Below are positions 1 to 64,000 of a stretch of 64,000 bases of DNA, in pieces. The DNA lies in contig NZ_QNGB01000007.1 of the NCBI RefSeq assembly GCF_003298505.1, positions 1 through 64,000 of the forward strand, in the 5' to 3' direction. A program made the position numbers and the translations under genes. Each line of letters begins with the position of its first letter. The stretch's first letter is position 1. This DNA is from Roseovarius sp. TE539. GTDB taxonomy: Bacteria; Pseudomonadota; Alphaproteobacteria; Rhodobacterales; Rhodobacteraceae. Under the pieces are notes generated by a model. The model was not told the DNA's origin. It made no database searches and saw only the letters and a list, made by a program, of their open reading frames with translations.

Positions 1-226
1 ACCAAAGGTTCGATGATCGCCCACTGCCTGTCTGTCAAAGTCCGTCTGCTCAAGATCGCCTCCCGTTTTTGATCTTGAATCAAACGAGAACCGATTTGGG
101 AATCCCCTAAATGCAGACGCCGCCTAGCCCCCGTTGCCGTTAGCGTTGCGGCAGCGCTGCATCATCCGCACCGGTTGGGGCTGGTGCCGGTGCAGCCGCG
201 CCGCCATCGGACGCACGGCCTTTCCC
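1..226. other. Left-edge noncoding stretch with a small inverted repeat
   Basis: I see no convincing gene here. Reading frames that cross this stretch on the + strand run antisense to the alcohol dehydrogenase gene and have no family-like character. The only structure is an 8-bp perfect inverted repeat, TCAAGATC (50-57) and GATCTTGA (71-78), separated by 13 bases. It could be an operator or a weak hairpin belonging to a gene left of the window. Confidence 0.4.
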
Positions 227-262
227 GCCCCGTCTACATCGCGGCCCCGTCTACATCGCGGC
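227..262. repeat. 17-bp tandem duplication over the 3' end of the alcohol dehydrogenase gene
   Basis: The unit CCCGTCTACATCGCGGC occurs twice in direct tandem. The matching stretch covers 227-245 against 244-262, a period of 17. The copy at 244-262 contains the last codons and stop of the dehydrogenase gene on the - strand; the other copy lies just past the stop and is untranslated. The coding frame is unaffected because translation ends in the first copy met. It looks like a replication-slippage duplication. Confidence 0.85.
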
Positions 263-1396
263 ATTGAAAAGCGCGGTGAGATTCTCCTCAGTCAGCGTGA
301 CAGGGTTGCCGCCGCAGGACGGGTCCTTGATCGCCCCCTTGACGAGTGCGGGGACAGCATCCGAGGTCACGCCGAGCGCGGCAAGGCCGCGGGGCACGCC
401 GAGGCTCTGGTTGAACCGGTCCACGAAGCTGCGGAAACCTGCGAAACCGCCTTCGAGTCCCAGGTAACCGGCAGCCCGATCAAACCGCGCACTGATCTCC
501 GGCGCGTTGAGGTCAAGCACCGCCGGCATGCACACGGCATTCGTGGTGCCGTGATGGGTATTGAAATGCGCGCCAACGGGATGGCTCATGGCGTGGATGG
601 CACCCAGTCCCTTCTGGAACGCGGTGGACCCCATCGCCGCCGCGCTCATCATGTGGGCACGCGCCTCGATATCGGTGCCATCCTTGAAGGCGCGGGGAAG
701 GTTCTCGATCACCAGCCGCATCCCTTCGAGGGCGATCCCCGCGCTCATCGGATGGTAATGCGGGCTCGAGAACGCCTCGACGCAATGCGCGAAGGCGTCC
801 AGCCCGGTGCCCGCGGTGATCGCAGGCGGCATTCCGACTGTCAGGTCGGGATCGCATATCACCGCGGCAGGAAGCATTTTCGGATGAAAGATGATCTTTT
901 TCTCGTGGGTTTGCGAATTCGTCAGCACCCCGGCACGCCCGACCTCGGACCCGGTCCCGGCGGTCGTGGGCACGGCCACGATCGGTGCGATGACGGACGC
1001 GTCGGCGCGGGTCCACCAGTCTCCGACATCCTCGAAATCCCAGACCGGCCGGGTCTGTCGGGCCATGAAGGCCACGCATTTGCCAAGGTCGAGGCCCGAG
1101 CCGCCGCCGAAGGCGATCACCCCGTCATGCCCGCCGGAGTTATAGGCGTCCACGCCGGCGGCAAGGTTGATTTCGTCGGGGTTGGGATCGACATCGGCAA
1201 ACATGGCCGCCTCCAGCCCCGCCTTGCGCAGTACCCCGAGCGCAGTCTCAGTGACCGCAAGCGCGGCCAACCCCCGGTCGGTGATCAGTAGCGGGCGGGT
1301 CATGCCGGCACCGGCGCAGGCATCCGGGAGTTCCGCGATCCGGCCAGAGCCGAAGCGGATGGCGGTGGGGTAGGACCAGTTTGCGGCGAGAGTCAT
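251..1396 (-). CDS. Iron-containing alcohol dehydrogenase family protein
   Basis: This 381-residue protein is of normal length for the group III iron-dependent alcohol dehydrogenases, cytosolic NAD(P)-linked enzymes that interconvert alcohols and aldehydes or ketones. The N-terminal half holds the nucleotide-binding signature FGGGSGLDLGK (residues 96-106). The C-terminal half carries the expected metal ligands: Asp200 and His204 in TGLDAFAHCVEA, His268 in AIHAMSHPVG, and His282 in NTHHG. It is the last gene of a leftward operon, 61 bp after the glutamine-synthetase-like gene. In that context it probably oxidises an alcohol group of an imported or glutamylated substrate, but the substrate is not evident. 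The stop codon lies inside a 17-bp tandem duplication. Confidence 0.9.
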   Translation of the reverse strand: MTLAANWSYPTAIRFGSGRIAELPDACAGAGMTRPLLITDRGLAALAVTETALGVLRKAGLEAAMFADVDPNPDEINLAAGVDAYNSGGHDGVIAFGGGSGLDLGKCVAFMARQTRPVWDFEDVGDWWTRADASVIAPIVAVPTTAGTGSEVGRAGVLTNSQTHEKKIIFHPKMLPAAVICDPDLTVGMPPAITAGTGLDAFAHCVEAFSSPHYHPMSAGIALEGMRLVIENLPRAFKDGTDIEARAHMMSAAAMGSTAFQKGLGAIHAMSHPVGAHFNTHHGTTNAVCMPAVLDLNAPEISARFDRAAGYLGLEGGFAGFRSFVDRFNQSLGVPRGLAALGVTSDAVPALVKGAIKDPSCGGNPVTLTEENLTALFNAAM

Positions 1397-1457
1397 TGGA
1401 ATCCTTCTCGTGTGTCGGGCTGTTTGCGAAATGGGTCATGTTTGCTTTCGGCGGCGG

Positions 1458-2819
1458 TCAGGCCCGCTCAAAACCGCGCTGAAGCTCGTATCCGGTGACG
1501 ACGCGGTCGAAATCCTCCTGTTCGATTTCCGCCGCACGCGAGTAATGATCCACGACGTCGTTCCCAAGCGCCGCGCGCAGCATCGCCGAGTTGCGGAACG
1601 TCTCGGTTGCCGCGCGCAAGGTGTGTGGTACGTCGGGAACGTCTTCCATCCCGTAGACATCGCCTTTTGCAGGCTCCGGCAGATCCAGCTCCTCGTCGAT
1701 CCCGGCAAGACCGGCGGCCAATTGCGCCGCGCAGGCCAGGTAGGGGTTCATGTCCGAGCCCGGAATGCGGCACTCGATGCGCACACCCTTGCTGTCCTCG
1801 CCCACGAGGCGGAAACCGGCGGTTCGGTTGTCGATGGACCAGGCCGCCTTGGTTGGCGCGAATGTGCCGGGCACGAAACGCTTGTAGCTGTTGATATAAG
1901 GAGCCATCAGCAACATGCAGTCAGGCGCGTATTTCAAGAGCCCGGCGACATACCGGCGCATTGTCCGCGACATGCCATGCGCGCCGTCCGCGTCATGGAA
2001 TGCATTTTCACCATCCCCGAACAGCGACTGGTGGATATGCGCGGCGCTGCCCACCCGGTCGGTATGCCATTTCGGCAGGAATGTGGCGGCATGGCCCTTC
2101 TGGGCCGCGATCTCCTTGACCGCATGTTTTGCGAGAGTATGGCGGTCGCAGGCAGCGAGCGCATCTCCGAAACGGATGTTCAGCTCCTCCTGCCCGGTCT
2201 CGGCCTCGCCCTTGGTGTTTTCCACCGGGATGCCCATCTCGAAAAGCGCGTTTCGGACCGGTCGGAGCACATGCTCGTCACGCGTGGACAGCTGGATCGA
2301 ATAGTCCTGGTTGTATTTCACCAGCGGCTCCAGGTCGCGGTATCCTTCGGCGCGGATCTCGTCATAGGATCGCTGGAAGATGAAGAATTCCAGTTCCGTT
2401 GCCATCATCGGCACCAGGCCCTTGGCGCCAGCGCGTTGCATCTGGGCCTTGAGGATCTGTCGGGGAGCGTGGGCAACCGGCGCGCGGTGATGATGATCAA
2501 GGAAATCACACAGCACCAGTGCGGTGCCCTCAAGCCACGGCACCGGGCACAGCGTCTCCGGATCCGGTTTCAACACGTAATCGCCATATCCCGCGGCCCA
2601 GCTTGTCGCGGCATATCCGGCGGGCGTGTCCATCTCGAGGTCGGTGGCCAGCAGGTAATTGCAGCAATGGGTTTCCTCGATCCCGCTTTCGAGGAAATTC
2701 GCCACGTGAAACCGTTTGCCGACAAGGCGTCCCTGCATGTCCACGGCGCAGGCCAGGACCGTGTCGATCTCGCCGCTCGCGGCCTTTTTCTTCAGCGTGT
2801 CCAGGGGGAGGGCTGTCAT
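1458..2819 (-). CDS. Glutamine synthetase-family ligase, possibly gamma-glutamyl amine ligase
   Basis: At 453 residues this belongs to the glutamine synthetase superfamily, which makes amide bonds between the gamma-carboxyl of glutamate and ammonia or an amine, using ATP. Family landmarks are visible: the metal-binding ELEFFIF strand (around residues 142-148), NIRFGDALAACDRH, the AAHIHQSL segment, and the substrate/ATP region NRTAGFRLVGEDSKGVRIECR. The sequence resembles the PuuA/GlnT-like branch more than housekeeping GlnA, and it lacks the GlnA adenylylation-tail context. It lies 74 bp after a TRAP binding-protein gene and before an alcohol dehydrogenase gene, which suggests catabolic gamma-glutamylation of an imported amine. 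The start has GGAG nine bases upstream. The amine substrate is unknown. Confidence 0.85.
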   Translation of the reverse strand: MTALPLDTLKKKAASGEIDTVLACAVDMQGRLVGKRFHVANFLESGIEETHCCNYLLATDLEMDTPAGYAATSWAAGYGDYVLKPDPETLCPVPWLEGTALVLCDFLDHHHRAPVAHAPRQILKAQMQRAGAKGLVPMMATELEFFIFQRSYDEIRAEGYRDLEPLVKYNQDYSIQLSTRDEHVLRPVRNALFEMGIPVENTKGEAETGQEELNIRFGDALAACDRHTLAKHAVKEIAAQKGHAATFLPKWHTDRVGSAAHIHQSLFGDGENAFHDADGAHGMSRTMRRYVAGLLKYAPDCMLLMAPYINSYKRFVPGTFAPTKAAWSIDNRTAGFRLVGEDSKGVRIECRIPGSDMNPYLACAAQLAAGLAGIDEELDLPEPAKGDVYGMEDVPDVPHTLRAATETFRNSAMLRAALGNDVVDHYSRAAEIEQEDFDRVVTGYELQRGFERA

Positions 2820-2893
2820 GATTCAATCGCTCCGTTCAGGCTTTGGAAGGGAGGGGGCGCCAACGGCCCCCCCCGGTCCGGCAGGTGCCGCAC

Positions 2894-3931
2894 TCAGCCG
2901 TAGCGGTAGGGCCGGCCGGCCTCCCGCATGACCTCGTTGTATTCCTTGATCTTGCTGACCACCTTCTGGCGCACCGGGCTTTCGCCGGCGATCTCGTCCC
3001 AGAAATCCTTGGCGGCGGCCTCGACCTGTTCCCATTCCTCGTCGGGAATCGTGGTGAGCTGCATCTTGTCGCCACCGACGCGCAAAGCGGCCTCGCCACC
3101 CCAGTACCACCATTGCCGGTAGTAATGCGAGCTGTCGAAAGTCACCTTCAGCAACTCCTTGAGGTTGTCGGGCAACTCTTCCCAACGTTCCATGTTGGCA
3201 AAGAAATGCCCGATCCAGGCCCCCGAGATGTTGTTGGTCAGGAAGTAATTGGTCACATCCGCCCACCCGACGGTGTAATCCTCGGTGATGCCGGACCAGG
3301 CGATACCGTCGAGTTCACCGGTTTGCACAGCGACCTCGATGTCCTCCCACGGCAGGGTCACGGGCACGACGCCGAACTGGCTTAGGAATCGGCCCGCGGT
3401 GGGGAAGGTGAACACGCGCTTGCCTTCCAGATCCGCGAGGCTGCGGACCGGATCCTTGGTTGCGAAGTGGCACGGATCCCACGAACCGGCCGAGATATGC
3501 TTGACGCCGACCTTGGCGTATTCCTCCTTCCAGATATCATCGAGCCCGTACTGGTTGAACAGCACCGGCACATCGAGCGAGTAGCGCAGCGCGAACGGGA
3601 AGTAGCCGCCGAAAACGCGCACATCGGTGGGCGAGGCCATCGAGTCGTCATCGGACTGTACCGCGTCGATCGTCCCGCGCTGCATGGCGCGGAACAGCTC
3701 GCCCGTCGGTACGAGCTGGTCTGCGAAGTACAGTTCGATCTGCATCTGGTCGCCGGCGATCCTGTTGAAACTGTCAATCGCCGGCTTGATCACGTGCTCT
3801 GCCAGCGCCGCCCCGGCATAGGTCTGCAACCGCCAGGTGATGGTGGATTGCGCGACGGCGGGCGCAGCGAGCGGCGCGGCGACGGCGCCGGCGCCTGCGG
3901 TCTTGAGGAACTTGCGTCTTGTCGTTGTCAT
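2894..3931 (-). CDS. TRAP transporter substrate-binding protein (DctP-type)
   Basis: This 345-residue periplasmic solute receptor of a TRAP transporter opens with a twin-arginine signal (RRKFLKTAGAGAVAAPLAAP, cleavage near APAVAQS), typical of Rhodobacterales binding proteins. The mature part has DctP features: the ADQLVPTGELFRAM region, DLEGKRVFTFPTAGRF, and the GELDGIAWSG segment that normally lines the ligand site. Similarity by eye is to the receptors that pair with larger small-permease subunits, annotated loosely as mannitol/chloroaromatic type. It follows the dctM gene by 48 bp in the same operon. The ligand cannot be read from the sequence; neighbouring amine-related enzymes hint at a nitrogen compound. 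Confidence 0.92.
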   Translation of the reverse strand: MTTTRRKFLKTAGAGAVAAPLAAPAVAQSTITWRLQTYAGAALAEHVIKPAIDSFNRIAGDQMQIELYFADQLVPTGELFRAMQRGTIDAVQSDDDSMASPTDVRVFGGYFPFALRYSLDVPVLFNQYGLDDIWKEEYAKVGVKHISAGSWDPCHFATKDPVRSLADLEGKRVFTFPTAGRFLSQFGVVPVTLPWEDIEVAVQTGELDGIAWSGITEDYTVGWADVTNYFLTNNISGAWIGHFFANMERWEELPDNLKELLKVTFDSSHYYRQWWYWGGEAALRVGGDKMQLTTIPDEEWEQVEAAAKDFWDEIAGESPVRQKVVSKIKEYNEVMREAGRPYRYG

Positions 3932-3979
3932 AGTCTTTCTCCTTGTTGTGGTTTCGGCCCCCGGTCGGGGCTCTTCTGG

Positions 3980-5302
3980 TTATTTTCCGTAAATCTGGTC
4001 GGGCAGCCAAAGCGCGATCTGCGGAAAGATCATCACCAGCGAAAGCGCCACCAGCATGACGCCCACGAAAGGGGTGATCGAACGGTAGATGTCCCGCAGC
4101 CCGATCTCGGGCGGGGCCATGGCGCGCATCAGGAAAAGGTTGTAGCCGAAAGGCGGTGTCATGTAGGCGATCTGTGTGGTGATCGTGTAAAGCACGCCAT
4201 ACCAGATCAGGTCGAAGCCGAGCGCCCCGACCAGCGGCACGTAAAGCGGCGCCACGATGACCAGCATCGCGGTGTCATCCAGAAACGTGCCCATGAGCAC
4301 GAAACTGAGCTGCATCAGGATCAGGATCATCCAAGGGCTGAGATTGAGCTTTTCGGTAAAGAGCCCCTCTATCGCGTTCACCGCTCCCAGCCCGTCGAAG
4401 ATCGCGCCGAAGCCGAGCGCCGCCAGGATGATCCACATGAACATGCACGACACGGCCAGTGTGCTGCGCACCGAGGTTTCGAACACCTCGCGCGTCATCC
4501 GCCGCTTGAGCACGGCGGCCAGGAATGCCGCGATCGCGCCGATGGCAGAGCTTTCCACCAGCGACGTCCAGCCCTTGACGAAAGGCACCATCATGACCGC
4601 GAAGATGACAAGCGGCAGCACCCCCGCGCGCAGAAGGCGCAGCTTCTCCGTCATCGGCACATTGCGCTCGTCTTCGGGAAGGACGGGGCCCAGATGCGGT
4701 TGAATCCGGCAGCGCAACCAGATGTACAGGATGAAGAGTGTCGCCATCAAAAACCCCGGAATCACGCCCGCAAGCCAGAGTTGGCCCACCGGTTGCCGCG
4801 CGATCATCGCATAAAGGACCAGCACCACCGAGGGCGGCACGAGAATACCGAGGGACGACCCGGCCTGCACGACGCCGGTGACCATTATCTTGTCGTAGCC
4901 GCGCCGCAGCAATTCCGGCAGGGCGATGGTCGCGCCGATGGCCATGCCTGCGACACTCAGCCCGTTCATCGCGGAAATCAGCACCATCAATCCGATCGTG
5001 CCGATGGCCAGACCGCCCCGTACCGGCCCCATCCAGACATGGAACATGCGATAAAGGTCGTCGGCGATGCGGCTCTCGGACAGGACATAGCCCATGAAAA
5101 TGAACATCGGCAGCGTCAGCAAGGGATACCATTTCATCAGTTTCATCGCCGCCGAGAACGGGATTTCCACACCTCCCGTACCCCACAGGAGCACCCCGGC
5201 GAGTGCCCCCACGAAGCCGATGGCGCCAAAGACGCGCTGCCCGGTCATCAACATCAGCATCATGCCGGCGAACATGATCAGCGCGATCATTTCATGCGAC
5301 AT
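3980..5302 (-). CDS. TRAP transporter large permease (DctM-type)
   Basis: This 440-residue integral membrane protein is the large (12 or so transmembrane helix) subunit of a TRAP transporter, which drives sodium-coupled import of a solute delivered by the periplasmic receptor. Hydrophobic helices run throughout, with DctM signatures such as GRVFGAIGF-like start, PMFIFMGYVLSES, the MNGLSVAGMAIGATIALPELLRRGYD region, and a C-terminal TPPFGYNLFLMR motif. Its start overlaps the end of the small permease gene by 11 bp, which implies translational coupling. It is followed by the receptor gene. Length and helix pattern look complete. Confidence 0.94.
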   Translation of the reverse strand: MSHEMIALIMFAGMMLMLMTGQRVFGAIGFVGALAGVLLWGTGGVEIPFSAAMKLMKWYPLLTLPMFIFMGYVLSESRIADDLYRMFHVWMGPVRGGLAIGTIGLMVLISAMNGLSVAGMAIGATIALPELLRRGYDKIMVTGVVQAGSSLGILVPPSVVLVLYAMIARQPVGQLWLAGVIPGFLMATLFILYIWLRCRIQPHLGPVLPEDERNVPMTEKLRLLRAGVLPLVIFAVMMVPFVKGWTSLVESSAIGAIAAFLAAVLKRRMTREVFETSVRSTLAVSCMFMWIILAALGFGAIFDGLGAVNAIEGLFTEKLNLSPWMILILMQLSFVLMGTFLDDTAMLVIVAPLYVPLVGALGFDLIWYGVLYTITTQIAYMTPPFGYNLFLMRAMAPPEIGLRDIYRSITPFVGVMLVALSLVMIFPQIALWLPDQIYGK

Positions 5303-5900
5303 CGGGTTCGCCCCCGCTCAGCCGTTCTAGATCACGGAAGAATTCGGCGATGCATTGCAGGATCATCAGCAGCACGCCGACACAGAGCACGACCTTGATC
5401 GGCCAGATCTGCGGTCGCCAGGCGGTCGGGCTGCGTTCCAGAAATCCGATCTTCTCGCGTGCGCCGCTGAGGCCATCGGTCAGGAAGGTCGCGAACAGGT
5501 CGCCGAAGAAAACGAAGGGGTCGGTTCCGAAATAACCCAGCGAATACGCGGTCGAACTTACCGCGCCCAGGAACAGTATCACCAGGTAATAGAGCAGGAA
5601 AAAGATCGTGACGGCGTCGACCCACGCCTTGGTCCGCGGTGACCAGTCGCCATAGAACAGGTCCATCCTTACATTCGATCCCAGCTGAATCGAATAGGGC
5701 CCTCCCAGGACATAATAGGCCACCATGACGAATTGCGCGGTTTCCAGGGTCCATGCGGCAGGCGTCAGGAACGTCTTGGAGAACGAGGACCACAACAGCA
5801 CGCCCATCAGAACGAACACAAGGTACATCGTCATTCGCCCGAGCCAGCGGTTCATCCCGTCGATGGCACGGATGTAACGTTTCATCGCCCTATGCATCAT
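5292..5900 (-). CDS. TRAP transporter small permease (DctQ-type)
   Basis: This about 202-residue protein has four predicted membrane helices, the usual small subunit of a TRAP transporter. The GGPYSIQLGSNVRMDLFYGDW segment is characteristic of DctQ proteins. The gene overlaps the preceding amidohydrolase gene by 11 bp and the following dctM gene by 11 bp, so the three are probably co-translated. Two ATG codons at the extreme 5' end (5900, 5897) and a third at 5885 (MKRYIRAIDG) are possible starts. The last matches the usual N-terminus of relatives, but its AGGG sits only two bases away. The long loop between helices 3 and 4 fits the larger mannitol-type DctQ subgroup. Confidence 0.9.
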   Translation of the reverse strand: MMHRAMKRYIRAIDGMNRWLGRMTMYLVFVLMGVLLWSSFSKTFLTPAAWTLETAQFVMVAYYVLGGPYSIQLGSNVRMDLFYGDWSPRTKAWVDAVTIFFLLYYLVILFLGAVSSTAYSLGYFGTDPFVFFGDLFATFLTDGLSGAREKIGFLERSPTAWRPQIWPIKVVLCVGVLLMILQCIAEFFRDLERLSGGEPDVA

Positions 5901-6663
5901 GCGTCACCACGAGCTTCAACTCGGCCAGGGCCGGGCACAGCAGGTCAAGCAGTTCCCGGGCGGTTCCGTCCTGATCGGCGGGGGTTGCGATCAGGTCGTT
6001 GCGCAGTTCGATCATCACGTTCGGCAAGCCGCCCGCGACTCCGTGCAGGCGCAGCGTGTGGGTCACGCCGTCTGCGGGACCGTAAGGTGCGTTGCGCTCG
6101 ATCCGGCGCCCTGAAATGTCCGCGCTCCGCGCCAGTATCGCATCGGCGAGTCGGGTATCATCGTCGTGAAGGATCCCGACTTCCACGTCACGGGGCTGGC
6201 CCAGCCAGGTTGGGGTGAAACTGTGAATGGTAACCAGGGCAAAGCGGTGCCCGGCCTTGCGGCGTCGATCCAGAAGGTTGGTCAGCGCCCGGGCGAAAGG
6301 GTCATAGACCTGCCGTACCCGCGCGGCGCGCGCGGTGGCGTCCAGCCCGACATTGCCCGGCACCTCGATGAATTCGGTTCTTTCCGGCATGGCGTCCGGT
6401 GCGCCGGGCGGGCGATTGCAATCATGCACCAGACGCGAGATCCGCCCCGAGATCATCGGCGCATCCAGTGCCATTGCCATGCGCCGCGCCACCGCCTCGG
6501 CGCCTGGATCCCACGCGGCATGGCTCTGTCTTGCGTCCTCGCTCAGCCCGAGCCCGTGATACTCTGCCGGAATGTGATTCGAAGCATGTTCACATACGAT
6601 GACCGCCGGGCCGGTGCCGCCGGCGCTCAGGATTTCAAAGGCGTCATCGTCATTTCCGGCCAT
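5890..6663 (-). CDS. N-formylglutamate amidohydrolase family protein
   Basis: This roughly 257-residue protein of the N-formylglutamate amidohydrolase (HutG2-like) family consists of zinc enzymes that cleave an amide on the amino group of glutamate or related compounds. Diagnostic pieces are VIVCEHASNHIP near the N-terminus, HAAWDPGAEAVARR, LVHDCNRPPGAPDAMPE, VTIHSFTPTW and a C-terminal NVMIELRNDL. I chose the ATG at 6663 because it precedes the conserved domain and has a purine-rich GGGGGCAAGG just upstream; extending further would cross the divergent operator. It is the first gene of the leftward operon and overlaps dctQ. No histidine-degradation genes are nearby, so its substrate may be another glutamyl or formyl amide. 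Confidence 0.85.
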   Translation of the reverse strand: MAGNDDDAFEILSAGGTGPAVIVCEHASNHIPAEYHGLGLSEDARQSHAAWDPGAEAVARRMAMALDAPMISGRISRLVHDCNRPPGAPDAMPERTEFIEVPGNVGLDATARAARVRQVYDPFARALTNLLDRRRKAGHRFALVTIHSFTPTWLGQPRDVEVGILHDDDTRLADAILARSADISGRRIERNAPYGPADGVTHTLRLHGVAGGLPNVMIELRNDLIATPADQDGTARELLDLLCPALAELKLVVTHDA

Positions 6664-6672
6664 CCTTGCCCC

Positions 6673-6730
6673 CGTTTCTGGAAAAAGCTTTCCACGTGAT
6701 ACGTTTTGCGTCAATATTTTTCCAGAAACG
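6673..6730. promoter_or_regulatory. Perfect 14-bp inverted repeat, likely operator for the divergent RpiR regulator
   Basis: CGTTTCTGGAAAAA (6673-6686) and TTTTTCCAGAAACG (6717-6730) are perfect inverted copies separated by 30 bp, 44 bp centre to centre (close to four helical turns). A nested AAAGCTTT palindrome (6684-6691) creates a second GGAAA/TTTCC pair at 6680-6693. The element lies between the start codons of the leftward amidohydrolase/TRAP operon (6663) and the rightward rpiR-type gene (6803). It is also AT-rich against its surroundings. This is the arrangement expected for a regulator that controls both arms and can bridge two half-sites. Confidence 0.7.
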
Positions 6731-6802
6731 CGGCGGAAGAAATCCGTTTCGGCAGGCCGCACCGCAAATTCCGTCTGTGACACCATCGCAAGAGGTCCGC
6801 CC

Positions 6803-7717
6803 GTGACCGACGATCCCCCCACCGACCCGCACGTCGCTTCACCAGGCCCGATGGCCGCCGTCACACCGACGGTACGCCAATTGTTGCGCAGCCATTACCG
6901 GGAGTTGACACTGTCCGAGCGCAAATTCGCCAACGCACTGGTGCAGGATTATCCCAATGCCGGGCTCGCCTCGATCACCGCAGCGGCCGAGAGGGCGGGC
7001 GTTTCGGCACCGGTGGTGGCGCGGATGGTGCAGAAACTGGGCTTCAAGGGGTATCCGCAATTCCACCAGGCACTCCTGCAAGAGCTTCAGGCCAAGGTTT
7101 CGGGGCCGACGGAGCGCCGCGCCGTATGGGCCACGGAAGCGCCGGAGTCGCATATGCTGAACCGGTTTGCAGGCGCGGTGACGCAGAACCTTACCCAGAC
7201 CTTTGCCAATGTCGACACCGCGCAGTTCGATGCGGCCGCGCGGCTGCTGGCAAGTGATGCCGGAATCTACATCGTCGGAGGCCGGATCACGCGGTCGCTT
7301 GCCGAATATGCCTTTACCCATTTCCAGGCCATCCGCGAAGGCGTCACCCACTTGACCTCGTCTCCGGCCACTTGGCCGCATTACGTGCTGGACATGGAAG
7401 AAGGCGATGCGCTGCTGATCTTCGACATGCGGCGATACGAGGAGAATCTCCTGCGCCTGGCCGAAATCGCGTCGGAGAGGCGGGTGCGGGTGATCCTGGT
7501 GACGGACCAGTGGGCAAGCCCGGTCGCGGGGCTGGCCGAGGCGACGTTTCATTGCTGGGGTGAAATCCCGTCGGCGTGGGATTCCAACATCGCCACGTTG
7601 TCGCTGGTCGAGGCACTCATCGCCGCCACCCAGGAGGAACGCTGGCCCGAAGCGCGCGAGCGTTTCGAACAACTCGACAGCCTTTTCGAAATGACGCGCC
7701 TCTTTCGACGACCGTGA
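6803..7717 (+). CDS. RpiR-family transcriptional regulator (HTH plus SIS domain)
   Basis: The encoded protein of about 304 residues has an N-terminal RpiR helix-turn-helix (LTLSERKFANALVQDYP, then SITAAAERAGVSAPVVARMV, residues about 40-85) and a C-terminal SIS sugar-phosphate-isomerase-like sensor domain (GIYIVGGRITRSLAEYAF and DALLIFDMRRYEENLLRLAE). It probably senses a phosphorylated or other small metabolite and acts as a repressor or activator. I chose the GTG at 6803 because AGAGG lies seven bases upstream; an ATG at 6851 is an alternative. It is divergent from the TRAP operon and 131 bp upstream of an ABC importer operon, so it probably governs both. Confidence 0.88.
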   Translation: MTDDPPTDPHVASPGPMAAVTPTVRQLLRSHYRELTLSERKFANALVQDYPNAGLASITAAAERAGVSAPVVARMVQKLGFKGYPQFHQALLQELQAKVSGPTERRAVWATEAPESHMLNRFAGAVTQNLTQTFANVDTAQFDAAARLLASDAGIYIVGGRITRSLAEYAFTHFQAIREGVTHLTSSPATWPHYVLDMEEGDALLIFDMRRYEENLLRLAEIASERRVRVILVTDQWASPVAGLAEATFHCWGEIPSAWDSNIATLSLVEALIAATQEERWPEARERFEQLDSLFEMTRLFRRP

Positions 7718-7848
7718 AAGATCGTTCAAGGGACACTGAAATGGAGACCGCGAAAGGAGAACTTGCTTTTCATCAAACCGTCACTGATCCTGCGCTAACA
7801 CGCGAAAACGAACAAAACCGATCATGCTGCAACAATCAGGGAAAACAA

Positions 7849-8919
7849 ATGAAACATTCCACCTACCTGACATGCGCCGCGGTCCTCACCGGATCTCTGG
7901 TGCTCGTGCAACCGGCCGCGGCAGAAACGCTGCGCCTGCTGACATGGGGCAACTACGCGCCCGAAACCGTCATCGCCAAGTTCGAGGAAGAGACTGGCCA
8001 TACCGTTGAAGTCACCCTGTCGAACAACGAGGAAATGATCGCCAAGCTGCGTGCCACCGGCGGCGGCGGGTTCGACCTTGCCCAGCCCAGCCAGGACCGG
8101 ATCACCGGGCCGCAGATGGAATTCGGCATCTACAAGCCGATCGACCTGTCGCAGATCGACGAAAGCCAGTTCATTCCCTCGATGCTGGCGGCCACCAAGG
8201 GCAACACCACGGTGGATGGCGAAGTCTATGGTGTGCCCCATGTCTGGGGCACGAGCGGACTGGTGGTCAATACAGCCGAGGCACCGGATGTCACCGATTA
8301 TACCGATCTCTGTGACGATGCGGTGGCGGGCAAGGTGTCCTACAGGCTCAAGCGCCCGACGCTGATCGGCTTCGCCTTCGCGATGGGCATGGATCCTTTC
8401 GCCGCCTATGACGACGCCGATGCCTATACGGAAATCATGGAGAAGGTGGGTGAGAAGCTCATTGATTGCAAACCCAACGTCAAGGCGTACTGGGGCGGCG
8501 GTGACGAGCTTATGAATCTCGTTCGCTCGGGCGAGGTGGTTGCCTCAATGGCCTGGGATACCGGCGGCTGGAAGCTGAATGCCGACAATCCCGACATCAC
8601 CTTCGTGGCCCCCGAAGCCGGCGCGCTAGGCTGGATCGACACTTTCGTGCTGCCCGCCAAAGGCCGCGCCGACGCGGCCGCTTATGACTGGATCAACTTC
8701 GTCATGCAGCCCGAGATCGCGGCGATGATCACCGACACGGCAGGTAACTTCACAGCGTCGAAGGGAGCTGACGAATACGTTTCGGCCGAACTCAAGGCGC
8801 GCTATCAGGCGAGCTTCCCGCCCGAGGCCGTGGACAACATCAAGTGGTATCCGCCGGTGCCGGCCGGACTCGAGGCGATCGAAGGCGGTATTCTGGACAG
8901 GGTCAAGGCGGCGCAGTAA
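7849..8919 (+). CDS. Periplasmic binding protein of a polyamine-type ABC importer (PotD/PotF-like)
   Basis: The protein has 356 residues with a classical signal peptide (MKHSTYLTCAAVLTGSLVLVQ, cleavage after PAAA) and the PotD/PotF fold: LRLLTWGNYAPETVIAKFEE at the mature N-terminus, then FDLAQPSQDRI, VPHVWGTSGLVVNT and a C-terminal PPVPAGLEAIEGGILDRVKA. Such receptors bind putrescine, spermidine or related cations or amino compounds. The acidic residues of true polyamine sites cannot be confirmed by eye. The ATG at 7849 has CAGGGA upstream and starts precisely at the signal peptide. It is the first gene of a potF-A-B-C operon, separated from the ATPase gene by a strong stem-loop. Confidence 0.9.
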   Translation: MKHSTYLTCAAVLTGSLVLVQPAAAETLRLLTWGNYAPETVIAKFEEETGHTVEVTLSNNEEMIAKLRATGGGGFDLAQPSQDRITGPQMEFGIYKPIDLSQIDESQFIPSMLAATKGNTTVDGEVYGVPHVWGTSGLVVNTAEAPDVTDYTDLCDDAVAGKVSYRLKRPTLIGFAFAMGMDPFAAYDDADAYTEIMEKVGEKLIDCKPNVKAYWGGGDELMNLVRSGEVVASMAWDTGGWKLNADNPDITFVAPEAGALGWIDTFVLPAKGRADAAAYDWINFVMQPEIAAMITDTAGNFTASKGADEYVSAELKARYQASFPPEAVDNIKWYPPVPAGLEAIEGGILDRVKAAQ

Positions 8920-8929
8920 CCGCCCGCCT

Positions 8930-8966
8930 CCGCGCCCGCCTGCGCGAACAGGGCAGGCGGGCGCGG
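8930..8966 (+). other. Strong GC-rich stem-loop between binding-protein and ATPase genes
   Basis: A perfect 14-bp stem (8930-8943 with 8953-8966, core GCGCCCGCCTGC) encloses a 9-base loop. It starts 10 bases after the binding-protein stop codon and ends 115 bases before the ATPase gene. There is no following T-tract, so it is more likely a partial terminator or an mRNA-stabilising element that keeps the binding protein at higher level than the membrane subunits, a common device in ABC importer operons. Confidence 0.7.
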
Positions 8967-9080
8967 CCATGCCGGCCAACGGTCGGGCGGTGATCGCCAA
9001 ACCGGCCGGGCCCGGCATGAAACCACATCAATGCCCCGACACGCATGAATTCGCCCCCCCGCGCAGGAGGTATCCGCCCG

Positions 9081-10205
9081 ATGAGCGCACCCGATCTGGA
9101 ATGCAGCGCGCTGATGAAACAATTTGACGGCGTGACGGCAGTGGACGACGTGTCCTTCACCGTGCCACGCGGGTCGTTCTTCTCGATCCTGGGGCCGTCG
9201 GGCTGTGGCAAGACGACGATCATGCGGATGATCGCCGGTTTCCTGGAACCGACATCCGGAGACATCCGCATCAGGGGCGGTTCGGTCATTGATGTGCCGC
9301 CCAACAAGCGCAACGTGAACATGGTGTTTCAGCATCTCGCGCTGTTCCCGATGATGAACGTGGCCGACAATATCGGTTACGGCCTTCGCCGAAAGCGCCT
9401 GCCACGCGCCGAGATCGCGCATCGGGTCGATGCCGTGCTTGAGCGGATCGGCCTGCCGGGGATCGGCCCGCGCCAGGTGGCCGAACTTTCGGGCGGACAG
9501 AAGCAGCGCGTTGCCATTGCCCGGTGCATGGTCCTGGAACCCGATGTGCTGCTGCTGGACGAGCCGCTTGGCGCGCTGGACCTGAAGCTGCGCGAACGCA
9601 TGAAAATCGAGCTGAAGGCGTTGCAGGCCGATTTCGGCACCACTTTCGTATACATCACCCACGACCAGTCCGAGGCGCTGGTGATGTCGGACCGTATCGC
9701 GGTGATGAATGCCGGCCGGTTCGAGCAACTGGGCAATGCGCGCGACCTCTACTACCGACCGGAGACGGCCTTCGTCGCCGGGTTCGTGGGGGATTCCAAT
9801 CGCTGGCGCGGGCGTGTCGCGCGGGTGTCGGGCGGAATTGCCGAGATGCAGGCCGACGACGGGCTGACTCTGCGGGCCGCGCTGCGCGGCGTCTCGGCAG
9901 CGGGTGACCGGGCCGAAATTTTCGTGCGGCCCGAACTGGTCCTGCCGGGGCACGACCCGGCCGATCTGGCCGGCTGTGACAACCGGCTGTCGGGCGAGGT
10001 GACCGATATCCTTTTCAACGGCGCCGCCAGCCGTGCCCTTTTGCGTTGCGTGGAAACCGGGACCGTTCTCGAAATGGCGTTGCCGCAATCTGGCCGCTTC
10101 GCCGGGTTGGGGCGCGGCGACCGGGTGCAAGTTGGCTGGGCTGCGGATCAGGCCGCCTGCTTTCCCGAACGCGGCACCGATGCCGGCCTCGCCGGGGCGG
10201 GCTGA
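9081..10205 (+). CDS. ABC transporter ATP-binding protein (PotA-like)
   Basis: This 374-residue ATPase powers the adjacent importer. Walker A is GPSGCGKTT, the Q-loop lies in NMVFQHLALFP, the ABC signature is LSGGQKQRVAIAR and Walker B is DVLLLDEPLGALD, followed by the switch histidine in YITHDQSEALVMSD. A C-terminal TOBE domain (about residues 285-365) matches the PotA/CysA/MalK group. I chose the ATG at 9081 because AGGAGG lies ten bases upstream; an upstream in-frame start at 9045 has no such site. The gene ends three bases before the first permease gene. Confidence 0.94.
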   Translation: MSAPDLECSALMKQFDGVTAVDDVSFTVPRGSFFSILGPSGCGKTTIMRMIAGFLEPTSGDIRIRGGSVIDVPPNKRNVNMVFQHLALFPMMNVADNIGYGLRRKRLPRAEIAHRVDAVLERIGLPGIGPRQVAELSGGQKQRVAIARCMVLEPDVLLLDEPLGALDLKLRERMKIELKALQADFGTTFVYITHDQSEALVMSDRIAVMNAGRFEQLGNARDLYYRPETAFVAGFVGDSNRWRGRVARVSGGIAEMQADDGLTLRAALRGVSAAGDRAEIFVRPELVLPGHDPADLAGCDNRLSGEVTDILFNGAASRALLRCVETGTVLEMALPQSGRFAGLGRGDRVQVGWAADQAACFPERGTDAGLAGAG

Positions 10206-10208
10206 ACC

Positions 10209-11072
10209 ATGCGCGCCGGAACCCGCCTCGGCTTTGTCCTTCTGATCGCCCCGCTGCTGTTGTGGCTTGTGCTGCTGATCGTGATTCCCCATGTCGACCT
10301 GGCGCTGCTGTCGCTGCGCGAGCGGGTCGGCGTGGGAGAATACGCGGTCAGCATGGCCAACTACCGCACCTTCCTTGACGAGCCCCTTTATCTCTGGACT
10401 TTCCTGCGCACCGCCGTGATGGCGGTTCTGGCCACCGCGATCACGCTGGTGATCGGGTTTCCGGTGTCGTTCTATATCGCCAAGATCGCCCGCGGCCGGG
10501 TGCAGTCGGCGCTTTTCCTGCTGTGCCTGGTGCCCTTCTGGGTGTCCGAGCTGGTGCGCACCTTCGGCTGGATGATCCTGCTGCGCGAGACCGGCCTGAT
10601 ATCGGGGCTGCTGCAATGGCTGGGCCTGACCGACGGCCCGGTCGAGATGTTGTACAATGACGCGGCGATGATGGTCGGGCTGGTTTACACCTCGATGCTG
10701 TTCATGGTGGTGCCGCTGGTCACGACGCTGGAATCGCTTGACGACGGCATCATCGAGGCGGGTTATGACCTGGGCGGATCGGGGCCGAGCGTGCTGCGCG
10801 AGATCATCATCCCCCACGCCGTGCCCGGCATCGTTGCGGGCTCGATCGTGGTGTTCATGCTGAGCCTCGGCAACTACCTGACGCCGACGATGCTGGGCGG
10901 CAAGGACAGCCTCTGGTTCACCGAGCTGATCTATTCGCAGTTCATCGTCCGCTTCAACTGGGAGTTGGGCGCGGCTTTCGGGTTCCTGCTGCTGGTGCTG
11001 TCGTCGGTGATCGTCTGGGCGATGCTGCGGCTGACCGGGCAGACACTGGAAAAGACGATGGGGTCCGCATGA
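10209..11072 (+). CDS. ABC transporter permease (PotB-like)
   Basis: This 287-residue inner-membrane permease has six predicted helices and the cytoplasmic EAA-type coupling motif (IIEAGYDLGGSGPSVLREIIIPHAVPG, read in two parts). It matches the PotB type of spermidine/putrescine-like importers in length and order. It starts three bases after the ATPase gene, so the two are coupled. The C-terminus ends SVIVWAMLRLTGQTLEKTMG, and the next permease follows 13 bp later. Nothing looks truncated. Confidence 0.92.
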   Translation: MRAGTRLGFVLLIAPLLLWLVLLIVIPHVDLALLSLRERVGVGEYAVSMANYRTFLDEPLYLWTFLRTAVMAVLATAITLVIGFPVSFYIAKIARGRVQSALFLLCLVPFWVSELVRTFGWMILLRETGLISGLLQWLGLTDGPVEMLYNDAAMMVGLVYTSMLFMVVPLVTTLESLDDGIIEAGYDLGGSGPSVLREIIIPHAVPGIVAGSIVVFMLSLGNYLTPTMLGGKDSLWFTELIYSQFIVRFNWELGAAFGFLLLVLSSVIVWAMLRLTGQTLEKTMGSA

Positions 11073-11085
11073 GGAGGCACGCACG

Positions 11086-11934
11086 ATGATTCCGTCGATG
11101 CCGCGCCCGCTCGCCTATCGCCTGATCTACGGGGCTTATGTCACGCTGTTCTTCGTCTATCTGGCATTGCCGCTGGCGGTGGTGGCCGTCTTTGCCTTCA
11201 ATGACAGCGTGTTTCCGGCGCTGCCCTGGGAGGGCTTCACCTGGAACTGGTTCTTCGGCGACGCGCGCCCGCAGATCGGGGTGTTCCACGAGCGGCGGAT
11301 CCTGAGGGCGATCGGCACTTCGGTGCTTGTGGGCGCCTGTGTCTCGGCGCTGTCGCTGGTGGTGGGCACGAGCAACGCCTTCCTATTCAACCGCTACCGG
11401 TTCCGTGGACGCGGTCTGCTTTACGTGCTGATGCTGCTGCCGCTGGTGATCCCCGGCATCGTGCTGGGCATCTCGATCCTGGTGTTTTCCTCGACCGTGG
11501 CGAACGCGGCCTGGGATGCCTGGGAATGGGATCTGGTGGCCTTGCGCCCGGGGTTGGTGCTGGTGATCCTGGGGCAGTTTTCCTTCATCACCACGATCGC
11601 CACTCTGGTGATCTCGGCGCGGTTGCAGAAGTTCGACCGCAGCCTTGAGGAGGCGGCGCTGAACCTGGGCGCCGGACGGCTGACGGCGGTGCGCACGGTG
11701 ACTCTGCCCTTCCTGGCGCCGGCGCTGGTGGGGGCTTTCGTCGTGGCATTCCTGATGAGTTTCGAGAATTTCAACACCACATTGATGCTCGTGGGGTCGG
11801 ATGCGCCTCTGACCATCGCCATGTTCGATCGTCTCAAGGAAGGCTCGACACCGCTGCTGAACGCGGTGTCGCTGCTGCTGATGCTGGGATCGAGCGTGCT
11901 GGCCCTGACGATGATCGTGTTTCAGCGCCGATAG
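11086..11934 (+). CDS. ABC transporter permease (PotC-like)
   Basis: This 282-residue second permease of the same importer has six predicted helices and an EAA loop (SLEEAALNLGAGRLTAVRTV). FAFNDSVFPALPW in the first periplasmic loop is typical of PotC proteins. GAGGAGG stands upstream of the ATG at 11086. It is the last gene of the operon; no polyamine-degrading enzyme follows on this strand, so catabolism of the imported compound may rely on the divergent arm or on genes elsewhere. Confidence 0.92.
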   Translation: MIPSMPRPLAYRLIYGAYVTLFFVYLALPLAVVAVFAFNDSVFPALPWEGFTWNWFFGDARPQIGVFHERRILRAIGTSVLVGACVSALSLVVGTSNAFLFNRYRFRGRGLLYVLMLLPLVIPGIVLGISILVFSSTVANAAWDAWEWDLVALRPGLVLVILGQFSFITTIATLVISARLQKFDRSLEEAALNLGAGRLTAVRTVTLPFLAPALVGAFVVAFLMSFENFNTTLMLVGSDAPLTIAMFDRLKEGSTPLLNAVSLLLMLGSSVLALTMIVFQRR

Positions 11935-12711
11935 CGCGGGATGCGCCGGGCGGCCGCGCGAAAGACGGGCAAGGCTTGTGGCCTTTGACGATGGCCCGGT
12001 TCACGGGGCTTCACGGGCAGGACAAGCCCCGGGCACGACGCCTGGTCCGGCCACACTGAACGTTATCTCCGCCAAGGCCGCGGGAAATTTGCGCAGATAG
12101 GACGCCGGGCGTGCCGATGAAACCCGCGAGTTGGCCGAAGGGCCAATGCGTCGGTGTCATCGGTTCATCTGGCCGGTTGGATCAGCCGGAGATTTTCCGG
12201 GTTGTCGCCGGGCACCAATTGGGTCACCGGCCGGTCCGGTGCTTTGTTCGGTAGCCCGAACCGGTTCGCACGACGCGCCGCATGTGGCTCGGCGCGCATC
12301 AAGGCGCATGTCGGTCAGCATCGGACGGGTCGAGGTGGCCGATCCGTTCCTTGCCCGGTTCGCGCCGGGGCGGTTTCCCTATCTCGCAGATTTCGGCTAT
12401 AGATCGGGCAATGAGGTGGCCACAGGTCAGGGGGCGGGATACGGACATGCGTGCCGGCGCCAGCCCCTGGTCGATCCGGGTCTCCGCCGGGACAGGGCTT
12501 GAGCCTGCGGCGTCGCCGCGGCTTCGGATCGTCGCGAATGGCGGCCCTATCGTGTGATCGGGACGCGAGTGAGTCACAGGGGGGGGTGGTTGGAGGCTAT
12601 TTTCGTGTGCGCTATGTGTGCGGCGCGTTGTCGTGAGACGGGGCAAATTCGGGGATTTCGGGGCGTGGCCCGACGTGGCAGGACCCAAGGCCAACGGTTT
12701 GAAGATAAAAA
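11935..12711. other. 777-bp intergenic region before dusA without a recognisable gene
   Basis: I find no convincing gene, tRNA or mobile element here. Short reading frames on both strands (for example 12131-12502 on + and 12299-12694 on -) are arginine- and proline-rich, lack ribosome-binding sites and resemble no family I know. The stretch is rich in short dyads, such as GTTCGG-TAGC-CCGAAC around 12246-12262. It may hold regulatory DNA for dusA, an unrecognised small RNA or a decayed insertion. dusA is a known integration hotspot in proteobacteria, but no integrase or att-like repeat is visible. Confidence 0.5.
12004..12031 (+). terminator. Possible stem-loop terminator after the ABC importer operon
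   Basis: CGGGGCTT (12004-12011) pairs with AAGCCCCG (12024-12031) around a 12-base loop, about 70 bases after the last permease gene. There is no T-tract, so termination efficiency is uncertain. Confidence 0.4.
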
Positions 12712-13710
12712 ATGAATATGAAACAACACGCTAGATTGTCGGTGGCGCCTATGATGGACTGGACGGACCGGCATTGCCGGTATCTTCACAGGCGGTTCAG
12801 CCGACATGTGCTGCTCTACACGGAAATGGTGACCGCGCCCGCGCTTGTCCGTGGAGGGGCGCTGCACCTGCTGAAGCATTCTCCGCAGGAGCATCCGGTG
12901 GCGTTGCAACTGGGTGGGTCGGACCCCCAAGAGCTGGCGCAGGCGGCCCGGCTCGGGGCGGAAGCGGGCTATGACGAGATCAACCTGAACGTGGGCTGCC
13001 CGTCAGACCGGGTGCAATCGGGGACGTTCGGTGCCGTGCTGATGAAGGATCCCGGCCTTGTCGCTGAGTGCTGCGCGGCGATGATCGCGGCACAACCCCG
13101 GGAGGTGACGGTGAAATGCCGCATCGGCGTGGATGACCAGGATCCCGAGGCGGTTCTTCCCGCCTTCCTGTCGCGGGTGGCCGGCGCCGGCGTGGGCCGT
13201 TTTGCCATCCATGCGCGCATGGCGTGGTTGCACGGGCTCAGCCCCAGGGAAAACCGCGATATCCCGCCGCTCGATCACGATCTGGTGCGGCGCATGAAGG
13301 CGCGGTTTCCGCATCTGCACATCTCCGTCAACGGCGGGGTCGAAAGCCTTGATCAGGCCGGGGCCATGCTGTCCTCCGGGCTGGACGGGGTGATGGTGGG
13401 GCGTGCCGCCTATCACCGCCCGGCAGAAATCCTGGGGGCCGCGGACCGGCGGATTTTCGGTGCCGCCGGCCCAGATGTGACACCCGAGGCCGCCGCGCGG
13501 GCCATGCTGCCGTATATCGAGGCGCATCTGGCGCAGGGTGGCAAGCTTCATCAGGTCACGCGCCACATGCTCGGGCTGTTCGCGGGACGGCCCGGCGCCC
13601 GCGCCTGGCGGCGGCGGCTGTCCCAGGGGGCGGCGCGGGCCGGCGCGGGCCCCGGGGTTGTCGAGGCGGCGCTGGCAGAGGTGTCCGGCAGCACGGCCAC
13701 CGCCGTCTGA
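12712..13710 (+). CDS. dusA: tRNA-dihydrouridine(20/20a) synthase DusA
   Basis: This 332-residue FMN enzyme reduces uridine 20/20a in the D-loop of tRNAs. The N-terminal LSVAPMMDWTDRHCRYLHRR is nearly diagnostic of DusA. The catalytic cysteine lies in NLNVGCPSDRVQSG, followed by VKCRIGVDD, the FAIHAR strand, and the flavin-phosphate segment VNGGV...GLDGVMVGRAAYHRP. The start lies in an AT-rich patch (GATAAAAAATGAATATG) unlike the surrounding DNA; the first of the two ATGs is given. It stands alone, after a long gene-free stretch. Confidence 0.95.
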   Translation: MNMKQHARLSVAPMMDWTDRHCRYLHRRFSRHVLLYTEMVTAPALVRGGALHLLKHSPQEHPVALQLGGSDPQELAQAARLGAEAGYDEINLNVGCPSDRVQSGTFGAVLMKDPGLVAECCAAMIAAQPREVTVKCRIGVDDQDPEAVLPAFLSRVAGAGVGRFAIHARMAWLHGLSPRENRDIPPLDHDLVRRMKARFPHLHISVNGGVESLDQAGAMLSSGLDGVMVGRAAYHRPAEILGAADRRIFGAAGPDVTPEAAARAMLPYIEAHLAQGGKLHQVTRHMLGLFAGRPGARAWRRRLSQGAARAGAGPGVVEAALAEVSGSTATAV

Positions 13711-13799
13711 TCCGGCCTGCCGCAAGCCTGGCTGCCTCTGTCTTTCCCTCGCCGGTTTGGCGGTGTAAGGCTGCGGCCGATCCCAGACGGAGACATCAC

Positions 13800-14636
13800 A
13801 TGGCGCCCCCCTTTCCCGAGACCGGCCTCCTCGTCCAGATGCTGGTCATGCTGCTTGCCATCGGTGCCTTCGGCGGTGTTCTGGCCGGTCTTCTGGGCGT
13901 GGGCGGTGGCATCGTTCTGGTGCCGGCATTCTTCTATGCCTTCAAGACCCTCGGCTATGACGGGCCGCAGCTGATGCAGATCTGCCTGGCCACCTCCTTG
14001 GCGACGATCATCGTCACCTCGGTGCGGTCGGTCCTGAGCCATAATAGGAAGGGCGCGGTGGACTGGGGCATCCTGAGGACATGGGCGCCCGGGATCGCGA
14101 TCGGGGCGGCGTTCGGGGTTCTGGTGGCTGCCGGGCTGCGCTCGAACACCCTGCAGGGCGTGTTCGGCGGGCTGGGGCTCGTGATCGGCGCTTACCTGGG
14201 CCTCGGACGGCAGGACTGGCGCCTCGGACAGGAAATGCCTGCCGGGTTCACGCGGGCCGCGATGTCTCCGGTTCTGGGGTTCCTGTCGGTGCTGATGGGC
14301 ATCGGCGGTGGCAGTTTCGGCGTCCCGCTGATGAGCCTTTACGGCCTGCCCATACATCGCGCGGTCGCCACGGCAGCGGGGTTCGGCGTGACGATCGCGG
14401 TGCCGTCGGTCATCGGGTTCCTGTTTCTTGAAATCGCGGCGGAAAACCGGCCACCCTTCACTGTCGGCGCGGTGAACCTCGTGGCTTTCGTGATCGTTAT
14501 CGCCATGACGTTGATCAGCGCTCCCTGGGGGGTGCGGCTGGCTCATGCGATGGACCCGAGGCCATTGAAGCGGGTGTTCGCGGTCTTCCTGACACTGGTC
14601 GCCCTGAACATGCTTCGCAAGGCACTGGGATGGTAG
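13800..14636 (+). CDS. Sulfite exporter TauE/SafE family membrane protein
   Basis: This 278-residue protein has about eight hydrophobic helices and the glycine-rich motif characteristic of TauE/SafE anion exporters, present twice: LAGLLGVGGGIVLVPAFFY near residue 25-45 and LMGIGGGSFGVPLMSLYG near 165-180. Members export sulfite, sulfoacetate or other organosulfur anions across the inner membrane. No sulfur-metabolism gene lies next to it, so the substrate is unknown. The gene overlaps the following dioxygenase-like gene by 7 bp, so they are probably co-expressed. Confidence 0.88.
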   Translation: MAPPFPETGLLVQMLVMLLAIGAFGGVLAGLLGVGGGIVLVPAFFYAFKTLGYDGPQLMQICLATSLATIIVTSVRSVLSHNRKGAVDWGILRTWAPGIAIGAAFGVLVAAGLRSNTLQGVFGGLGLVIGAYLGLGRQDWRLGQEMPAGFTRAAMSPVLGFLSVLMGIGGGSFGVPLMSLYGLPIHRAVATAAGFGVTIAVPSVIGFLFLEIAAENRPPFTVGAVNLVAFVIVIAMTLISAPWGVRLAHAMDPRPLKRVFAVFLTLVALNMLRKALGW

Positions 14637-15424
14637 GGGCGGTGCTGCGCGATGTCGGCTGGAAGCGGTTTTCGGCCGAGACGGCGGTGCTCGACTGGGC
14701 GGTCGCGGCCCGTGCTGCGGCCCTGCCGCGTATCGCCGATCCCGCGGAGCGGGACAAATGGCTGCAATGCGAGGGCACATGGTTCGTCGGTGTGGACAGC
14801 CTGCCCAACGATCCCGACGGCGCGGTGCCGGGCGGTGCGCCTCTGCCGGGGGCGGCGCGGGCGGCCGCGCGTGCGCTTTACGGCGATCTGCCGCTCCATG
14901 CCGGGCAGGTTTCGGTCACATGGCCGGGGTATCCGCGCCCCCGCGCCGGCGAGGGCGGGGCCGCGTTCAGGTACCGGCGCGATCGCGACGCAGCGCATGT
15001 GGACGGCCTGCTGCCCGCGGGCGAGGGCCGCCGCCGGATGCTGAAGGAGCGTCATGCCTATATCCTCGGCCTGCCCCTGACCCGAAGCAGCCCCGGGGCC
15101 AGTCCGATGGTCGTCTGGGAAGGCAGTCACCACGTGATGCGCCGCGCCTTCGCGAGTGCCCTCGACGCCACCGTGCCGCGCGACTGGGGAAACGTGGACC
15201 TCACGGAGACCTACAAGGCCGCCCGGCGCGAGGTGTTCGGAACCTGCAGGCGCGTCGAAGTGCCCGCAATCCCCGGCGAGGCGTACCTGGTTCACCGTCT
15301 TTGCCTTCACGGCGTGGCTCCGTGGGGGGAGGGGGCCATGGCCCCGGCCGAAGGGCGCATGATCGCCTATTTCCGTCCACAGTTCCCCGATGACGCGCGC
15401 GACGACTGGCTGACCGCGCCCTGA
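14630..15424 (+). CDS. Phytanoyl-CoA dioxygenase (PhyH)-like protein
   Basis: The 264-residue cytosolic protein appears to be a Fe(II)/2-oxoglutarate dioxygenase-fold member. A His-X-Asp pair occurs in DAAHVDGLLP (around residues 118-127), a distal histidine in LVHRLCLHGVAPW, and an arginine downstream in RMIAYFRPQFP that could bind 2-oxoglutarate. The ORF overlaps the exporter gene by 7 bp and has a weak ribosome-binding site of its own, consistent with coupling. The substrate is unknown. The family call rests on the motif layout alone; an inactive relative is possible. Confidence 0.6.
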   Translation: MVGAVLRDVGWKRFSAETAVLDWAVAARAAALPRIADPAERDKWLQCEGTWFVGVDSLPNDPDGAVPGGAPLPGAARAAARALYGDLPLHAGQVSVTWPGYPRPRAGEGGAAFRYRRDRDAAHVDGLLPAGEGRRRMLKERHAYILGLPLTRSSPGASPMVVWEGSHHVMRRAFASALDATVPRDWGNVDLTETYKAARREVFGTCRRVEVPAIPGEAYLVHRLCLHGVAPWGEGAMAPAEGRMIAYFRPQFPDDARDDWLTAP

Positions 15425-15456
15425 CGACAGGGAGCCGGCAGCGGGTTGCGGCGGGA

Positions 15457-16659
15457 TCAAAGCAGGGTGATGTGTGCCATGATCTGACCGTGATCCGAGG
15501 CCAGCTTGTTGTAAGGTGCCTCGGGATGGGAGCCATCGGTCAGGTGATCGTTGAAGACACTGAAATAGCTCATCTCGCCGATCCGACCGGGATTCTCGGG
15601 GTGGAAATCGCGTGACATGAAGATCTGGTCAATTGATTCGAAAACCCCGCCGAAAGCCGCCGTGTAAACCGTGTCGCGCAGGGATTTCCGCACAAAAAGC
15701 GTTTCGGCGGAGTGCAGTCGCACCCGTTCGACATCCTCGGTGATCTGACGGTTCTCCGCGTCGCTGTAGCGGTCGTCGCGGTCCCGGGCGTCATGGCGCA
15801 GCATCCACGCGTAATTGCGAAACGGTGCCTCGCCGGCGATGATCTCCGAGCTGACCGAATGCTGACCGTCGTTAAAATCCCCGAGGACCATCACGGGCCG
15901 GCCGGCGCCGATCTCCTCCACGATGGCCCGGCGCAGGACCCAGGCCTCGGCCATGCGCCGCACGGCCGCGCGCAGGCTTCCCATGGCGCGGCCCACCGGA
16001 TCATAGCGGGTCAGGTCCTCCTCCGGGGCATGGCCTGCGTCTTCCGGGGTGACATATTCGCCAAGCTTGGATTTCAGATGACAATTGAAAACGGTGATCT
16101 CGCGCCCGCCCACCGGCACACGCACCTTCAGCACCGGGCGTGAAAGGCGCCGCAAAACGTAGTGCCCGGCATCTCCCGACCCTTCCGTGCCGCGCAGCGG
16201 CTGGAACGGGATCACCACCGGGTCGGCCAGGTCCTGTATGACCTCCGGCGCTGCGGAAAATCCCAGCCGCGACATCACCGCCAGGCCCGGACGCCGCTTG
16301 CCCGGTTCGCCCGAATCGGCGGCATTGGGCGCGAAGGCGAGGGCCGCATCGTCATAGGGGCCTGTCGCCAGCTTGCGAAAGATAACCTTGCGGTGGTAGC
16401 GCTTCGACCGGTCCGGGATGACAGCCTCGTTGAGGGCTGTGGCGCGGCGGCTCGTCTCCGCGATCACCGCGCGCAGGGGGGCCTCGTCGAATATTTCCTG
16501 GAATCCGACGATATCGGCATCCATGCTCAGAAGCTGGTCGGCCATCCAGTCCTCCTTCCACGCGAACTCCTCGGGGGTGTAGCTCTGGAAAGGGTAGTAT
16601 TCGCTGTCCGGACCGATCAGGTTCTTGACGTTGAAACTGGCAATTGTGAACTCGCTCAT
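15457..16659 (-). CDS. Endonuclease/exonuclease/phosphatase (EEP) family protein
   Basis: The 400-residue protein has the metal-dependent EEP fold shared by DNase I-like nucleases and phosphodiesterases. Visible motifs are IASFNVKNL at the N-terminus (metal-binding Asn), DIVGFQEIFDE (catalytic Glu), the VMVLGDFNDGQHSV segment (Asp and Asn) and a C-terminal SDHGQIMAHI (Asp-His pair). I chose the ATG at 16659 because AGGAG lies nine bases upstream; a longer in-frame extension is arginine-rich and not family-like. No signal peptide is seen, so it acts in the cytoplasm. It stands alone, convergent with the gene to its left. Substrate unknown. Confidence 0.82.
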   Translation of the reverse strand: MSEFTIASFNVKNLIGPDSEYYPFQSYTPEEFAWKEDWMADQLLSMDADIVGFQEIFDEAPLRAVIAETSRRATALNEAVIPDRSKRYHRKVIFRKLATGPYDDAALAFAPNAADSGEPGKRRPGLAVMSRLGFSAAPEVIQDLADPVVIPFQPLRGTEGSGDAGHYVLRRLSRPVLKVRVPVGGREITVFNCHLKSKLGEYVTPEDAGHAPEEDLTRYDPVGRAMGSLRAAVRRMAEAWVLRRAIVEEIGAGRPVMVLGDFNDGQHSVSSEIIAGEAPFRNYAWMLRHDARDRDDRYSDAENRQITEDVERVRLHSAETLFVRKSLRDTVYTAAFGGVFESIDQIFMSRDFHPENPGRIGEMSYFSVFNDHLTDGSHPEAPYNKLASDHGQIMAHITLL

Positions 16660-16836
16660 CCGCGGACTCCTGACCCTGATGCAAGCGAAGGGAAGCACCA
16701 AAGCAGGTGCCGCGCAAGCCACCGCGCGCCGTGCCGATGGTGCTCGGGTTGCGGCGCCCTTCAAAAGGTGCGCCTTTCAGGCGCGCAGTCCTATCTCGTT
16801 GCCGGCCTTCGGCCGTCGCCTCGGGACGCCTCCGGC

Positions 16837-16899
16837 GGGAGTATTGCAGGAAAGATGAAGACGGGCCTGGGATCTTCATCTTTCCAGAAATACTCCTGC
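16837..16899. repeat. Imperfect inverted pair of a dispersed rhodobacterial repeat
   Basis: GGAGTATTGCAGGAAAGATG (within 16837-16861) and its inverted partner TCTTCATCTTTCC-AGAAATACTCC (within 16873-16899) face each other across 11 bases and can form a long imperfect hairpin. The first arm is preceded by CGCCTCCGGCGG. The same core, in the second orientation, recurs at 34209-34230. I recall similar CCTCCGGCGGGAGTATTT-type sequences scattered through Rhodobacteraceae genomes, usually between genes; that memory needs a database check. Here it lies between two - strand genes. Confidence 0.65.
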
Positions 16900-17059
16900 A
16901 AGCCGTCATTGTCGCGCCCACGGTGCGGGAGAAAATGCCGACGGACAGCCCCCTTGGCTTGCATGAGCGGCACCCGGGCGAAGGACATGTGGCGCAGCCG
17001 GGCTTCGGCAAACGGGTCCGGCGAGGGAGACCGCCTTCGGCCCCCGGTTCAAGGGGTGG

Positions 17060-18040
17060 TCAATCCCCGAACCGCCCCAGGGCCTGGCGGAACATCGCGG
17101 CATCCACGTTGCCCCCGGAAATGGTGCAGATCACGGTGTCGCCGGCAATGTCGTCCCTGCGGAACAGAGCCGCCGCCAGCGCCACGGCTCCGCCCGGTTC
17201 CGCCACCAGCTTGAGCCGCTGGAACGCCAGCGCCATGGCCCGCAACGCCTCGGTTTCACTGACCACGAGTCCGGGGCCGCACAATCGCCGCATCACCGGA
17301 AAGGTGAGAGCGCCGGGCGCAGGCGTCAGGATCGCATCGCAGACGTTGTCCGATTGCCGATCGTTGGTCTCGATCCGTCCCGATCTCAGCGACCGCGCGA
17401 CATCGTCGAACCCTTCCGGCTCGCAGGGACGCACGCTGAGGCCCGGCGCCTCGGCCTCCAGTGCAAGGGCAATACCGGAACTCAGCCCGCCACCGCCGCA
17501 GCAGACCAGAACGTCGGCGGCCTGCACGCCCCTTGCGCGGGCCTGCGCGGCGATCTCCAGCCCGCAGGTGCCTTGACCGGCGATCACCTGCGGATCGTCA
17601 TAGGGCTTGACCAGGGTGAGTCCGCGATCGCGCATGATCGCTTCACCGATCGCTTCCCGGTTTTCGCCGCCCGCGCGGTCATACAGGATCACCTCGGCAC
17701 CCAGTGACATCGTGTTGTCGATCTTGAGCTGCGGCGCATCCCGCGGCATCACGATCACTGCCGGCACCCCGAATTCCGCCGCCGCCCGCGCCACCCCCTG
17801 TGCGTGGTTGCCCGAGGAATAGGCGATGACGCCCCGTGCCCGGACCGCGGGGACGAGCGCCGACAGCGCCGCGCGCCCGCCGCGATACTTGAAGCTGCCG
17901 GTATGCTGCAGGCATTCGGGTTTCACCAGGACCCGCCGACCCGCGATCTGGTCGAGAAACGGCGAGGACAGAAGCGGCGTGCGCCGCGCGTGGCCCTCCA
18001 GCCGCGCGGCGGCGGCGCGGATCATCGCGATATCGGTCAT
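17060..18040 (-). CDS. PLP-dependent threonine/serine dehydratase-like enzyme
   Basis: The 326-residue protein belongs to fold-type II PLP enzymes (threonine dehydratase, serine racemase, hydroxyaspartate ammonia-lyase). The Schiff-base lysine is Lys51 in TGSFKYRGG. SSGNHAQGVA is the substrate loop and VCCGGGGLSSGIA (around 180) binds the cofactor phosphate. No C-terminal ACT-like regulatory domain is present, so it is a catabolic or racemase-type member of about 320 residues rather than biosynthetic IlvA. Its ATG at 18040 overlaps the stop of the alpha/beta hydrolase gene (ATGA), so it is the third gene of a coupled trio. Substrate not decided. Confidence 0.85.
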   Translation of the reverse strand: MTDIAMIRAAAARLEGHARRTPLLSSPFLDQIAGRRVLVKPECLQHTGSFKYRGGRAALSALVPAVRARGVIAYSSGNHAQGVARAAAEFGVPAVIVMPRDAPQLKIDNTMSLGAEVILYDRAGGENREAIGEAIMRDRGLTLVKPYDDPQVIAGQGTCGLEIAAQARARGVQAADVLVCCGGGGLSSGIALALEAEAPGLSVRPCEPEGFDDVARSLRSGRIETNDRQSDNVCDAILTPAPGALTFPVMRRLCGPGLVVSETEALRAMALAFQRLKLVAEPGGAVALAAALFRRDDIAGDTVICTISGGNVDAAMFRQALGRFGD

Positions 18041-18867
18041 TCCACGCGGTCCAGAACGGCGCGGATCGCGGCCAGCGCCTCGGGTTCGTCCAGAAAGGGC
18101 ACATGCCCGCGGTCCGGCACCTCGGCGGTGACGAGCGCCGGGTTGCGCCGTTTCATCTCGGCCACGGTTCCGGCGCTCAGCAGGTTGGAATTGGCGCCGC
18201 GGATCACGGCCACGGGCAAGGGTGCGATTGCGTCGAAAAGCGGCCACATGTCCGGTGCGCCCTCGGCGCCGGCCTCGATCACCGCGTCGCGCAGGCGCGG
18301 ATCATAGGTGATTCGCACCCCGTCGGGCGTTTCGACATGGTTGCCCGAAAGCTCTGCCAGCCAGCGCTCGTGCGGAACGCCCCGGAACATGCCCGCCTTG
18401 GCCTGCGCCACCTCGCGGGCAAGGGCCTCCAGCGTCGGCGCATCCGGGTCGCGCCCCAGATAGAGCATGATCGCGTCCAGCCCGGCCGGATCCAGCTCCG
18501 GTCCGATATCGTTGAGGATCAGGCCAAGCAGCCGCTCCTTGGCCGTCGCGGCCAGAAGCATCGCGATCAGCCCCCCGCGGGATGTGCCGATGACCACCGC
18601 GCGCGCCACGCCCAGGTGATCAAGCAACTCCAGGGCATCGCGCGCCTCCACCGGGATCGAGTAGCTCAGGTGATCCTGTGCCCGGTCCGATTGCCCGCGC
18701 CCGCGGTAATCCATCCGGATCAGGCGCACGGCAGGCAGGTGCGGGGCCACGAAATCGAAATCGCGCGCGGTTCGGGTGAGGCCGGCAAGGCACAGCACCG
18801 GCAGGCCCTCGCCCTCGTCCTCGTAATGAAGGCTCAGGCCGTCCGAGGTGATGAACCGACCCGTCAC
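18037..18867 (-). CDS. Alpha/beta hydrolase
   Basis: The 276-residue protein has the alpha/beta hydrolase fold. The nucleophile is Ser96 in VIGTSRGGL, preceded by the oxyanion-hole region LCLAGLTR (27-33) and the MDYRGRGQSDR loop. A likely catalytic histidine is in PDRGHVPFLDEPEAL near the C-terminus, the usual place. It resembles 3-oxoadipate enol-lactonase-like and haloalkane-type hydrolases in length, but no specificity can be assigned. It overlaps the haloacid dehalogenase gene upstream by ATGA and the PLP enzyme gene downstream by ATGA. Confidence 0.85.
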   Translation of the reverse strand: MTGRFITSDGLSLHYEDEGEGLPVLCLAGLTRTARDFDFVAPHLPAVRLIRMDYRGRGQSDRAQDHLSYSIPVEARDALELLDHLGVARAVVIGTSRGGLIAMLLAATAKERLLGLILNDIGPELDPAGLDAIMLYLGRDPDAPTLEALAREVAQAKAGMFRGVPHERWLAELSGNHVETPDGVRITYDPRLRDAVIEAGAEGAPDMWPLFDAIAPLPVAVIRGANSNLLSAGTVAEMKRRNPALVTAEVPDRGHVPFLDEPEALAAIRAVLDRVE

Positions 18868-19553
18868 AGGCGCGCCGCCAGATCGGGAATGCCGCTCAGG
18901 TCGTCCAGAACATGATGCGGCCGCGCCGGCAGGCGGTCCACCGGCTCACCCGCCCGGTTGACCCATGCGGTGACGAACCCGTACCCGGCGGCGGCACTGG
19001 CATCCCATCCGTTGGACGACACGAACAGCACTGCGCCGGGCGGACAGCCGAACCGCGCGCCGACCATGTCGTAGACTTCGGGTGCCGGCTTGAAGATGCC
19101 GACGCTCTCGACCGACAGGATGTCGTCGAGACATGCACCGATCCCCGCCGACCGCACCGCGGCGTCCAGCATCCCGGGCTCGCCGTTGGACAGGATCGCG
19201 GTCGCACGCCCTGCCTCCTTGAGGCTCGAAAGCATACCCGGCACCTCGGGGTAGGGCGCGAGCTCGCGGTAGAGCTGCAACAGACGCTCGCGCAAGGCCG
19301 TGTCACCGGCCAGCCCCTCGGCCTCCAGCGCCCAGTCCAGACCATCCTGCGTGACGGTCCAGAAATCGGTATGCGCGCCCATGACCGCGCGCAGCCAGGT
19401 GTACTGGAGCTGCTTCAGGCGCCATTTTTCGGCGATCGCCGGCCAATGCGCCGCGAACCGGTCAAGGCCGGGCTCCTGCGCCGCCTGTCGCGCGGCGGCC
19501 GCCACGTCGAACAGGGTGCCGTAGGCGTCGAAGATACAGGTCGTGATCGGCAT
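18864..19553 (-). CDS. Haloacid dehalogenase type II
   Basis: The 229-residue HAD-superfamily protein matches L-2-haloacid dehalogenases. The nucleophile Asp9 lies in CIFDAYGTLFD. The other motifs are ILSNGEPGML (motif II), the lysine in GIFKPAPEVYDMV (motif III) and SSNGWDASAAAGYGF, the SSN-x-WD signature of this subgroup. Such enzymes hydrolyse 2-halocarboxylic acids to 2-hydroxy acids in the cytoplasm, although many annotated members have other or unknown substrates. The start at 19553 has GGGGGAAG just upstream. It is the first gene of the coupled dehalogenase-hydrolase-PLP lyase operon. Confidence 0.88.
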   Translation of the reverse strand: MPITTCIFDAYGTLFDVAAAARQAAQEPGLDRFAAHWPAIAEKWRLKQLQYTWLRAVMGAHTDFWTVTQDGLDWALEAEGLAGDTALRERLLQLYRELAPYPEVPGMLSSLKEAGRATAILSNGEPGMLDAAVRSAGIGACLDDILSVESVGIFKPAPEVYDMVGARFGCPPGAVLFVSSNGWDASAAAGYGFVTAWVNRAGEPVDRLPARPHHVLDDLSGIPDLAARL

Positions 19554-19753
19554 CGCTTCCCCCTTCATTTCATTATGCAAGACTGTCACCATTCGGCGGC
19601 GTCGAAAAGGCCCATTCGCCACCGTCGCCCGCGTGCCGCGACCGGTTTGCAATCCCTGACCGCGTTGATTAAATTGATCCGGATCGCACAAGCACCCGCG
19701 CGCAATCGGCGGCCTTGCAAACCAACCCTTCCCACGACAGATTGGATACCACC

Positions 19754-20182
19754 ATGACCCAGGTGAAATCGGGCGACACAGTACGCATTCATTACACAGG
19801 TACGCTCACCGATGGAGAGACCTTCGATTCCAGCGATGGCCGCGACCCGCTGGAATTCACCGTCGGCTCCGGCCAGATCATTCCGGGCCTCGATGCCGCG
19901 CTGCCCGGCATGGCGGTCGGTGAAAAGAAGACCGTTCAGGTGCCCGCGGACGACGCCTACGGCCAGCCGGACCCGAACGCCCAGCAGGCCGTGCCGCGCG
20001 CCGACATCCCCGAGGACATCCCCCTCGACCTCGGCACCCAGCTTCAGGTCCAGACGCCCCAGGGGCAGGTGATGCCGGTCACGGTGGTCGACGTGACCGA
20101 GGAACAGGTCACGCTGGATGCCAACCACCCGCTGGCGGGCAAGGACCTGACCTTCGCGATCGAACTGGTTGAAATCGCCTGA
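19754..20182 (+). CDS. FKBP-type peptidyl-prolyl cis-trans isomerase (SlyD-like)
   Basis: The 142-residue protein is a cytosolic FKBP proline isomerase. The FKBP core opens with VKSGDTVRIHYTGTLTDGE and includes FDSS, LEFTVGSGQIIPGLDAALPGM and the C-terminal DLTFAIELVEI strand. Between these sits an IF (insert-in-flap) domain (about residues 65-120), as in SlyD, giving it chaperone activity. The metal-binding histidine-rich tail of E. coli SlyD is absent. The ATG at 19754 begins right at the domain; no strong ribosome-binding site is seen. It is transcribed away from the dehalogenase operon. Confidence 0.9.
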   Translation: MTQVKSGDTVRIHYTGTLTDGETFDSSDGRDPLEFTVGSGQIIPGLDAALPGMAVGEKKTVQVPADDAYGQPDPNAQQAVPRADIPEDIPLDLGTQLQVQTPQGQVMPVTVVDVTEEQVTLDANHPLAGKDLTFAIELVEIA

Positions 20183-20302
20183 CCCTGACGTCCCGCTCCG
20201 GCGGGGCTGAAGGCAAGGGAACGGGGCGCGCGGGGGCAACCTTGTGCGCCCCTATTTTCGCGCTATACCCCACGTACCCATCCAACATGCCGGAGTGCCG
20301 CA

Positions 20303-20932
20303 ATGCCCACCGCCAGCGAAAGGCTTCTGACCCGCATCCGCGAGCTACAGGACGAATTGGAGGCGGAATTCGAACGTCGCCGCACCGCCTTCCGGTACAG
20401 CCTCGAAAATGGCCGCGTCGTCTTCGAGGCCGAGGCCCGCCGACGCCACCGGGAAATGCGCGTGCGGTTGCTGACCTTCCTCCGGCGGACCCGGCCGATG
20501 ACCGCGATCACCGCCCCGGTGATCTATGCCATGATCGTGCCTTTCGCGCTTCTGGATCTGTTCGTCACGATCTATCAGCGCATCTGTTTTCCGGTCTACG
20601 GGATCGAACGAGTCCGGCGCCGTGATTTCATCAGGATCGATCGCCACCACCTTGCCTACCTCAACGCGCTGGAACGGCTCAACTGTGTCTATTGCGGATA
20701 TTGCAACGGGCTGATCGGCTACGTGCAGGAGATCGCCGGCCGGACCGAGGCCTATTGGTGTCCCATCAAGCATGCGGCCCGTGTCGGCGCACACCATGCC
20801 TATTACGCGCAATTCGTCGATTACGGCGACGCGGACTCGTATCGCGAGGGCCTTGCTGCGTCGCGCGCCCGCATTACCCGCCCGGGCCTGTCCGGTTTCC
20901 GGACCGGCACCAGCCCCGATCCGGAGGCGTGA
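20303..20932 (+). CDS. Conserved membrane protein with Cys cluster, function unknown
   Basis: I do not recognise a characterised family. The 209-residue protein has an arginine/glutamate-rich N-terminal helix (residues 1-60, likely amphipathic or coiled-coil), a single strong hydrophobic stretch (MTAITAPVIYAMIVPFALLD, about 66-90) and a cysteine cluster NCVYCGYCNG (about 127-136) followed by TEAYWCPIKHA. The four cysteines and nearby histidines could bind a metal. I have the impression that proteins like this are common in Rhodobacterales, but that is unverified. It stands alone after the FKBP gene. Confidence 0.75.
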   Translation: MPTASERLLTRIRELQDELEAEFERRRTAFRYSLENGRVVFEAEARRRHREMRVRLLTFLRRTRPMTAITAPVIYAMIVPFALLDLFVTIYQRICFPVYGIERVRRRDFIRIDRHHLAYLNALERLNCVYCGYCNGLIGYVQEIAGRTEAYWCPIKHAARVGAHHAYYAQFVDYGDADSYREGLAASRARITRPGLSGFRTGTSPDPEA

Positions 20933-21239
20933 CTGGGGGACCGGAACGCAAACCGCACACCAAAGCATGTTGCGCCGGATCGGAATCACCCGCCCGTCGT
21001 GCCAGCGACGGGCACGCCCCCGCCCGCCCCCAAGGCGGGCGCGTTCCGCGCCCACCCGGGCGGACGCGTGCCCGTCTCCGAGACGTGTCCGATTGAACGC
21101 AACAGGCCCCAGTGGCGCCGCCACGCCGCGGAATTCCTTCTGAAATGTTGTATCACCGCGACGCGTTTTGTCGGGAAACGGCAATCGCGGGCATGAAAAC
21201 GCCGCCACCCTGAGGCCGAGTCAAGTCAGGGAACCCCAC
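20933..21239. other. 307-bp intergenic region with hairpins
   Basis: No gene is evident. A hairpin CCCGTCG-TGCCAG-CGACGGG occurs near 20991-21012, followed by GC-rich repeats that could serve as a terminator for the upstream gene. The last 120 bases before the dehydrogenase start are less GC-rich and presumably contain its promoter, with AGGGA just upstream of the ATG. Confidence 0.45.
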
Positions 21240-23669
21240 ATGAAAACCCATGCACAGGCCGTCGTCATCGGTGGCGGCGTCATCGGATGCTCGATCCTTT
21301 ACCATCTTGCCAAGGCAGGCTGGAGCGATGTTGTCCTGCTGGAACGAGACGAGCTGACCTCGGGCAGCACGTGGCATGCCGCGGCCAATATCCACGGCCT
21401 GCATGACAGCGCCAACATCAGCCGCTTGCAGCATTACACGATGAACCTCTACAAGGAGCTTGAAGCCGAGACGGGACAGAGTTGCGGCGTATTCCAGCCC
21501 GGCAGCCTCTATCTCGCGCAGACCGAGAACCGTGAACATCAGTTGCGGCTTCAGGCCGCCAAGGCACGGCTCTATGGCATGAATTTCCACGAGGTCGGCC
21601 GCGACGAGGCCGAGCGTCTGCACCCGCTGGTCGATTTCGACGGTATCCGCTGCATCATGTGGGAGCCGGATGGCGGCAACGTGGACCCTTCCGGTGTGAC
21701 CAACGCCTATGCCGCGGGCGCACGTCAGCGCGGCGCGGAAATCCACCGCTTCACCCCTGTCACGGCCACCACGCGGCAACCTTACGGCAACTGGATAGTT
21801 GAAACGCCGAAGGGCGATATCAACACTCCCTGGGTCATCAACGCCGCGGGCCTGTGGGGCCGCGAGGTGGCCGCGCTGGCCGGGATCGAGGTGCCGTTGC
21901 AGCCCACCGAACACCAGTATTTCGTGACTGAAACGATGCCCGGTGTGGCGGATGCGGGGCGCCGCCTTCCATCGGTCGCCGATCGCGACGGCGAATACTA
22001 CCTGCGTCAGGAGGGCAAGGGCCTTCTGATTGGTGCCTATGAGCGCAACATGAGATTCTGGGCCGAGGACGGCACGCCGCTCGATTTCGCGCATGACCTG
22101 TTTCCCGACGATCTGGAGCGGATCGAGGAAAACATGATGCGGGCCATCGACCGCGTGCCGGCGGTGGCCGAGGCGGGCATAAAGCGCGTCATCAACGGCC
22201 CCATGATCTGGTCCCCCGACAGCAACGTGATCCTCGGGCCGGTGCCGGAACTCGGGGGGTATTTCATGTGTGGCGGCATCATACCCGGTTTCTCGCAATC
22301 GGCGGGCATGGGGCTGATGGTGGCGCAATGGATCACGACAGGCGAGATGCAGTATGACATGTTCGCATGGGACATGGCGCGCTTCGGCCTGTGGGCCAAT
22401 GATCGCAGCTTCGTCATGTCCCGGGTCGAGGATGTCTACACCCACCGTTTCGCCATCCATTATCCGAACGAGGAACGTGCCGCCGGCCGCCCCTTGCGTA
22501 CCCGCCCCGTCTACGCGCTCCAGAAGGAGATGGGCGCGGTCTTCGGCCTCAATTACGGTTGGGAACATCCCCAGTGGTTTGCCGATACCCCCGGCAAGCA
22601 GGACACAAACGGTTTCACGCGCCAGAACTGGTGGGGCCCCGTGGGCGAGGAATGCCGGATGCTGCGCCAGCGCGCGGGGATCATCGACATCTCCAACTTT
22701 GCCAAGTACCGCGTGAAGGGGCCGGGGGCCGAGGAGTGGCTGAACGCGGTCTTCGCCAACCGGATGCCGCGCGACGTGGGCCGGTCCTGCCTTACGCCCC
22801 TCATTTCCGTGCGCGGCGGCATTGCCGGAGACGCGACAGTGACCCGCGTGGCCGAAGACGAGTTCTGGGTCGTTTCATCGGGCATGGCCGAGCGATATCA
22901 CAAGCGTTTCTTCGACATGGTTCCGCTGCCGGCGGGGACACTCTTCGAGAGCATGACCGAGGCGATGTGCGGTTTCAACGTGGCCGGTCCGAGATCGCGA
23001 GACCTTCTGCAGCGGATGACCAACGCGTCGCTTTCGACACCGGATTTCCCTTTCATGCGCTCGGCGCGGATCGAGCTTGCAGGCATTTCCTGTCTTGCCC
23101 TGAGGGTCAGTTTCACCGGGGATCTGGGTTGGGAACTGCACTGCGCCACCGAGGATCAGGAGGCGCTTTACCGTGCGTTGCTGGAATCGGGCCGCGAATT
23201 CGGGGCCGGGCCGGTGGGGGCAAGGGCATTGATGGCGATGCGTGTGGAAAAGGGGTACGGCTCATGGAGCCGCGAGTACAGCCCCGAGTACTTCCCGCAC
23301 GAGGTCGGGCTGGCGGGGCTTTGCAAGATGGACAAGGATTTCCTTCACAAGTCGGCCGCGCAACGCGCCATGGCCGCCCCTCCGAGAGAGGATCTGGTGT
23401 TGATGCGAATTGACGAGGATGCGGTCAACGCCTCGGGCGCCGATGCCACCGGCGGAGAGCCGATCATGCATGACGGCGCGCCGGTGGGCCGGGTCACATC
23501 GGGCAGTTACGGGTATACGGTGGGAATGAGCCTTGCGCTTGGCTATGTGCGCCACGGGTCGGCCGCCCCCGGTGATTCGGTCGAGGTGATGGTGCTTGGC
23601 CGGCCGCACAAGGCCGAGATCCTGCATGAGCCGCCATTCGACCCCTCCGGCGAGAAGCTGCGCGCCTGA
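21240..23669 (+). CDS. Dimethylglycine/sarcosine dehydrogenase-like flavoprotein (DAO + GcvT)
   Basis: The 809-residue protein fuses an N-terminal FAD-dependent oxidoreductase domain (residues about 5-370, with VVIGGGVIGCSILYHLAK and the FAD-attachment motif GSTWHAA, probable covalent His46) with a C-terminal aminomethyltransferase (GcvT) folate-binding domain (about 425-800, including NVAGPRSRDLL and FTGDLGWELH). This is the architecture of dimethylglycine and sarcosine dehydrogenases, which demethylate N-methyl amines and pass the C1 unit to tetrahydrofolate. Roseobacters use such enzymes in glycine betaine breakdown. It is alone here, so substrate (dimethylglycine, sarcosine or another N-methyl compound) is undecided. 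The start has AGGGA upstream. Confidence 0.88.
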   Translation: MKTHAQAVVIGGGVIGCSILYHLAKAGWSDVVLLERDELTSGSTWHAAANIHGLHDSANISRLQHYTMNLYKELEAETGQSCGVFQPGSLYLAQTENREHQLRLQAAKARLYGMNFHEVGRDEAERLHPLVDFDGIRCIMWEPDGGNVDPSGVTNAYAAGARQRGAEIHRFTPVTATTRQPYGNWIVETPKGDINTPWVINAAGLWGREVAALAGIEVPLQPTEHQYFVTETMPGVADAGRRLPSVADRDGEYYLRQEGKGLLIGAYERNMRFWAEDGTPLDFAHDLFPDDLERIEENMMRAIDRVPAVAEAGIKRVINGPMIWSPDSNVILGPVPELGGYFMCGGIIPGFSQSAGMGLMVAQWITTGEMQYDMFAWDMARFGLWANDRSFVMSRVEDVYTHRFAIHYPNEERAAGRPLRTRPVYALQKEMGAVFGLNYGWEHPQWFADTPGKQDTNGFTRQNWWGPVGEECRMLRQRAGIIDISNFAKYRVKGPGAEEWLNAVFANRMPRDVGRSCLTPLISVRGGIAGDATVTRVAEDEFWVVSSGMAERYHKRFFDMVPLPAGTLFESMTEAMCGFNVAGPRSRDLLQRMTNASLSTPDFPFMRSARIELAGISCLALRVSFTGDLGWELHCATEDQEALYRALLESGREFGAGPVGARALMAMRVEKGYGSWSREYSPEYFPHEVGLAGLCKMDKDFLHKSAAQRAMAAPPREDLVLMRIDEDAVNASGADATGGEPIMHDGAPVGRVTSGSYGYTVGMSLALGYVRHGSAAPGDSVEVMVLGRPHKAEILHEPPFDPSGEKLRA

Positions 23670-23831
23670 TCCGGCGATTTCTCGCTGCGGCCCGACGCGG
23701 GTGACATGGACGCCGTTTGCCGGTGTGGCCCGGTGTCCGCGCATCGCCGGGATCGACATTCCTGCCCCGTGTCCCCCGGAATTCTGGCTGGAAACCCTGG
23801 ACGGATGCACAAAACGAACGGAACTCGCGGA

Positions 23832-24950
23832 TCAGGCCCTGCGTGCGGCCAGCGCGTCATCAAGCAGATCGCGCACGTCCGAAGCGGGCACATCGCCGGT
23901 CACGAAAGCCTGCCCGATGCCCCGTGCCAGCACGAATCGCAACTGCCCGTCCACGACCTTCTTGTCCTGCGCCATGAGCTCCAGAAGCTTTTCGGATTCC
24001 GGTAAATCGCCCTCGATATCAGACAGGTCAGCCTTCATTCTCATGTTTCTGAGATGCGTTCTGACACGCCCCGGGTCTTCCTGGCTGCACAGACCCAGCC
24101 GCGCCGACAACTCGAAGGCCAGCGCGCAGCCGATCGCCACACCCTCGCCATGCAGAAGGCGGCCGGAATACCCGGTGGCCGCTTCCAGGGCATGACAGAA
24201 TGTATGGCCCAGATTCAGAAGCGCCCGGTCTCCCTGTTCGGTTTCATCGCGCACGACGATATCCGCCTTCATCTCAACCGAGCGTTTTACCGCCGAAATC
24301 CGGGCCGCCGCGTCACCCCCGGATATGCGTGAGCCATGTTCTTCAAGCCATTGAAAGAAAATGGCATCGCCAAGAAGCCCATATTTGATGACTTCGCCAT
24401 ACCCGGCCAGGAAATCACGTCTCCTCAGCGTGGACAGGACATCCGTATCGGCCAGGACCAGGCTTGGCTGATGGAACGCCCCGATCAGGTTCTTGCCCTG
24501 CGGTGCGTTGATTCCGGTTTTTCCCCCGACCGAGCTGTCGACCTGCGCCAGAAGGCTGGTCGGAACCTGGACAAAGCGTACGCCGCGCCGCAGAATCGCT
24601 GCCGCGAACCCGACAAGATCTCCGATCACCCCGCCGCCAAGCGCCACGACGACATCGTTTCGTTCCACCTTCTGGGCCAGAAGCCACTCGACCGTCTGCT
24701 CGAGGAAGCCCCAGGATTTCGTGGCTTCGCCGGCGGGAAGTTTCAGGAAAACCAGGGAGATCCCGCCTTTTTCAAGCCCGTCGCGCAGCGCCTCAAGGTG
24801 AAGTTGGGCGACGTTTTCATCCGTGATGACAGCCACCCGGGGGCGTGCCAGCAGGGGTCCCAGGAATGCGCCCGCCTGTTCCAGAAGGCCGGGGCCGATC
24901 CGGATATCGTAAGCCCGATCACCCAGAGGCACATGCACGGTTTCGGTCAT
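23832..24950 (-). CDS. aroB: 3-dehydroquinate synthase
   Basis: The 372-residue NAD- and zinc-dependent enzyme makes 3-dehydroquinate from DAHP, step two of the shikimate pathway. Family signatures are ALGGGVIGDLVGFAAAILRRG (binding NAD), VPTSLLAQVDSSVGGKTGIN and NLIGAFHQP. Metal ligands are likely Glu in DFLAGYGEVIKYG, His in LNLGHTFCHALE and His in LLHGEGVAIG. Its ATG overlaps the stop of aroK (ATGA), so the two enzymes are translated together, the common aroK-aroB order. Confidence 0.97.
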   Translation of the reverse strand: MTETVHVPLGDRAYDIRIGPGLLEQAGAFLGPLLARPRVAVITDENVAQLHLEALRDGLEKGGISLVFLKLPAGEATKSWGFLEQTVEWLLAQKVERNDVVVALGGGVIGDLVGFAAAILRRGVRFVQVPTSLLAQVDSSVGGKTGINAPQGKNLIGAFHQPSLVLADTDVLSTLRRRDFLAGYGEVIKYGLLGDAIFFQWLEEHGSRISGGDAAARISAVKRSVEMKADIVVRDETEQGDRALLNLGHTFCHALEAATGYSGRLLHGEGVAIGCALAFELSARLGLCSQEDPGRVRTHLRNMRMKADLSDIEGDLPESEKLLELMAQDKKVVDGQLRFVLARGIGQAFVTGDVPASDVRDLLDDALAARRA

Positions 24951-25507
24951 TCTCTTGTCTCCAGAACATCCGGTCGCGCCCGAAGCGCCTTGAGGACCCG
25001 CTGGGCCATGGCCTCGATGGAATATCCCGATCTGGAGGCAACGGACAGGTCAGCCTGCGCATAGATCGGGACGCGGGTTTCGTAAAGGTTCTTCAGCGTT
25101 TCGAAAGGATCAGAAGTGGCCAGCAAGGGGCGGGTTTTCTTGTGTTTCACGCGTGACCACAGAAGTTTCAAGTCGGCGTTCAGCCACACCGAGATTCCCT
25201 TTTCCGAGATCAGTTTACGGTTGCGTTCTGACAGGAACGCGCCGCCCCCGGTGGACAGGACTCCGCGCTGGCTGTCCAGTAACCGGTCCAGGACTTCTGT
25301 TTCGCGGTTGCGGAAGAATGCCTCGCCGTCACGTTCGAAAATCTCGGCAATGGTCATGTTGGCGGCTTTTTCGATCTCGGTATCCGAATCCAGGAACGGA
25401 ACCTGCAACCGGGCTGCGAGGGCCTTGCCCACTGCCGTCTTGCCAGCGCCCATCATGCCGATGAGGACAACCGTCTTTTTCAGTTCGAAGCGTTCAGTTG
25501 CCGCCAA
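24947..25507 (-). CDS. aroK: Shikimate kinase
   Basis: The enzyme phosphorylates shikimate with ATP. Visible are the P-loop GMMGAGKTAVG, the shikimate-binding DSDTEIE, RDGEAFFRNRE, the GGGAF loop and the LID arginine KKTRPLL. I propose a TTG start at 25507 (186 residues) because GGGAG lies nine bases upstream and it leaves a normal N-terminus (LAATERFELKKTVVLIG); the longest frame starts at another TTG at 25618 and would overlap the divergent small gene. No in-frame ATG precedes the P-loop region. An ATG at about 25524 opens a nine-codon mini-frame across the proposed start. aroB follows by ATGA overlap. Confidence 0.88.
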   Translation of the reverse strand: MAATERFELKKTVVLIGMMGAGKTAVGKALAARLQVPFLDSDTEIEKAANMTIAEIFERDGEAFFRNRETEVLDRLLDSQRGVLSTGGGAFLSERNRKLISEKGISVWLNADLKLLWSRVKHKKTRPLLATSDPFETLKNLYETRVPIYAQADLSVASRSGYSIEAMAQRVLKALRARPDVLETRE

Positions 25508-25620
25508 CAGTCGGCGCTCCCATGCCAAATTCAAGGTCGGGCGACGGAATGACGTGATCTTGCCCGAAAGGCCAGTTATAAATGACCAAAGGCAAAAACC
25601 AACCCTGCAGGCATCCAATC

Positions 25621-25767
25621 GTGCGACTCTTCAAGTGGCTGTTATATATTGTTTTTCTGGCATTCGCGGCGCTGGTTGCCTATGCTTATGTCGGCCCCTT
25701 TTTCGGCGTGGACTTCGCCCCTCCCACCGATGAGATTCGTGAGGAAATCATTCTTGAAACCGGCTGA
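25621..25767 (+). CDS. Small single-pass membrane protein, function unknown
   Basis: This is a 48-residue protein if it starts at the GTG at 25621, or 61 residues from the ATG at 25582. It contains one strong hydrophobic helix, RLFKWLLYIVFLAFAALVAY, with basic residues before it and an acidic tail (TDEIREEIILETG), so it is likely an inner-membrane protein with N-in orientation. It stands first in a rightward cluster and overlaps the next gene by 14 to 38 bases depending on that gene's start. I recognise the pattern (a short basic-helix-acidic protein before xerD) but no function. Confidence 0.65.
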   Translation: MRLFKWLLYIVFLAFAALVAYAYVGPFFGVDFAPPTDEIREEIILETG

Positions 25768-27274
25768 GGCCATCTTTGCGACGGTACTCGCGGCCGGCCC
25801 GGCGGCCGCACAGCAGCAACCGCTTTCGGCAATCGAGTGGCTGAACGACCCGGTTCCATTGGCCGCGCCGCGCCTGCCGCCTGGTCAGGAACCTCCGGTG
25901 GCGCCAACGGTCATGGTGCCTGACGTATCGGTCATGCCGTTGGGGGAAAGCCGCCCGGATGGTGTGGGGCTTTTGCCCGCCGGTGTGACAGGTTTGCCCG
26001 CCACGCTTTGGGCGGCGAGTTCCGAAACCACCCTCATCGACCTGTGGTCCGGAATTTCGCATGAACCGCTTCCGGCCGTTCAGGCCCTTTATTACACCCT
26101 GCTGTTATCGGAAGCCGATGCCCCGGAGGGCGACGACGGGCGTTTTCTGCGCGCCCGGGTAGAGCGGCTGGCGATGCTGGGGGCAGTGGAGCCCGCGATC
26201 GCGCTGCTGGAACGCGCCGGCCCGGCCGAGCCGGCCCTGTTTGCACCGTGGTTCGACCTGACACTTCTGAGCGGAGGGGAAGGACGGGCGTGTAACGCCT
26301 TGCGCCGGCAACCGGAACTGAGTCCCGGGCATGCGGCCCGAATTTATTGCGCCGCACGGGCCGGTGACTGGAACACGGCCACAGTGATTTTCGAGGTGTC
26401 CCGGGCCCTGGGGTTGCTTTCCGCGCCGGTGTCGCGCCTTCTTGATCTATTCCTCCACCCCGGGTTGGCCGAGGGAGGGGTGCCGCTGGCACCGCCAAGG
26501 TCGCCATCGCCGCTGGAATTCCGCCTGCACGAAGCCGTCGGGGCCTCCCTTCCCACCCACAGCCTTCCGCGCGCTTTCGCGGTGGCGGATTTGCGTTCGG
26601 TCGCCGGGTGGAAGGCGAAGCTGGAGGCGGCCGAGCGTCTGGCACGCACCGGTGCGGTGTCGCCCAACCGCCTCCTTGGCCTCTACACCGAGCGAAGCCC
26701 TGCCGCGTCCGGGGGGGTCTGGGACAGGGTCGCGGCGATTCAGGCCCTCGACAGCGCCCTTGGCAATGCGGACCTGACGAGGATCGCGCGCGCGCTTCCC
26801 GCGGCCTGGGACGCGATGCAGGCCGTTCGGCTGGAGGTTCCGTTCGCTCAACTTTTCTCCGCGCGTCTTGAAGATTTCGACCTGCCTTCGGATTCCGCCG
26901 GTCTGGCATGGGAAATCGGCCTTCTGTCAGACGGCTACGAGACTGTCGCGATGCGCCCCGGCAGCGGGCGGGAGGCCCGGTTCCTTGCAGGTGTTGCCCA
27001 TGGGGAGCCGCCTCTGGAGTTGGCGGAAAACACGCTGGAAAGGGCCGTGGGTGATGCTTTTGCCACCACCCGTGCGGCACCGGCGGATCGCGCGCTGCTG
27101 GAGCAAGGCCGATTGGGCGAGGCGATCCTGCGGGCAGCCAACCGCCTTGACGCGGCCGGACGTGGTGACGGGGCTGCCATCGTGTCAGGGCTGGCGACGT
27201 TGCGCGCCGTGGGGCTGGAGGACAGCGCGCGGCGGTCCGCACTGCAACTGCTGTTGCTGGACTGGCGCCGATGA
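25754..27274 (+). CDS. Secreted helical-repeat protein of unknown function, coupled to xerD
   Basis: The protein is about 506 residues and appears exported: a short signal peptide (KPAEAIFATVLAAGPAAAQQ) opens it. The rest is alanine-, leucine- and arginine-rich with repeated amphipathic helices (for instance DGRFLRARVERLAMLGAV and EPAIALLERAGPAE), suggesting TPR- or HEAT-like repeats, but I recognise no named domain. I prefer the TTG at 25754, nine bases after GAGG; an ATG at 25730 is the alternative. The gene ends inside the xerD start (ATGA), so the two are co-translated. Function unknown; the partner hints at chromosome segregation or envelope processes. Confidence 0.75.
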   Translation: MKPAEAIFATVLAAGPAAAQQQPLSAIEWLNDPVPLAAPRLPPGQEPPVAPTVMVPDVSVMPLGESRPDGVGLLPAGVTGLPATLWAASSETTLIDLWSGISHEPLPAVQALYYTLLLSEADAPEGDDGRFLRARVERLAMLGAVEPAIALLERAGPAEPALFAPWFDLTLLSGGEGRACNALRRQPELSPGHAARIYCAARAGDWNTATVIFEVSRALGLLSAPVSRLLDLFLHPGLAEGGVPLAPPRSPSPLEFRLHEAVGASLPTHSLPRAFAVADLRSVAGWKAKLEAAERLARTGAVSPNRLLGLYTERSPAASGGVWDRVAAIQALDSALGNADLTRIARALPAAWDAMQAVRLEVPFAQLFSARLEDFDLPSDSAGLAWEIGLLSDGYETVAMRPGSGREARFLAGVAHGEPPLELAENTLERAVGDAFATTRAAPADRALLEQGRLGEAILRAANRLDAAGRGDGAAIVSGLATLRAVGLEDSARRSALQLLLLDWRR

Positions 27275-28224
27275 CAGGCGGTGCAACATGGATCGAGGCA
27301 TTTCTGGAGGCCCTCGCGGCGGAGCAGGGCGCGGCGCGCAACACGCTTGAAGCCTACGCACGGGATCTCAGGGATTTCTCGGGCTGGCTCGTGTCGAGGG
27401 GAGAGGACATTGCATCGGCGTCACAGCCCGACATCGAGGCCTATCTCGTTCATTGCGACGCGCAAGGCCTGGCTCGGGCGACACGCGCAAGGCGCCTTTC
27501 CGCCATAAAGCAAATCTATCGTTTCGCCGTGGAGGAGCGTCTGCGCGAGGACGATCCCGCGATCCGTATCCGTGGTCCGGGACGCGACAAGCGCCTGCCG
27601 AACACCTTGAGCATGGACGAGGTCGAGCGCCTGCTCGAGGCGGCACGGCGTCCGGGGCGCGACCGTCAGCGCAACATCTGCCTGATGGAGCTTCTCTATG
27701 CGACCGGAATGCGGGTGAGCGAACTCGTCTCGCTGCCCGTGGCGGCAGCGCGTGGCGATCCGAACATGCTTCTTATCCGTGGCAAGGGCGGCAAGGAAAG
27801 AATGGTGCCTCTCTCTTCGCCTGCACGTGCCGCCACGATTGACTGGCTGGCCGAACGGGATGCCGCACAGGCCGCGCGGCGCCGCGACGGATACCCCGAG
27901 TCGGCTTTCCTGTTTCCGACCCGCTCCAGGGCCGGTCATTTGACGCGCCACAGGTTCTATCTTCTTGTCAAGGAATTGACCGTAATTGCGGGCGTGGATC
28001 CGGCCAGGGTGACACCGCACACCCTCAGGCATGCGTTTGCCACGCATCTGCTCCAGAACGGCGCCGACCTGCGCGCCATCCAGACCCTCCTGGGCCATGC
28101 CGATGTGGCCACCACCGAGATCTATACACATGTCCTTGAGGCGCGTTTGAGGACGCTGGTACTGGATCACCACCCGCTGGCGAGGGACGGCACCGATGAC
28201 GGTACATCGACGGAAACAGGTTAG
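27271..28224 (+). CDS. xerD: Site-specific tyrosine recombinase XerD
   Basis: The 317-residue recombinase resolves chromosome dimers at dif together with XerC. An N-terminal SAM-like core-binding domain (residues 1-90) precedes the catalytic domain with Arg148 (ATGMRVSEL), Lys172 (RGKGGKER), His250-x-x-Arg253 (TPHTLRH), His276 (LLGHADV) and nucleophile Tyr285 (TTEIYTHV). All catalytic residues are present and the length is standard. It starts by ATGA overlap with the unknown exported protein gene. It is chromosomal XerD rather than a mobile-element integrase, judging by length and the absence of mobile genes. Confidence 0.93.
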   Translation: MTGGATWIEAFLEALAAEQGAARNTLEAYARDLRDFSGWLVSRGEDIASASQPDIEAYLVHCDAQGLARATRARRLSAIKQIYRFAVEERLREDDPAIRIRGPGRDKRLPNTLSMDEVERLLEAARRPGRDRQRNICLMELLYATGMRVSELVSLPVAAARGDPNMLLIRGKGGKERMVPLSSPARAATIDWLAERDAAQAARRRDGYPESAFLFPTRSRAGHLTRHRFYLLVKELTVIAGVDPARVTPHTLRHAFATHLLQNGADLRAIQTLLGHADVATTEIYTHVLEARLRTLVLDHHPLARDGTDDGTSTETG

Positions 28225-28304
28225 GGGGCGAACGATACCTCGCGTGCGGTCCTTCCGCATCGCCGGAACCGGAAAGACGCGCAGGCGGGACGGCTCTTAA
28301 TCCC

Positions 28305-28333
28305 TTGAACGGGCGGCCTGCCCGGCCCATAAA
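28305..28333 (+). promoter_or_regulatory. Sigma-70-type promoter for the CorC/HlyC-type gene
   Basis: TTGAAC (28305-28310), a 17-base spacer and CATAAA (28328-28333) form a good housekeeping promoter. The start codon lies 28 bases downstream with AAGGG as ribosome-binding site at about 28346-28350. Confidence 0.6.
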
Positions 28334-28361
28334 AGCAAGCGAAACAAGGGCATCTGAACTC

Positions 28362-29669
28362 ATGGAAAGCACGATCCCGATACTTGACGCGGCGTTCTGG
28401 GTGACGACCGGCGCCATTCTTGCGCTTCTGGTGTTGTCCGGGCTCTTTTCCGGGAGCGAAACGGCGCTGACCGCTGCCTCGCGCGGCAAATTGCGGGCGC
28501 GGGCCGACAAGGGCGACGGCGGTGCGCAACGGGCGCTCGACATCACCGAGGACAATGAGCGGCTGATCGGCTCCGTCCTGCTGGGAAACAACCTTGTCAA
28601 CATCCTGGCCGCATCATTGGCGACGGCACTTTTCACACGGGTGTTCGGGGAAAGCGGCGTGGCCTTGGCAACACTGGTGATGACACTTCTGGTCCTGGTC
28701 TTCGCAGAAGTGCTGCCCAAGACTTACGCGATCACCAATGCCGAGGCCGCAGCATCCCGGGCCGCACCTGCCATCAATCTGGTAATAAAGGTTTTTTCAC
28801 CAGTCGTATCAGCGGTTCGTTGGTTCGTGCGCGGGATCCTGCGCATGTTCGGGGTGCAGGCCGACCCGGACAGCCAGATCCTTGCCGTCAGAGAAGAGAT
28901 CGCCGGCGCTCTCTATCTCGGACATTCCGAAGGGGTGGTCGAGAAGGAAGACAGGGACCGGATCCTGGGTGCGCTGGACCTTGGCGAACGGGCGGTGGAA
29001 GAAATCATGCTCCACCGCAGCCAGATCGAGATGATCAATGCCCGTTCGACCCCGGACTCCATTCTGGAGCAATGCCTCAACAGCAATCATACCCGGTTGC
29101 CCATTTATCGCGACGATCCCGACAATATCGTCGGGGTGGTGCATGCCAAGGATCTTCTGCGCGCCATGCACAAACTCGCCACAAGCGACGACGAAACGAG
29201 CAAATCTCTGGACTCCTTTGATATATGCGATTTGGCACGAGAGCCTTACTTCGTGCCGGAAACGACGACGCTGGACGACCAGATGCGGCAGTTCCTGCGC
29301 ATGCGAAGCCATTTCGCGCTGGTGGTGGACGAGTACGGCACCCTGGAGGGCCTGATCACGCTTGAGGATATCCTCGAGGAAATCGTCGGAGAAATTACCG
29401 ACGAGTTCGATCCGGACGCAGATCACCCGATCCGGAAAAGTGACGACAATCAATTTCTAGTGGATGGCGCGATGACGATCCGCGACCTCAACCGCGCCAC
29501 CGACTGGAACCTGCCCGACGAGGAGGCGAACACGGTCGCGGGGCTGGTCATTCACGAGGCGCAGATCATCCCGGAGGTCGATCAGGTTTTCAGTTTCCAT
29601 GGTTTCCGCTTCGAGGTCGTGGCGGTTAAGGATCACCGGATCACCAAGCTGAAGATCCGGCCCTTGTAA
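28362..29669 (+). CDS. CNNM/CorC-family membrane protein (HlyC/CorC type, CBS domains)
   Basis: The 435-residue protein has an N-terminal DUF21 membrane domain (about residues 10-190; SGLFSGSETALTAASRGKL and NNLVNILAASLATAL are typical), a CBS-domain pair (about 210-345, e.g. IMLHRSQIEMINARST and VVDEYGTLEGLITLEDILEE) and a C-terminal CorC_HlyC/TransporterAssoc domain. Members are linked to magnesium or cobalt efflux and resistance; the exact ion is not shown here. I chose the ATG at 28362 for its AAGGG site and because the N-terminus then starts right before the first helix. It is a single gene with its own promoter and terminator. Confidence 0.9.
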   Translation: MESTIPILDAAFWVTTGAILALLVLSGLFSGSETALTAASRGKLRARADKGDGGAQRALDITEDNERLIGSVLLGNNLVNILAASLATALFTRVFGESGVALATLVMTLLVLVFAEVLPKTYAITNAEAAASRAAPAINLVIKVFSPVVSAVRWFVRGILRMFGVQADPDSQILAVREEIAGALYLGHSEGVVEKEDRDRILGALDLGERAVEEIMLHRSQIEMINARSTPDSILEQCLNSNHTRLPIYRDDPDNIVGVVHAKDLLRAMHKLATSDDETSKSLDSFDICDLAREPYFVPETTTLDDQMRQFLRMRSHFALVVDEYGTLEGLITLEDILEEIVGEITDEFDPDADHPIRKSDDNQFLVDGAMTIRDLNRATDWNLPDEEANTVAGLVIHEAQIIPEVDQVFSFHGFRFEVVAVKDHRITKLKIRPL

Positions 29670-29683
29670 GCGGCGCGGGATGA

Positions 29684-29703
29684 CCTGCCCGGGCAGGGGT
29701 TTT
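29684..29703 (+). terminator. Intrinsic terminator after the CorC-type gene
   Basis: CCTGCCCGGGCAGG (29684-29697) is a perfect self-complementary stretch followed by GGTTTT. It begins 14 bases after the stop codon, between two convergent genes, and so could serve the + strand gene. Confidence 0.6.
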
Positions 29704-29773
29704 CAAGAGTTCCGCGGGGTCCACGGCGGATTGGCCTTCAAGATGCCCTGTCCAATGGCTCGCGCGACGCGGG

Positions 29774-30826
29774 TCAGCCCGGGAACCAGTGCCGGGTGCG
29801 GTTTGCGAATCCCACGAGCGAGAGCATCACCGGCACCTCGACGAGCACGCCCACCACCGTGGCGAGCGCCGCGCCCGAGCCGAGGCCGAAGAGGCTGATG
29901 GCCACCGCGACGGCGAGTTCGAAGAAATTCGACGTGCCGATGAGCGCGCAGGGGGCGGCGACGTTGAAGGGCACGCGCCACGCCCGGGCGAAGCCGTAGG
30001 CCAGAAAGAATATCCCGTAGCTCTGCAAGAGCAGCGGCACGGCGATGAGCGCGATCACCAGTGGCGTGTCGAGGATCACCTGACCCTGAAAGCCGAAGAG
30101 CAGGACCACCGTGACCAGGAGCCCGAGAATGGTGAGCGGCTTGACGTGGGCGCGGAACGCCTCGACCGCAGGTTCACCGCTCTGCCGCATCAGGCGGTTG
30201 CGCGTTGCGATCCCGGCAGTCAGCGGGATGAGGATATAAAGCACCACCGAGATGAGCAGCGTCTCCCACGGCACGGCGATATCGGTTACCCCCAGTAGCA
30301 GCGCGACGATGGGCGCGAAGGCAAAGATCATGATGACGTCGTTCACGCTGACCTGCATGAGGGTATAAGTGGCGTCGCCGCGGGTGAGCTGCGACCAGAC
30401 GAAGACCATCGCGGTACAGGGCGCGGCCCCCAGCAGGATCAGCCCCGCCAGATAGGCTTGCGCATCCTCGGGCGGGATAATTCCGGCGAAGACATGGTTG
30501 AAAAACAGAACGCCGAGCGCGGCCATGGTGAACGGCTTGATCAGCCAGTTGACCGCGAGGGTGATGACGAGGCCCTTGGGCCGCTCGCCGACCTGCCGCA
30601 GCGCGCCGAAATCGACGCCCACCATCATCGGGTAGACCATCGCCCAGATGAGAAGCGCCACGGGCAGGTTGACGCGGGCGATCTCGGCCGCCGCGAGAGT
30701 CTGGAAGAGGCCGGGCAGCAGATTGCCCAGCACCAGCCCCGTGCCCATGGCCAGCGCCACCCAGAGCGAGAGCCATCGCTCGAACGTGCCCATTCCGCCG
30801 GGGGTGTCTGCGGTGTGATCACTCAT
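29774..30826 (-). CDS. ACR3-family arsenite efflux permease
   Basis: This 350-residue membrane protein has about ten helices and ACR3 hallmarks: [40 protein letters not shown] with the essential cysteine, and a C-terminal [23 protein letters not shown]3 proteins expel arsenite (and sometimes antimonite) using the proton motive force. No arsR, arsC or arsH gene is adjacent, so arsenic regulation is not evident. The ATG at 30826 is the first that gives a normal N-terminus ([11 protein letters not shown]). It lies downstream of tyrS behind a double hairpin, so it is probably transcribed separately. Confidence 0.92.
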
Positions 30827-30902
30827 GGCGCGAGGGATAGGGCCGCATCGCACGGGGCGCAAGCGGGAGCTGTGTGAAGGTTCCATGACGGGGCCGGGTG
30901 TG

Positions 30903-30949
30903 CCGAAGTCTTGAAAAGACTTCGGTCCGATTTCTTTCGAAGAAATCGG
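30903..30949 (-). terminator. Twin perfect hairpins after tyrS
   Basis: Two adjacent hairpins, each a perfect 10-bp stem with a 3-base loop, follow the tyrS stop directly: CCGATTTCTT-TCG-AAGAAATCGG (30927-30949, + strand) and CCGAAGTCTT-GAA-AAGACTTCGG (30903-30925). They are separated by one base. Neither has a T-tract in the tyrS direction. They probably end tyrS transcription or protect its 3' end and insulate the acr3 gene. Confidence 0.7.
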
Positions 30950-30953
30950 CGGC

Positions 30954-32207
30954 TCAGTCGGCGAGTTTCACCAGCGCGTGGCGCTTGCGGCCCGCCGAGA
31001 GCTTGATCGGGGCAGCGAGCGCGCCCGCGTCGAGCATCAGCCCGGCGTCGGTCAGCGGCGCGTCGTCGAGGCGCGCGCCATTCTCGGCGATGAGGCGCTT
31101 GGCCTCCTTGCCCGATTTGGCAAGCCCCGCGCGCACGATCAACTGTACCACCGAGATCCCGTCCGCAACCTCTGCGCGGCCAAGTTCCAGCGTCGGCAGG
31201 TCGTCGCCCACGCCGCCCTTCTCGAACACCTCGCGGGCCGTGGCCTCGGCGGCCTGCGCGGCCGCGCGTCCGTGCAGCAGCGTCGTTACTTCATTGGCCA
31301 GCGTGATCTTGGCCTCGTTGATCTCGGACCCCGCGAGCGCGCCGAGGCGCACGCATTCGTCGAGCGGCAACTCGGTATAGAGCCGCAGGAACCGGCCCAC
31401 ATCGGCATCCATGGTGTTGCGCCAGAACTGCCAGAATTCATAGGGGCTGCACATCTCGGCGCTGAGCCAGATGGCGCCGCTTGCCGTCTTGCCCATCTTG
31501 GCGCCGTCCGCGGTGGTCAGCAACGGTGAGGTCAGCCCGTAGATCTCGTGATCGAGTACCCGTCGTGTCAGGTCGATCCCGTTGACGATGTTGCCCCATT
31601 GGTCCGAGCCGCCCATCTGCAGGCGGCAGCCGTAGCGGCGGTTCAGTTCGAGGAAATCATAGGCCTGGAGGATCATGTAATTGAATTCCAGAAACGACAG
31701 CGATTGCTCGCGGTCGAGACGCGATTTCACCGATTCGAAGCTGAGCATCCGGTTGACCGAGAAATGCCGCCCGATATCGCGCAGGAAGGCGATGTATTTC
31801 AGATCGTCCAGCCACTCGGCGTTGTTGAGCATCAGTGCGCCGGTGGGGCTTTCATCATAGGTGACATAGGCCGCGAAGACCTGCCGGATCCCGTCGATAT
31901 TGGCCTGGATCGCCGCATCGTCCAGCAACGGACGTTCATCCGCGCGAAAACTGGGATCGCCAACCTTGGTCGTGCCGCCCCCCATCAACGTGATCGGCTT
32001 GTGCCCTGTTCTCTGCAGCCAGCGCAGCATCATGATCTGGATGAGCGAGCCCACGTGGAGCGAGCGTGCCGTCGCGTCGAAGCCGATATAGGCCGGGACG
32101 ACGCCCTCGCTGAGCGCCTCGTCGAGGCCCTGGTAATCGGTGCAGTCGGCCAGAAAGCCGCGATCGATCATGATACGCATGAAATCCGATTTCGGGTGGT
32201 AGGTCAT
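30954..32207 (-). CDS. tyrS: Tyrosyl-tRNA synthetase
   Basis: The 417-residue class I synthetase charges tRNA-Tyr. The HIGH-type motif is RSLHVGSL (His51), the tyrosine pocket includes [15 protein letters not shown] residues and GGSDQWGNI, the KMSKS-type loop is AKMGKTASG, and a C-terminal S4 RNA-binding domain ends the protein ([17 protein letters not shown]). The ATG at 32207 has GGGGAACA upstream; anything further upstream would run into the divergent anmK gene. Divergence from anmK leaves only a 63-bp shared promoter region. Confidence 0.96.
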
Positions 32208-32270
32208 GGCGCTTGTTCCCCGGCGTTTGGCGCGGCATGTATAGGGCCGTGGCGGGCAAAGGAAAAGGCC

Positions 32271-33371
32271 ATGTTGAAAGACGATCCGCTCTGGGTGCTG
32301 GGCGCGATGTCGGGCACCTCGATGGACGGGGTAGACGCGGCGATGCTGCTGACCGACGGGGAGGCCATTCACGGCTTCGGCAGGACCGGATATCGCGCCT
32401 ATGACCCGGACGAGCGCGCGGTGCTGGCCGCGGCGCAGGGCCGATGGCCGGACGAGGATGTGACCGAAGCCGAACGTGTGGTGCAGGCTGCCCATGCGAC
32501 GCTTCTGTCATCGTTCGAAGGCGTTGGCCTGGTCGGGTTTCATGGCCAGACCCTCGCGCATGATCCGCAGGGGCGTGGCACCCATCAGGTGGGTGACGGT
32601 GCGGCGCTGGCTGCGGCGCTGGATCTGCCGGTGGTCTGGGACTTCCGCAGTACGGATATCCGCTTCGGCGGCGAGGGCGCGCCTATGGCGCCCTTCTATC
32701 ATTTCGCCTGTGCGCAATGGATCGGGGCGCCCGGGCCGCTGGCCTTTCTCAACCTGGGAGGGGTAGGAAACCTGACATGGGTCGATCCGCGCCATGCCCG
32801 GCCCGAGGATGCGGGCGCGCTGCTGGCGTTCGATACCGGGCCAGCGAATGCGCCCATCGACGACCTTGTACAGGCCAGGCGCGGGATGCCCTTTGACCGG
32901 GACGGCCGGCTTGCGGCGCGTGGCCGCGTGGAAGAGGGCGTGCTGGAGCGGTTTCTCCAGGATCCCTTCTTTGCACGGATGCCGCCCAAGTCGCTGGACC
33001 GGGGCGCCTTTCGGGCGATGGCCGCACGGGTTGCCGACCTTGGTGACGAGGATGCGGCGGCGACCTTGACGGGCATGGCGGCTGCGGCCGTCCTACGCGG
33101 GATGGAGCACTGCCCGGCGCCCCCCGTCCGTCTGCTTGTCACCGGTGGCGGGCGTCACAACCCGGTGATGATGCGGATGCTGGCGGCCGCTCTGGACTGC
33201 CCGGTGGAACCGGTCGAGACGGTCGGGCTTGACGGAGACATGCTGGAGGCGCAAGCCTTCGCGCATCTGGCGATGCGGGTGGCACGGGGCCTTCCGACCT
33301 CGTGTTGCGGGACCACGGGGGTGCGTGCGGCGGTCTCGGGCGGGATGCTGAGCCGCCCGCGCACGGGTTGA
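32271..33371 (+). CDS. anmK: Anhydro-N-acetylmuramic acid kinase
   Basis: The 366-residue cytosolic kinase recycles peptidoglycan by converting 1,6-anhydro-MurNAc to MurNAc-6-phosphate. The signature [16 protein letters not shown] sits at residues 11-26; [33 protein letters not shown] and [12 protein letters not shown] follow in the expected order. It starts at an ATG with AAAGGAAAAGG upstream. The next gene begins directly at its stop (TGA followed by ATG), so the pair may be coupled. tyrS lies divergently 63 bp away, a pairing I have seen in related genomes. Confidence 0.94.
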
Positions 33372-33392
33372 ATGAGGGCAGGGAGACGGGTG

Positions 33393-34148
33393 ATGCGATA
33401 CGAGCTGGATCAGGGTGCGGGCGGCGCGGGACGGGCCGGGCTGATCGTGCTGAGCACTGACGAAACTCTGGAATTCGAGGCCCGTCAGGTTCTGGCGGGG
33501 CGGCCGGTGAACCTGCTTCACAGCCGTATCCCGGCCCAGCATCATGTCACGCCGGAGCTGTTGCGCCGGATGGAGGCCGAACTGGCGGCCACCGCCGAGC
33601 GGTTGCCCGAAGGGCTGGACGTGATCGGCTATGCCTGTACTTCCGCGGCCACCCTGATCGGCCCCGCCAGGGTGGCCCGACACCTGCACGAGGCGCATCC
33701 CGGCGTCCCGGCAACCGATCCGATGAGTGCCGTGATCGCCGCCCTGCGGGTGCTTGGCGTGGAGCGCATCGGCCTGGTCACGCCCTATTTAGACAGCGTT
33801 ACCGCCCCGATGCGGGCGCACCTGGAGGCCAACGGAATCACCGTGGCCCGTGATGTGAGCTTCGGAGAGAAGAACGACCGGACGGTGGCGCGAATCGCCG
33901 AAAGCTCGACCCGGGAGGCGATGCTGGAAGCCGCGGGCGCGCCGGGCGTGGAGGCGGTGTTCGCAAGCTGCACCAACCTGCGCAGCTTCGGCGTGATCGA
34001 GGAGGTCGAGGCGGCGCTGAACCTGCCGGTGATCAGTTCCAATCTGGCGCTGATCTGGCACATGCTGGGCCTGATGGGCTGTGACACGCGCGGCTGGGGC
34101 CCGGGGCGGCTGTTCTCGCACCCTGCCGCCGCCTTGCAAGAAGCCTGA
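33393..34148 (+). CDS. Maleate isomerase / Asp-Glu racemase superfamily enzyme
   Basis: The protein is 251 residues from the ATG at 33393 (GGGAGACGGG upstream) or 258 from the ATG at 33372. It has the two-cysteine active site of the Asp/Glu racemase superfamily: GYACTSAATL in the N-terminal lobe and FASCTNLRSFGVI in the C-terminal lobe. The motif TDPMSAVIAALRVLGVERIGLVTPY is typical of the maleate isomerase/arylmalonate decarboxylase branch. Such enzymes isomerise or decarboxylate unsaturated or malonate-type diacids. Gene order after anmK offers no pathway clue. Confidence 0.8.
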   Translation: MRYELDQGAGGAGRAGLIVLSTDETLEFEARQVLAGRPVNLLHSRIPAQHHVTPELLRRMEAELAATAERLPEGLDVIGYACTSAATLIGPARVARHLHEAHPGVPATDPMSAVIAALRVLGVERIGLVTPYLDSVTAPMRAHLEANGITVARDVSFGEKNDRTVARIAESSTREAMLEAAGAPGVEAVFASCTNLRSFGVIEEVEAALNLPVISSNLALIWHMLGLMGCDTRGWGPGRLFSHPAAALQEA

Positions 34149-34208
34149 AACAGGCTCTCACCGGGCGGCGGCCCGTCATCACGAGAGTCACAAGAACCCG
34201 CCGCAGGG

Positions 34209-34230
34209 CTTCATCTTTCTTCAAATACTC
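34209..34230. repeat. Second copy of the dispersed ATCTTTC/AATACTC repeat
   Basis: CTTCATCTTTCTTCAAATAC followed by TC repeats the core seen at 16873-16899 and, inverted, at 16837-16861. It lies between the convergent racemase-like and bactofilin genes. Confidence 0.6.
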
Positions 34231-34295
34231 TTCCGAAGGGCGATCCGGGCCTGTGCCGGTGCCATTCCTGGTCAGGTGTCGGCACCCGGCCGGGG

Positions 34296-34871
34296 TCAGG
34301 ATTTTCCGGCGGCCTCGGCGGGTTGCTGCTTTGGCTGTTGCGGTGCGGCGGCCTGCGCCGGTTTCTTTTCGGTGGCGCCACCGGCGGCCGTGGAGGCCTT
34401 GGCGTTCAGGGGATCGTCCTGACGCTGGACCGATCCCTCGAAATGGGCACCGGATTCGATCGCGATGGTCTTGTGGATGATGTCGCCCTCGACCCGCGCC
34501 GTCGAGGTCAGCCGGACCTTCAGTCCCCGCACCCGGCCGATGATGCGGCCGTTGATCACCACGTCGTCCGCGATCACCTCGCCACGTACGGTCGCACCTT
34601 CGCCGATGGTGAGAAGATGTGCCCTGATATCGCCCTCGACGGTGCCTTCGACATTCACGTCGCCGGTGGTCTTGAGGTTGCCGTTGACGGTCAGGTCCGA
34701 CGACAAGGTGGAGGCGGGCGGCTTTGCCTTCGGAGTCGCGGCAGACTTGTAGTCGCTGCCGGCGGAACTGTCACTGCGTGTCTTTTCCGAAGGGGCGGCG
34801 CTCTGTGCGGGCTGCCTTGCGGTGTCCGCGGCCTTCGGGCCGGGCTCGTTGATCTTGCTCTTAGAAAACAT
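34296..34871 (-). CDS. Bactofilin (polymer-forming cytoskeletal protein)
   Basis: The 191-residue protein has a central bactofilin beta-helix domain (about residues 55-155; DLTVNGNLKTTGDVNVEGTV, ADDVVINGRIIGRVRGLKV and ARVEGDIIHKTIAIESGAHF) flanked by disordered, Ser/Ala/Pro/Gln-rich tails. Bactofilins polymerise without nucleotide, often on the inner membrane, and guide cell-wall enzymes. Its first 11 bases overlap the end of the M23 peptidase gene upstream, so the two are co-translated; this bactofilin-M23 pairing is widespread and links the scaffold to peptidoglycan cutting and cell shape. Confidence 0.93.
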   Translation of the reverse strand: MFSKSKINEPGPKAADTARQPAQSAAPSEKTRSDSSAGSDYKSAATPKAKPPASTLSSDLTVNGNLKTTGDVNVEGTVEGDIRAHLLTIGEGATVRGEVIADDVVINGRIIGRVRGLKVRLTSTARVEGDIIHKTIAIESGAHFEGSVQRQDDPLNAKASTAAGGATEKKPAQAAAPQQPKQQPAEAAGKS

Positions 34872-36180
34872 CTCTGGCTGCCTTGATATAGGTCATGGGG
34901 TTTATGGGCTTACCGTCCACCCGGATCTCGTAGTGTAGATGCGTTCCGGTGGAACGTCCAGTATTGCCCATATCACCGATCCGGTCCCCGCGCGAGACCC
35001 TTTGGCCCTCCTTCACGCGGACGCGCGACATATGGGCGTAACGGGTTTCGACGCCGAAATCATGCCTGATCTTTACCAAGCGTCCGTACCCCGAAAGCCA
35101 GCCGGCATGGATCACCACCCCGTCGGCCGTGGCGTGTATGGGGGTGCCGTGCGGGGCGGCGAAATCGGCGCCGTTATGCATCCGGCCCCAACGGCGCCCG
35201 AAGCCCGAGGTGTAACGGAAACTCTGCAGCACCGGTTTGGAGAACGGCGCCTTCTGCGCCGCGATGCGATAGAGGTTGAGCCGGTCCATCTGGTCCAGGA
35301 TCAGGTTGGCGCGCAGCGTGTCGGCCGAGGGCGCCTCGCCGCGGGTTGAGAAAGACAGCGGCGTGAGCGGCCCGCCCTGACCGGAATAGCCCTCGCGCAC
35401 CCTGTCCAGCAGGGTCTCGGGATTCAGGCCGGCGGCGCGGAACATCTTGTCCAGCGGCGCGACCGAGATGCTCATCGCGTCTTCGAGCTGTGCGAAGATC
35501 TGGTCGTTCTGATCCTGCATCAGCTTGATTTCGTGTTCCATTTCCTCAGCCCGGCGCAGGGCGGCACGGGCATTCGCATTGATCCTGTCGCGCTCGCCGG
35601 CGGTGTCGGAAAGGGCCGCGGTGAGGAACTCCAGCGTATCGGTGCCATTTCCGTCATCGGCCATTCCGGGCCCCCGGTTGCCCGAGTCCGCGAGCTTGGC
35701 ACGCAGCGTGTCTGCGCGCGCGCGCGCAGTGTCGCGTTCGGCCATGGTGCGCCGCAGGGTCTTCTGGATCACCTCGATACCGGTTTCCATCTCACGGCGG
35801 CGCGTTTCGGATGTCAGCAGCGCCGTCTGCATCCGCGATATCTGTTTCAGGGCGGTATTGAAGCGCTCCTGCGCCTTGACCGCTTCACGCGCCCTGGCGT
35901 CGCGTTCCTGCGAGATTTCATTGAGGCGCATCTCGTAGGTGCGTTGATCACGCTTGGCCTGTTCGCGGAAATTGCCGGATCCGATGCTGTCCATCAGGAC
36001 GATGGCGGTGGCGACGATCGACCATGCCACGAACAGGGATACCCCGGTGAAGGCGACGAGCTGTGCGCCGGGGCGCAGGCGGACAAAGCGCGTGTCGGTG
36101 TCTGATCGGAGGAAAACCCGTCTTTCGGGAAAGAAACGCTCGAGAAGCGCGTGCAGTTTGATGGCTATGCGTGTTCGCAC
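34861..36180 (-). CDS. M23-family peptidoglycan endopeptidase, membrane anchored
   Basis: The 439-residue protein has a short cytoplasmic N-terminus, one membrane helix (VAFTGVSLFVAWSIVATAIV, about residues 42-65), a long periplasmic coiled coil (70-230, rich in Glu/Arg/Gln heptads) and a C-terminal LytM/M23 domain (about 320-425). The zinc ligands are intact: His and Asp in HNGADFAAPHG, and His-x-His in TGTHLHYEI. It should cleave peptide cross-links in peptidoglycan and probably works with the bactofilin encoded by the overlapping downstream gene in shape or division. The divergent neighbour region is noncoding. Confidence 0.92.
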   Translation of the reverse strand: MRTRIAIKLHALLERFFPERRVFLRSDTDTRFVRLRPGAQLVAFTGVSLFVAWSIVATAIVLMDSIGSGNFREQAKRDQRTYEMRLNEISQERDARAREAVKAQERFNTALKQISRMQTALLTSETRRREMETGIEVIQKTLRRTMAERDTARARADTLRAKLADSGNRGPGMADDGNGTDTLEFLTAALSDTAGERDRINANARAALRRAEEMEHEIKLMQDQNDQIFAQLEDAMSISVAPLDKMFRAAGLNPETLLDRVREGYSGQGGPLTPLSFSTRGEAPSADTLRANLILDQMDRLNLYRIAAQKAPFSKPVLQSFRYTSGFGRRWGRMHNGADFAAPHGTPIHATADGVVIHAGWLSGYGRLVKIRHDFGVETRYAHMSRVRVKEGQRVSRGDRIGDMGNTGRSTGTHLHYEIRVDGKPINPMTYIKAARDVF

Positions 36181-36373
36181 GTTCCGATGTCTCCGCAGTT
36201 TCTTCCGACGGAACGCCGCTCTCGTTTCCGTGAGCGGCGTGTCCCGGATTGATTAACCGCTGATCCGCGTTTGGGCAAGATTTTTGGCAGGCCGGGGCGG
36301 CACCGGGACACAAGCTGCGCAAGACCGGCAAGAAATTGCCGAACTTCAGCGCCTTCGGTCCGGGCCTGCGGGC

Positions 36374-36835
36374 CTACAGCTGCCGGGCGGCTTCCAGCAC
36401 TTCCTCGGCATGGCCGGGGACCTTGACCTTGCGCCAGACGCGGGCGATCCGCCCGTCACCGCCGATCAGGAACGTGGATCGTTCGATGCCGAAGAAGGTC
36501 TTGCCGTACATGCTTTTTTCCTTCCACACGCCATAATCCTCGCACACCGTGCCCTCGGCATCCGACAGAAGCGGCACCGAAATCCCGTGCTTGTCGCGGA
36601 ATTTCTCATGCTTGGACACAGTATCTTTGGAAATGCCCAGAACGGTGACACCGGCATCGGCGAAATCCCGAGCAAGCGCCGTGAAGGCGAGCGCCTCCTT
36701 GGTGCAGCCCGAGGTATCGTCGCGCGGGTAGAAGAAAAGCACCGCCGGCGCGGGGCTCAGACTGCTGAGGCTGACTTGCTCGCCACCGTCGCGGGGCAGG
36801 GTGAAGTCGGGGGCGGTTTCGGCGGTTTCCGGCAT
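36374..36835 (-). CDS. bcp: Thioredoxin-dependent peroxiredoxin (PrxQ/BCP)
   Basis: The 153-residue peroxiredoxin removes H2O2 and organic peroxides. The peroxidatic cysteine is Cys44 in DDTSGCTKEA; the usual Pro of TPGCT is Ser here. The Cys five residues downstream that E. coli BCP uses for resolution is absent, whereas Cys98 in GTVCEDYG stands where the alpha-3 resolving Cys of other PrxQ proteins lies, so a two-Cys cycle through Cys98 is likely. The ATG at 36835 has AGGAG upstream. It is divergent from the large AsmA-like gene. Confidence 0.92.
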   Translation of the reverse strand: MPETAETAPDFTLPRDGGEQVSLSSLSPAPAVLFFYPRDDTSGCTKEALAFTALARDFADAGVTVLGISKDTVSKHEKFRDKHGISVPLLSDAEGTVCEDYGVWKEKSMYGKTFFGIERSTFLIGGDGRIARVWRKVKVPGHAEEVLEAARQL

Positions 36836-36955
36836 GTGTGTTCTCCTGCTTGCAATTCGCATTTCCAACAGTGCGCTTTCATATTAGGACGCGGAAGGCG
36901 AGAATAAAGCCGGCGAAGACCGCAGGCCCCTGGCCTGCCGTCATGGTGTGGCCGG

Positions 36956-39900
36956 ATGGAGCGGATGGAAAACCAAGATCAAAGCGCCCTGCGGGACCAT
37001 CACCGCCGGCGCCGCCGAAGACGGGCGGGCCTGGTGTCGCTGTTCAGCCTGGCGCTTGTCGCCGGGGCGGGCGCGGTCCTGGCATGGTCCTACCTGGGGA
37101 CGCCGCTTTCGGCGCCGGACTGGATGCGCGACCGGATCGAGGCGCGGCTCGATGCCGCGGTGCCCGATCTGCAGGTGGATCTGGACGAGGTGACCCTGGT
37201 GGTCGAACGCGGATGGCGGCCGCGCGTGAGGGTGCGCGACGTGACGTTGGCCACCGATGGCGGCGCTCCTTTGGCAACGCTTTCCGAACTGGGTGGCAGT
37301 GTCGCGCTGCGGCCGCTCCTGCGGGGCGAGCTGCGCCCCGGCACGATCCGGGTTTCCGGGGTTCGTCTGGTCGTGCGCCGCGGCAGTGGCGGCTCGGTGG
37401 ACGTCTCTACGGAAACGCGGGCCGGTGACGGGGCCGCAGCCGGGGCGCCGCCGGATGGAACGGAAAGGACGATGGATCTTCTGGCCTTGGCCGGGCGGAT
37501 CGATGCGGCCTTGCAGCGTCCCGATTTCGCCTCTCTTGACAGGGTGGAACTGGGCAATCTGACGGTGCGCTACGAGGATCGGCGCACCGGGCAGGCCTGG
37601 ACGCTGGACGGCGGCCGCATGGAACTGGAGCGCAACGACGGTGAATTGCAGTTGCGCGGCGATTTCGCCCTTCTGGGCGCCCGCGCCTATGTGACGACCC
37701 TGGAGATGAATTATGCCAGTCGGATCGGCGAGGCCGGGGCCCGCTTCGGTTTCAGCTTCGAGGACATGCCGGCGGGCGACATTGCAGGACAATCCCCTTC
37801 GCTGGCATGGCTGGGCGCCCTGGAGGCGCCGATCTCGGGATCGCTCAGGGCGTCGGTGGATGCGGCGGGCGCGCTTGGCCCACTCAACGCGACACTTCAG
37901 ATCGGGGCCGGGGTGGTGCAACCCACGGAGGCCACCAAGCCGGTGCCCTTCACGTCCGCACGCAGCTATTTCACTTATGATCCGGTGGCCGAGAGCATGC
38001 GGTTCGACGAATTGTCGGTCGAAAGCAGATGGGGAGATCTGCGCGCCGAGGGCACGGCCTTTCTGCTGGGCGTGGAAGAGGGCGATGGCTGGCCGAGCGA
38101 ATTGCTGGCGCAGATCAAGGTCACCGAGATAAGCGCCAATCCGGCGGATCTCTACCCGGCACCGGTGACGATGGACGAAGCCAGCCTCGACATGCGGCTC
38201 AGGCTGGATCCCTTTACCCTGGACGTCGGGCAGGTGGCCCTTTCGGATCAGGGGCAGCTTCTGGTGATGGAGGGCGCATTCGAGGCCCGCGAGGAGGGCT
38301 GGAATGTGGCGCTGGACGGGCGAATGGACGCAATCTCGCCCGATCGCCTGCTGGACCTGTGGCCCGTGAGCGTGAAGGCCAAGACGCGCGAATGGATAAA
38401 CGAAAACGTCCGGCAGGCGAAGTTGAGCAATCTTCAGGTGGCGGTGCGATCGGCGCCCAAGCACCGGCCCGACCTGTTCCTCGGGTTCGATTTCGAGGGG
38501 CTGGAAACACGCTTCATGAAGACAATGCCGCCGATCCGAGAGGCGGCCGGGCATGCCTCGCTCTACGATCAGCGGTTCGTGATTCATGCCGAACGTGGGC
38601 ATGTGGTCGCCGCGCAGGGTGGACGGGTGGATATTTCCGGCACCAGTTTCGAGGTGCCGGACGTGCGTGTGAAGCGCGGCCCGGCGCAGGTTCTCTTGCG
38701 CACCGAAAGCACGATAACCGCGCTTCTGTCGCTTCTGGATGAGGATCCGTTCAACTTTCTGTCAAAGGCGGGGCAGCCGGTGACGCTTGCCGACGGACGG
38801 GCCGAGATGTCCGGGCAGCTTGATTTCCTGCTCAAGCAGAACCTGCAACCCGAGGAGGTGGCGTTTGACGTGTCGGGCATGCTCGGGTCGGTGCGCAGCG
38901 AAGTCCTGGTACCGGGGCGTGTGCTCGCCGCGGCGCAGCTTGAGGTGACGGCCGACAACCGGCTGCTTACCGTGGGTGGACAGGGCCGGATCGACCAGGT
39001 GCCGGTGAGCGGCGTGTGGGAAAATCCGCTGGGCCGGCCGGGCGAGCCGGCAACCGGCAGCAGCCTCACGGGGCAGATCGAATTGTCGGAACGGTTTGCC
39101 GATGCCTTCCGCCTGGGCCTGCCACCCGGGAGCATCTCCGGGCAGGGCCGTGGACGGTTCGAGATCGACCTTGAGCGGGACAGCCCGGCGGCATTCCGCT
39201 TCGGGTCCGACCTGGCCGGAGTGGGGCTGAAGCTGGATCGGCTGGGCTGGGAAATGACCCCGGAGCAGACCGGCGCGCTGGAGGTGAGCGGACGATTGGG
39301 TGAGCCCCCCGAAATTGATCGCCTCAGTCTGAACGCGCCGGGCATGGTGGCGCTTGGCAGCGTATCGCTTACACCGGCTGGGCAACTGGACAGGGCGCTG
39401 TTTTCGCAGGTCGAGGTTGGCGGATGGCTGAAGGCGCCGGTGGAGCTGGTTGGTCGTGGCCCGGGCCGTCCGCCGGCCGTGAAGGTCACGGGCGGCGAAG
39501 TGGACATGCGCCGGACCACGCTGGCGGGCAATCCCGATGCCCCCCCGCCGGAGTTGGCGGAGGCGGAGGCTGGCGCGCCGGTCACGCTTGAGCTGGACCG
39601 GCTACAGATTTCAGACGGAATCGCGCTGACCGGGTTCTCGGCCGATCTCGACGCGGTCGGCGGGCTGGAAGGCACCTTCACCGGCCGTGTCAATGACGGC
39701 GCGGCGATCAACGGTCGGGTGGTGCCCCGTGACGGGCGTAGCGCCTTTCGTATCGGATCCGAAGACGCGGGCGGCGTTCTGGGCTCGGCCGGGCTGTTGA
39801 GACAGGCGCGCGACGGAACGATGGACCTCGTGCTGGTGCCTGGCAAGGAGCCGGGCAGCTATGAAGGGCAACTTCTGGCCCGCAACCTCAGGCTCAAGGA

Positions 39901-40375
39901 TGCCCCGGCGCTGGCAGCCCTTCTCAACGCGTTGAGCGTGGTCGGCATTCTTGAGCAGCTGGAAGGCGATGGCATTCATTTCGGGCAGGTCGATGCGCGC
40001 TTCCGCCTGACGCCCGAGCGCGTCACATTGCAGAGCGGCAGCGCGGTGGGCGCTTCCATGGGCATTTCCATGGATGGCTATTATTCAATGGAAAGCGGGC
40101 TGATGGACATGCAGGGCGTGGTTTCCCCGCTATACATGTTCAATGCGATCGGCGGGCTTTTCACGCGCCGGGGCGAAGGGCTTGTGGGGTTCAACTACGT
40201 GCTGCGGGGCACGGCGGAGGAACCGCGCGTGCAAGTCAATCCATTGTCCATTCTGACGCCGGGAATGTTCCGCGAGATTTTCCGCCGGCCGCCGCCCGGG
40301 GTGAGCCGCAACAGCACCCGCGGTGACGCCCCGCCGGAGCGCGACCCGCAGATCGAGGACCGTCAGGGGCGATAA
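36956..40375 (+). CDS. Large AsmA/YhdP-like membrane-anchored protein
   Basis: The 1139-residue protein has an arginine-rich cytoplasmic start, one N-terminal membrane helix ([17 protein letters not shown], about 28-46) and a long periplasmic region rich in beta-strands, with an AsmA-like C-terminal segment (VQLNEV-type repeats; [20 protein letters not shown] near the end). This organisation matches the AsmA/TamB/YhdP group, which forms hydrophobic grooves that move phospholipids between the inner and outer membranes. It ends with a Pro/Arg-rich tail. A second ATG at 36965 is an equal candidate start. It is followed 14 bp later by queA on the same strand. Confidence 0.85.
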
Positions 40376-40389
40376 AACGGGGCAGGAAA

Positions 40390-41454
40390 GTGAAACTGAG
40401 CGATTTCGATTTCGATCTTCCCGAGCGGCTGATCGCCACACGGCCCGTCCGCCCGCGCAGCGCCGCGCGGCTGCTGGTGGCCGAGGGCGACATGATCACC
40501 GATGCAACCGTGGTCGACCTCGGGAGCTGGCTGCGACCCGGAGATCGGCTGATTCTCAATGACACCAAGGTGATACCGGCGCGCTTGTCCGGAGAGCGCC
40601 ACCGAACGGGCGCCGCGGGCAAGAGCGTGGCGCGTATGGAGGTGACCCTCCTGGAACCCGGTCCCGACGGCGATTGGCGGGCGATGGTCAAGCCGCTGAG
40701 GAAACTCCATGAGGGCGAGACGGTGACTTTCGGTGCGGGGCTGGAAGCGACATGCGTGGCGAAAGACCACGGTCAGGCGATCTTGCGCTTCAATCTCGAG
40801 GGGAACGATTTCGACGCCGCCCTGAACGCTGCCGGTGCGATGCCGCTGCCGCCCTATATCGCCGCGCGGCGAGCGGCGGACGCGGCCGATCAAGAGGATT
40901 ATCAGACCGTCTGGGCACGCCGCGCGGGGGCCGTCGCGGCGCCCACGGCCTCGCTCCATTTCGATGAGGCGCTGTTGGCCGACCTGGCCGCGCAGGGGAT
41001 CGCGTTTACCCATGTCACCCTGCATGTCGGGGCCGGAACCTTCCTTCCGGTGCAGGTTGAGGATGTCACGACCCACCGGATGCATGCCGAATGGGGCGAG
41101 GTGAGCGCGACCGCCGCCGCGGAAATCTCCGCGACCAGGGCCGCGGGGGGACGGATCATCCCGGTCGGCACGACCGCGCTGCGCCTGATCGAGACCGCCG
41201 CGCGCGCGGCCGCGCGCGCAAACGACGGCGTGACCGCATGGACCGGCGAGACGGACATATTCATCTATCCCGGTTTCGATTTCCGTGTGACGGACGCGCT
41301 GATCACCAATTTCCACCTGCCGCGTTCGACCCTGATGATGCTGGTTTCGGCCCTGATGGGGCAGGGCCGGGTCCGGCGCATCTATGACCACGCGATCGCG
41401 CGGGAATACCGTTTTTTCTCTTACGGGGACGCATCCTTGTTGATCCCGCCGTAA
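40390..41454 (+). CDS. queA: S-adenosylmethionine:tRNA ribosyltransferase-isomerase
   Basis: The 354-residue enzyme makes epoxyqueuosine in tRNA wobble position 34 by transferring the ribosyl part of SAM. The N-terminal [19 protein letters not shown] is diagnostic, with [46 protein letters not shown] and [19 protein letters not shown] following in order. The start is a GTG at 40390 with AGGAAA upstream. It is 14 bp after the AsmA-like gene and so possibly in one transcript with it. Confidence 0.96.
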
Positions 41455-41557
41455 AACACCGTATCGGGACCAATTGCGACGCGAAGTGAGTCGCGTCATG
41501 CCAAGCAGGCGATATCGGGCTTGCTAGGCTGGGGACCGAAACACCGGGAGAAACGCA

Positions 41558-42823
41558 ATGATCAAGGTGCTCGGGAGCGCATGGGCCCTGCTGCTTGGCA
41601 TGATGCTTCTGCAGGTCGGGAACGGCATGCAGGGCACGCTGCTGGGCATCCGCGGCGAGATCGAGGGATTTTCCACCTTCGAGATGTCGCTGGTGATGTC
41701 GGGTTATTTCGTGGGATTCCTGTTCGGGTCGCGCATGGCACCCGAGATGATACGCCGCGTCGGGCATGTGCGGGTCTTCGCGGCGCTGGCCTCGATGATC
41801 TCGGCGGTGATGATCCTCTACCCGGTTCTTACCGATCCCTTCGCGTGGGGGGCAGGGCGCATCCTCGTGGGGTTCTGTTTTTCCGGGGTCTACGTGACCG
41901 CCGAAAGCTGGCTCAACAACGCCGCCGACAATCAGAACCGCGGCAAGGCGCTGTCGCTTTACATGATCGTTCAGATGGCCGGCATCGTCAGCGCACAGGC
42001 GCTGATTCTCGTGGCCGACCCGGGCGGCTTCATCCTGTTCATCGTGCCCTCGGTCCTGATTTCGCTGGCCTTTGCGCCGATCCTTCTCTCGATCAGTCCA
42101 ACACCTGCCTTCGGCACGGCCAAACCGCTGAGCTTAAGGAAGATTCTCAGGATTTCGCCACTCGGCTGCGTGGGCATGTTCCTGCTGGGCGGGGTTTTCT
42201 CGGCGCAGTTCGGCATGGCGCCGGTCTTTGGCGCCGAGGCGGGGCTGAGTGTCGCGCAGATTTCGGCCTTCGTGGCCACATTCTTTGTCGGGTCGCTGGT
42301 ATTGCAATATCCCATCGGCTGGCTGTCGGACCGGATGGACCGCCGGCGGCTTATCCTCGGGGCGACCGTGATCTGTGGCCTCGGTGCGCTGCTGGGTTTG
42401 CTCTTTTCAGGGATGTTCGCGATGCTGCTGGTCGCGGGGGTGATCATCGGCGGGATGTCCAATCCGCTCTATTCGCTGCTCATCGCGCACACCAATGACT
42501 TTCTGGATCATGACGACATGGCCGCGGCCGCTGGCGGCATGGTGTTCATCAACGGGGTCGGCGCGGTTGCCGGGCCGGTCATCACCGGGTGGATCATGGG
42601 CCTCATCGGGCCGCGGGGATTCTTCCTTTACATCGTGCTGCTGATGGTCGCGCTGGCGGGATATGCCTTGTGGCGCATGACCCGTCGCCCCGCGCCGGCG
42701 GTCGAGGAGACCGAAAGCTACACCACGGTCATGCCGTCCGCATCGCCAATGGCCGTGACCTTCGCACAGGAATTCGATATCGAGGCGGCGCAGGACGACG
42801 ATGATACCGCTAGCGTGACGTAA
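41558..42823 (+). CDS. MFS transporter (YcaD-like)
   Basis: This is a 421-residue major facilitator with twelve predicted helices. The N-half contains GRILVGFCFSGVYVTAESWL, and the loop after helix 8 has PIGWLSDRMDRRRLILGATV, the duplicated MFS loop motif. The sequence resembles the YcaD family of uncharacterised carriers. The cytoplasmic C-terminal tail (about residues 380-421) is Thr/Ser- and acid-rich. The ATG has GGGAGA upstream. Substrate unknown; it stands alone between queA and a DUF924 gene. Confidence 0.88.
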   Translation: MIKVLGSAWALLLGMMLLQVGNGMQGTLLGIRGEIEGFSTFEMSLVMSGYFVGFLFGSRMAPEMIRRVGHVRVFAALASMISAVMILYPVLTDPFAWGAGRILVGFCFSGVYVTAESWLNNAADNQNRGKALSLYMIVQMAGIVSAQALILVADPGGFILFIVPSVLISLAFAPILLSISPTPAFGTAKPLSLRKILRISPLGCVGMFLLGGVFSAQFGMAPVFGAEAGLSVAQISAFVATFFVGSLVLQYPIGWLSDRMDRRRLILGATVICGLGALLGLLFSGMFAMLLVAGVIIGGMSNPLYSLLIAHTNDFLDHDDMAAAAGGMVFINGVGAVAGPVITGWIMGLIGPRGFFLYIVLLMVALAGYALWRMTRRPAPAVEETESYTTVMPSASPMAVTFAQEFDIEAAQDDDDTASVT

Positions 42824-42914
42824 TATGACTCAATTGTTGCAAGACGTTACTGTTAATCTTGCATTTTTCGGCGTTAACGTTTCTGAATGAAGGGGCGAAG
42901 CAGGGAGTGAACCG

Positions 42915-43499
42915 ATGGTGACGCCGGACGAGGTGCTTGGTTTCTGGCTCGACGAGGTGGGCGAGAAGGGCTGGTATGAACAGTCTGACGCGCTGGACCG
43001 CGAAGTGCGCGACAGGTTCGAGGAGGCCTGGAACGCGGCGCGCGAGGGCACGTACGGCCTGTGGCTGACATATCCCAACGGCACGCTGGCCTACATCATC
43101 CTGATGGATCAGTTCCCGCGCAACATGTTTCGCGGCAGTGCGCGGGCCTTCTCTACAGATCGGCATGCGCTTGCCGCCGCGAAAGCGGCGATCCATCGCA
43201 AATGGGATCTGCGCACCGACGAGCCGGCGCGGCAGTTCTATTACCTGCCGCTGATGCACTCAGAGAACCTCTGTGATCAGGAGCGTTGCGTGCGCCTGCT
43301 GTGCGAACGGATGCCCGAAACCGGAGCGGACAATCTTCTTCATGCCCGCGCCCACCGGGAGGTGATCCGGCAGTTCGGCCGCTTTCCCTATCGTAACAGC
43401 GCGCTCTCCCGGGGGACGACCGGACCCGAGCGCGCCTTCATCGAGGCAGGCGGATACGGTGCCACGCTGCGCGATCTGCAACAAGCTGACGCCGCCTGA
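42915..43499 (+). CDS. DUF924 family protein
   Basis: The 194-residue cytosolic protein has the DUF924 signature throughout: VLGFWLDEVGEKGWYEQSDALD at the start (read as FW...D), AYIILMDQFPRNMFRG, RQFYYLPLMHSENLCDQERC and FGRFPYRNSALSR. Members are all-helical and TPR-like; no activity is established. The ATG at 42915 has GGGAGTGA upstream. The 91 bp before it are AT-rich and contain ACGTTAC...GTTAACGT repeats, which may be its promoter region. It ends before a short terminator hairpin. Confidence 0.9.
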   Translation: MVTPDEVLGFWLDEVGEKGWYEQSDALDREVRDRFEEAWNAAREGTYGLWLTYPNGTLAYIILMDQFPRNMFRGSARAFSTDRHALAAAKAAIHRKWDLRTDEPARQFYYLPLMHSENLCDQERCVRLLCERMPETGADNLLHARAHREVIRQFGRFPYRNSALSRGTTGPERAFIEAGGYGATLRDLQQADAA

Positions 43500-43549
43500 A
43501 CCGACCCGCCACAACCGATTAACTTGGCAGGCGCCCTGCGCAGCCGGTC

Positions 43550-43569
43550 ATGCCGCGCTGCGGCATTTC
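43550..43569 (+). terminator. Hairpin after the DUF924 gene
   Basis: ATGCCGC (43550-43556) pairs with GCGGCAT (43560-43566) around a 3-base loop and is followed by TTT. It lies 50 bases after the DUF924 stop and 25 bases before the lpdA promoter. Confidence 0.5.
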
Positions 43570-43590
43570 GATGCGACTCCACCCCTCGCG

Positions 43591-43626
43591 TTGTCACGGG
43601 CGGCAGGATAGTTTAATACCAAACTA
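43591..43626 (+). promoter_or_regulatory. lpdA promoter with overlapping dyad
   Basis: TTGTCA (43591-43596), 17 bases, TAATAC (43614-43619) is a near-consensus sigma-70 promoter. The inverted repeat TAGTTT-AATACC-AAACTA (43609-43626) covers the -10 box, so a repressor may bind there. lpdA starts 22 bases further on with GGAGGGG as ribosome-binding site. Confidence 0.7.
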
Positions 43627-43647
43627 AATCTGGAATCGGAGGGGCGC

Positions 43648-45042
43648 ATGGCACCCAAATCTTTCGACATGATCGTGATCGGGGCCGGCCCCGGCGGATA
43701 CGTTGCCGCGATCCGCGGCGCGCAACTGGGCCTCGACGTGGCCATCGTGGAGCGTGAACACATGGGCGGGATCTGCCTGAACTGGGGTTGCATCCCTACA
43801 AAGGCGATGCTGCGCTCGGCCGAGGTTTTCCATCTGATGCACCGGGCCGGGGAGTTCGGGCTGAAAGCGGACGGGCTGGACTACGATCTTGACGCGGTGG
43901 TGAAACGGTCCCGCGACGTGGCCAAGCAGCTCAATTCCGGGGTCGGGCATCTTCTCAAGAAGAACAAGGTGACCGCGATCATGGGCGAGGCCACGGTGCC
44001 CGCCAAGGGGCGTGTCAGCGTCAGGACCGACAAGGGCACCGAGGATCTGGAGGCACCCAACATAGTGCTGGCCACAGGTGCACGGGCACGCGAATTGCCC
44101 GGTCTGGAGGCGGATGGTGACCTGGTCTGGACTTACAAGCACGCGCTCAAACCGCCGCGGATGCCGAAAAAGCTGCTGGTCATCGGGTCGGGCGCGATCG
44201 GCATCGAATTTGCCAGCTTCTACAACACGCTGGGCGCCGAGACGACGGTGGTCGAGGTGATGGACCGCATTCTGCCGGTCGAGGATGCGGAGATTTCCGC
44301 GATGGCGAAGAAATCGTTCCAGAAGCAGAAGATGACGATCATGGAAAAGGCCATGGTCAAGGAGCTGGAGCGCGGAAAGGGCAAGGTGACCGCCCATATC
44401 GAAACCGCCGGCAAGGTGGAGAAGCACGAGTTTGACGCGGTGATTTCCGCCGTCGGCATTGTCGGAAATACCGAGGGGCTGGGCCTTGAAGAGCTGGGCG
44501 TCAAGGTCGAAAAGAGCCATGTGGTCACGGACCCGCATTGCCGCACCGGCGTGGAGGGCGTTTATGCCATCGGGGATCTCGCCGGCGCGCCCTGGCTGGC
44601 GCACAAGGCCAGCCACGAGGGCGTGATGGTGGCAGAACGGATCGCCGGCGGCGACCCGCACCCGGTGAGCCCCGACAGCATCGCCGGCTGCACCTATTGC
44701 CATCCGCAGGTCGCGAGCGTCGGCATGACCGAGGCACAGGCCAAGGAACACGGCCTGAAGATACGGGTGGGGCGGTTCCCGTTCATCGGCAACGGCAAGG
44801 CGCTGGCCATGGGTGAAGCCGAAGGGATGGTCAAGACGATCTTCGACGAGGGGACCGGAGAGCTTCTGGGAGCTCACATGATCGGTGCCGAGGTCACGGA
44901 ACTGATCCAGGGCTACGTGGTGGGCCGTCAGCTTGAGACCACGGAAGAAGACCTGATGCATGCGGTATTCCCGCACCCCACGCTGAGCGAGATGATGCAC
45001 GAAAGCGTGCTGGATGCCTATGGCCGCGTGATCCATATCTGA
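43648..45042 (+). CDS. lpdA: Dihydrolipoyl dehydrogenase
   Basis: The 464-residue FAD enzyme reoxidises dihydrolipoamide in 2-oxoacid dehydrogenase or glycine-cleavage complexes, passing electrons to NAD. FAD binding is IVIGAGPGGYVAAIRGAQLG; the redox pair is Cys43/Cys48 in GGICLNWGCIPTKA; the NAD domain has VIGSGAIGIEFASFYNTLG; the C-terminal active-site motif is HPTLSEMMHES. It is a separate gene with its own promoter, not inside a pdh or suc operon here. All catalytic residues are intact. No lipoyl domain is fused at the N-terminus. Confidence 0.95.
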   Translation: MAPKSFDMIVIGAGPGGYVAAIRGAQLGLDVAIVEREHMGGICLNWGCIPTKAMLRSAEVFHLMHRAGEFGLKADGLDYDLDAVVKRSRDVAKQLNSGVGHLLKKNKVTAIMGEATVPAKGRVSVRTDKGTEDLEAPNIVLATGARARELPGLEADGDLVWTYKHALKPPRMPKKLLVIGSGAIGIEFASFYNTLGAETTVVEVMDRILPVEDAEISAMAKKSFQKQKMTIMEKAMVKELERGKGKVTAHIETAGKVEKHEFDAVISAVGIVGNTEGLGLEELGVKVEKSHVVTDPHCRTGVEGVYAIGDLAGAPWLAHKASHEGVMVAERIAGGDPHPVSPDSIAGCTYCHPQVASVGMTEAQAKEHGLKIRVGRFPFIGNGKALAMGEAEGMVKTIFDEGTGELLGAHMIGAEVTELIQGYVVGRQLETTEEDLMHAVFPHPTLSEMMHESVLDAYGRVIHI

Positions 45043-45179
45043 TCCCCGGCGCCTGCTGGCGCACGGATCGCCGCGGTGGGCACACCTTCACATTGCGCCG
45101 TGAAACCGGGGTGCGTGCTTTCCTTGCGCCGCCGCGCGGCGCGGTGCACAGTGGTGCGCGGGCAATGCAAGGGGTTGGA

Positions 45180-45749
45180 GTGGCAAGTCTTAACCGTATC
45201 GTGATGCAGCGCAGCACGCGGAAATGGCTGGCCGAGCTGGATCTTGCGGCAATGGACGCGGCGGAAATCTCGGGCAAGTTCGGGCGGCGTTTCGAATTCC
45301 GCAGCTACGAGCGATTCCGCTACCCCAAACACGATATCTGCAAGGGGCCGGTGATCGCACCGGACGGCACGGTCCGAAAGTTCGATATCGTGCTTGCCAA
45401 TCAGGTCTGGGAGCATCTGGACCGGCCCTTCACGGCGACCTGCAACGTGACCGAGATGCTGCGCCCCGGCGGGTATTTCTGGTTGGCCGTACCGTTTTTC
45501 ATTCCGTTTCACGGGGCACCCGTGGACTGTTCGCGCTGGTCGGCGAGAGGGTTGCGAAATCTTCTGGAGGAGGCCGGTTTCGCGCCCGAGGCGATCCGCG
45601 CCGAACAATGGGGCAACCGCCGTGCGGCAATGCGCAACCTGGAGGCGGAATGGCCGCCGGTCCATGATCCCGAACGCGACGACCTGACCAATGATCCCGA
45701 TTTTCCCATATGCGCCTGGGCGCTTGCGCGCGTTCCTCCGGACAGCTAG
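45180..45749 (+). CDS. SAM-dependent methyltransferase-like protein
   Basis: The protein is about 189 residues with a shortened class I methyltransferase fold: the acidic strand KFDIVLANQVWEHLDRPFTA (motif II region), then EMLRPGGYFWLAVPFF (post-II strand) and NLLEEAGFAPE near the C-terminus. The glycine-rich SAM loop (motif I) is not clear, so activity is uncertain. I favour the GTG at 45180, five bases after AAGGGG; the ATG at 45165 is an alternative, while longer frames reach a TTG at 45093. It lies just upstream of the uvrA control region. Substrate unknown. Confidence 0.65.
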   Translation: MASLNRIVMQRSTRKWLAELDLAAMDAAEISGKFGRRFEFRSYERFRYPKHDICKGPVIAPDGTVRKFDIVLANQVWEHLDRPFTATCNVTEMLRPGGYFWLAVPFFIPFHGAPVDCSRWSARGLRNLLEEAGFAPEAIRAEQWGNRRAAMRNLEAEWPPVHDPERDDLTNDPDFPICAWALARVPPDS

Positions 45750-45776
45750 CGCGGAACAGGCCGGCGCGCGGCGCAT

Positions 45777-45791
45777 GTTCACTCATTGTTC
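45777..45791 (+). promoter_or_regulatory. LexA (SOS) box of uvrA
   Basis: GTTCACTCATTGTTC is a perfect GTTC-N7-GTTC direct repeat, the LexA operator of Rhodobacter and other alphaproteobacteria. It lies 80 bases before the uvrA start and immediately upstream of the -35 box, so uvrA should be induced by DNA damage. Confidence 0.88.
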
Positions 45792-45802
45792 GCAATTTCG
45801 GC

Positions 45803-45831
45803 TTGGAAGACTCCGTGCCTTCGACTATCTC
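45803..45831 (+). promoter_or_regulatory. Sigma-70-type uvrA promoter
   Basis: TTGGAA (45803-45808), a 17-base spacer, TATCTC (45826-45831). The start codon follows 25 bases later with AAGGCGGGGG as ribosome-binding site. Confidence 0.6.
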
Positions 45832-45856
45832 TTGATCATGCAAGGCGGGGGTCAGC

Positions 45857-48715
<2,859 letters not shown>

Positions 48716-48818
48716 TGTGCCGCCCGCGCCGCAACCCGTCCTCATGTTTCACCCCGACCGGACGTCGTGCCATCCTGCGCCATCCACGGATCAGGCCAAG
48801 ATGACAGCGTCGCAAGGG

Positions 48819-49022
48819 CTACTTCTTGTCCAGCGGGCAGGTCGAGATGCCCAGAATCGAATAGAGCGGGCAGGACGACATCAAGCCGGTCACGAGTGGA
48901 ACGATGCCGATGAGGTATAGCCAGCTGTAGGCGCCGTCGCGGTTCAGGAAGAAAGCCGCGATGAGAGCAAGGCCCAGAACGACGCGGGCAATGCGATCAA
49001 GTTTTCCGACATTGGTGGTCAT
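48819..49022 (-). CDS. DUF2892 small membrane protein
   Basis: The 67-residue protein has two membrane helices (IARVVLGLALIAAFFLN and YLIGIVPLVTGLMSSCPLY) and the DUF2892 ending SSCPLYSILGISTCPLDK, with two cysteines. Such proteins, including the membrane part of YgaP, often accompany rhodanese or sulfur genes, but no biochemical role is settled for stand-alone ones. It lies 69 bp downstream of a Crp/Fnr gene on the same strand and converges with uvrA. A functional link with the regulator is possible. Confidence 0.88.
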   Translation of the reverse strand: MTTNVGKLDRIARVVLGLALIAAFFLNRDGAYSWLYLIGIVPLVTGLMSSCPLYSILGISTCPLDKK

Positions 49023-49091
49023 GGATGATTTCCTTGTGTTGACTGTCTGGCCACTGCCTACACCCTCGGCGGGCGCACGTCTGTGACCGCG

Positions 49092-49751
49092 TCACGTTTG
49101 CGTCCGGAGAATGGATTCGAGCGCGGGACGGTCCAGAAGGGTCACGGTGCCGCGCCCCGTGGCCACCCAACCCTTTCGCGCCCACGTTTCCAGCCGCCGC
49201 GAGACGACCTCGCGGGCGGTCCCGACCTGTGTGGCCAGCGCGGCCTGCGTGATCCTGAGGGTGTCTTGCGTTCCGGCCTCGGCCAGCAAGCGTTCCGCGA
49301 GGCGGCTTTCAACCCGCATGAAGGAAACCTTTTCAAGAAGTTGCATCATGCTCTGAAAGCGGGTTGCGAAAGCGTGGAAGACAAGTTTGCGAAACTCGGG
49401 CGAGGTTTCTATGAGGTTCAGGAACATCTCCCGCGGGAGCATGACAACCCGGCTGGGCATGGCGGTCACGGCCTCTGCGGTGTAGTCATCCGCGCCCAGC
49501 AGACCCATGGTGCTCTGGATGCAGGATTGCCCGGGCGCCACCGAGTAAAGCAGGATGTCCCGACCGGTGGCGCCGGTCAGGTGAACGTCGATACGGCCTT
49601 CCAGCACGATCACGTAGCCCTGCACCGAATCGCCCGGCCGGAACAGGGTCGTGCCGGCGCCCATGTCCGCGGGGTGCAGGCCGGCAAGGCGGGACCGGGT
49701 GCCGGGTTCGAGCGTGTCCAGCTCGGGCGCGGACCCCAGCCATCCGGTCAT
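49092..49751 (-). CDS. Crp/Fnr-family transcriptional regulator
   Basis: The 219-residue regulator has an N-terminal cyclic-nucleotide-binding-like beta-roll (residues about 20-110; LFRPGDSVQGYVIVLEGRID), a dimerisation helix (RKLVFHAFATRFQSMMQLLE) and a C-terminal HTH_Crp (ITQAALATQVGTAREVVSRR). The N-terminal cysteine cluster of FNR is absent; a single Cys77 lies in the ligand-domain strand GQSCIQSTM. It therefore probably senses neither oxygen through an iron-sulfur cluster nor, in clear terms, cAMP. Its ATG overlaps the stop of mmsB (ATGA), placing it last in a valine-degradation operon, followed by a DUF2892 gene. Confidence 0.88.
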   Translation of the reverse strand: MTGWLGSAPELDTLEPGTRSRLAGLHPADMGAGTTLFRPGDSVQGYVIVLEGRIDVHLTGATGRDILLYSVAPGQSCIQSTMGLLGADDYTAEAVTAMPSRVVMLPREMFLNLIETSPEFRKLVFHAFATRFQSMMQLLEKVSFMRVESRLAERLLAEAGTQDTLRITQAALATQVGTAREVVSRRLETWARKGWVATGRGTVTLLDRPALESILRTQT

Positions 49752-50623
49752 TCGCCTCGTCCGCGCCCGACGAAACGCGGCAGCATGGCCGAAAAGTCCT
49801 TGCCCTCGCCGTCTTCGTTCTCGACGAACTGCGCGTAGAGCTTCATCGCGGCCGCGCCGAGCGGCGTGTCGGCATCCGCGCCTTCCGCCGCCTGCATGGC
49901 CAGCCGCAGATCCTTGAGCATCAGATCCGCCGCGAATCCGGGCGTGTAATCGTTGTCCGAGGGGCTTTTCGGGCCGATGCCGGGGGCCGGGCAATAGGTG
50001 TTCATCGACCAGCTTTGCCCCGAGGACGTGGACACCACGTCGAACATCGCCTGACGGTCCAGACCCAGCTTGTCAGCCAGCGCGAACGCCTCGCAGGTGA
50101 CGATCATCGTGGCACCGAGGATCATGTTGTTGCAGATCTTCGCCGCCTGCCCATTGCCCGCAGGCCCGCAATGCACCGCCTTGGCGCCCATGACCTCGAA
50201 GAGCGGCCCCGCCTTGGCAAAGCCGGCCTCGTCCCCGCCGACCATGAAGGTCAGGGTGCCGCCCTGCGCGCCGCCGACGCCGCCGGAGACCGGCGCGTCC
50301 AGCGCCGACAACCCGGCCGCCTGTGCTTTCTCGGCTACCGCGCGGGCACTGTCCACGTCCACGGTCGAGCAGTCCAGATGCACCGCGCCGGGTTCCATTG
50401 CGGGGATTATCTCGTCGGCCACGGTGCGCAGGATGTTGCCGTTGGGCAGCATGGTGATCACGACCTCCGCTCCCTCGGCCGCCCCTGCGGCGGTTTCGGC
50501 CATGCGCACCCCGGGCACCGTGACAGCGGCCGTGTCATGGCCCGTGACGTCGTGGCCCGCCGCGGCAAGGTTGGCGGCCATCGGCCCGCCCATGTTGCCA
50601 AGTCCGATAAATCCGATCTTCAT
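49748..50623 (-). CDS. mmsB: 3-hydroxyisobutyrate dehydrogenase
   Basis: The 291-residue NAD-dependent dehydrogenase oxidises 3-hydroxyisobutyrate to methylmalonate semialdehyde in valine breakdown. Motifs in order: IGFIGLGNMGGPMAANLAAA (NAD binding), the substrate loop DAPVSGGVGGAQGGTLTFM and the catalytic lysine in GNGQAAKICNNM. It starts by ATGA overlap with the hydrolase gene and ends by ATGA overlap with the Crp-family gene. With the upstream acyl-CoA dehydrogenase and hydrolase it completes the pathway leading to MmsA, encoded nearby. Confidence 0.94.
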   Translation of the reverse strand: MKIGFIGLGNMGGPMAANLAAAGHDVTGHDTAAVTVPGVRMAETAAGAAEGAEVVITMLPNGNILRTVADEIIPAMEPGAVHLDCSTVDVDSARAVAEKAQAAGLSALDAPVSGGVGGAQGGTLTFMVGGDEAGFAKAGPLFEVMGAKAVHCGPAGNGQAAKICNNMILGATMIVTCEAFALADKLGLDRQAMFDVVSTSSGQSWSMNTYCPAPGIGPKSPSDNDYTPGFAADLMLKDLRLAMQAAEGADADTPLGAAAMKLYAQFVENEDGEGKDFSAMLPRFVGRGRGE

Positions 50624-51669
50624 TGCGTCTCCTCCTCGAAATTGAGTTCATCCGCACCGAGCGGGGCCAACATCGCCTCCACTGCGGAGTCCGGCAGCGT
50701 GTCCAGTCGGTGCTGCCATTGCGGATTGCGGTCCTTGTCGATCACCGCGGCGCGTATTCCCTCGAGGAAATCGCCCATTTCCATGGCGCGGTGCGTGTAG
50801 CGGTATTCCTGCGTCAACGCCGCCCGTATATCGGCACCGGTGTTGCTGCGCAGGGCGCGGATCATCCGTAGCGCGCAGGCCATCGAGAGGGGCGAATTCC
50901 GCCCCAGGGCTGCGCGGGCCTCGGCGGCGGCGTCATCTTCGAGCTTGTCCAACGCCTGCGCAATACCTTCGAGGCCGCTCCGGGCGAACGCGTCATGCAC
51001 CGCCCGCGGCAAATTTGCGAGCTTGCCGTCCGGCGGTGTTGTGGCGGCTTCGGGCAGAACTTTAACTTCGCCAGTAATGCAAATTATTTCAGATAGTTCG
51101 GCCCATTTATTGAAGTCGATATGCATATCCGCGAATCCTGCGAGGATGGCATCGGCCGGGCCCATGCGCGCGCCTGTCAGGCCAAGATATTCACCCATCC
51201 GCTGCGGTGCGCCGGCCAGTATCAGCGACCCGCCGACATCCGGAACCAGTCCGATTCCGCACTCCGGCATCGCGATGCGGCTGCTGTCGCAGACAACACG
51301 GTGCGACCCGTGACAGCCGATGCCGACACCACCGCCCATCGTGAAGCCCTGCATGAGGCTGACCACCGGTTTGGGGTATTCCGACAGCTTTGCATTGAGC
51401 CGGTATTCGTCGCGCCAGAACCGGCGGCCGTAAGCATAATCCCCGGCGCGTCCGGTTTCATAAAGCTGCTGGATGTCGCCACCGGCGCAAAATGCCTTTT
51501 CACCTTCCGCGTCGATGAGCACAACTGCCACGGCATCATCCGCGCGCCAGTCGTCGATTGCCGCCTCGATCGCAAGGCACATGTCCCAGGACATCGCGTT
51601 GAGTGCCTTAGCGCGAGTGAAGGTAATGCGCCCGGCACGGCCCTCGGTTCGGATGTGAATATCGCTCAT
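50620..51669 (-). CDS. 3-hydroxyisobutyryl-CoA hydrolase (crotonase family)
   Basis: The 349-residue crotonase-fold protein frees 3-hydroxyisobutyrate from its CoA ester in valine degradation. The oxyanion-hole region is EKAFCAGGDIQQLYE; the active-site segment SLMQGFTMGGGVGIGCHGSH is followed by RIAMPECGIGLVPDVGGS, with the Glu and Asp expected of HIBCH rather than of a simple enoyl-CoA hydratase. Length also fits HIBCH. A short AT-rich patch with rare codons lies at about 51056-51130. It is chained by ATGA overlaps to the dehydrogenase genes on both sides. Confidence 0.92.
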   Translation of the reverse strand: MSDIHIRTEGRAGRITFTRAKALNAMSWDMCLAIEAAIDDWRADDAVAVVLIDAEGEKAFCAGGDIQQLYETGRAGDYAYGRRFWRDEYRLNAKLSEYPKPVVSLMQGFTMGGGVGIGCHGSHRVVCDSSRIAMPECGIGLVPDVGGSLILAGAPQRMGEYLGLTGARMGPADAILAGFADMHIDFNKWAELSEIICITGEVKVLPEAATTPPDGKLANLPRAVHDAFARSGLEGIAQALDKLEDDAAAEARAALGRNSPLSMACALRMIRALRSNTGADIRAALTQEYRYTHRAMEMGDFLEGIRAAVIDKDRNPQWQHRLDTLPDSAVEAMLAPLGADELNFEEETQ

Positions 51670-52808
51670 GCCTCCTCCAGAAGTTGCCTTGCGACGATCA
51701 AGCGCATGATTTCATTGGTTCCTTCCAGGATTTCATGCACTCGCAGATCACGTACCAGCTTTTCGATGCCGTAGTCGGCAAGGTAGCCGTACCCGCCGTG
51801 CAATTGCAGGCACTGATTCACGGTTTCCGACCCCTTTTCGGTAACGAGCTTTTTCGCCATCGCGCAGAACTTGGTGGCGTCCGGCGCCCCGGCATCGAGT
51901 TTCCAGGCCGCCTGGCGCAGGAAGGTGCGCGCCGCCTGAAGCCCGATTTCCATGTCCGCAAGACGGAACTGGAGAGCCTGGAACTGATCTATGGGTTTGC
52001 CGAACGCCTTGCGCTCGGCCATGTAGGCGCGCGTGAGGTCAAGCGCGTGTTGTGCGGCGCCAAGCGAGCAGGCGGAAATGTTCAACCGCCCGCCATCGAG
52101 GCCATTCATCGCATATGTGAAACCTTCGCCCTCGCTACCCACCAGATTTCCCTCGGGAATGTCGCAATCGTCAAACTGCACTTGGCGGGTTGGCTGGCTT
52201 CTCCATCCCATCTTGTCCTCCAGGCCGCCGAAGGACAGGCCCTTGGTGCCATCCTCGACATAGACCGTGGAGATGCCGCGCGGGCCGGCCTCGCCGGTGC
52301 GTACCATCACGACATACGCGTCCGAGTAGCCCCCCCCCGAGATGAATGCCTTGGTTCCGTTCAGACGGTATCCGGCATTGGTCCGCTCGGCCCGGGTCTT
52401 CAATGCCACGGCATCGGAGCCCGACCCCGGTTCGGTCAGGCAATAGGACAGGAACGTCTTCATCGAGATCACGTCCGGCATCACCCGCGCCTTGAGGTCA
52501 TCCGATCCGAAGGTGTCGATCATCCTGGCGCACATGTTGTGGATCGACAGGAATGAAGCGACCGAGGGGCAGGCCATGCTCAGCGCCTCGAATACCAGCG
52601 TCGCGTCAAGCCGTGACAGTCCCGAACCGCCGCCTTCCTCGCTCACGTAGAGGCCGCCGAAGCCCAGCTCCCCCACCTGCGGCCACAGCTCCTTGGGGAT
52701 GGTGCCGTCCTGCTCCCACTGGCGGGCGTGGGGCGCGATGTTTTCCTGCCCGAAGGCATGGGCCATGTCGAATATGGCCACCTGTTCTTCCGTGAGTGCG
52801 AAGTCCAT
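51666..52808 (-). CDS. Acyl-CoA dehydrogenase, probably isobutyryl-CoA dehydrogenase
   Basis: The 380-residue FAD enzyme desaturates a short branched acyl-CoA, by context isobutyryl-CoA to methacrylyl-CoA in valine degradation. Visible features are LSYCLTEPGSGSDAVALKTRA (FAD/substrate region), YMAERKAFGKPIDQFQALQF, LHGGYGYLADYGIEKLVRD and the catalytic glutamate in HEILEGTNEIMR. It is the first gene of the acyl-CoA dehydrogenase, hydrolase, mmsB, crp chain; each junction is an ATGA overlap. Methacrylyl-CoA hydratase is not encoded separately here. Confidence 0.9.
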   Translation of the reverse strand: MDFALTEEQVAIFDMAHAFGQENIAPHARQWEQDGTIPKELWPQVGELGFGGLYVSEEGGGSGLSRLDATLVFEALSMACPSVASFLSIHNMCARMIDTFGSDDLKARVMPDVISMKTFLSYCLTEPGSGSDAVALKTRAERTNAGYRLNGTKAFISGGGYSDAYVVMVRTGEAGPRGISTVYVEDGTKGLSFGGLEDKMGWRSQPTRQVQFDDCDIPEGNLVGSEGEGFTYAMNGLDGGRLNISACSLGAAQHALDLTRAYMAERKAFGKPIDQFQALQFRLADMEIGLQAARTFLRQAAWKLDAGAPDATKFCAMAKKLVTEKGSETVNQCLQLHGGYGYLADYGIEKLVRDLRVHEILEGTNEIMRLIVARQLLEEA

Positions 52809-52893
52809 AGAGTTCTCCAGAGACGCTGAATTGAACGTCTGTTTAATTACCAGTTGTTGCAGCCGCGTTGCAAGCGCGCGCCCGGGCCTTCCC

Positions 52894-54027
52894 TCACAGG
52901 TCGGCGTGATACTCCTCGATCAGATGGCGCACGACCTGTTGCAGGGCATGCCCTGTATCGTAGCCCGCTTCCATCGCCTCGACATACACGCGGCGTTGCC
53001 GTCCGGCGCTGCCCCCGGTGGCGGCCATGGTGCGGGCGGCTTCCACTTCGGCCACGCATTCGAAAAACAGCGCGTCTTCCTGTGTCAGTTCGATCAATTC
53101 CTCGATCAGGTCACTCATCGGAACGATCTCGCCGCGGCCGAAATCGATCAGCCCCTCGCGCCCGCCATAGCGCTGCGCGCGCCAGCGGTTTTCGGAGATC
53201 AGGAAGGTGTCGTAGATGCGCCAGCGCTGATTGCGCACCGCGAGCCTGCCGAGCATGCGCGCTATGCACTGGATCAGCGCCGCGAGCGTCAGCGCGTGTT
53301 CGAGGCGCGGCTGCACGTCGCAAATGCGCGCCTCCAGCGTCGGGAACTTCGATGAGGGGCGCAGATCCCACCAGACCTTGGAGGCATCTTCGATCACGCC
53401 GAGATCCACGAGGGCCTGGACCGTGCGTTCGAATTCGGCGAAGCTTTCCATGCGGGGCGGCAGGCCGGTGCGCGGCAGGTTGTCGAATACGGTAAGGCGG
53501 TAGCTGTCCAGCCCGGTATCCTGTCCTTGCCAGAACGGCGAGGAACAGCTCAGCGCCAGCAGATGCGGCAGGAAGTACCGGAGCTGGTTCATCATGTCGA
53601 TGCGCCGGTCGGGCCGGTCGATGCCGACATGCACATGCATGCCACAGATCAGCATCCGCCGCACCACACCCGCGAGGTCCTGACGCAGCGCGTTGTAGCG
53701 TTCCTTGTCGGTGTGGTGCTGCTCGCGCCAGTCGGCAAAGGGATGGCAGGACGCCGCGATCGGGGCGAGATTGAATTTCGCGGCCTGCCGGCTGACACAG
53801 GATCGCAGCCGGCGCAGGTCTTCGCGGGCCTCGGCAATGTTGCCGCACACCTTGGTCCCGATCTCGATCTGGCAGTTGAGGAATTCCGGCGCCACCTGAT
53901 CCTGGAGTTCTTCGGCACAGGCCCGCATCAGCCCGTCCGGCGCCTCGGCAAGGGCAAGACTGTCGCGGTCCACCAGAAGGTATTCCTCCTCGATGCCGAC
54001 GGTGAAATCCGTCTCGCTCTGTTCCAT
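52894..54027 (-). CDS. Carboxylate-amine ligase (GCS2/YbdK family)
   Basis: The 377-residue member of the glutamate-cysteine ligase 2 family starts [13 protein letters not shown], the metal/ATP-binding entry of these enzymes, and continues with [27 protein letters not shown] and [18 protein letters not shown]. coli YbdK has weak glutamate-cysteine ligase activity; true substrates of most members are unknown. The ATG at 54027 has GGGAGGA upstream. The gene lies between the acyl-CoA dehydrogenase gene (86 bp away) and mmsA (217 bp away) on the same strand, but nothing about valine degradation calls for such a ligase. Confidence 0.88.
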
Positions 54028-54244
54028 GGGGTCCTCCCGGCTGCCTGTCCAGAAAAGCGCGGAACGGGACGCCTGCCAAGAGGAAATCGCCCCGGTGGCA
54101 CGCATCGTCCCGATCCCGCGCGCCATGCCATGACGCGGGTCTCCGGGCGTCATTCCGGGGTGATTTCTCCGGGTTACGGCCTGTGGTCGGGATGTTGCCA
54201 CGGCGAAGCGTCCCGCCCGCGCAGGGCAGGCGGGGCCGGCCCGG

Positions 54245-55744
54245 TCAGTCCATCGGCCGGAAGTTGAATTCGCCTCCATCCTTGATACCGCTGGGCCAGC
54301 GCGAGGTGACCGTCTTGGTGCGGGTGTAGAACTTGAACGCGTCCGGCCCGTGCTGGTTGAGGTCGCCGAACATGGATTTCTTCCAGCCGCCAAAGGTATG
54401 ATAGGCCAGCGGCACCGGGATCGGCACGTTGACGCCCACCATGCCGATGTTGATACGGTTGGCGAAGTCGCGCGCCGCATCCCCGTCGCGGGTAAAGATC
54501 GCTGTGCCATTGCCGTATTCATGATCCATCGCGAGGCCGAGCGCCTCCTCGTAGGATCCGGCGCGCACGGTGCACAGGACAGGGCCGAAGATTTCCTGCT
54601 TGTAGATGTCCATGTCCGGCGTGACGCGATCGAACAAGTGCGGCCCCACGAAGAAGCCGTCCTCGTAGCCCTGCAGGGTGAAATCCCGGCCGTCGACCGC
54701 CAGTTCCGCGCCCTGCGCGACACCCGAATCGACCAGCCCCAGGACCCGTTTCTTCGCCTCGCCGGTCACCAGCGGGCCGTAATCGACGTCGTCGCCGGCA
54801 GTCCAGGGTCCGACCTTGAGCTTCTCGACGCGCGGCGTCAGTTTCTCGATCAGGCGGTCCGCGGTCTCCTCGCCCACCGGGACGGCCACGGAAATCGCCA
54901 TGCAGCGCTCTCCCGCGGCGCCATAACCGGCACCGACCAGCGCATCGGCAGCCTGATCCATGTCGGCGTCGGGCATCACGATCATGTGGTTCTTGGCCCC
55001 GCCGAAGCACTGCACGCGCTTGCCGTTGGAACATCCCCTGCCATAGATGTACTCCGCGATCGGCGTGGACCCGACAAAGCCGATGGACTGGATCACGTCA
55101 TGGTCGATGATGGCGTCCACCGCTTCCTTGTCGCCGTTGACGACCTGGAGAAGACCCTTGGGCAGGCCGGCCTCTTCCATCAGTTCCGCCAGCATCAGTG
55201 GCACTGACGGGTCGCGCTCGGACGGCTTGAGGATGAACGCGTTGCCGCAGGCAAGCGCGGGCGCGAACATCCACATCGGGATCATCGCGGGGAAATTGAA
55301 GGGGGTGATCCCTGCCGTCACGCCAAGGGCCTGCTTCATCGAGTACATGTCGATACCGGGGCCGGCGCTGTCGGTGTACTCTCCCTTGAGGAGCTGTGGC
55401 GCACCGATGCAGTATTCGACAACTTCCAGGCCGCGCTGCACGTCGCCCTTTGCGTCGGGGAATGTCTTGCCATGCTCGGCACTGAGCGCCTCGGCCAGCT
55501 TGTCCATGTCGCGGTTCAGCAGGCGGACGAATTCCATCATCACGCGGGCGCGTCGTTGCGGATTCGTGGCGGCCCATGCCGGCTGCGCCTTGGCAGCGAT
55601 GGTGACGGCGCGATCCATTTCCTCGGTCGAGGCCAGCGGGCATTTTGCCTGCACCTCGCCTGTGGCGGGGTTGAACACATCCGAGAAACGGCCCGATGTG
55701 CCGCTGACGTGTTCGCCCCCGATGTAATGCGTGAGTTCTTTCAT
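54245..55744 (-). CDS. mmsA: CoA-acylating methylmalonate-semialdehyde dehydrogenase
   Basis: The 499-residue aldehyde dehydrogenase converts methylmalonate semialdehyde to propionyl-CoA (and malonate semialdehyde to acetyl-CoA) with NAD and CoA. Family marks: [20 protein letters not shown] at the start, [49 protein letters not shown] and the catalytic cysteine in [17 protein letters not shown]. The ATG at 55744 has AAGGAGG upstream. It is divergent from a LysR gene with paired operator-like repeats between them and lies upstream of the other valine genes. Confidence 0.95.
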
Positions 55745-55778
55745 GGGAATCCTCCTTGCGATCACGCTGAGGATACTA

Positions 55779-55831
55779 TTGCAAAAATCATCGGAAAAGA
55801 GGCATTATTCCAAAAGAGATTTTGCAAAAAT
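55779..55831. promoter_or_regulatory. Direct repeats between mmsA and the divergent LysR gene
   Basis: TTGCAAAAAT occurs at 55779-55788 and 55822-55831, 43 bases apart (about four helical turns); the second copy lies within the perfect palindrome TTTTGCAAAA (55820-55829). The stretch is strikingly AT-rich for this genome. A LysR tetramer binding both copies would be well placed to control mmsA and its own gene. Confidence 0.6.
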
Positions 55832-55845
55832 GCGGGAGGTTCGCC

Positions 55846-56742
55846 ATGCGGCCCCACTGGGACGACCTCAGGATATTCCTGGCGGTGGCCCGTCGCGAGA
55901 GCCTTTCGGGCGCTGGCCGGGTTCTCAAGGTCGATCCGGCAACGGTAGGACGGCGGATTGCCCGCCTGGAGGAGGCGGTGGGGGCGGCCCTGTTCGCGAG
56001 ATCGCCCACCGGCTACACGCTGACCAATGACGGGCAGCGAATGCTGCGCCACGCCATGAGCGTCGAACAGGCAATGAGTGCGGCACTGGAGGATATCGGC
56101 GGGCAGGCGGACCGATTGAGCGGGCAGATCCGGCTGGGCGCGCCGGATGGCGCGGCGAATTTCCTGCTGCCAAAGGTCTGCGCCGACATCGCCGCCGAGA
56201 ACCCTGATCTGGATGTGCAGATCGTGGCGCTGCCGCGGGTCTTCAACCTGTCCAAGCGCGAGGCGGACATGGCCATCGGAGTGAGCCCGCCGACCGCCGG
56301 GCGGCTGAGTGTTCAGAAACTGACGGATTACAAACTGCATCTGGTGGCCTCGAAACGCTATTTGCGCAACGCGGCACCGATCAGGGATGTCGAGGATCTC
56401 AAGGGGCGTCCGGTGGTCGGGTACATTCCCGACATGATCTTCGACAAGGAACTCGACTATCTGGGCGACCTCGGGATCGAGCGCGTGCCGCTGGCCTCGA
56501 ACTCGGTCTCGGTGCAGTTCAACTGGATACGGCAGGCGGCGGGGCTGGGCGTCATGCACGATTTCGCCATGCCGCATGCCCGGGGACTGGTGAAGGTGCT
56601 GCCCGACCGTATCAACCTGACCCGCGGCTTCTACCTGATCCGCCATGACGACGACAGGCGGCTCGAGCGCATGAACCGTTTCGCCGCGGCGCTGGCAGAG
56701 GGCGTGCGCGCCGAGGTTGCGCGACTGGAAGCGCTGACTTGA
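55846..56742 (+). CDS. LysR-family transcriptional regulator
   Basis: The protein has 298 residues with an N-terminal winged HTH (WDDLRIFLAVARRESLSGAG, then VGRRIARLEEAVGAALFAR) and a C-terminal substrate-binding domain (about residues 95-290). The ATG at 55846 has GGGAGG eight bases upstream; an earlier ATG at 55822 lies inside the operator repeat and is unlikely. Divergence from mmsA suggests that it controls methylmalonate-semialdehyde dehydrogenase and perhaps the valine operon, responding to an intermediate; the ligand is unknown. Confidence 0.9.
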   Translation: MRPHWDDLRIFLAVARRESLSGAGRVLKVDPATVGRRIARLEEAVGAALFARSPTGYTLTNDGQRMLRHAMSVEQAMSAALEDIGGQADRLSGQIRLGAPDGAANFLLPKVCADIAAENPDLDVQIVALPRVFNLSKREADMAIGVSPPTAGRLSVQKLTDYKLHLVASKRYLRNAAPIRDVEDLKGRPVVGYIPDMIFDKELDYLGDLGIERVPLASNSVSVQFNWIRQAAGLGVMHDFAMPHARGLVKVLPDRINLTRGFYLIRHDDDRRLERMNRFAAALAEGVRAEVARLEALT

Positions 56743-56798
56743 CAGGGATAACAGTAATGTGAACGCTGGATGGGCACGCAATTAATCAGGGGGCTGTC

Positions 56799-57233
56799 AT
56801 GCTGGTCCAACAGATACTCAAGAACAAGGGTGACGACCGGGTGGTCACGATAGCCCCGGGTACGCTGGTCGCGGATGCGGCGCAACTGCTGGCCGAACGG
56901 CGTATCGGCGGCCTCGTGGTATCGCGGGACGGAGAGGTTGTGGACGGCATCCTGTCGGAACGCGATATCGTCCGCTCGCTGGCGGTGCGCGGGGCGAACT
57001 GCCTGACCGAGACGATCGACGAGATGATGACCCGCAATCCCGTCTGCTGTTCCAAGCATGACACGTCGGACGCGGTGCTGAGCCGGATGACCGATGGCCG
57101 CTTCCGTCACATGCCCGTGGTCGAGGACGGCAAGCTGGCCGGGATCGTGACCATCGGAGATGTTGTTTCGGCGCGATTGCAGGAACTGGCGATGGAAAAG
57201 GATGCGCTGGAAGGCATGATCATGGGGCATTGA
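56799..57233 (+). CDS. CBS-domain protein
   Basis: The 144-residue protein consists of two CBS domains (RIGGLVVSRDGEVVDGILSE and RHMPVVEDGKLAGIVTIGDV lie in the first and second). Paired CBS domains bind adenosine nucleotides or SAM and usually regulate a partner enzyme or channel; no effector domain is fused here. AGGGGG precedes the ATG. It stands alone between the LysR gene and coaD. Confidence 0.88.
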   Translation: MLVQQILKNKGDDRVVTIAPGTLVADAAQLLAERRIGGLVVSRDGEVVDGILSERDIVRSLAVRGANCLTETIDEMMTRNPVCCSKHDTSDAVLSRMTDGRFRHMPVVEDGKLAGIVTIGDVVSARLQELAMEKDALEGMIMGH

Positions 57234-57456
57234 ACGCCCCGCCGAGCGGTCGAGAATTCCGGACTGTCGCGTGGAACAAGAACCGCACAGTTCGGTGTTT
57301 CCTTCAACACGCGATGCCATGCAGGTGCGGACAGACCGGGATGCCGATGCGGGCGTCGCGGGGGAAACCCGGACAATCACCAGATCCGTGTTTCTACCAC
57401 TTGCATTCTGCGCTGCGGTATTGTCGTGTTGCGCCGTTAAATGACGGAGCAGGCCC

Positions 57457-57948
57457 ATGCGCATAGGTCTTTATCCCGGCACGTTCGACCCGATCACGCT
57501 GGGCCATATCGATATCATCCGCCGCGCCGCGGCACTGGTGGATCGTCTGGTGATCGGGGTTGCGATCAACCGCGACAAGGGGCCCCTTTTCGATCTGGAG
57601 GAACGGGTCGCGATGATCGAGGCGGAATGCGCCTCGCTCAGCCGCGAAACCGGGACCGAGATCGTCGCCCACCCTTTCGACAACCTGCTGATAGACTGTG
57701 CCCATGACGTGGGGGCGCAGCTTATCATCCGCGGATTGCGTGCCGTGGCCGATTTCGAATACGAGTTCCAGATGGTGGGCATGAACCGGGCGCTCGACAG
57801 CTCCGTCGAGACGGTGTTCCTGATGGCCGATGCCGATCACCAGGCGATTGCCAGCAAGCTGGTCAAGGAAATCGCCCGTCTCGGCGGGGACATCTCGAAA
57901 TTCGTGACCCCGCCGGTGCGCCGGGCGCTGCGCGACAAATTCAGCTGA
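57457..57948 (+). CDS. coaD: Phosphopantetheine adenylyltransferase
   Basis: The 163-residue cytosolic enzyme transfers AMP to 4'-phosphopantetheine, the penultimate step of coenzyme A synthesis. The T/HxGH nucleotidylyltransferase motif is GTFDPITLGHIDIIRRA; IIRGLRAVADFEYEFQM and the ISTKLV-type SKLVKEIARLGGDIS segment follow as expected. GGAG precedes the ATG. Its last codons overlap the end of the convergent gap gene by 8 bp. No other CoA gene is near. Confidence 0.95.
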   Translation: MRIGLYPGTFDPITLGHIDIIRRAAALVDRLVIGVAINRDKGPLFDLEERVAMIEAECASLSRETGTEIVAHPFDNLLIDCAHDVGAQLIIRGLRAVADFEYEFQMVGMNRALDSSVETVFLMADADHQAIASKLVKEIARLGGDISKFVTPPVRRALRDKFS

Positions 57949-58942
57949 GCGCGCCCATTTCCGCCGCAACGTCGACCATCCGGCAGGAGAAGCCCCATTC
58001 GTTGTCATACCAGGCGAGCACACGGCACATGGTGCCGTCCATGACGCGGGTCTGATCGGGGGCAAAGATGGAGCTGGCCGGGTTGTGATTGAAGTCCGAC
58101 GAGACAAGAGCGCGGCCGTCCACATCGAGAACCCTGCCCAAAGCGCCTGCCGCGGCGTCGGAGACGGCAGTGTTGATCTCCTCCACGGTTGTAGGGCGGG
58201 CAGCCTCGAATGTCAGGTCCACGCAGCTCACGTTCGGCGTCGGTACGCGGATCGCGGTGCCATCCAGCCGGCCGTCGAGCTCGGGCAGGACAAGACCGAC
58301 CGCACGGGCCGCGCCGGTGGTGGTGGGAATGGAATTGAGCGCCGCCGCACGCCCCCGGTAGAGATCCTTGTGCATCGTGTCGAGCGTTGGCTGATCGCCG
58401 GTGTAGCTGTGGATCGTGGTCATGAAGCCGCGCGTGATGCCGACACTGTCGTTGAGGGCCTTGGCCAGAGGGGCCAGGCAGTTCGTCGTGCAGGAGGCGT
58501 TGGAAATCACCCGGTCCTGCGGGGTCAGTGCATGTTCGTTGACACCGAAAACAACCGTGCGGTCCGCCCCCGCCGACGGCGCGGATACCAGAACCCGCCC
58601 GGCGCCGGCCTCGAGGTGCCAAGCCGCCTTGTCGCGTGCCGTGAAGACACCGGTGCATTCCAGGACCACGTCGATCCCTTTCCACGGCAGGTCTTGGGGC
58701 TCGGAAACGGCAGTCACGGAGATCGGTCCGCGGCCGGCGTCGATGGTGTTTCCATCAACCCGGATCCCGCCCGGGAAACGACCGTGGACGCTGTCAAACT
58801 CCAGCAGGTGGGCATTTGTTTCGACCGGCCCCAGATCATTGATCGCGACGATTTCGATGTCCTTGCGGTCATGCTCGATGATGCTGCGCAGCACATTTCG
58901 TCCGATGCGGCCGAAGCCGTTGATGGCAAGCCTGATCGTCAT
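57941..58942 (-). CDS. gap: Type I glyceraldehyde-3-phosphate dehydrogenase, copy 1
   Basis: The 333-residue glycolytic/gluconeogenic enzyme has the NAD-binding start INGFGRIGRNVLRS, catalytic Cys151 in SNASCTTNC, the S-loop TTTGAARAVGLVLPEL and a C-terminal WYDNEWGFSCRM. Asp36 in AINDLGPVETNAH is kept, the residue that normally selects NAD over NADP. GGAGGA precedes the ATG and a 16-bp perfect LacI-type palindrome lies 20 bp upstream of the start. A second, different gap gene lies upstream on the same strand with a 47-codon membrane protein gene between. Convergent overlap with coaD is 8 bp. Confidence 0.95.
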   Translation of the reverse strand: MTIRLAINGFGRIGRNVLRSIIEHDRKDIEIVAINDLGPVETNAHLLEFDSVHGRFPGGIRVDGNTIDAGRGPISVTAVSEPQDLPWKGIDVVLECTGVFTARDKAAWHLEAGAGRVLVSAPSAGADRTVVFGVNEHALTPQDRVISNASCTTNCLAPLAKALNDSVGITRGFMTTIHSYTGDQPTLDTMHKDLYRGRAAALNSIPTTTGAARAVGLVLPELDGRLDGTAIRVPTPNVSCVDLTFEAARPTTVEEINTAVSDAAAGALGRVLDVDGRALVSSDFNHNPASSIFAPDQTRVMDGTMCRVLAWYDNEWGFSCRMVDVAAEMGALS

Positions 58943-58961
58943 GTTGTCCTCCGTTTTGGCT

Positions 58962-58977
58962 TTGTTAGCGCTAACAA
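58962..58977. promoter_or_regulatory. LacI-type operator upstream of gap copy 1
   Basis: TTGTTAGCGCTAACAA is a perfect 16-bp palindrome with the central CG step typical of LacI-family sites. It lies 20 bp before the gap start. The control of gap by LacI-family carbon regulators such as CceR in Rhodobacter makes a central-carbon regulator the likely binder. Confidence 0.75.
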
Positions 58978-59037
58978 CACAAATGCACCGGCGGTGTCAA
59001 TGGGCAATGCCGGTCTGACGTCAATCGTGATCGTCTC

Positions 59038-59181
59038 TCAGCGCCAGAATGCGAGCCATTCAATGAGAACGGTCAGCTTCCGGGCCAGGAACACCGTGGC
59101 GTCCCAGCCAAAATAGTGGAAATCCACGGCCAGCCCGGTGAGAATGACAACCCCGAGGCCGAGGGCGATCTTGTCGGTCAT
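59038..59181 (-). CDS. 47-residue membrane protein between the two gap genes
   Basis: The short frame encodes 47 residues: a charged start (MTDKIALG), a hydrophobic helix (LGVVILTGLAVDFHYFGW) and an amphipathic end (LARKLTVLIEWLAFWR). I recall similar short proteins beside gap genes in Rhodobacterales, which argues that it is real. No strong ribosome-binding site is visible. A single membrane helix is predicted; function unknown. It lies 71 bp downstream of gap copy 2 and 95 bp upstream of gap copy 1, on the same strand. Confidence 0.6.
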   Translation of the reverse strand: MTDKIALGLGVVILTGLAVDFHYFGWDATVFLARKLTVLIEWLAFWR

Positions 59182-59252
59182 CTGAAGCGTCCGGCACTAC
59201 GAATGGTCCGCGGGGTATGCCCCACGCAACGCGGTGGTGCAAGGCGCGCGGG

Positions 59253-60254
59253 TTATTGGAGTCGGCCCATTGCCACGGCCACGTCGGCCATCCGGCAGGA
59301 AAAACCCCATTCGTTGTCATACCAGGCCAGCACCCGGACCAGGCGGTTGCCGGTGACGCGGGTCTGCTCGGGTGCGAAGATTGAACTTTCCTCGGTATGG
59401 TTGAAGTCGACGCTCACCTTGGGTTCCGGGTCGTAGCCCATGACGCCCTTCATGTGGCCGGCGGCGGCCTCGGCCGCAGCCTCGTTCACATCCGACGCGG
59501 TGACGTCCCGTGCGGCGACAAAGGTCAGATCGACGGCTGAGACGTTGGGCGTTGGCACACGGATCGCGGACCCGTCCAGCCGACCTTGCAGCTCGGGCAA
59601 CACCTCGCCCAGTGCCTTGGCGGCGCCGGTCGATGTGGGGATCATCGACATTGCCGCGGCGCGGGCGCGGTACAAGTCGTCGTGCCGGCGGTCCAGTGTC
59701 GGCTGATCGCCCGTGTAGGCATGAATCGTGGTCATGATGCCGCTCTCGATCCCGATCGCTTCGTGCAGCACCTTGGCCAGCGGCGCGAGACAGTTGGTGG
59801 TGCAGGAGCCGTTCGAGATCATCCGTTCTCCGGCGCGCAGATCCCCGTGGTTGACACCATAGACCACCGTGCGGTCCACATTCTTGCCCGGGGCCGAAAG
59901 CAGCACTTTTCCGGCCCCGCGTTCAAGATGCTTGCCCGCCTTGAGGCCATCGTTGAACTTGCCCGTGCATTCCAGCACCACATCGACGCCGTCCCAATCC
60001 AGTTTGTCCATGTCGTAGGTCGAGAACATCTGCATCGGTCCGCGGCCCAGATCCATCGTGTCACCCTCGATCGTGATCTCGCCGGGGAACCGTCCGTGGA
60101 CGCTGTCGTATTTCATGAGATGCGCGCTGGTTTCGAGCGGACCCGTGGCGTTCACCTTCACGACCTTGATGTCGTTGCGGGTGCTCTCGGCGATGTGCGC
60201 AAGGGTGGCGCGGCCGATTCGGCCGAAGCCGTTGATCCCGACGGTGATGGTCAT
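59253..60254 (-). CDS. gap: Type I glyceraldehyde-3-phosphate dehydrogenase, copy 2
   Basis: The 333-residue paralogue of copy 1 has INGFGRIGRATLAH, catalytic Cys151 in SNGSCTTNC and WYDNEWGFSCRMAD. At residue 36 it has Ala (VNATGPLETSAH) where copy 1 has the NAD-selecting Asp, which suggests NADP or dual use; the S-loop Leu-Pro pair (GEVLPELQ) is unchanged. Such pairs often divide into glycolytic and gluconeogenic enzymes. AGGAG precedes the ATG; LacI-like sites lie about 90-140 bp upstream. Confidence 0.94.
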   Translation of the reverse strand: MTITVGINGFGRIGRATLAHIAESTRNDIKVVKVNATGPLETSAHLMKYDSVHGRFPGEITIEGDTMDLGRGPMQMFSTYDMDKLDWDGVDVVLECTGKFNDGLKAGKHLERGAGKVLLSAPGKNVDRTVVYGVNHGDLRAGERMISNGSCTTNCLAPLAKVLHEAIGIESGIMTTIHAYTGDQPTLDRRHDDLYRARAAAMSMIPTSTGAAKALGEVLPELQGRLDGSAIRVPTPNVSAVDLTFVAARDVTASDVNEAAAEAAAGHMKGVMGYDPEPKVSVDFNHTEESSIFAPEQTRVTGNRLVRVLAWYDNEWGFSCRMADVAVAMGRLQ

Positions 60255-60340
60255 GGGCGTGTCTCCTGCCTGCGTGAACCTGCCCGCGATATAGACGGGC
60301 CGGCGCGAAGCGGAAAGGTGAAAATCGACCCATGCCAACG

Positions 60341-60354
60341 TGTTAGCGTTAAAC
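60341..60354. promoter_or_regulatory. LacI-like half-palindrome upstream of gap copy 2
   Basis: TGTTAGCGTTAAAC resembles the perfect site before gap copy 1, sharing the half-site TGTTAGCG. A second, weaker relative, TTGCGCTAAC, lies at 60385-60394. Two sites about 45 bp apart could allow looping or overlapping control. Confidence 0.55.
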
Positions 60355-60428
60355 CCGGCCTGCTTTGACGTGGCGGTGTCGTGGTTGCGCTAACGCCACA
60401 TCGCCTTTTTGCTCCGGCCTGTCCCGGC

Positions 60429-60448
60429 ATTCCCGCTTGGGCGGGAAT
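60429..60448. repeat. ATTCCCGC hairpin
   Basis: ATTCCCGC-TTGG-GCGGGAAT is a perfect 8-bp stem with a 4-base loop, between the divergent gap copy 2 and GNAT genes. CATTCCCGC-type palindromes are common dispersed elements in proteobacteria; here it may be one, or a simple structure in the GNAT leader. Confidence 0.45.
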
Positions 60449-60545
60449 CAGCACCTTGACGGGATAGCACGGCGTTCCGGTTTGCGCATGGCTCGGGGTA
60501 TGGCAGAAATGTACGGGCCATGCAGCGCGGCCGGAGGATCAGGCG

Positions 60546-61355
60546 ATGATAGATGAAGCAGAGCTTTTCGGGACGCCCGGTCAGACGGCGCTGATGCGGC
60601 GTGGCGCGGCCGCCCGGATCCTGCTGGGCGACAACCCGCGTTTCAGCTGGTATGGCCGGATGACGGCCCTTGGCGATCCCGGGGGCGACACGGCGGAGGT
60701 GTTGGCGGCGCTGGCGCGGTTGCAAGGGGCCGGGGTATGCTATTTCTACCCCGAGGACCGGGCGGAACGCCTGTTTGCCGATCTTGCGGCCCGCGGTTTC
60801 GCCACCGACCGCCATGAACATTTCATGGGCTCCGATACGGCCCTTTCCGCGGCCCGGGCGGCGCTGAACGACGTGCCGCTGCCGGCAGACCTGACCCTTG
60901 CGGCCGTCGGCTGGGATACGCCCCGGGAGGTTCTCGTGGCAATCGCGGAACTCTGTTGCGAATGCGGTGTCATGCCGGTGCCCGGGAGCGTGATGCGGGG
61001 GGTGGCGCTTGACGGGATATGCCTTTTCGCCACCGACCCTTCGGGCGGGATCGCGGCCACGGCCTCCTGCTTTCGGATGCATCACCCGGCGAGTCGCCGG
61101 GCGCGGGTGGCGATGTGGGGCCTTCTGGCAACCCGGCCGGACCGGCGCGGGCAGCGTATCGCGCTGCATCTCGGGGCGCGGGCGATGCTGCACATGCATG
61201 ACCGTCACGGCATGCGCGCCTTCATGACCGGAGTGAAGGCCGACAACGCGTCATCGTCCGCGATCTGTTACCGTCTCGGGGTATCCGCCACGGGGATGAT
61301 CTATGCGCAGTGCCTTGACGAAACGTTGCTCGGCGGGTCTTCCATAACCCGCTGA
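60546..61355 (+). CDS. GNAT-family acetyltransferase-like protein
   Basis: The 269-residue protein has a GNAT fold in its C-terminal half: VAMWGLLATRPDRRGQRIAL (acetyl-CoA pyrophosphate loop) and NASSSAICYRLGVSATGMIY (the family end-strand). The N-terminal half is less typical and may be a second, degenerate GNAT unit. GGAGG precedes the ATG at 60546. It is transcribed rightward toward the convergent GntR gene. Substrate unknown. Confidence 0.75.
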   Translation: MIDEAELFGTPGQTALMRRGAAARILLGDNPRFSWYGRMTALGDPGGDTAEVLAALARLQGAGVCYFYPEDRAERLFADLAARGFATDRHEHFMGSDTALSAARAALNDVPLPADLTLAAVGWDTPREVLVAIAELCCECGVMPVPGSVMRGVALDGICLFATDPSGGIAATASCFRMHHPASRRARVAMWGLLATRPDRRGQRIALHLGARAMLHMHDRHGMRAFMTGVKADNASSSAICYRLGVSATGMIYAQCLDETLLGGSSITR

Positions 61356-61360
61356 TCGGC

Positions 61361-62098
61361 TCAGTCGGCGCCGTTGCTGGCGCGCGCGGCCATGACACCG
61401 CGCCCAAGGGTCAGCGTGTAGGCCTCGAGCGCGTGCAGGGCGGTCTCGGCGGCGCCTGCGTCACGGGCTTCCAGCGCGTCGGTGATCCGCGTGTGAAGGC
61501 CGACGATTTCCTCGCGGGAGCGGGCGGTGAAGGTGATCATGTTCATCAAGGGCTGCATCGCCTCGACAGCGCCGGCAAGCTGGTAGCTGAGCACCGGGTT
61601 GCCGGCCGCGTCCACAAGCGCGCGGTGGAAGGTGACATCGGAATCGCAGAAACTCTCGTCGCTCAGGCCCGGCTGGGCCTGACGATGGATTTCGGCCCGC
61701 ATGGTGGCCAGATGATCGGGGTCCCGGCGCGCCGTGGCGATCGGCGCGCATGCGCGTTCAAGGGCATACCGCGCCTCGCAGGCGGTTTCGAAGCTCACGT
61801 CGTTCATACCGAGCAGGAGCGTCGCGGTGGTGATATGCTGGCCGTAGGCTTCCTCGTAGCTCAGCCGCCGCACGAAGGCCCCGCCGAAAGCGCCGCGCGC
61901 CGTGCGGATCAGCGATTGCGCCGCCAGCCGCTTGAGCGCCTCGCGCACGGTCGGACGGGACACGTCGAACTGCTCGGCAAGCTCGGCCTCGGAGGGCAGG
62001 CGCTCATCGACGATGAGGGTGCCGTCGACGATCGCGTCGCGGATGGCCCCGGCGATCTGGGCCGAGAGATCGGCCTCGCGTGAAGTTCTCGTTTTCAT
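61361..62098 (-). CDS. GntR-family regulator with FCD domain
   Basis: The 245-residue regulator has an N-terminal winged HTH (LPSEAELAEQFDVSRPTVRE, residues about 34-53) and an all-helical FCD ligand domain (about 90-230, with DSDVTFHRALVDAAGNPVLS) that commonly holds a metal and an organic acid. No Shine-Dalgarno sequence precedes the ATG; the likely start of transcription is at or next to it, so the mRNA may be leaderless. A strong palindrome sits just upstream. It is divergent from the DUF2182-DUF1326-DinB operon and probably represses both. Confidence 0.9.
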   Translation of the reverse strand: MKTRTSREADLSAQIAGAIRDAIVDGTLIVDERLPSEAELAEQFDVSRPTVREALKRLAAQSLIRTARGAFGGAFVRRLSYEEAYGQHITTATLLLGMNDVSFETACEARYALERACAPIATARRDPDHLATMRAEIHRQAQPGLSDESFCDSDVTFHRALVDAAGNPVLSYQLAGAVEAMQPLMNMITFTARSREEIVGLHTRITDALEARDAGAAETALHALEAYTLTLGRGVMAARASNGAD

Positions 62099-62135
62099 TT
62101 GTCTTACATTTAAATGTCTGACATTTTGGGCGCAA
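62099..62135. promoter_or_regulatory. Shared operator and divergent promoters, GntR/DUF2182 operon
   Basis: ACATTTAAATGT (62106-62117) is a perfect palindrome inside the 22-bp near-palindrome 62101-62122 (GTC...GAC ends). On the - strand TTGCGC (62130-62135) and TAAATG (62107-62112) are 17 bp apart and would start transcription within a base or two of the GntR ATG. On the + strand TTGTCT (62099-62104) and CATTTT (62122-62127) are also 17 bp apart. A dimer on the palindrome would block both. Confidence 0.65.
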
Positions 62136-62159
62136 GGGGCGAGTCACGCCGGGGGAAAG

Positions 62160-62921
62160 ATGGTTTCGGCACGGATCAGACGGATGACCGGCGCGCACTG
62201 GCTGCTGTTTTTCGCGGCCATCCTTGCCGCGTGGACGGCGCTTTACGCCATGGCCCTGCCGGCGGATTTGCGCGCCGCGGGCCGGATCTACGGTGCCGGA
62301 TTCTGGGAGAGCCTGTGCATGGTGACACCGGACGCCGCGGGCTATGCGCGCGTCACACTGATGTGGGCGCTGATGTCGGCGGCGATGATGGCGCCCACGG
62401 CGCTGCCCGCGCTGGCGACCTATGATGAATTGCCGGCCGGTAACGACAAGGGTTTCGGCGCCCTGGTGGCAGGGTACCTCTTGGTCTGGCTGGGATTTTC
62501 GGCGCTGGCGGCTGGATTGCAGATGGCCTTGTTCGCAGCGGAACTGGTCAGTGTCTTCGGCGACAGCCGCTCCGGTCTTCTGTCCGCCGCGTTCCTGGCA
62601 CTGGCCGGGCTTTACCAGTTCAGCCCGGCCAAGGAGGTGTGTCTTGCCAGGTGTCGGGCACCGCTGACATTCTTCTTCCAGCATTGGGACGAAGGGCCGT
62701 GGCGCAACGGCCTCAGGCTGGGGCTGGTGTGCCTGGGGTGTTGCTGGGCACTGATGCTTCTGGCCTTCGTGGGCGGGGTGATGAACCTTGCCTTCATGGG
62801 GCTGGCGACGGTGATCATGGTCATGGAAAAACTGCCCGATATCGGGCGCCCGATCACAGGACCCCTGGGTATCCTGCTGCTGTTTGGCGCGGTCGGGATG
62901 CTCGTGACGACTTTGATTTGA
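62160..62921 (+). CDS. DUF2182 integral membrane protein
   Basis: The 253-residue protein has about seven hydrophobic helices and the DUF2182 pattern (LMWALMSAAMMAPTALPAL; LAGLYQFSPAKEVCLARCRAP with Cys residues; LGLVCLGCCWALMLLAFVGG). Members are annotated as predicted metal-binding membrane proteins, with no proven role. The ATG at 62160 has GGGGGA upstream. It is the first gene of an operon with DUF1326 (18 bp later) and DinB-like genes, divergent from a GntR regulator. Several cysteines and methionines near helices fit thiol or soft-metal chemistry, an inference only. Confidence 0.85.
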   Translation: MVSARIRRMTGAHWLLFFAAILAAWTALYAMALPADLRAAGRIYGAGFWESLCMVTPDAAGYARVTLMWALMSAAMMAPTALPALATYDELPAGNDKGFGALVAGYLLVWLGFSALAAGLQMALFAAELVSVFGDSRSGLLSAAFLALAGLYQFSPAKEVCLARCRAPLTFFFQHWDEGPWRNGLRLGLVCLGCCWALMLLAFVGGVMNLAFMGLATVIMVMEKLPDIGRPITGPLGILLLFGAVGMLVTTLI

Positions 62922-62939
62922 CACAGGAGGAGGCCCGAG

Positions 62940-63626
62940 ATGGCATCTGAGAAGTTGGATACGCCGGTGAAGATCGACAATCGGATGCCGGGGGCGCCGA
63001 AATCGGGGCATGGATCGGTACCGTGGTCCATCAAGGGGGAACTTATCCTCAATTGCAATTGTACCGTCTTCTGCCCTTGCGTGATCAGCCTCGGGGATCA
63101 TCCGCCCACGGAGGGTTACTGCATGGGATGGGCGGGGATCCGGATCGACGAGGGCCACTACGGCGAGGAGGACCTTGGCGGACTGAATGTCGGCCTGTTG
63201 CTGGAAATTCCGGGAAAAATGGCGCGCGGCAACTGGAAGGCCGCGGCCTATATCGACGATCGCGCCAGCAATGACGCCTATCACGGGCTCGTGGACATCA
63301 TGAGCGGCAAGGCCAGGGGCACGACCGGCCTGTTCAAGATCCTGGTGAGTGAATTCCTCGGTGCCGAGCGGGCGCCGATCACCTTCGAGACAGAGGGCAA
63401 GACGCGCCGCCTGATGGTGGGCCGGGCGATCAACGGTGCCATCACTCCGGTGGCGGGCAGCGATGGCGATGACATCGTGGTGACCAACACCAAGTACTGG
63501 ATGGGCCCGGACATCACCGTCGCCCGCGCGGACCAGGGCAAGGTGCGCGCTTTCGGCCGGGTGTGGGATTTCGACGGGCGCAGCGCGGAAATCTGCCAGA
63601 TCGACTGGAAAGGCCCGGACAAATGA
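62940..63626 (+). CDS. DUF1326 family protein
   Basis: The 228-residue cytosolic protein shows the DUF1326 cysteine motif NCNCTVFCPC (Cys39, Cys41, Cys45, Cys47), followed by EGYCMGWAGIRIDEG and a beta-rich C-terminal half (ITFETEGKTRRLMVGRAING). The four clustered cysteines look like a soft-metal or thiol-exchange site, but the function is unknown. AGGAGG precedes the ATG. The gene ends by ATGA overlap with the DinB-like gene, so the two proteins are made together. The association of DUF1326 with DUF2182 is one I recall from other genomes. Confidence 0.85.
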   Translation: MASEKLDTPVKIDNRMPGAPKSGHGSVPWSIKGELILNCNCTVFCPCVISLGDHPPTEGYCMGWAGIRIDEGHYGEEDLGGLNVGLLLEIPGKMARGNWKAAAYIDDRASNDAYHGLVDIMSGKARGTTGLFKILVSEFLGAERAPITFETEGKTRRLMVGRAINGAITPVAGSDGDDIVVTNTKYWMGPDITVARADQGKVRAFGRVWDFDGRSAEICQIDWKGPDK

Positions 63627-64000
63627 TCGTCACGCCGTCGTGGTGCGCCATGATGGCGCGTTATAACACCTGGCAGAACCGAAACCTTCTGGATGCCGCA
63701 GACGATCTGGACGAGGCTTCGCTGAGGCAGGACCGCGGCGCGTTCTTCGGGTCCATAGCCGGCACACTCAATCACCTGCTCTGGGCCGACCTTGTCTGGA
63801 TGTCGCGCTTTGACGGTGGCGAGGCGCCGACGGGCGGCATTCCAGAGAGCGCCGGGCTGTGGCCCGACTGGGGCAGGTTCCGTGCCGCGCGCGCGGCGGC
63901 TGACCGGCGCATCATGGGCTGGGCGGACCGGCTGGAGAGTGACCACCTTGCCGGCGACCTGGCCTGGTTTTCCGGGGCCGCCGGGCGCGAGTTGAACCGG
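63623..64000 (+). CDS. DinB-family protein, cut by the window edge
   Basis: Only the first 126 residues are present; the frame continues past the right edge. The four-helix DinB/YfiT-like fold is suggested by MMARYNTWQNRNLLDAADDL at the start and the metal-binding histidine in GTLNHLLWADLVWMSRF. DinB-family proteins (unrelated to DNA polymerase IV) are metal-dependent thiol transferases or hydrolases. It starts by ATGA overlap with DUF1326, so it is the third gene of the operon. Confidence 0.85.
   Translation, partial: MIVTPSWCAMMARYNTWQNRNLLDAADDLDEASLRQDRGAFFGSIAGTLNHLLWADLVWMSRFDGGEAPTGGIPESAGLWPDWGRFRAARAAADRRIMGWADRLESDHLAGDLAWFSGAAGRELNR

Follow-up and report, generated by a model that had tools for sequence, protein, structure and literature searches.

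In Phaeobacter sp. MED193, the ethanolamine operon is arranged in the order RpiR, GGAH, EtoVWX, ETAGA, GAADDH and GETADH, five of its products rise on phosphorylethanolamine, and EtoX binds ethanolamine with a Kd of 7.9 uM (PMC10132767). The same study calls the ethanolamine genes of Chromohalobacter salexigens and Agrobacterium C58 closely related (reference 32 therein), and notes that ocean surveys have taken EtoX counts as a marker of ethanolamine use (PMC10132767). For the GlnA4 pathway of Streptomyces coelicolor, PMC6529630 proposes a route from an alcohol via an aldehyde to gamma-glutamylglycine, with subsequent hydrolysis by an enzyme of the formylglutamate-amidohydrolase family, the gene product of which a figure legend labels glutamine amidotransferase.

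We here compare these systems with a locus in a window of 64,000 nucleotides from Roseovarius sp. TE539, the window being the whole stretch of DNA that was analysed. The start of the window is a contig end, and the locus was seen as far as this end, only 250 bp beyond the stop codon of the alcohol dehydrogenase (ADH) gene. All genes described at 251..11934 are present with intact open reading frames:

251..1396, minus strand: iron-dependent alcohol dehydrogenase (Fe-ADH, GETADH type; PF00465/PF25137), syntenic with the published gene
1397..1457, minus strand: junction of 61 bp between ligase stop and ADH start; the deletion site, which in relatives holds an aldehyde dehydrogenase gene
1458..2819, minus strand: glutamine-synthetase-like ligase, predicted gamma-glutamylethanolamide synthetase (ETAGA type), 64% identity to PDB 5dm3
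2894..3931, minus strand: EtoX-type TRAP solute-binding protein (DctP) with Tat signal (TIGR01409), similar to PDB 4uab
3980..5302, minus strand: EtoW-type TRAP large permease (DctM; PF06808)
5292..5900, minus strand: EtoV-type TRAP small permease (DctQ; PF04290)
5890..6663, minus strand: predicted gamma-glutamylglycine amidohydrolase (GGAH type, N-formylglutamate-amidohydrolase family; PF05013), syntenic with GGAH
6670..6733, no strand: inverted repeat with 17-nt arms 6670-6686 and 6717-6733 (94% complementary, separated by 30 nt), putative operator for RpiR
6851..7717, plus strand: RpiR/MurR-family regulator (PF01418 and PF01380)
7849..8919, plus strand: PotD-like ABC binding protein (PF13416)
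9045..10205, plus strand: PotA-like ABC ATPase (PF00005, PF08402)
10209..11072, plus strand: ABC permease, PotB-like (PF00528)
11086..11934, plus strand: ABC permease, PotC-like (113 bits for NCBIfam PotC, below the cut-off of 326)

The operon and the ethanolamine pathway

The window shares with the MED193 operon the RpiR gene, the amidohydrolase, the EtoVWX-type TRAP transporter, the glutamine-synthetase-like ligase and the alcohol dehydrogenase, all in the same order; it differs in that GAADDH, located between the ligase and the ADH in MED193, is absent, and in that an ABC importer lies behind the RpiR gene (PMC10132767). The original prediction that an imported amino-alcohol is glutamylated, oxidised and finally split from glutamate thus agrees with a published pathway, and the route can no longer be called unrecognised, given that the gene order is that of the published operon (PMC10132767). 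Conservation of this order, suggested as a check, was also observed: of 76 named loci that have both the ligase and the ADH, 62 contain the TRAP genes and the amidohydrolase, and RpiR is present in 59 of these 62.

The identity of the ligase to 5dm3 extends across 450 residues. Where the ammonia-ligating glutamine synthetases have a flap glutamate (E327 of GSI), the ligase has phenylalanine, as do its aligned orthologs (88/88, window included) and unlike GlnA of the same genome, which has glutamate. Its NCBIfam scores for GlnA and type III were below the cut-offs, and that for gamma-glutamylputrescine synthetase was 221 of 650 bits. A gap-free alignment of the TRAP binding protein with 4uab shows identity at 258 of 318 residues (81%). 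We take 4uab and 5dm3 to be the binding protein and the ligase of the Chromohalobacter salexigens / Agrobacterium C58 ethanolamine pathway, and the 4uab structure presumably contains ethanolamine; the pathway itself, reportedly from Vetting et al. 2015, is said to include an aldehyde dehydrogenase. The amidohydrolase has 2odf as its sole PDB relative by sequence, and the ADH has orthologs in 270 of 394 family genomes (E<=1e-110).

The flap phenylalanine is also seen in the model of the proven ethanolamine ligase GlnA4 (F331), itself a glutamine-synthetase-like enzyme, although the Streptomyces pathway has a short-chain dehydrogenase instead of the Fe-ADH, a permease (in related species) instead of the TRAP transporter, and a retained aldehyde dehydrogenase (PMC6529630).

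Thus, the window operon contains an EtoX-type TRAP transporter, a ligase without the flap glutamate, an Fe-ADH in the ligase operon and a GGAH gene with a divergent RpiR gene. It contains no dedicated aldehyde dehydrogenase, which makes it a variant rather than a standard member of the Eto family. We consider it likely that it represents the known Eto (gamma-glutamylethanolamide) pathway for ethanolamine, with the dedicated aldehyde dehydrogenase replaced by a general enzyme acting in trans. Judging from orthology, ethanolamine would be the substrate, although it could be another amino-alcohol. The TRAP importer would take up ethanolamine, the ligase would use ATP to join it to glutamate, and the Fe-ADH would convert the alcohol, gamma-glutamylethanolamide, to the aldehyde, gamma-glutamyl-aminoacetaldehyde. 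A general aldehyde dehydrogenase would then generate gamma-glutamylglycine, to be split by the amidohydrolase into glycine and glutamate. The RpiR protein would control the operon, and the ABC importer may be a companion.

The Puu pathway for putrescine, with PuuB, PuuC and PuuD, follows a similar gamma-glutamylation logic. None of the PuuB oxidase, PuuC and PuuD is encoded beside the ligase in the window operon. A PuuD hydrolase is indeed missing, as originally pointed out, yet this is no anomaly since the published pathway uses the amidohydrolase, and the difference from the Puu pathway is real but expected. A separate Puu-like cluster is located apart from the operon, at about 121-126 kb on the same contig and outside the window; apart from the two ligases, its genes were identified by eye.

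The neighbouring ABC importer

The designation of the ABC importer as polyamine-type holds for the family only: the family models and database names for this arm are those of spermidine/putrescine transporters, with scores below the equivalog cut-offs, and in the sequence alignment other residues stand where PotF has its acidic stretch. The PotF segment SFLDDPEEVF reads SYRLKRPTLI here (placed by eye, as MAFFT introduced gaps), with the tryptophan and one aspartate retained. We assume that the acidic residues of the PotF pocket hold the diamine; as far as can be seen from the sequence, the pocket seems to lack these polyamine-holding acids.

An ordinary polyamine importer that is a neighbour by chance would account for the family names, and also for the 25 of the 42 family genomes with the importer in which no Eto genes are found in the stretch examined. 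Likewise, the importer is unlinked in 6/6 genomes from the family to which the Halomonas genome belongs, as well as in three further named genomes. We nevertheless regard this explanation as rather unlikely. RLKRPT stands in place of the PotF acidic stretch in the alignment, the importer adjoins the operon in the other 17 of the 42 genomes in several arrangements, and no recurrent neighbour emerged from 19 unlinked contexts, as annotated with a crude gene caller. Furthermore, orthologs of the binding protein occur in 42 of 394 family genomes, and the ligase is present in 39 of these 42 as compared with 211 of the 352 others, kinship being uncorrected. The dN/dS ratio of the binding protein versus the relative L008 is 0.135. 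Most likely, the ABC importer takes up a related compound and not a polyamine. The proposed ethanolamine-bearing cargo may have an anionic end, in view of the conserved Arg/Lys stretch.

Repeated loss of the aldehyde dehydrogenase

Where the locus does depart from the known ethanolamine operon is in having lost the aldehyde dehydrogenase (ALDH). The original prediction correctly noted that the usual enzyme is missing from the operon, where the Fe-ADH is the sole oxidoreductase left, and no member of the dedicated family was found in the genome of the window (rated 99.93% complete). A contig-edge artefact could be ruled out because in the close relatives L006-L009 the gene sits between the ligase and the ADH, a slot that is fully visible inside the window.

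The loss was observed in 5 of the 76 named loci, a count that leaves out L011, L030 and L048, with no ADH found, and L078, where the contig ends. With the window included, 6 of 123 surveyed pairs show it. ALDH-less isolates include Sulfitobacter aestuariivivens (L039) and Aquicoccus porphyridii (L015); Ruegeria arenilitoris (L075) has the enzyme. Searches of nine ALDH-less genomes (G108 left out) did not find the dedicated enzyme; the best full-length matches there had 31-36% identity and one short fragment 38%, as compared with 67-81% for the enzyme where present. The 11 ALDH-less rows correspond to 11 changes on both the ligase and the ADH tree, and if only well-supported branches are considered, each tree still requires eight or more independent changes. 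In the ligase tree, the four loci left out above were stateless in the count of 11 and scored as not ALDH-less in the count of eight; the ADH tree without them likewise gives eight. Visual inspection of other junctions revealed, in four of them, scraps resembling the 3' end of the aldehyde dehydrogenase gene.

One could argue that the operon is decaying, with the aldehyde dehydrogenase gone first and the rest to follow, since each of the 11 losses is a separate, shallow event and several ALDH-less relatives (L015, L098, L101, L102 and L103) also lack the TRAP genes and the amidohydrolase in the stretch examined, as L100 lacks the TRAP genes. We find this improbable for the window, where all genes are open and the remaining operon genes are under purifying selection, with dN/dS ratios of 0.07-0.20 versus L008 for ADH, ligase, DctP, DctM and FGase, values that span all time since the L008 split and not just the time after the loss (FGase versus L009, 1.56 from a bad alignment stretch, was left out).

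Another amino-alcohol that needs no aldehyde dehydrogenase, for example the secondary alcohol 1-amino-2-propanol, giving a ketone freed by the amidohydrolase, would fit with the persistence of the other genes, under purifying selection in the window, in genomes where the dedicated enzyme was not found. This is less probable still: the TRAP binding protein of the window remains 81% identical to 4uab, the losses are separate single changes with no lasting new lineage, and the loss is matched by no residue of ADH, ligase or FGase more closely than shuffled labels are. Shuffles did as well in 34/40, 8/40 and 7/40 cases, respectively, ignoring kinship and with only four ALDH-less rows for FGase; L010, with its odd, very long branch, was dropped from the ADH column test and kept in the ADH tree. 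Convergent residues in these three proteins were consequently rejected. That the ADH, as the sole remaining oxidoreductase, performs both oxidations is highly improbable, as its best column (p 0.007) was equalled by 34/40 label shuffles and a four-electron oxidation is unusual for the iron alcohol dehydrogenase family.

For an Eto pathway served in trans, the purifying selection on the other operon genes suggests that a general aldehyde dehydrogenase of the cell probably takes over the step. The window genome has 14 matches to PF00171, and the leading candidate is a PuuC-like enzyme on contig C2, the one match with PuuC as its best NCBIfam model (465 of 850 bits, below the cut-off). Close orthologs (64% or more) are present in four of the nine ALDH-less genomes (G000, G002, G003, G386), with just 40-46% relatives in G001, G035, G216 and G279 and no match at 1e-100 in G004, and the enzyme also occurs in three of five ALDH-containing genomes searched. 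Given this patchy distribution, nothing marks it as the substitute, and as the sole enzyme tested it was rejected as a single substitute common to all ALDH-less genomes.

Ethanolamine derives from a common phospholipid headgroup in the sea. The recurrent variant implies that a missing ALDH gene does not show a missing pathway, and raises the question of which enzyme handles a reactive aldehyde. We tentatively hypothesize that the aldehyde step is modular, having been ceded on at least eight occasions to general enzymes. In the same hypothesis, the PotDABC-like transporter would belong with the Eto operon as a second importer, as yet unnamed and driven by ATP, for ethanolamine or a compound bearing it. 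If so, a family named for spermidine/putrescine is misnamed and EtoX-only counts miss a route. Loss of the enzyme coincides with the ABC arm in 3/6 against 8/71 loci (Fisher p 0.035), a comparison that ignores kinship and is not relied on. A literature search, with most subscription papers outside it, did not bring up any publication on this importer or on an Eto operon without ALDH, and counted 0 occurrences of ethanolamine in a paper on Ruegeria transporters (PMC10130141).

RpiR and candidate operators

The RpiR-family regulator, for which every NCBIfam match was below the cut-off, is predicted to regulate the operon. The inverted-repeat pair at 6670-6733 is never present as a pair in seven close relatives; a single similar half-site occurs in L007, L008, L009, L010 and L013, and none in L006 and L014. 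No shared RpiR operator was seen upstream of the ABC binding-protein gene when half-sites in relatives and binding-protein promoters were scanned separately. A palindrome near TTGACCAnnTGGTCAA, which we take to resemble a RutR site, was identified with at most three mismatches in 16 of 39 binding-protein promoters, as compared with 0.31 on average over 100 single-base shuffles; the promoter in the window is without it (five mismatches). Across six whole genomes, the palindrome was mostly hardly more frequent than its reversed control, the exception being G052, with 10 versus 0.

A probable ethanolamine operon at the contig start

All of the genes named in the original prediction of a two-armed RpiR locus were identified in the window, on both strands:

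Minus strand, last gene stopping 250 bp from the contig start: amidohydrolase (PF05013), DctQ, DctM, DctP with a Tat signal, glutamine synthetase (GS)-like ligase, Fe-dependent alcohol dehydrogenase (ADH)
Plus strand: RpiR, PotD-like binding protein, PotA-like ATPase, two permeases (the ABC arm)

The host genome comprises 3.7 Mb in 83 contigs, with completeness rated 99.93%. What by eye resembles the tail of a transposase gene lies at positions 1-72, at the very start of the contig, and may be the reason why the contig breaks there.

The locus was predicted to encode an unrecognised gamma-glutamyl route for an amino-alcohol, but the core is already known, being by gene order the ethanolamine operon published for Phaeobacter sp. 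MED193. That operon contains RpiR, GGAH, EtoV, EtoW, EtoX, ETAGA, GAADDH and GETADH, and the window follows the same order: RpiR / amidohydrolase, TRAP small, TRAP large and TRAP binding proteins, GS-like ligase and, further on, ADH (PMC10132767). In MED193, EtoX binds ethanolamine with a Kd of 7.9 uM, phosphorylethanolamine raises five products of the operon, and the authors related the genes to those of Chromohalobacter salexigens and Agrobacterium (PMC10132767). The DctP protein in the window aligns without gaps to PDB 4uab/4xf5, with 258 of 318 residues identical; the second PDB match has E 1e-16. We take 4uab to be the C. salexigens protein with ethanolamine. The ligase is 64% identical to PDB 5dm3 and has Phe at the flap position, as in all 88 aligned orthologs (window included), where the genome's own GlnA has Glu, the site-closing Glu of glutamine synthetases. 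For GlnA4, an enzyme demonstrated to produce gamma-glutamylethanolamide, the structural model has F331 at this position (PMC6529630).

The predicted gene order is widely conserved. Among the best 80 of 576 ligase relatives, all from named genomes, 76 have the ligase and ADH within the fetched stretch; 62 of the 76 also have the TRAP genes and the amidohydrolase, and 59 of these 62 have RpiR in addition. In a survey of 394 genomes from the same family, ligase orthologs were found in 250 (E<=1e-140) and ADH orthologs in 270 (E<=1e-110). Five ligase-ADH pairs (loci L015 and L100-L103) lack TRAP genes in the fetched stretch and differ in their surroundings, L100 having the amidohydrolase; such pairs may be either a minimal pathway or leftovers.

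Recurrent loss of the aldehyde dehydrogenase

The MED193 operon has its aldehyde dehydrogenase (ALDH) between the ligase and the ADH (PMC10132767), whereas the window has 61 bp there. The closest relatives (L006-L009) carry the gene at this place. The prediction was right that the usual enzyme is missing. It is also missing in five of the 76 named loci (L015, L018, L039, L051 and L069; from the best 80 of 576 relatives). In the family survey, 123 ligase genes could be paired with an ADH gene on the same contig and strand, among 150 ligase and 150 ADH matches listed. The gap spans 700-1,700 bp in 101 of these pairs, more in 16 and less than 700 bp in six (window included); pairs were sorted by gap size, and the wider gaps presumably hold the enzyme.

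The 11 ligase genes without a neighbouring ALDH are all distinct, with at most 78% DNA identity, and require 11 changes on each of two trees inferred by a quick method (88 ligases; 82 ADHs); when only well-supported branches are counted, a minimum of eight independent changes is still needed on each tree. By eye, the junctions of L015, L018, L039 and L069 each contain, immediately ahead of the ADH gene, a scrap resembling the 3' end of the ALDH gene; it is doubtful in the window and L051. In a whole-genome search, part of which listed matches at E<=1e-53 only, the ALDH was found at 67-81% identity in genomes with an operon copy (G005, G006, G008, G108 and G286; G007 supplied the query), and was not found in the nine ALDH-less genomes (G000, G001, G002, G003, G004, G035, G216, G279 and G386), where the best full-length matches reached 31-36%. 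The gene has genuinely been lost, more than once and by a separate change each time. We did not see the ALDH-less state, with its at least eight independent changes, in the papers found by a literature search.

Genome G108 has two ligase-ADH copies, one with (L099) and one without (L098) the ALDH. The former also has TRAP and ABC genes; the latter lacks all of these, although a different type of aldehyde dehydrogenase (29% identity) is located about 2.5 kb away.

Purifying selection acts on the genes that remain (dN/dS 0.07-0.20 in comparison with L008), although this ratio covers a longer period than that since the loss. Residue changes in the ADH, ligase and amidohydrolase showed no association with the loss beyond that obtained after shuffling the labels (equalled in 34, 8 and 7 of 40 shuffles, respectively; the amidohydrolase set had only four ALDH-less rows), which gives no indication that these enzymes have acquired new chemistry. 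A substitute acting in trans is easy to imagine, given that PF00171 has 14 matches in the genome, two sharing one reading frame, and that the ten scanned include SSADH types, aminobutyraldehyde/betaine-aldehyde types and one with PuuC as best match. In E. coli, PuuC has a gamma-glutamyl aldehyde as its substrate. Close orthologs of the PuuC-like enzyme (64% or more) are present in only four of the nine ALDH-less genomes, and also in three of the five retaining the ALDH.

The ABC importer

The ABC binding protein has an ortholog in 42 of the 394 family genomes (E<=1e-130). In 15 of them it is separated from the ligase by less than 11 kb, and in two more (L141 and L146) it adjoins Eto genes, giving 17 of 42, in several arrangements.

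Placement of the ABC genes
Behind RpiR, same direction: window, L008, L146
Convergent with RpiR: L018, L029, L037, L141
Downstream of ADH, same direction: L017, L039, L044, L072, L099
Downstream of ADH, opposite direction: L019, L068

In 19 of the 25 unlinked loci, no neighbour beyond the ABC genes recurred in more than two loci, as judged with a crude gene caller and with some stretches reaching a contig end; in the fetched stretches of the six others, two on contigs below 8 kb, no Eto genes were found. Of the 42 genomes with the ABC, 39 carry the ligase, versus 211 of the 352 that lack the ABC (Fisher p 6e-6, kinship ignored).

In the family of a Halomonas genome (L081, G402), the ABC occurs in 6 of 250 genomes, in none of which were Eto genes found beside it within the 10-20 kb fetched. 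Four of these six carry the ligase, versus one of 19 ABC-lacking genomes among those listed (p 0.005), or two of 20 if G402, which has the ligase without the ABC, is added (p 0.013); similar surroundings make it likely that the four are closely related. The ABC is also present in three of seven named Eto-bearing genomes of other groups (G402 among the seven), with no Eto genes in the fetched 20 kb around it.

The binding protein keeps a Trp and one Asp of PotF, but in the alignment the acidic stretch DDPEE seems to be replaced by LKRPT, conserved in nearly all of the 31 aligned proteins, which makes a diamine a doubtful cargo. On the best reading, the ABC importer has a functional link to ethanolamine use without being obligate for it. 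This recurrent companion of the Eto operon was not seen in the papers found by the literature search.

Related gene clusters and putative control sites

Outside the window, a Puu-like cluster is located beside amino-acid-type ABC genes on the same contig (G000:C67:121319-126136; L119 6320-11137), with two PuuA-like ligases identified by model match, and an FAD oxidase and a PuuD-like protein by eye. On another contig (G000:C11:789-5103; L120), a GS-like gene is followed by three genes that by eye resemble a split glutamate synthase of the glnT-glxBCD or gmaS-mgsABC type, possibly for methylamine.

A 17-nt inverted repeat (6670-6686 / 6717-6733) between the amidohydrolase and RpiR genes is a candidate RpiR operator; a single similar half-site is present in five of seven close relatives and the full pair in none of the seven. 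Upstream of the PotD-like gene, a palindrome near TTGACCAnnTGGTCAA (0-2 mismatches) was observed in L017, L019, L129, L130, L132, L137 and others, and it resembles the RutR site. If this site is genuine, pyrimidine-type control may extend to the ABC in the strains with the palindrome.
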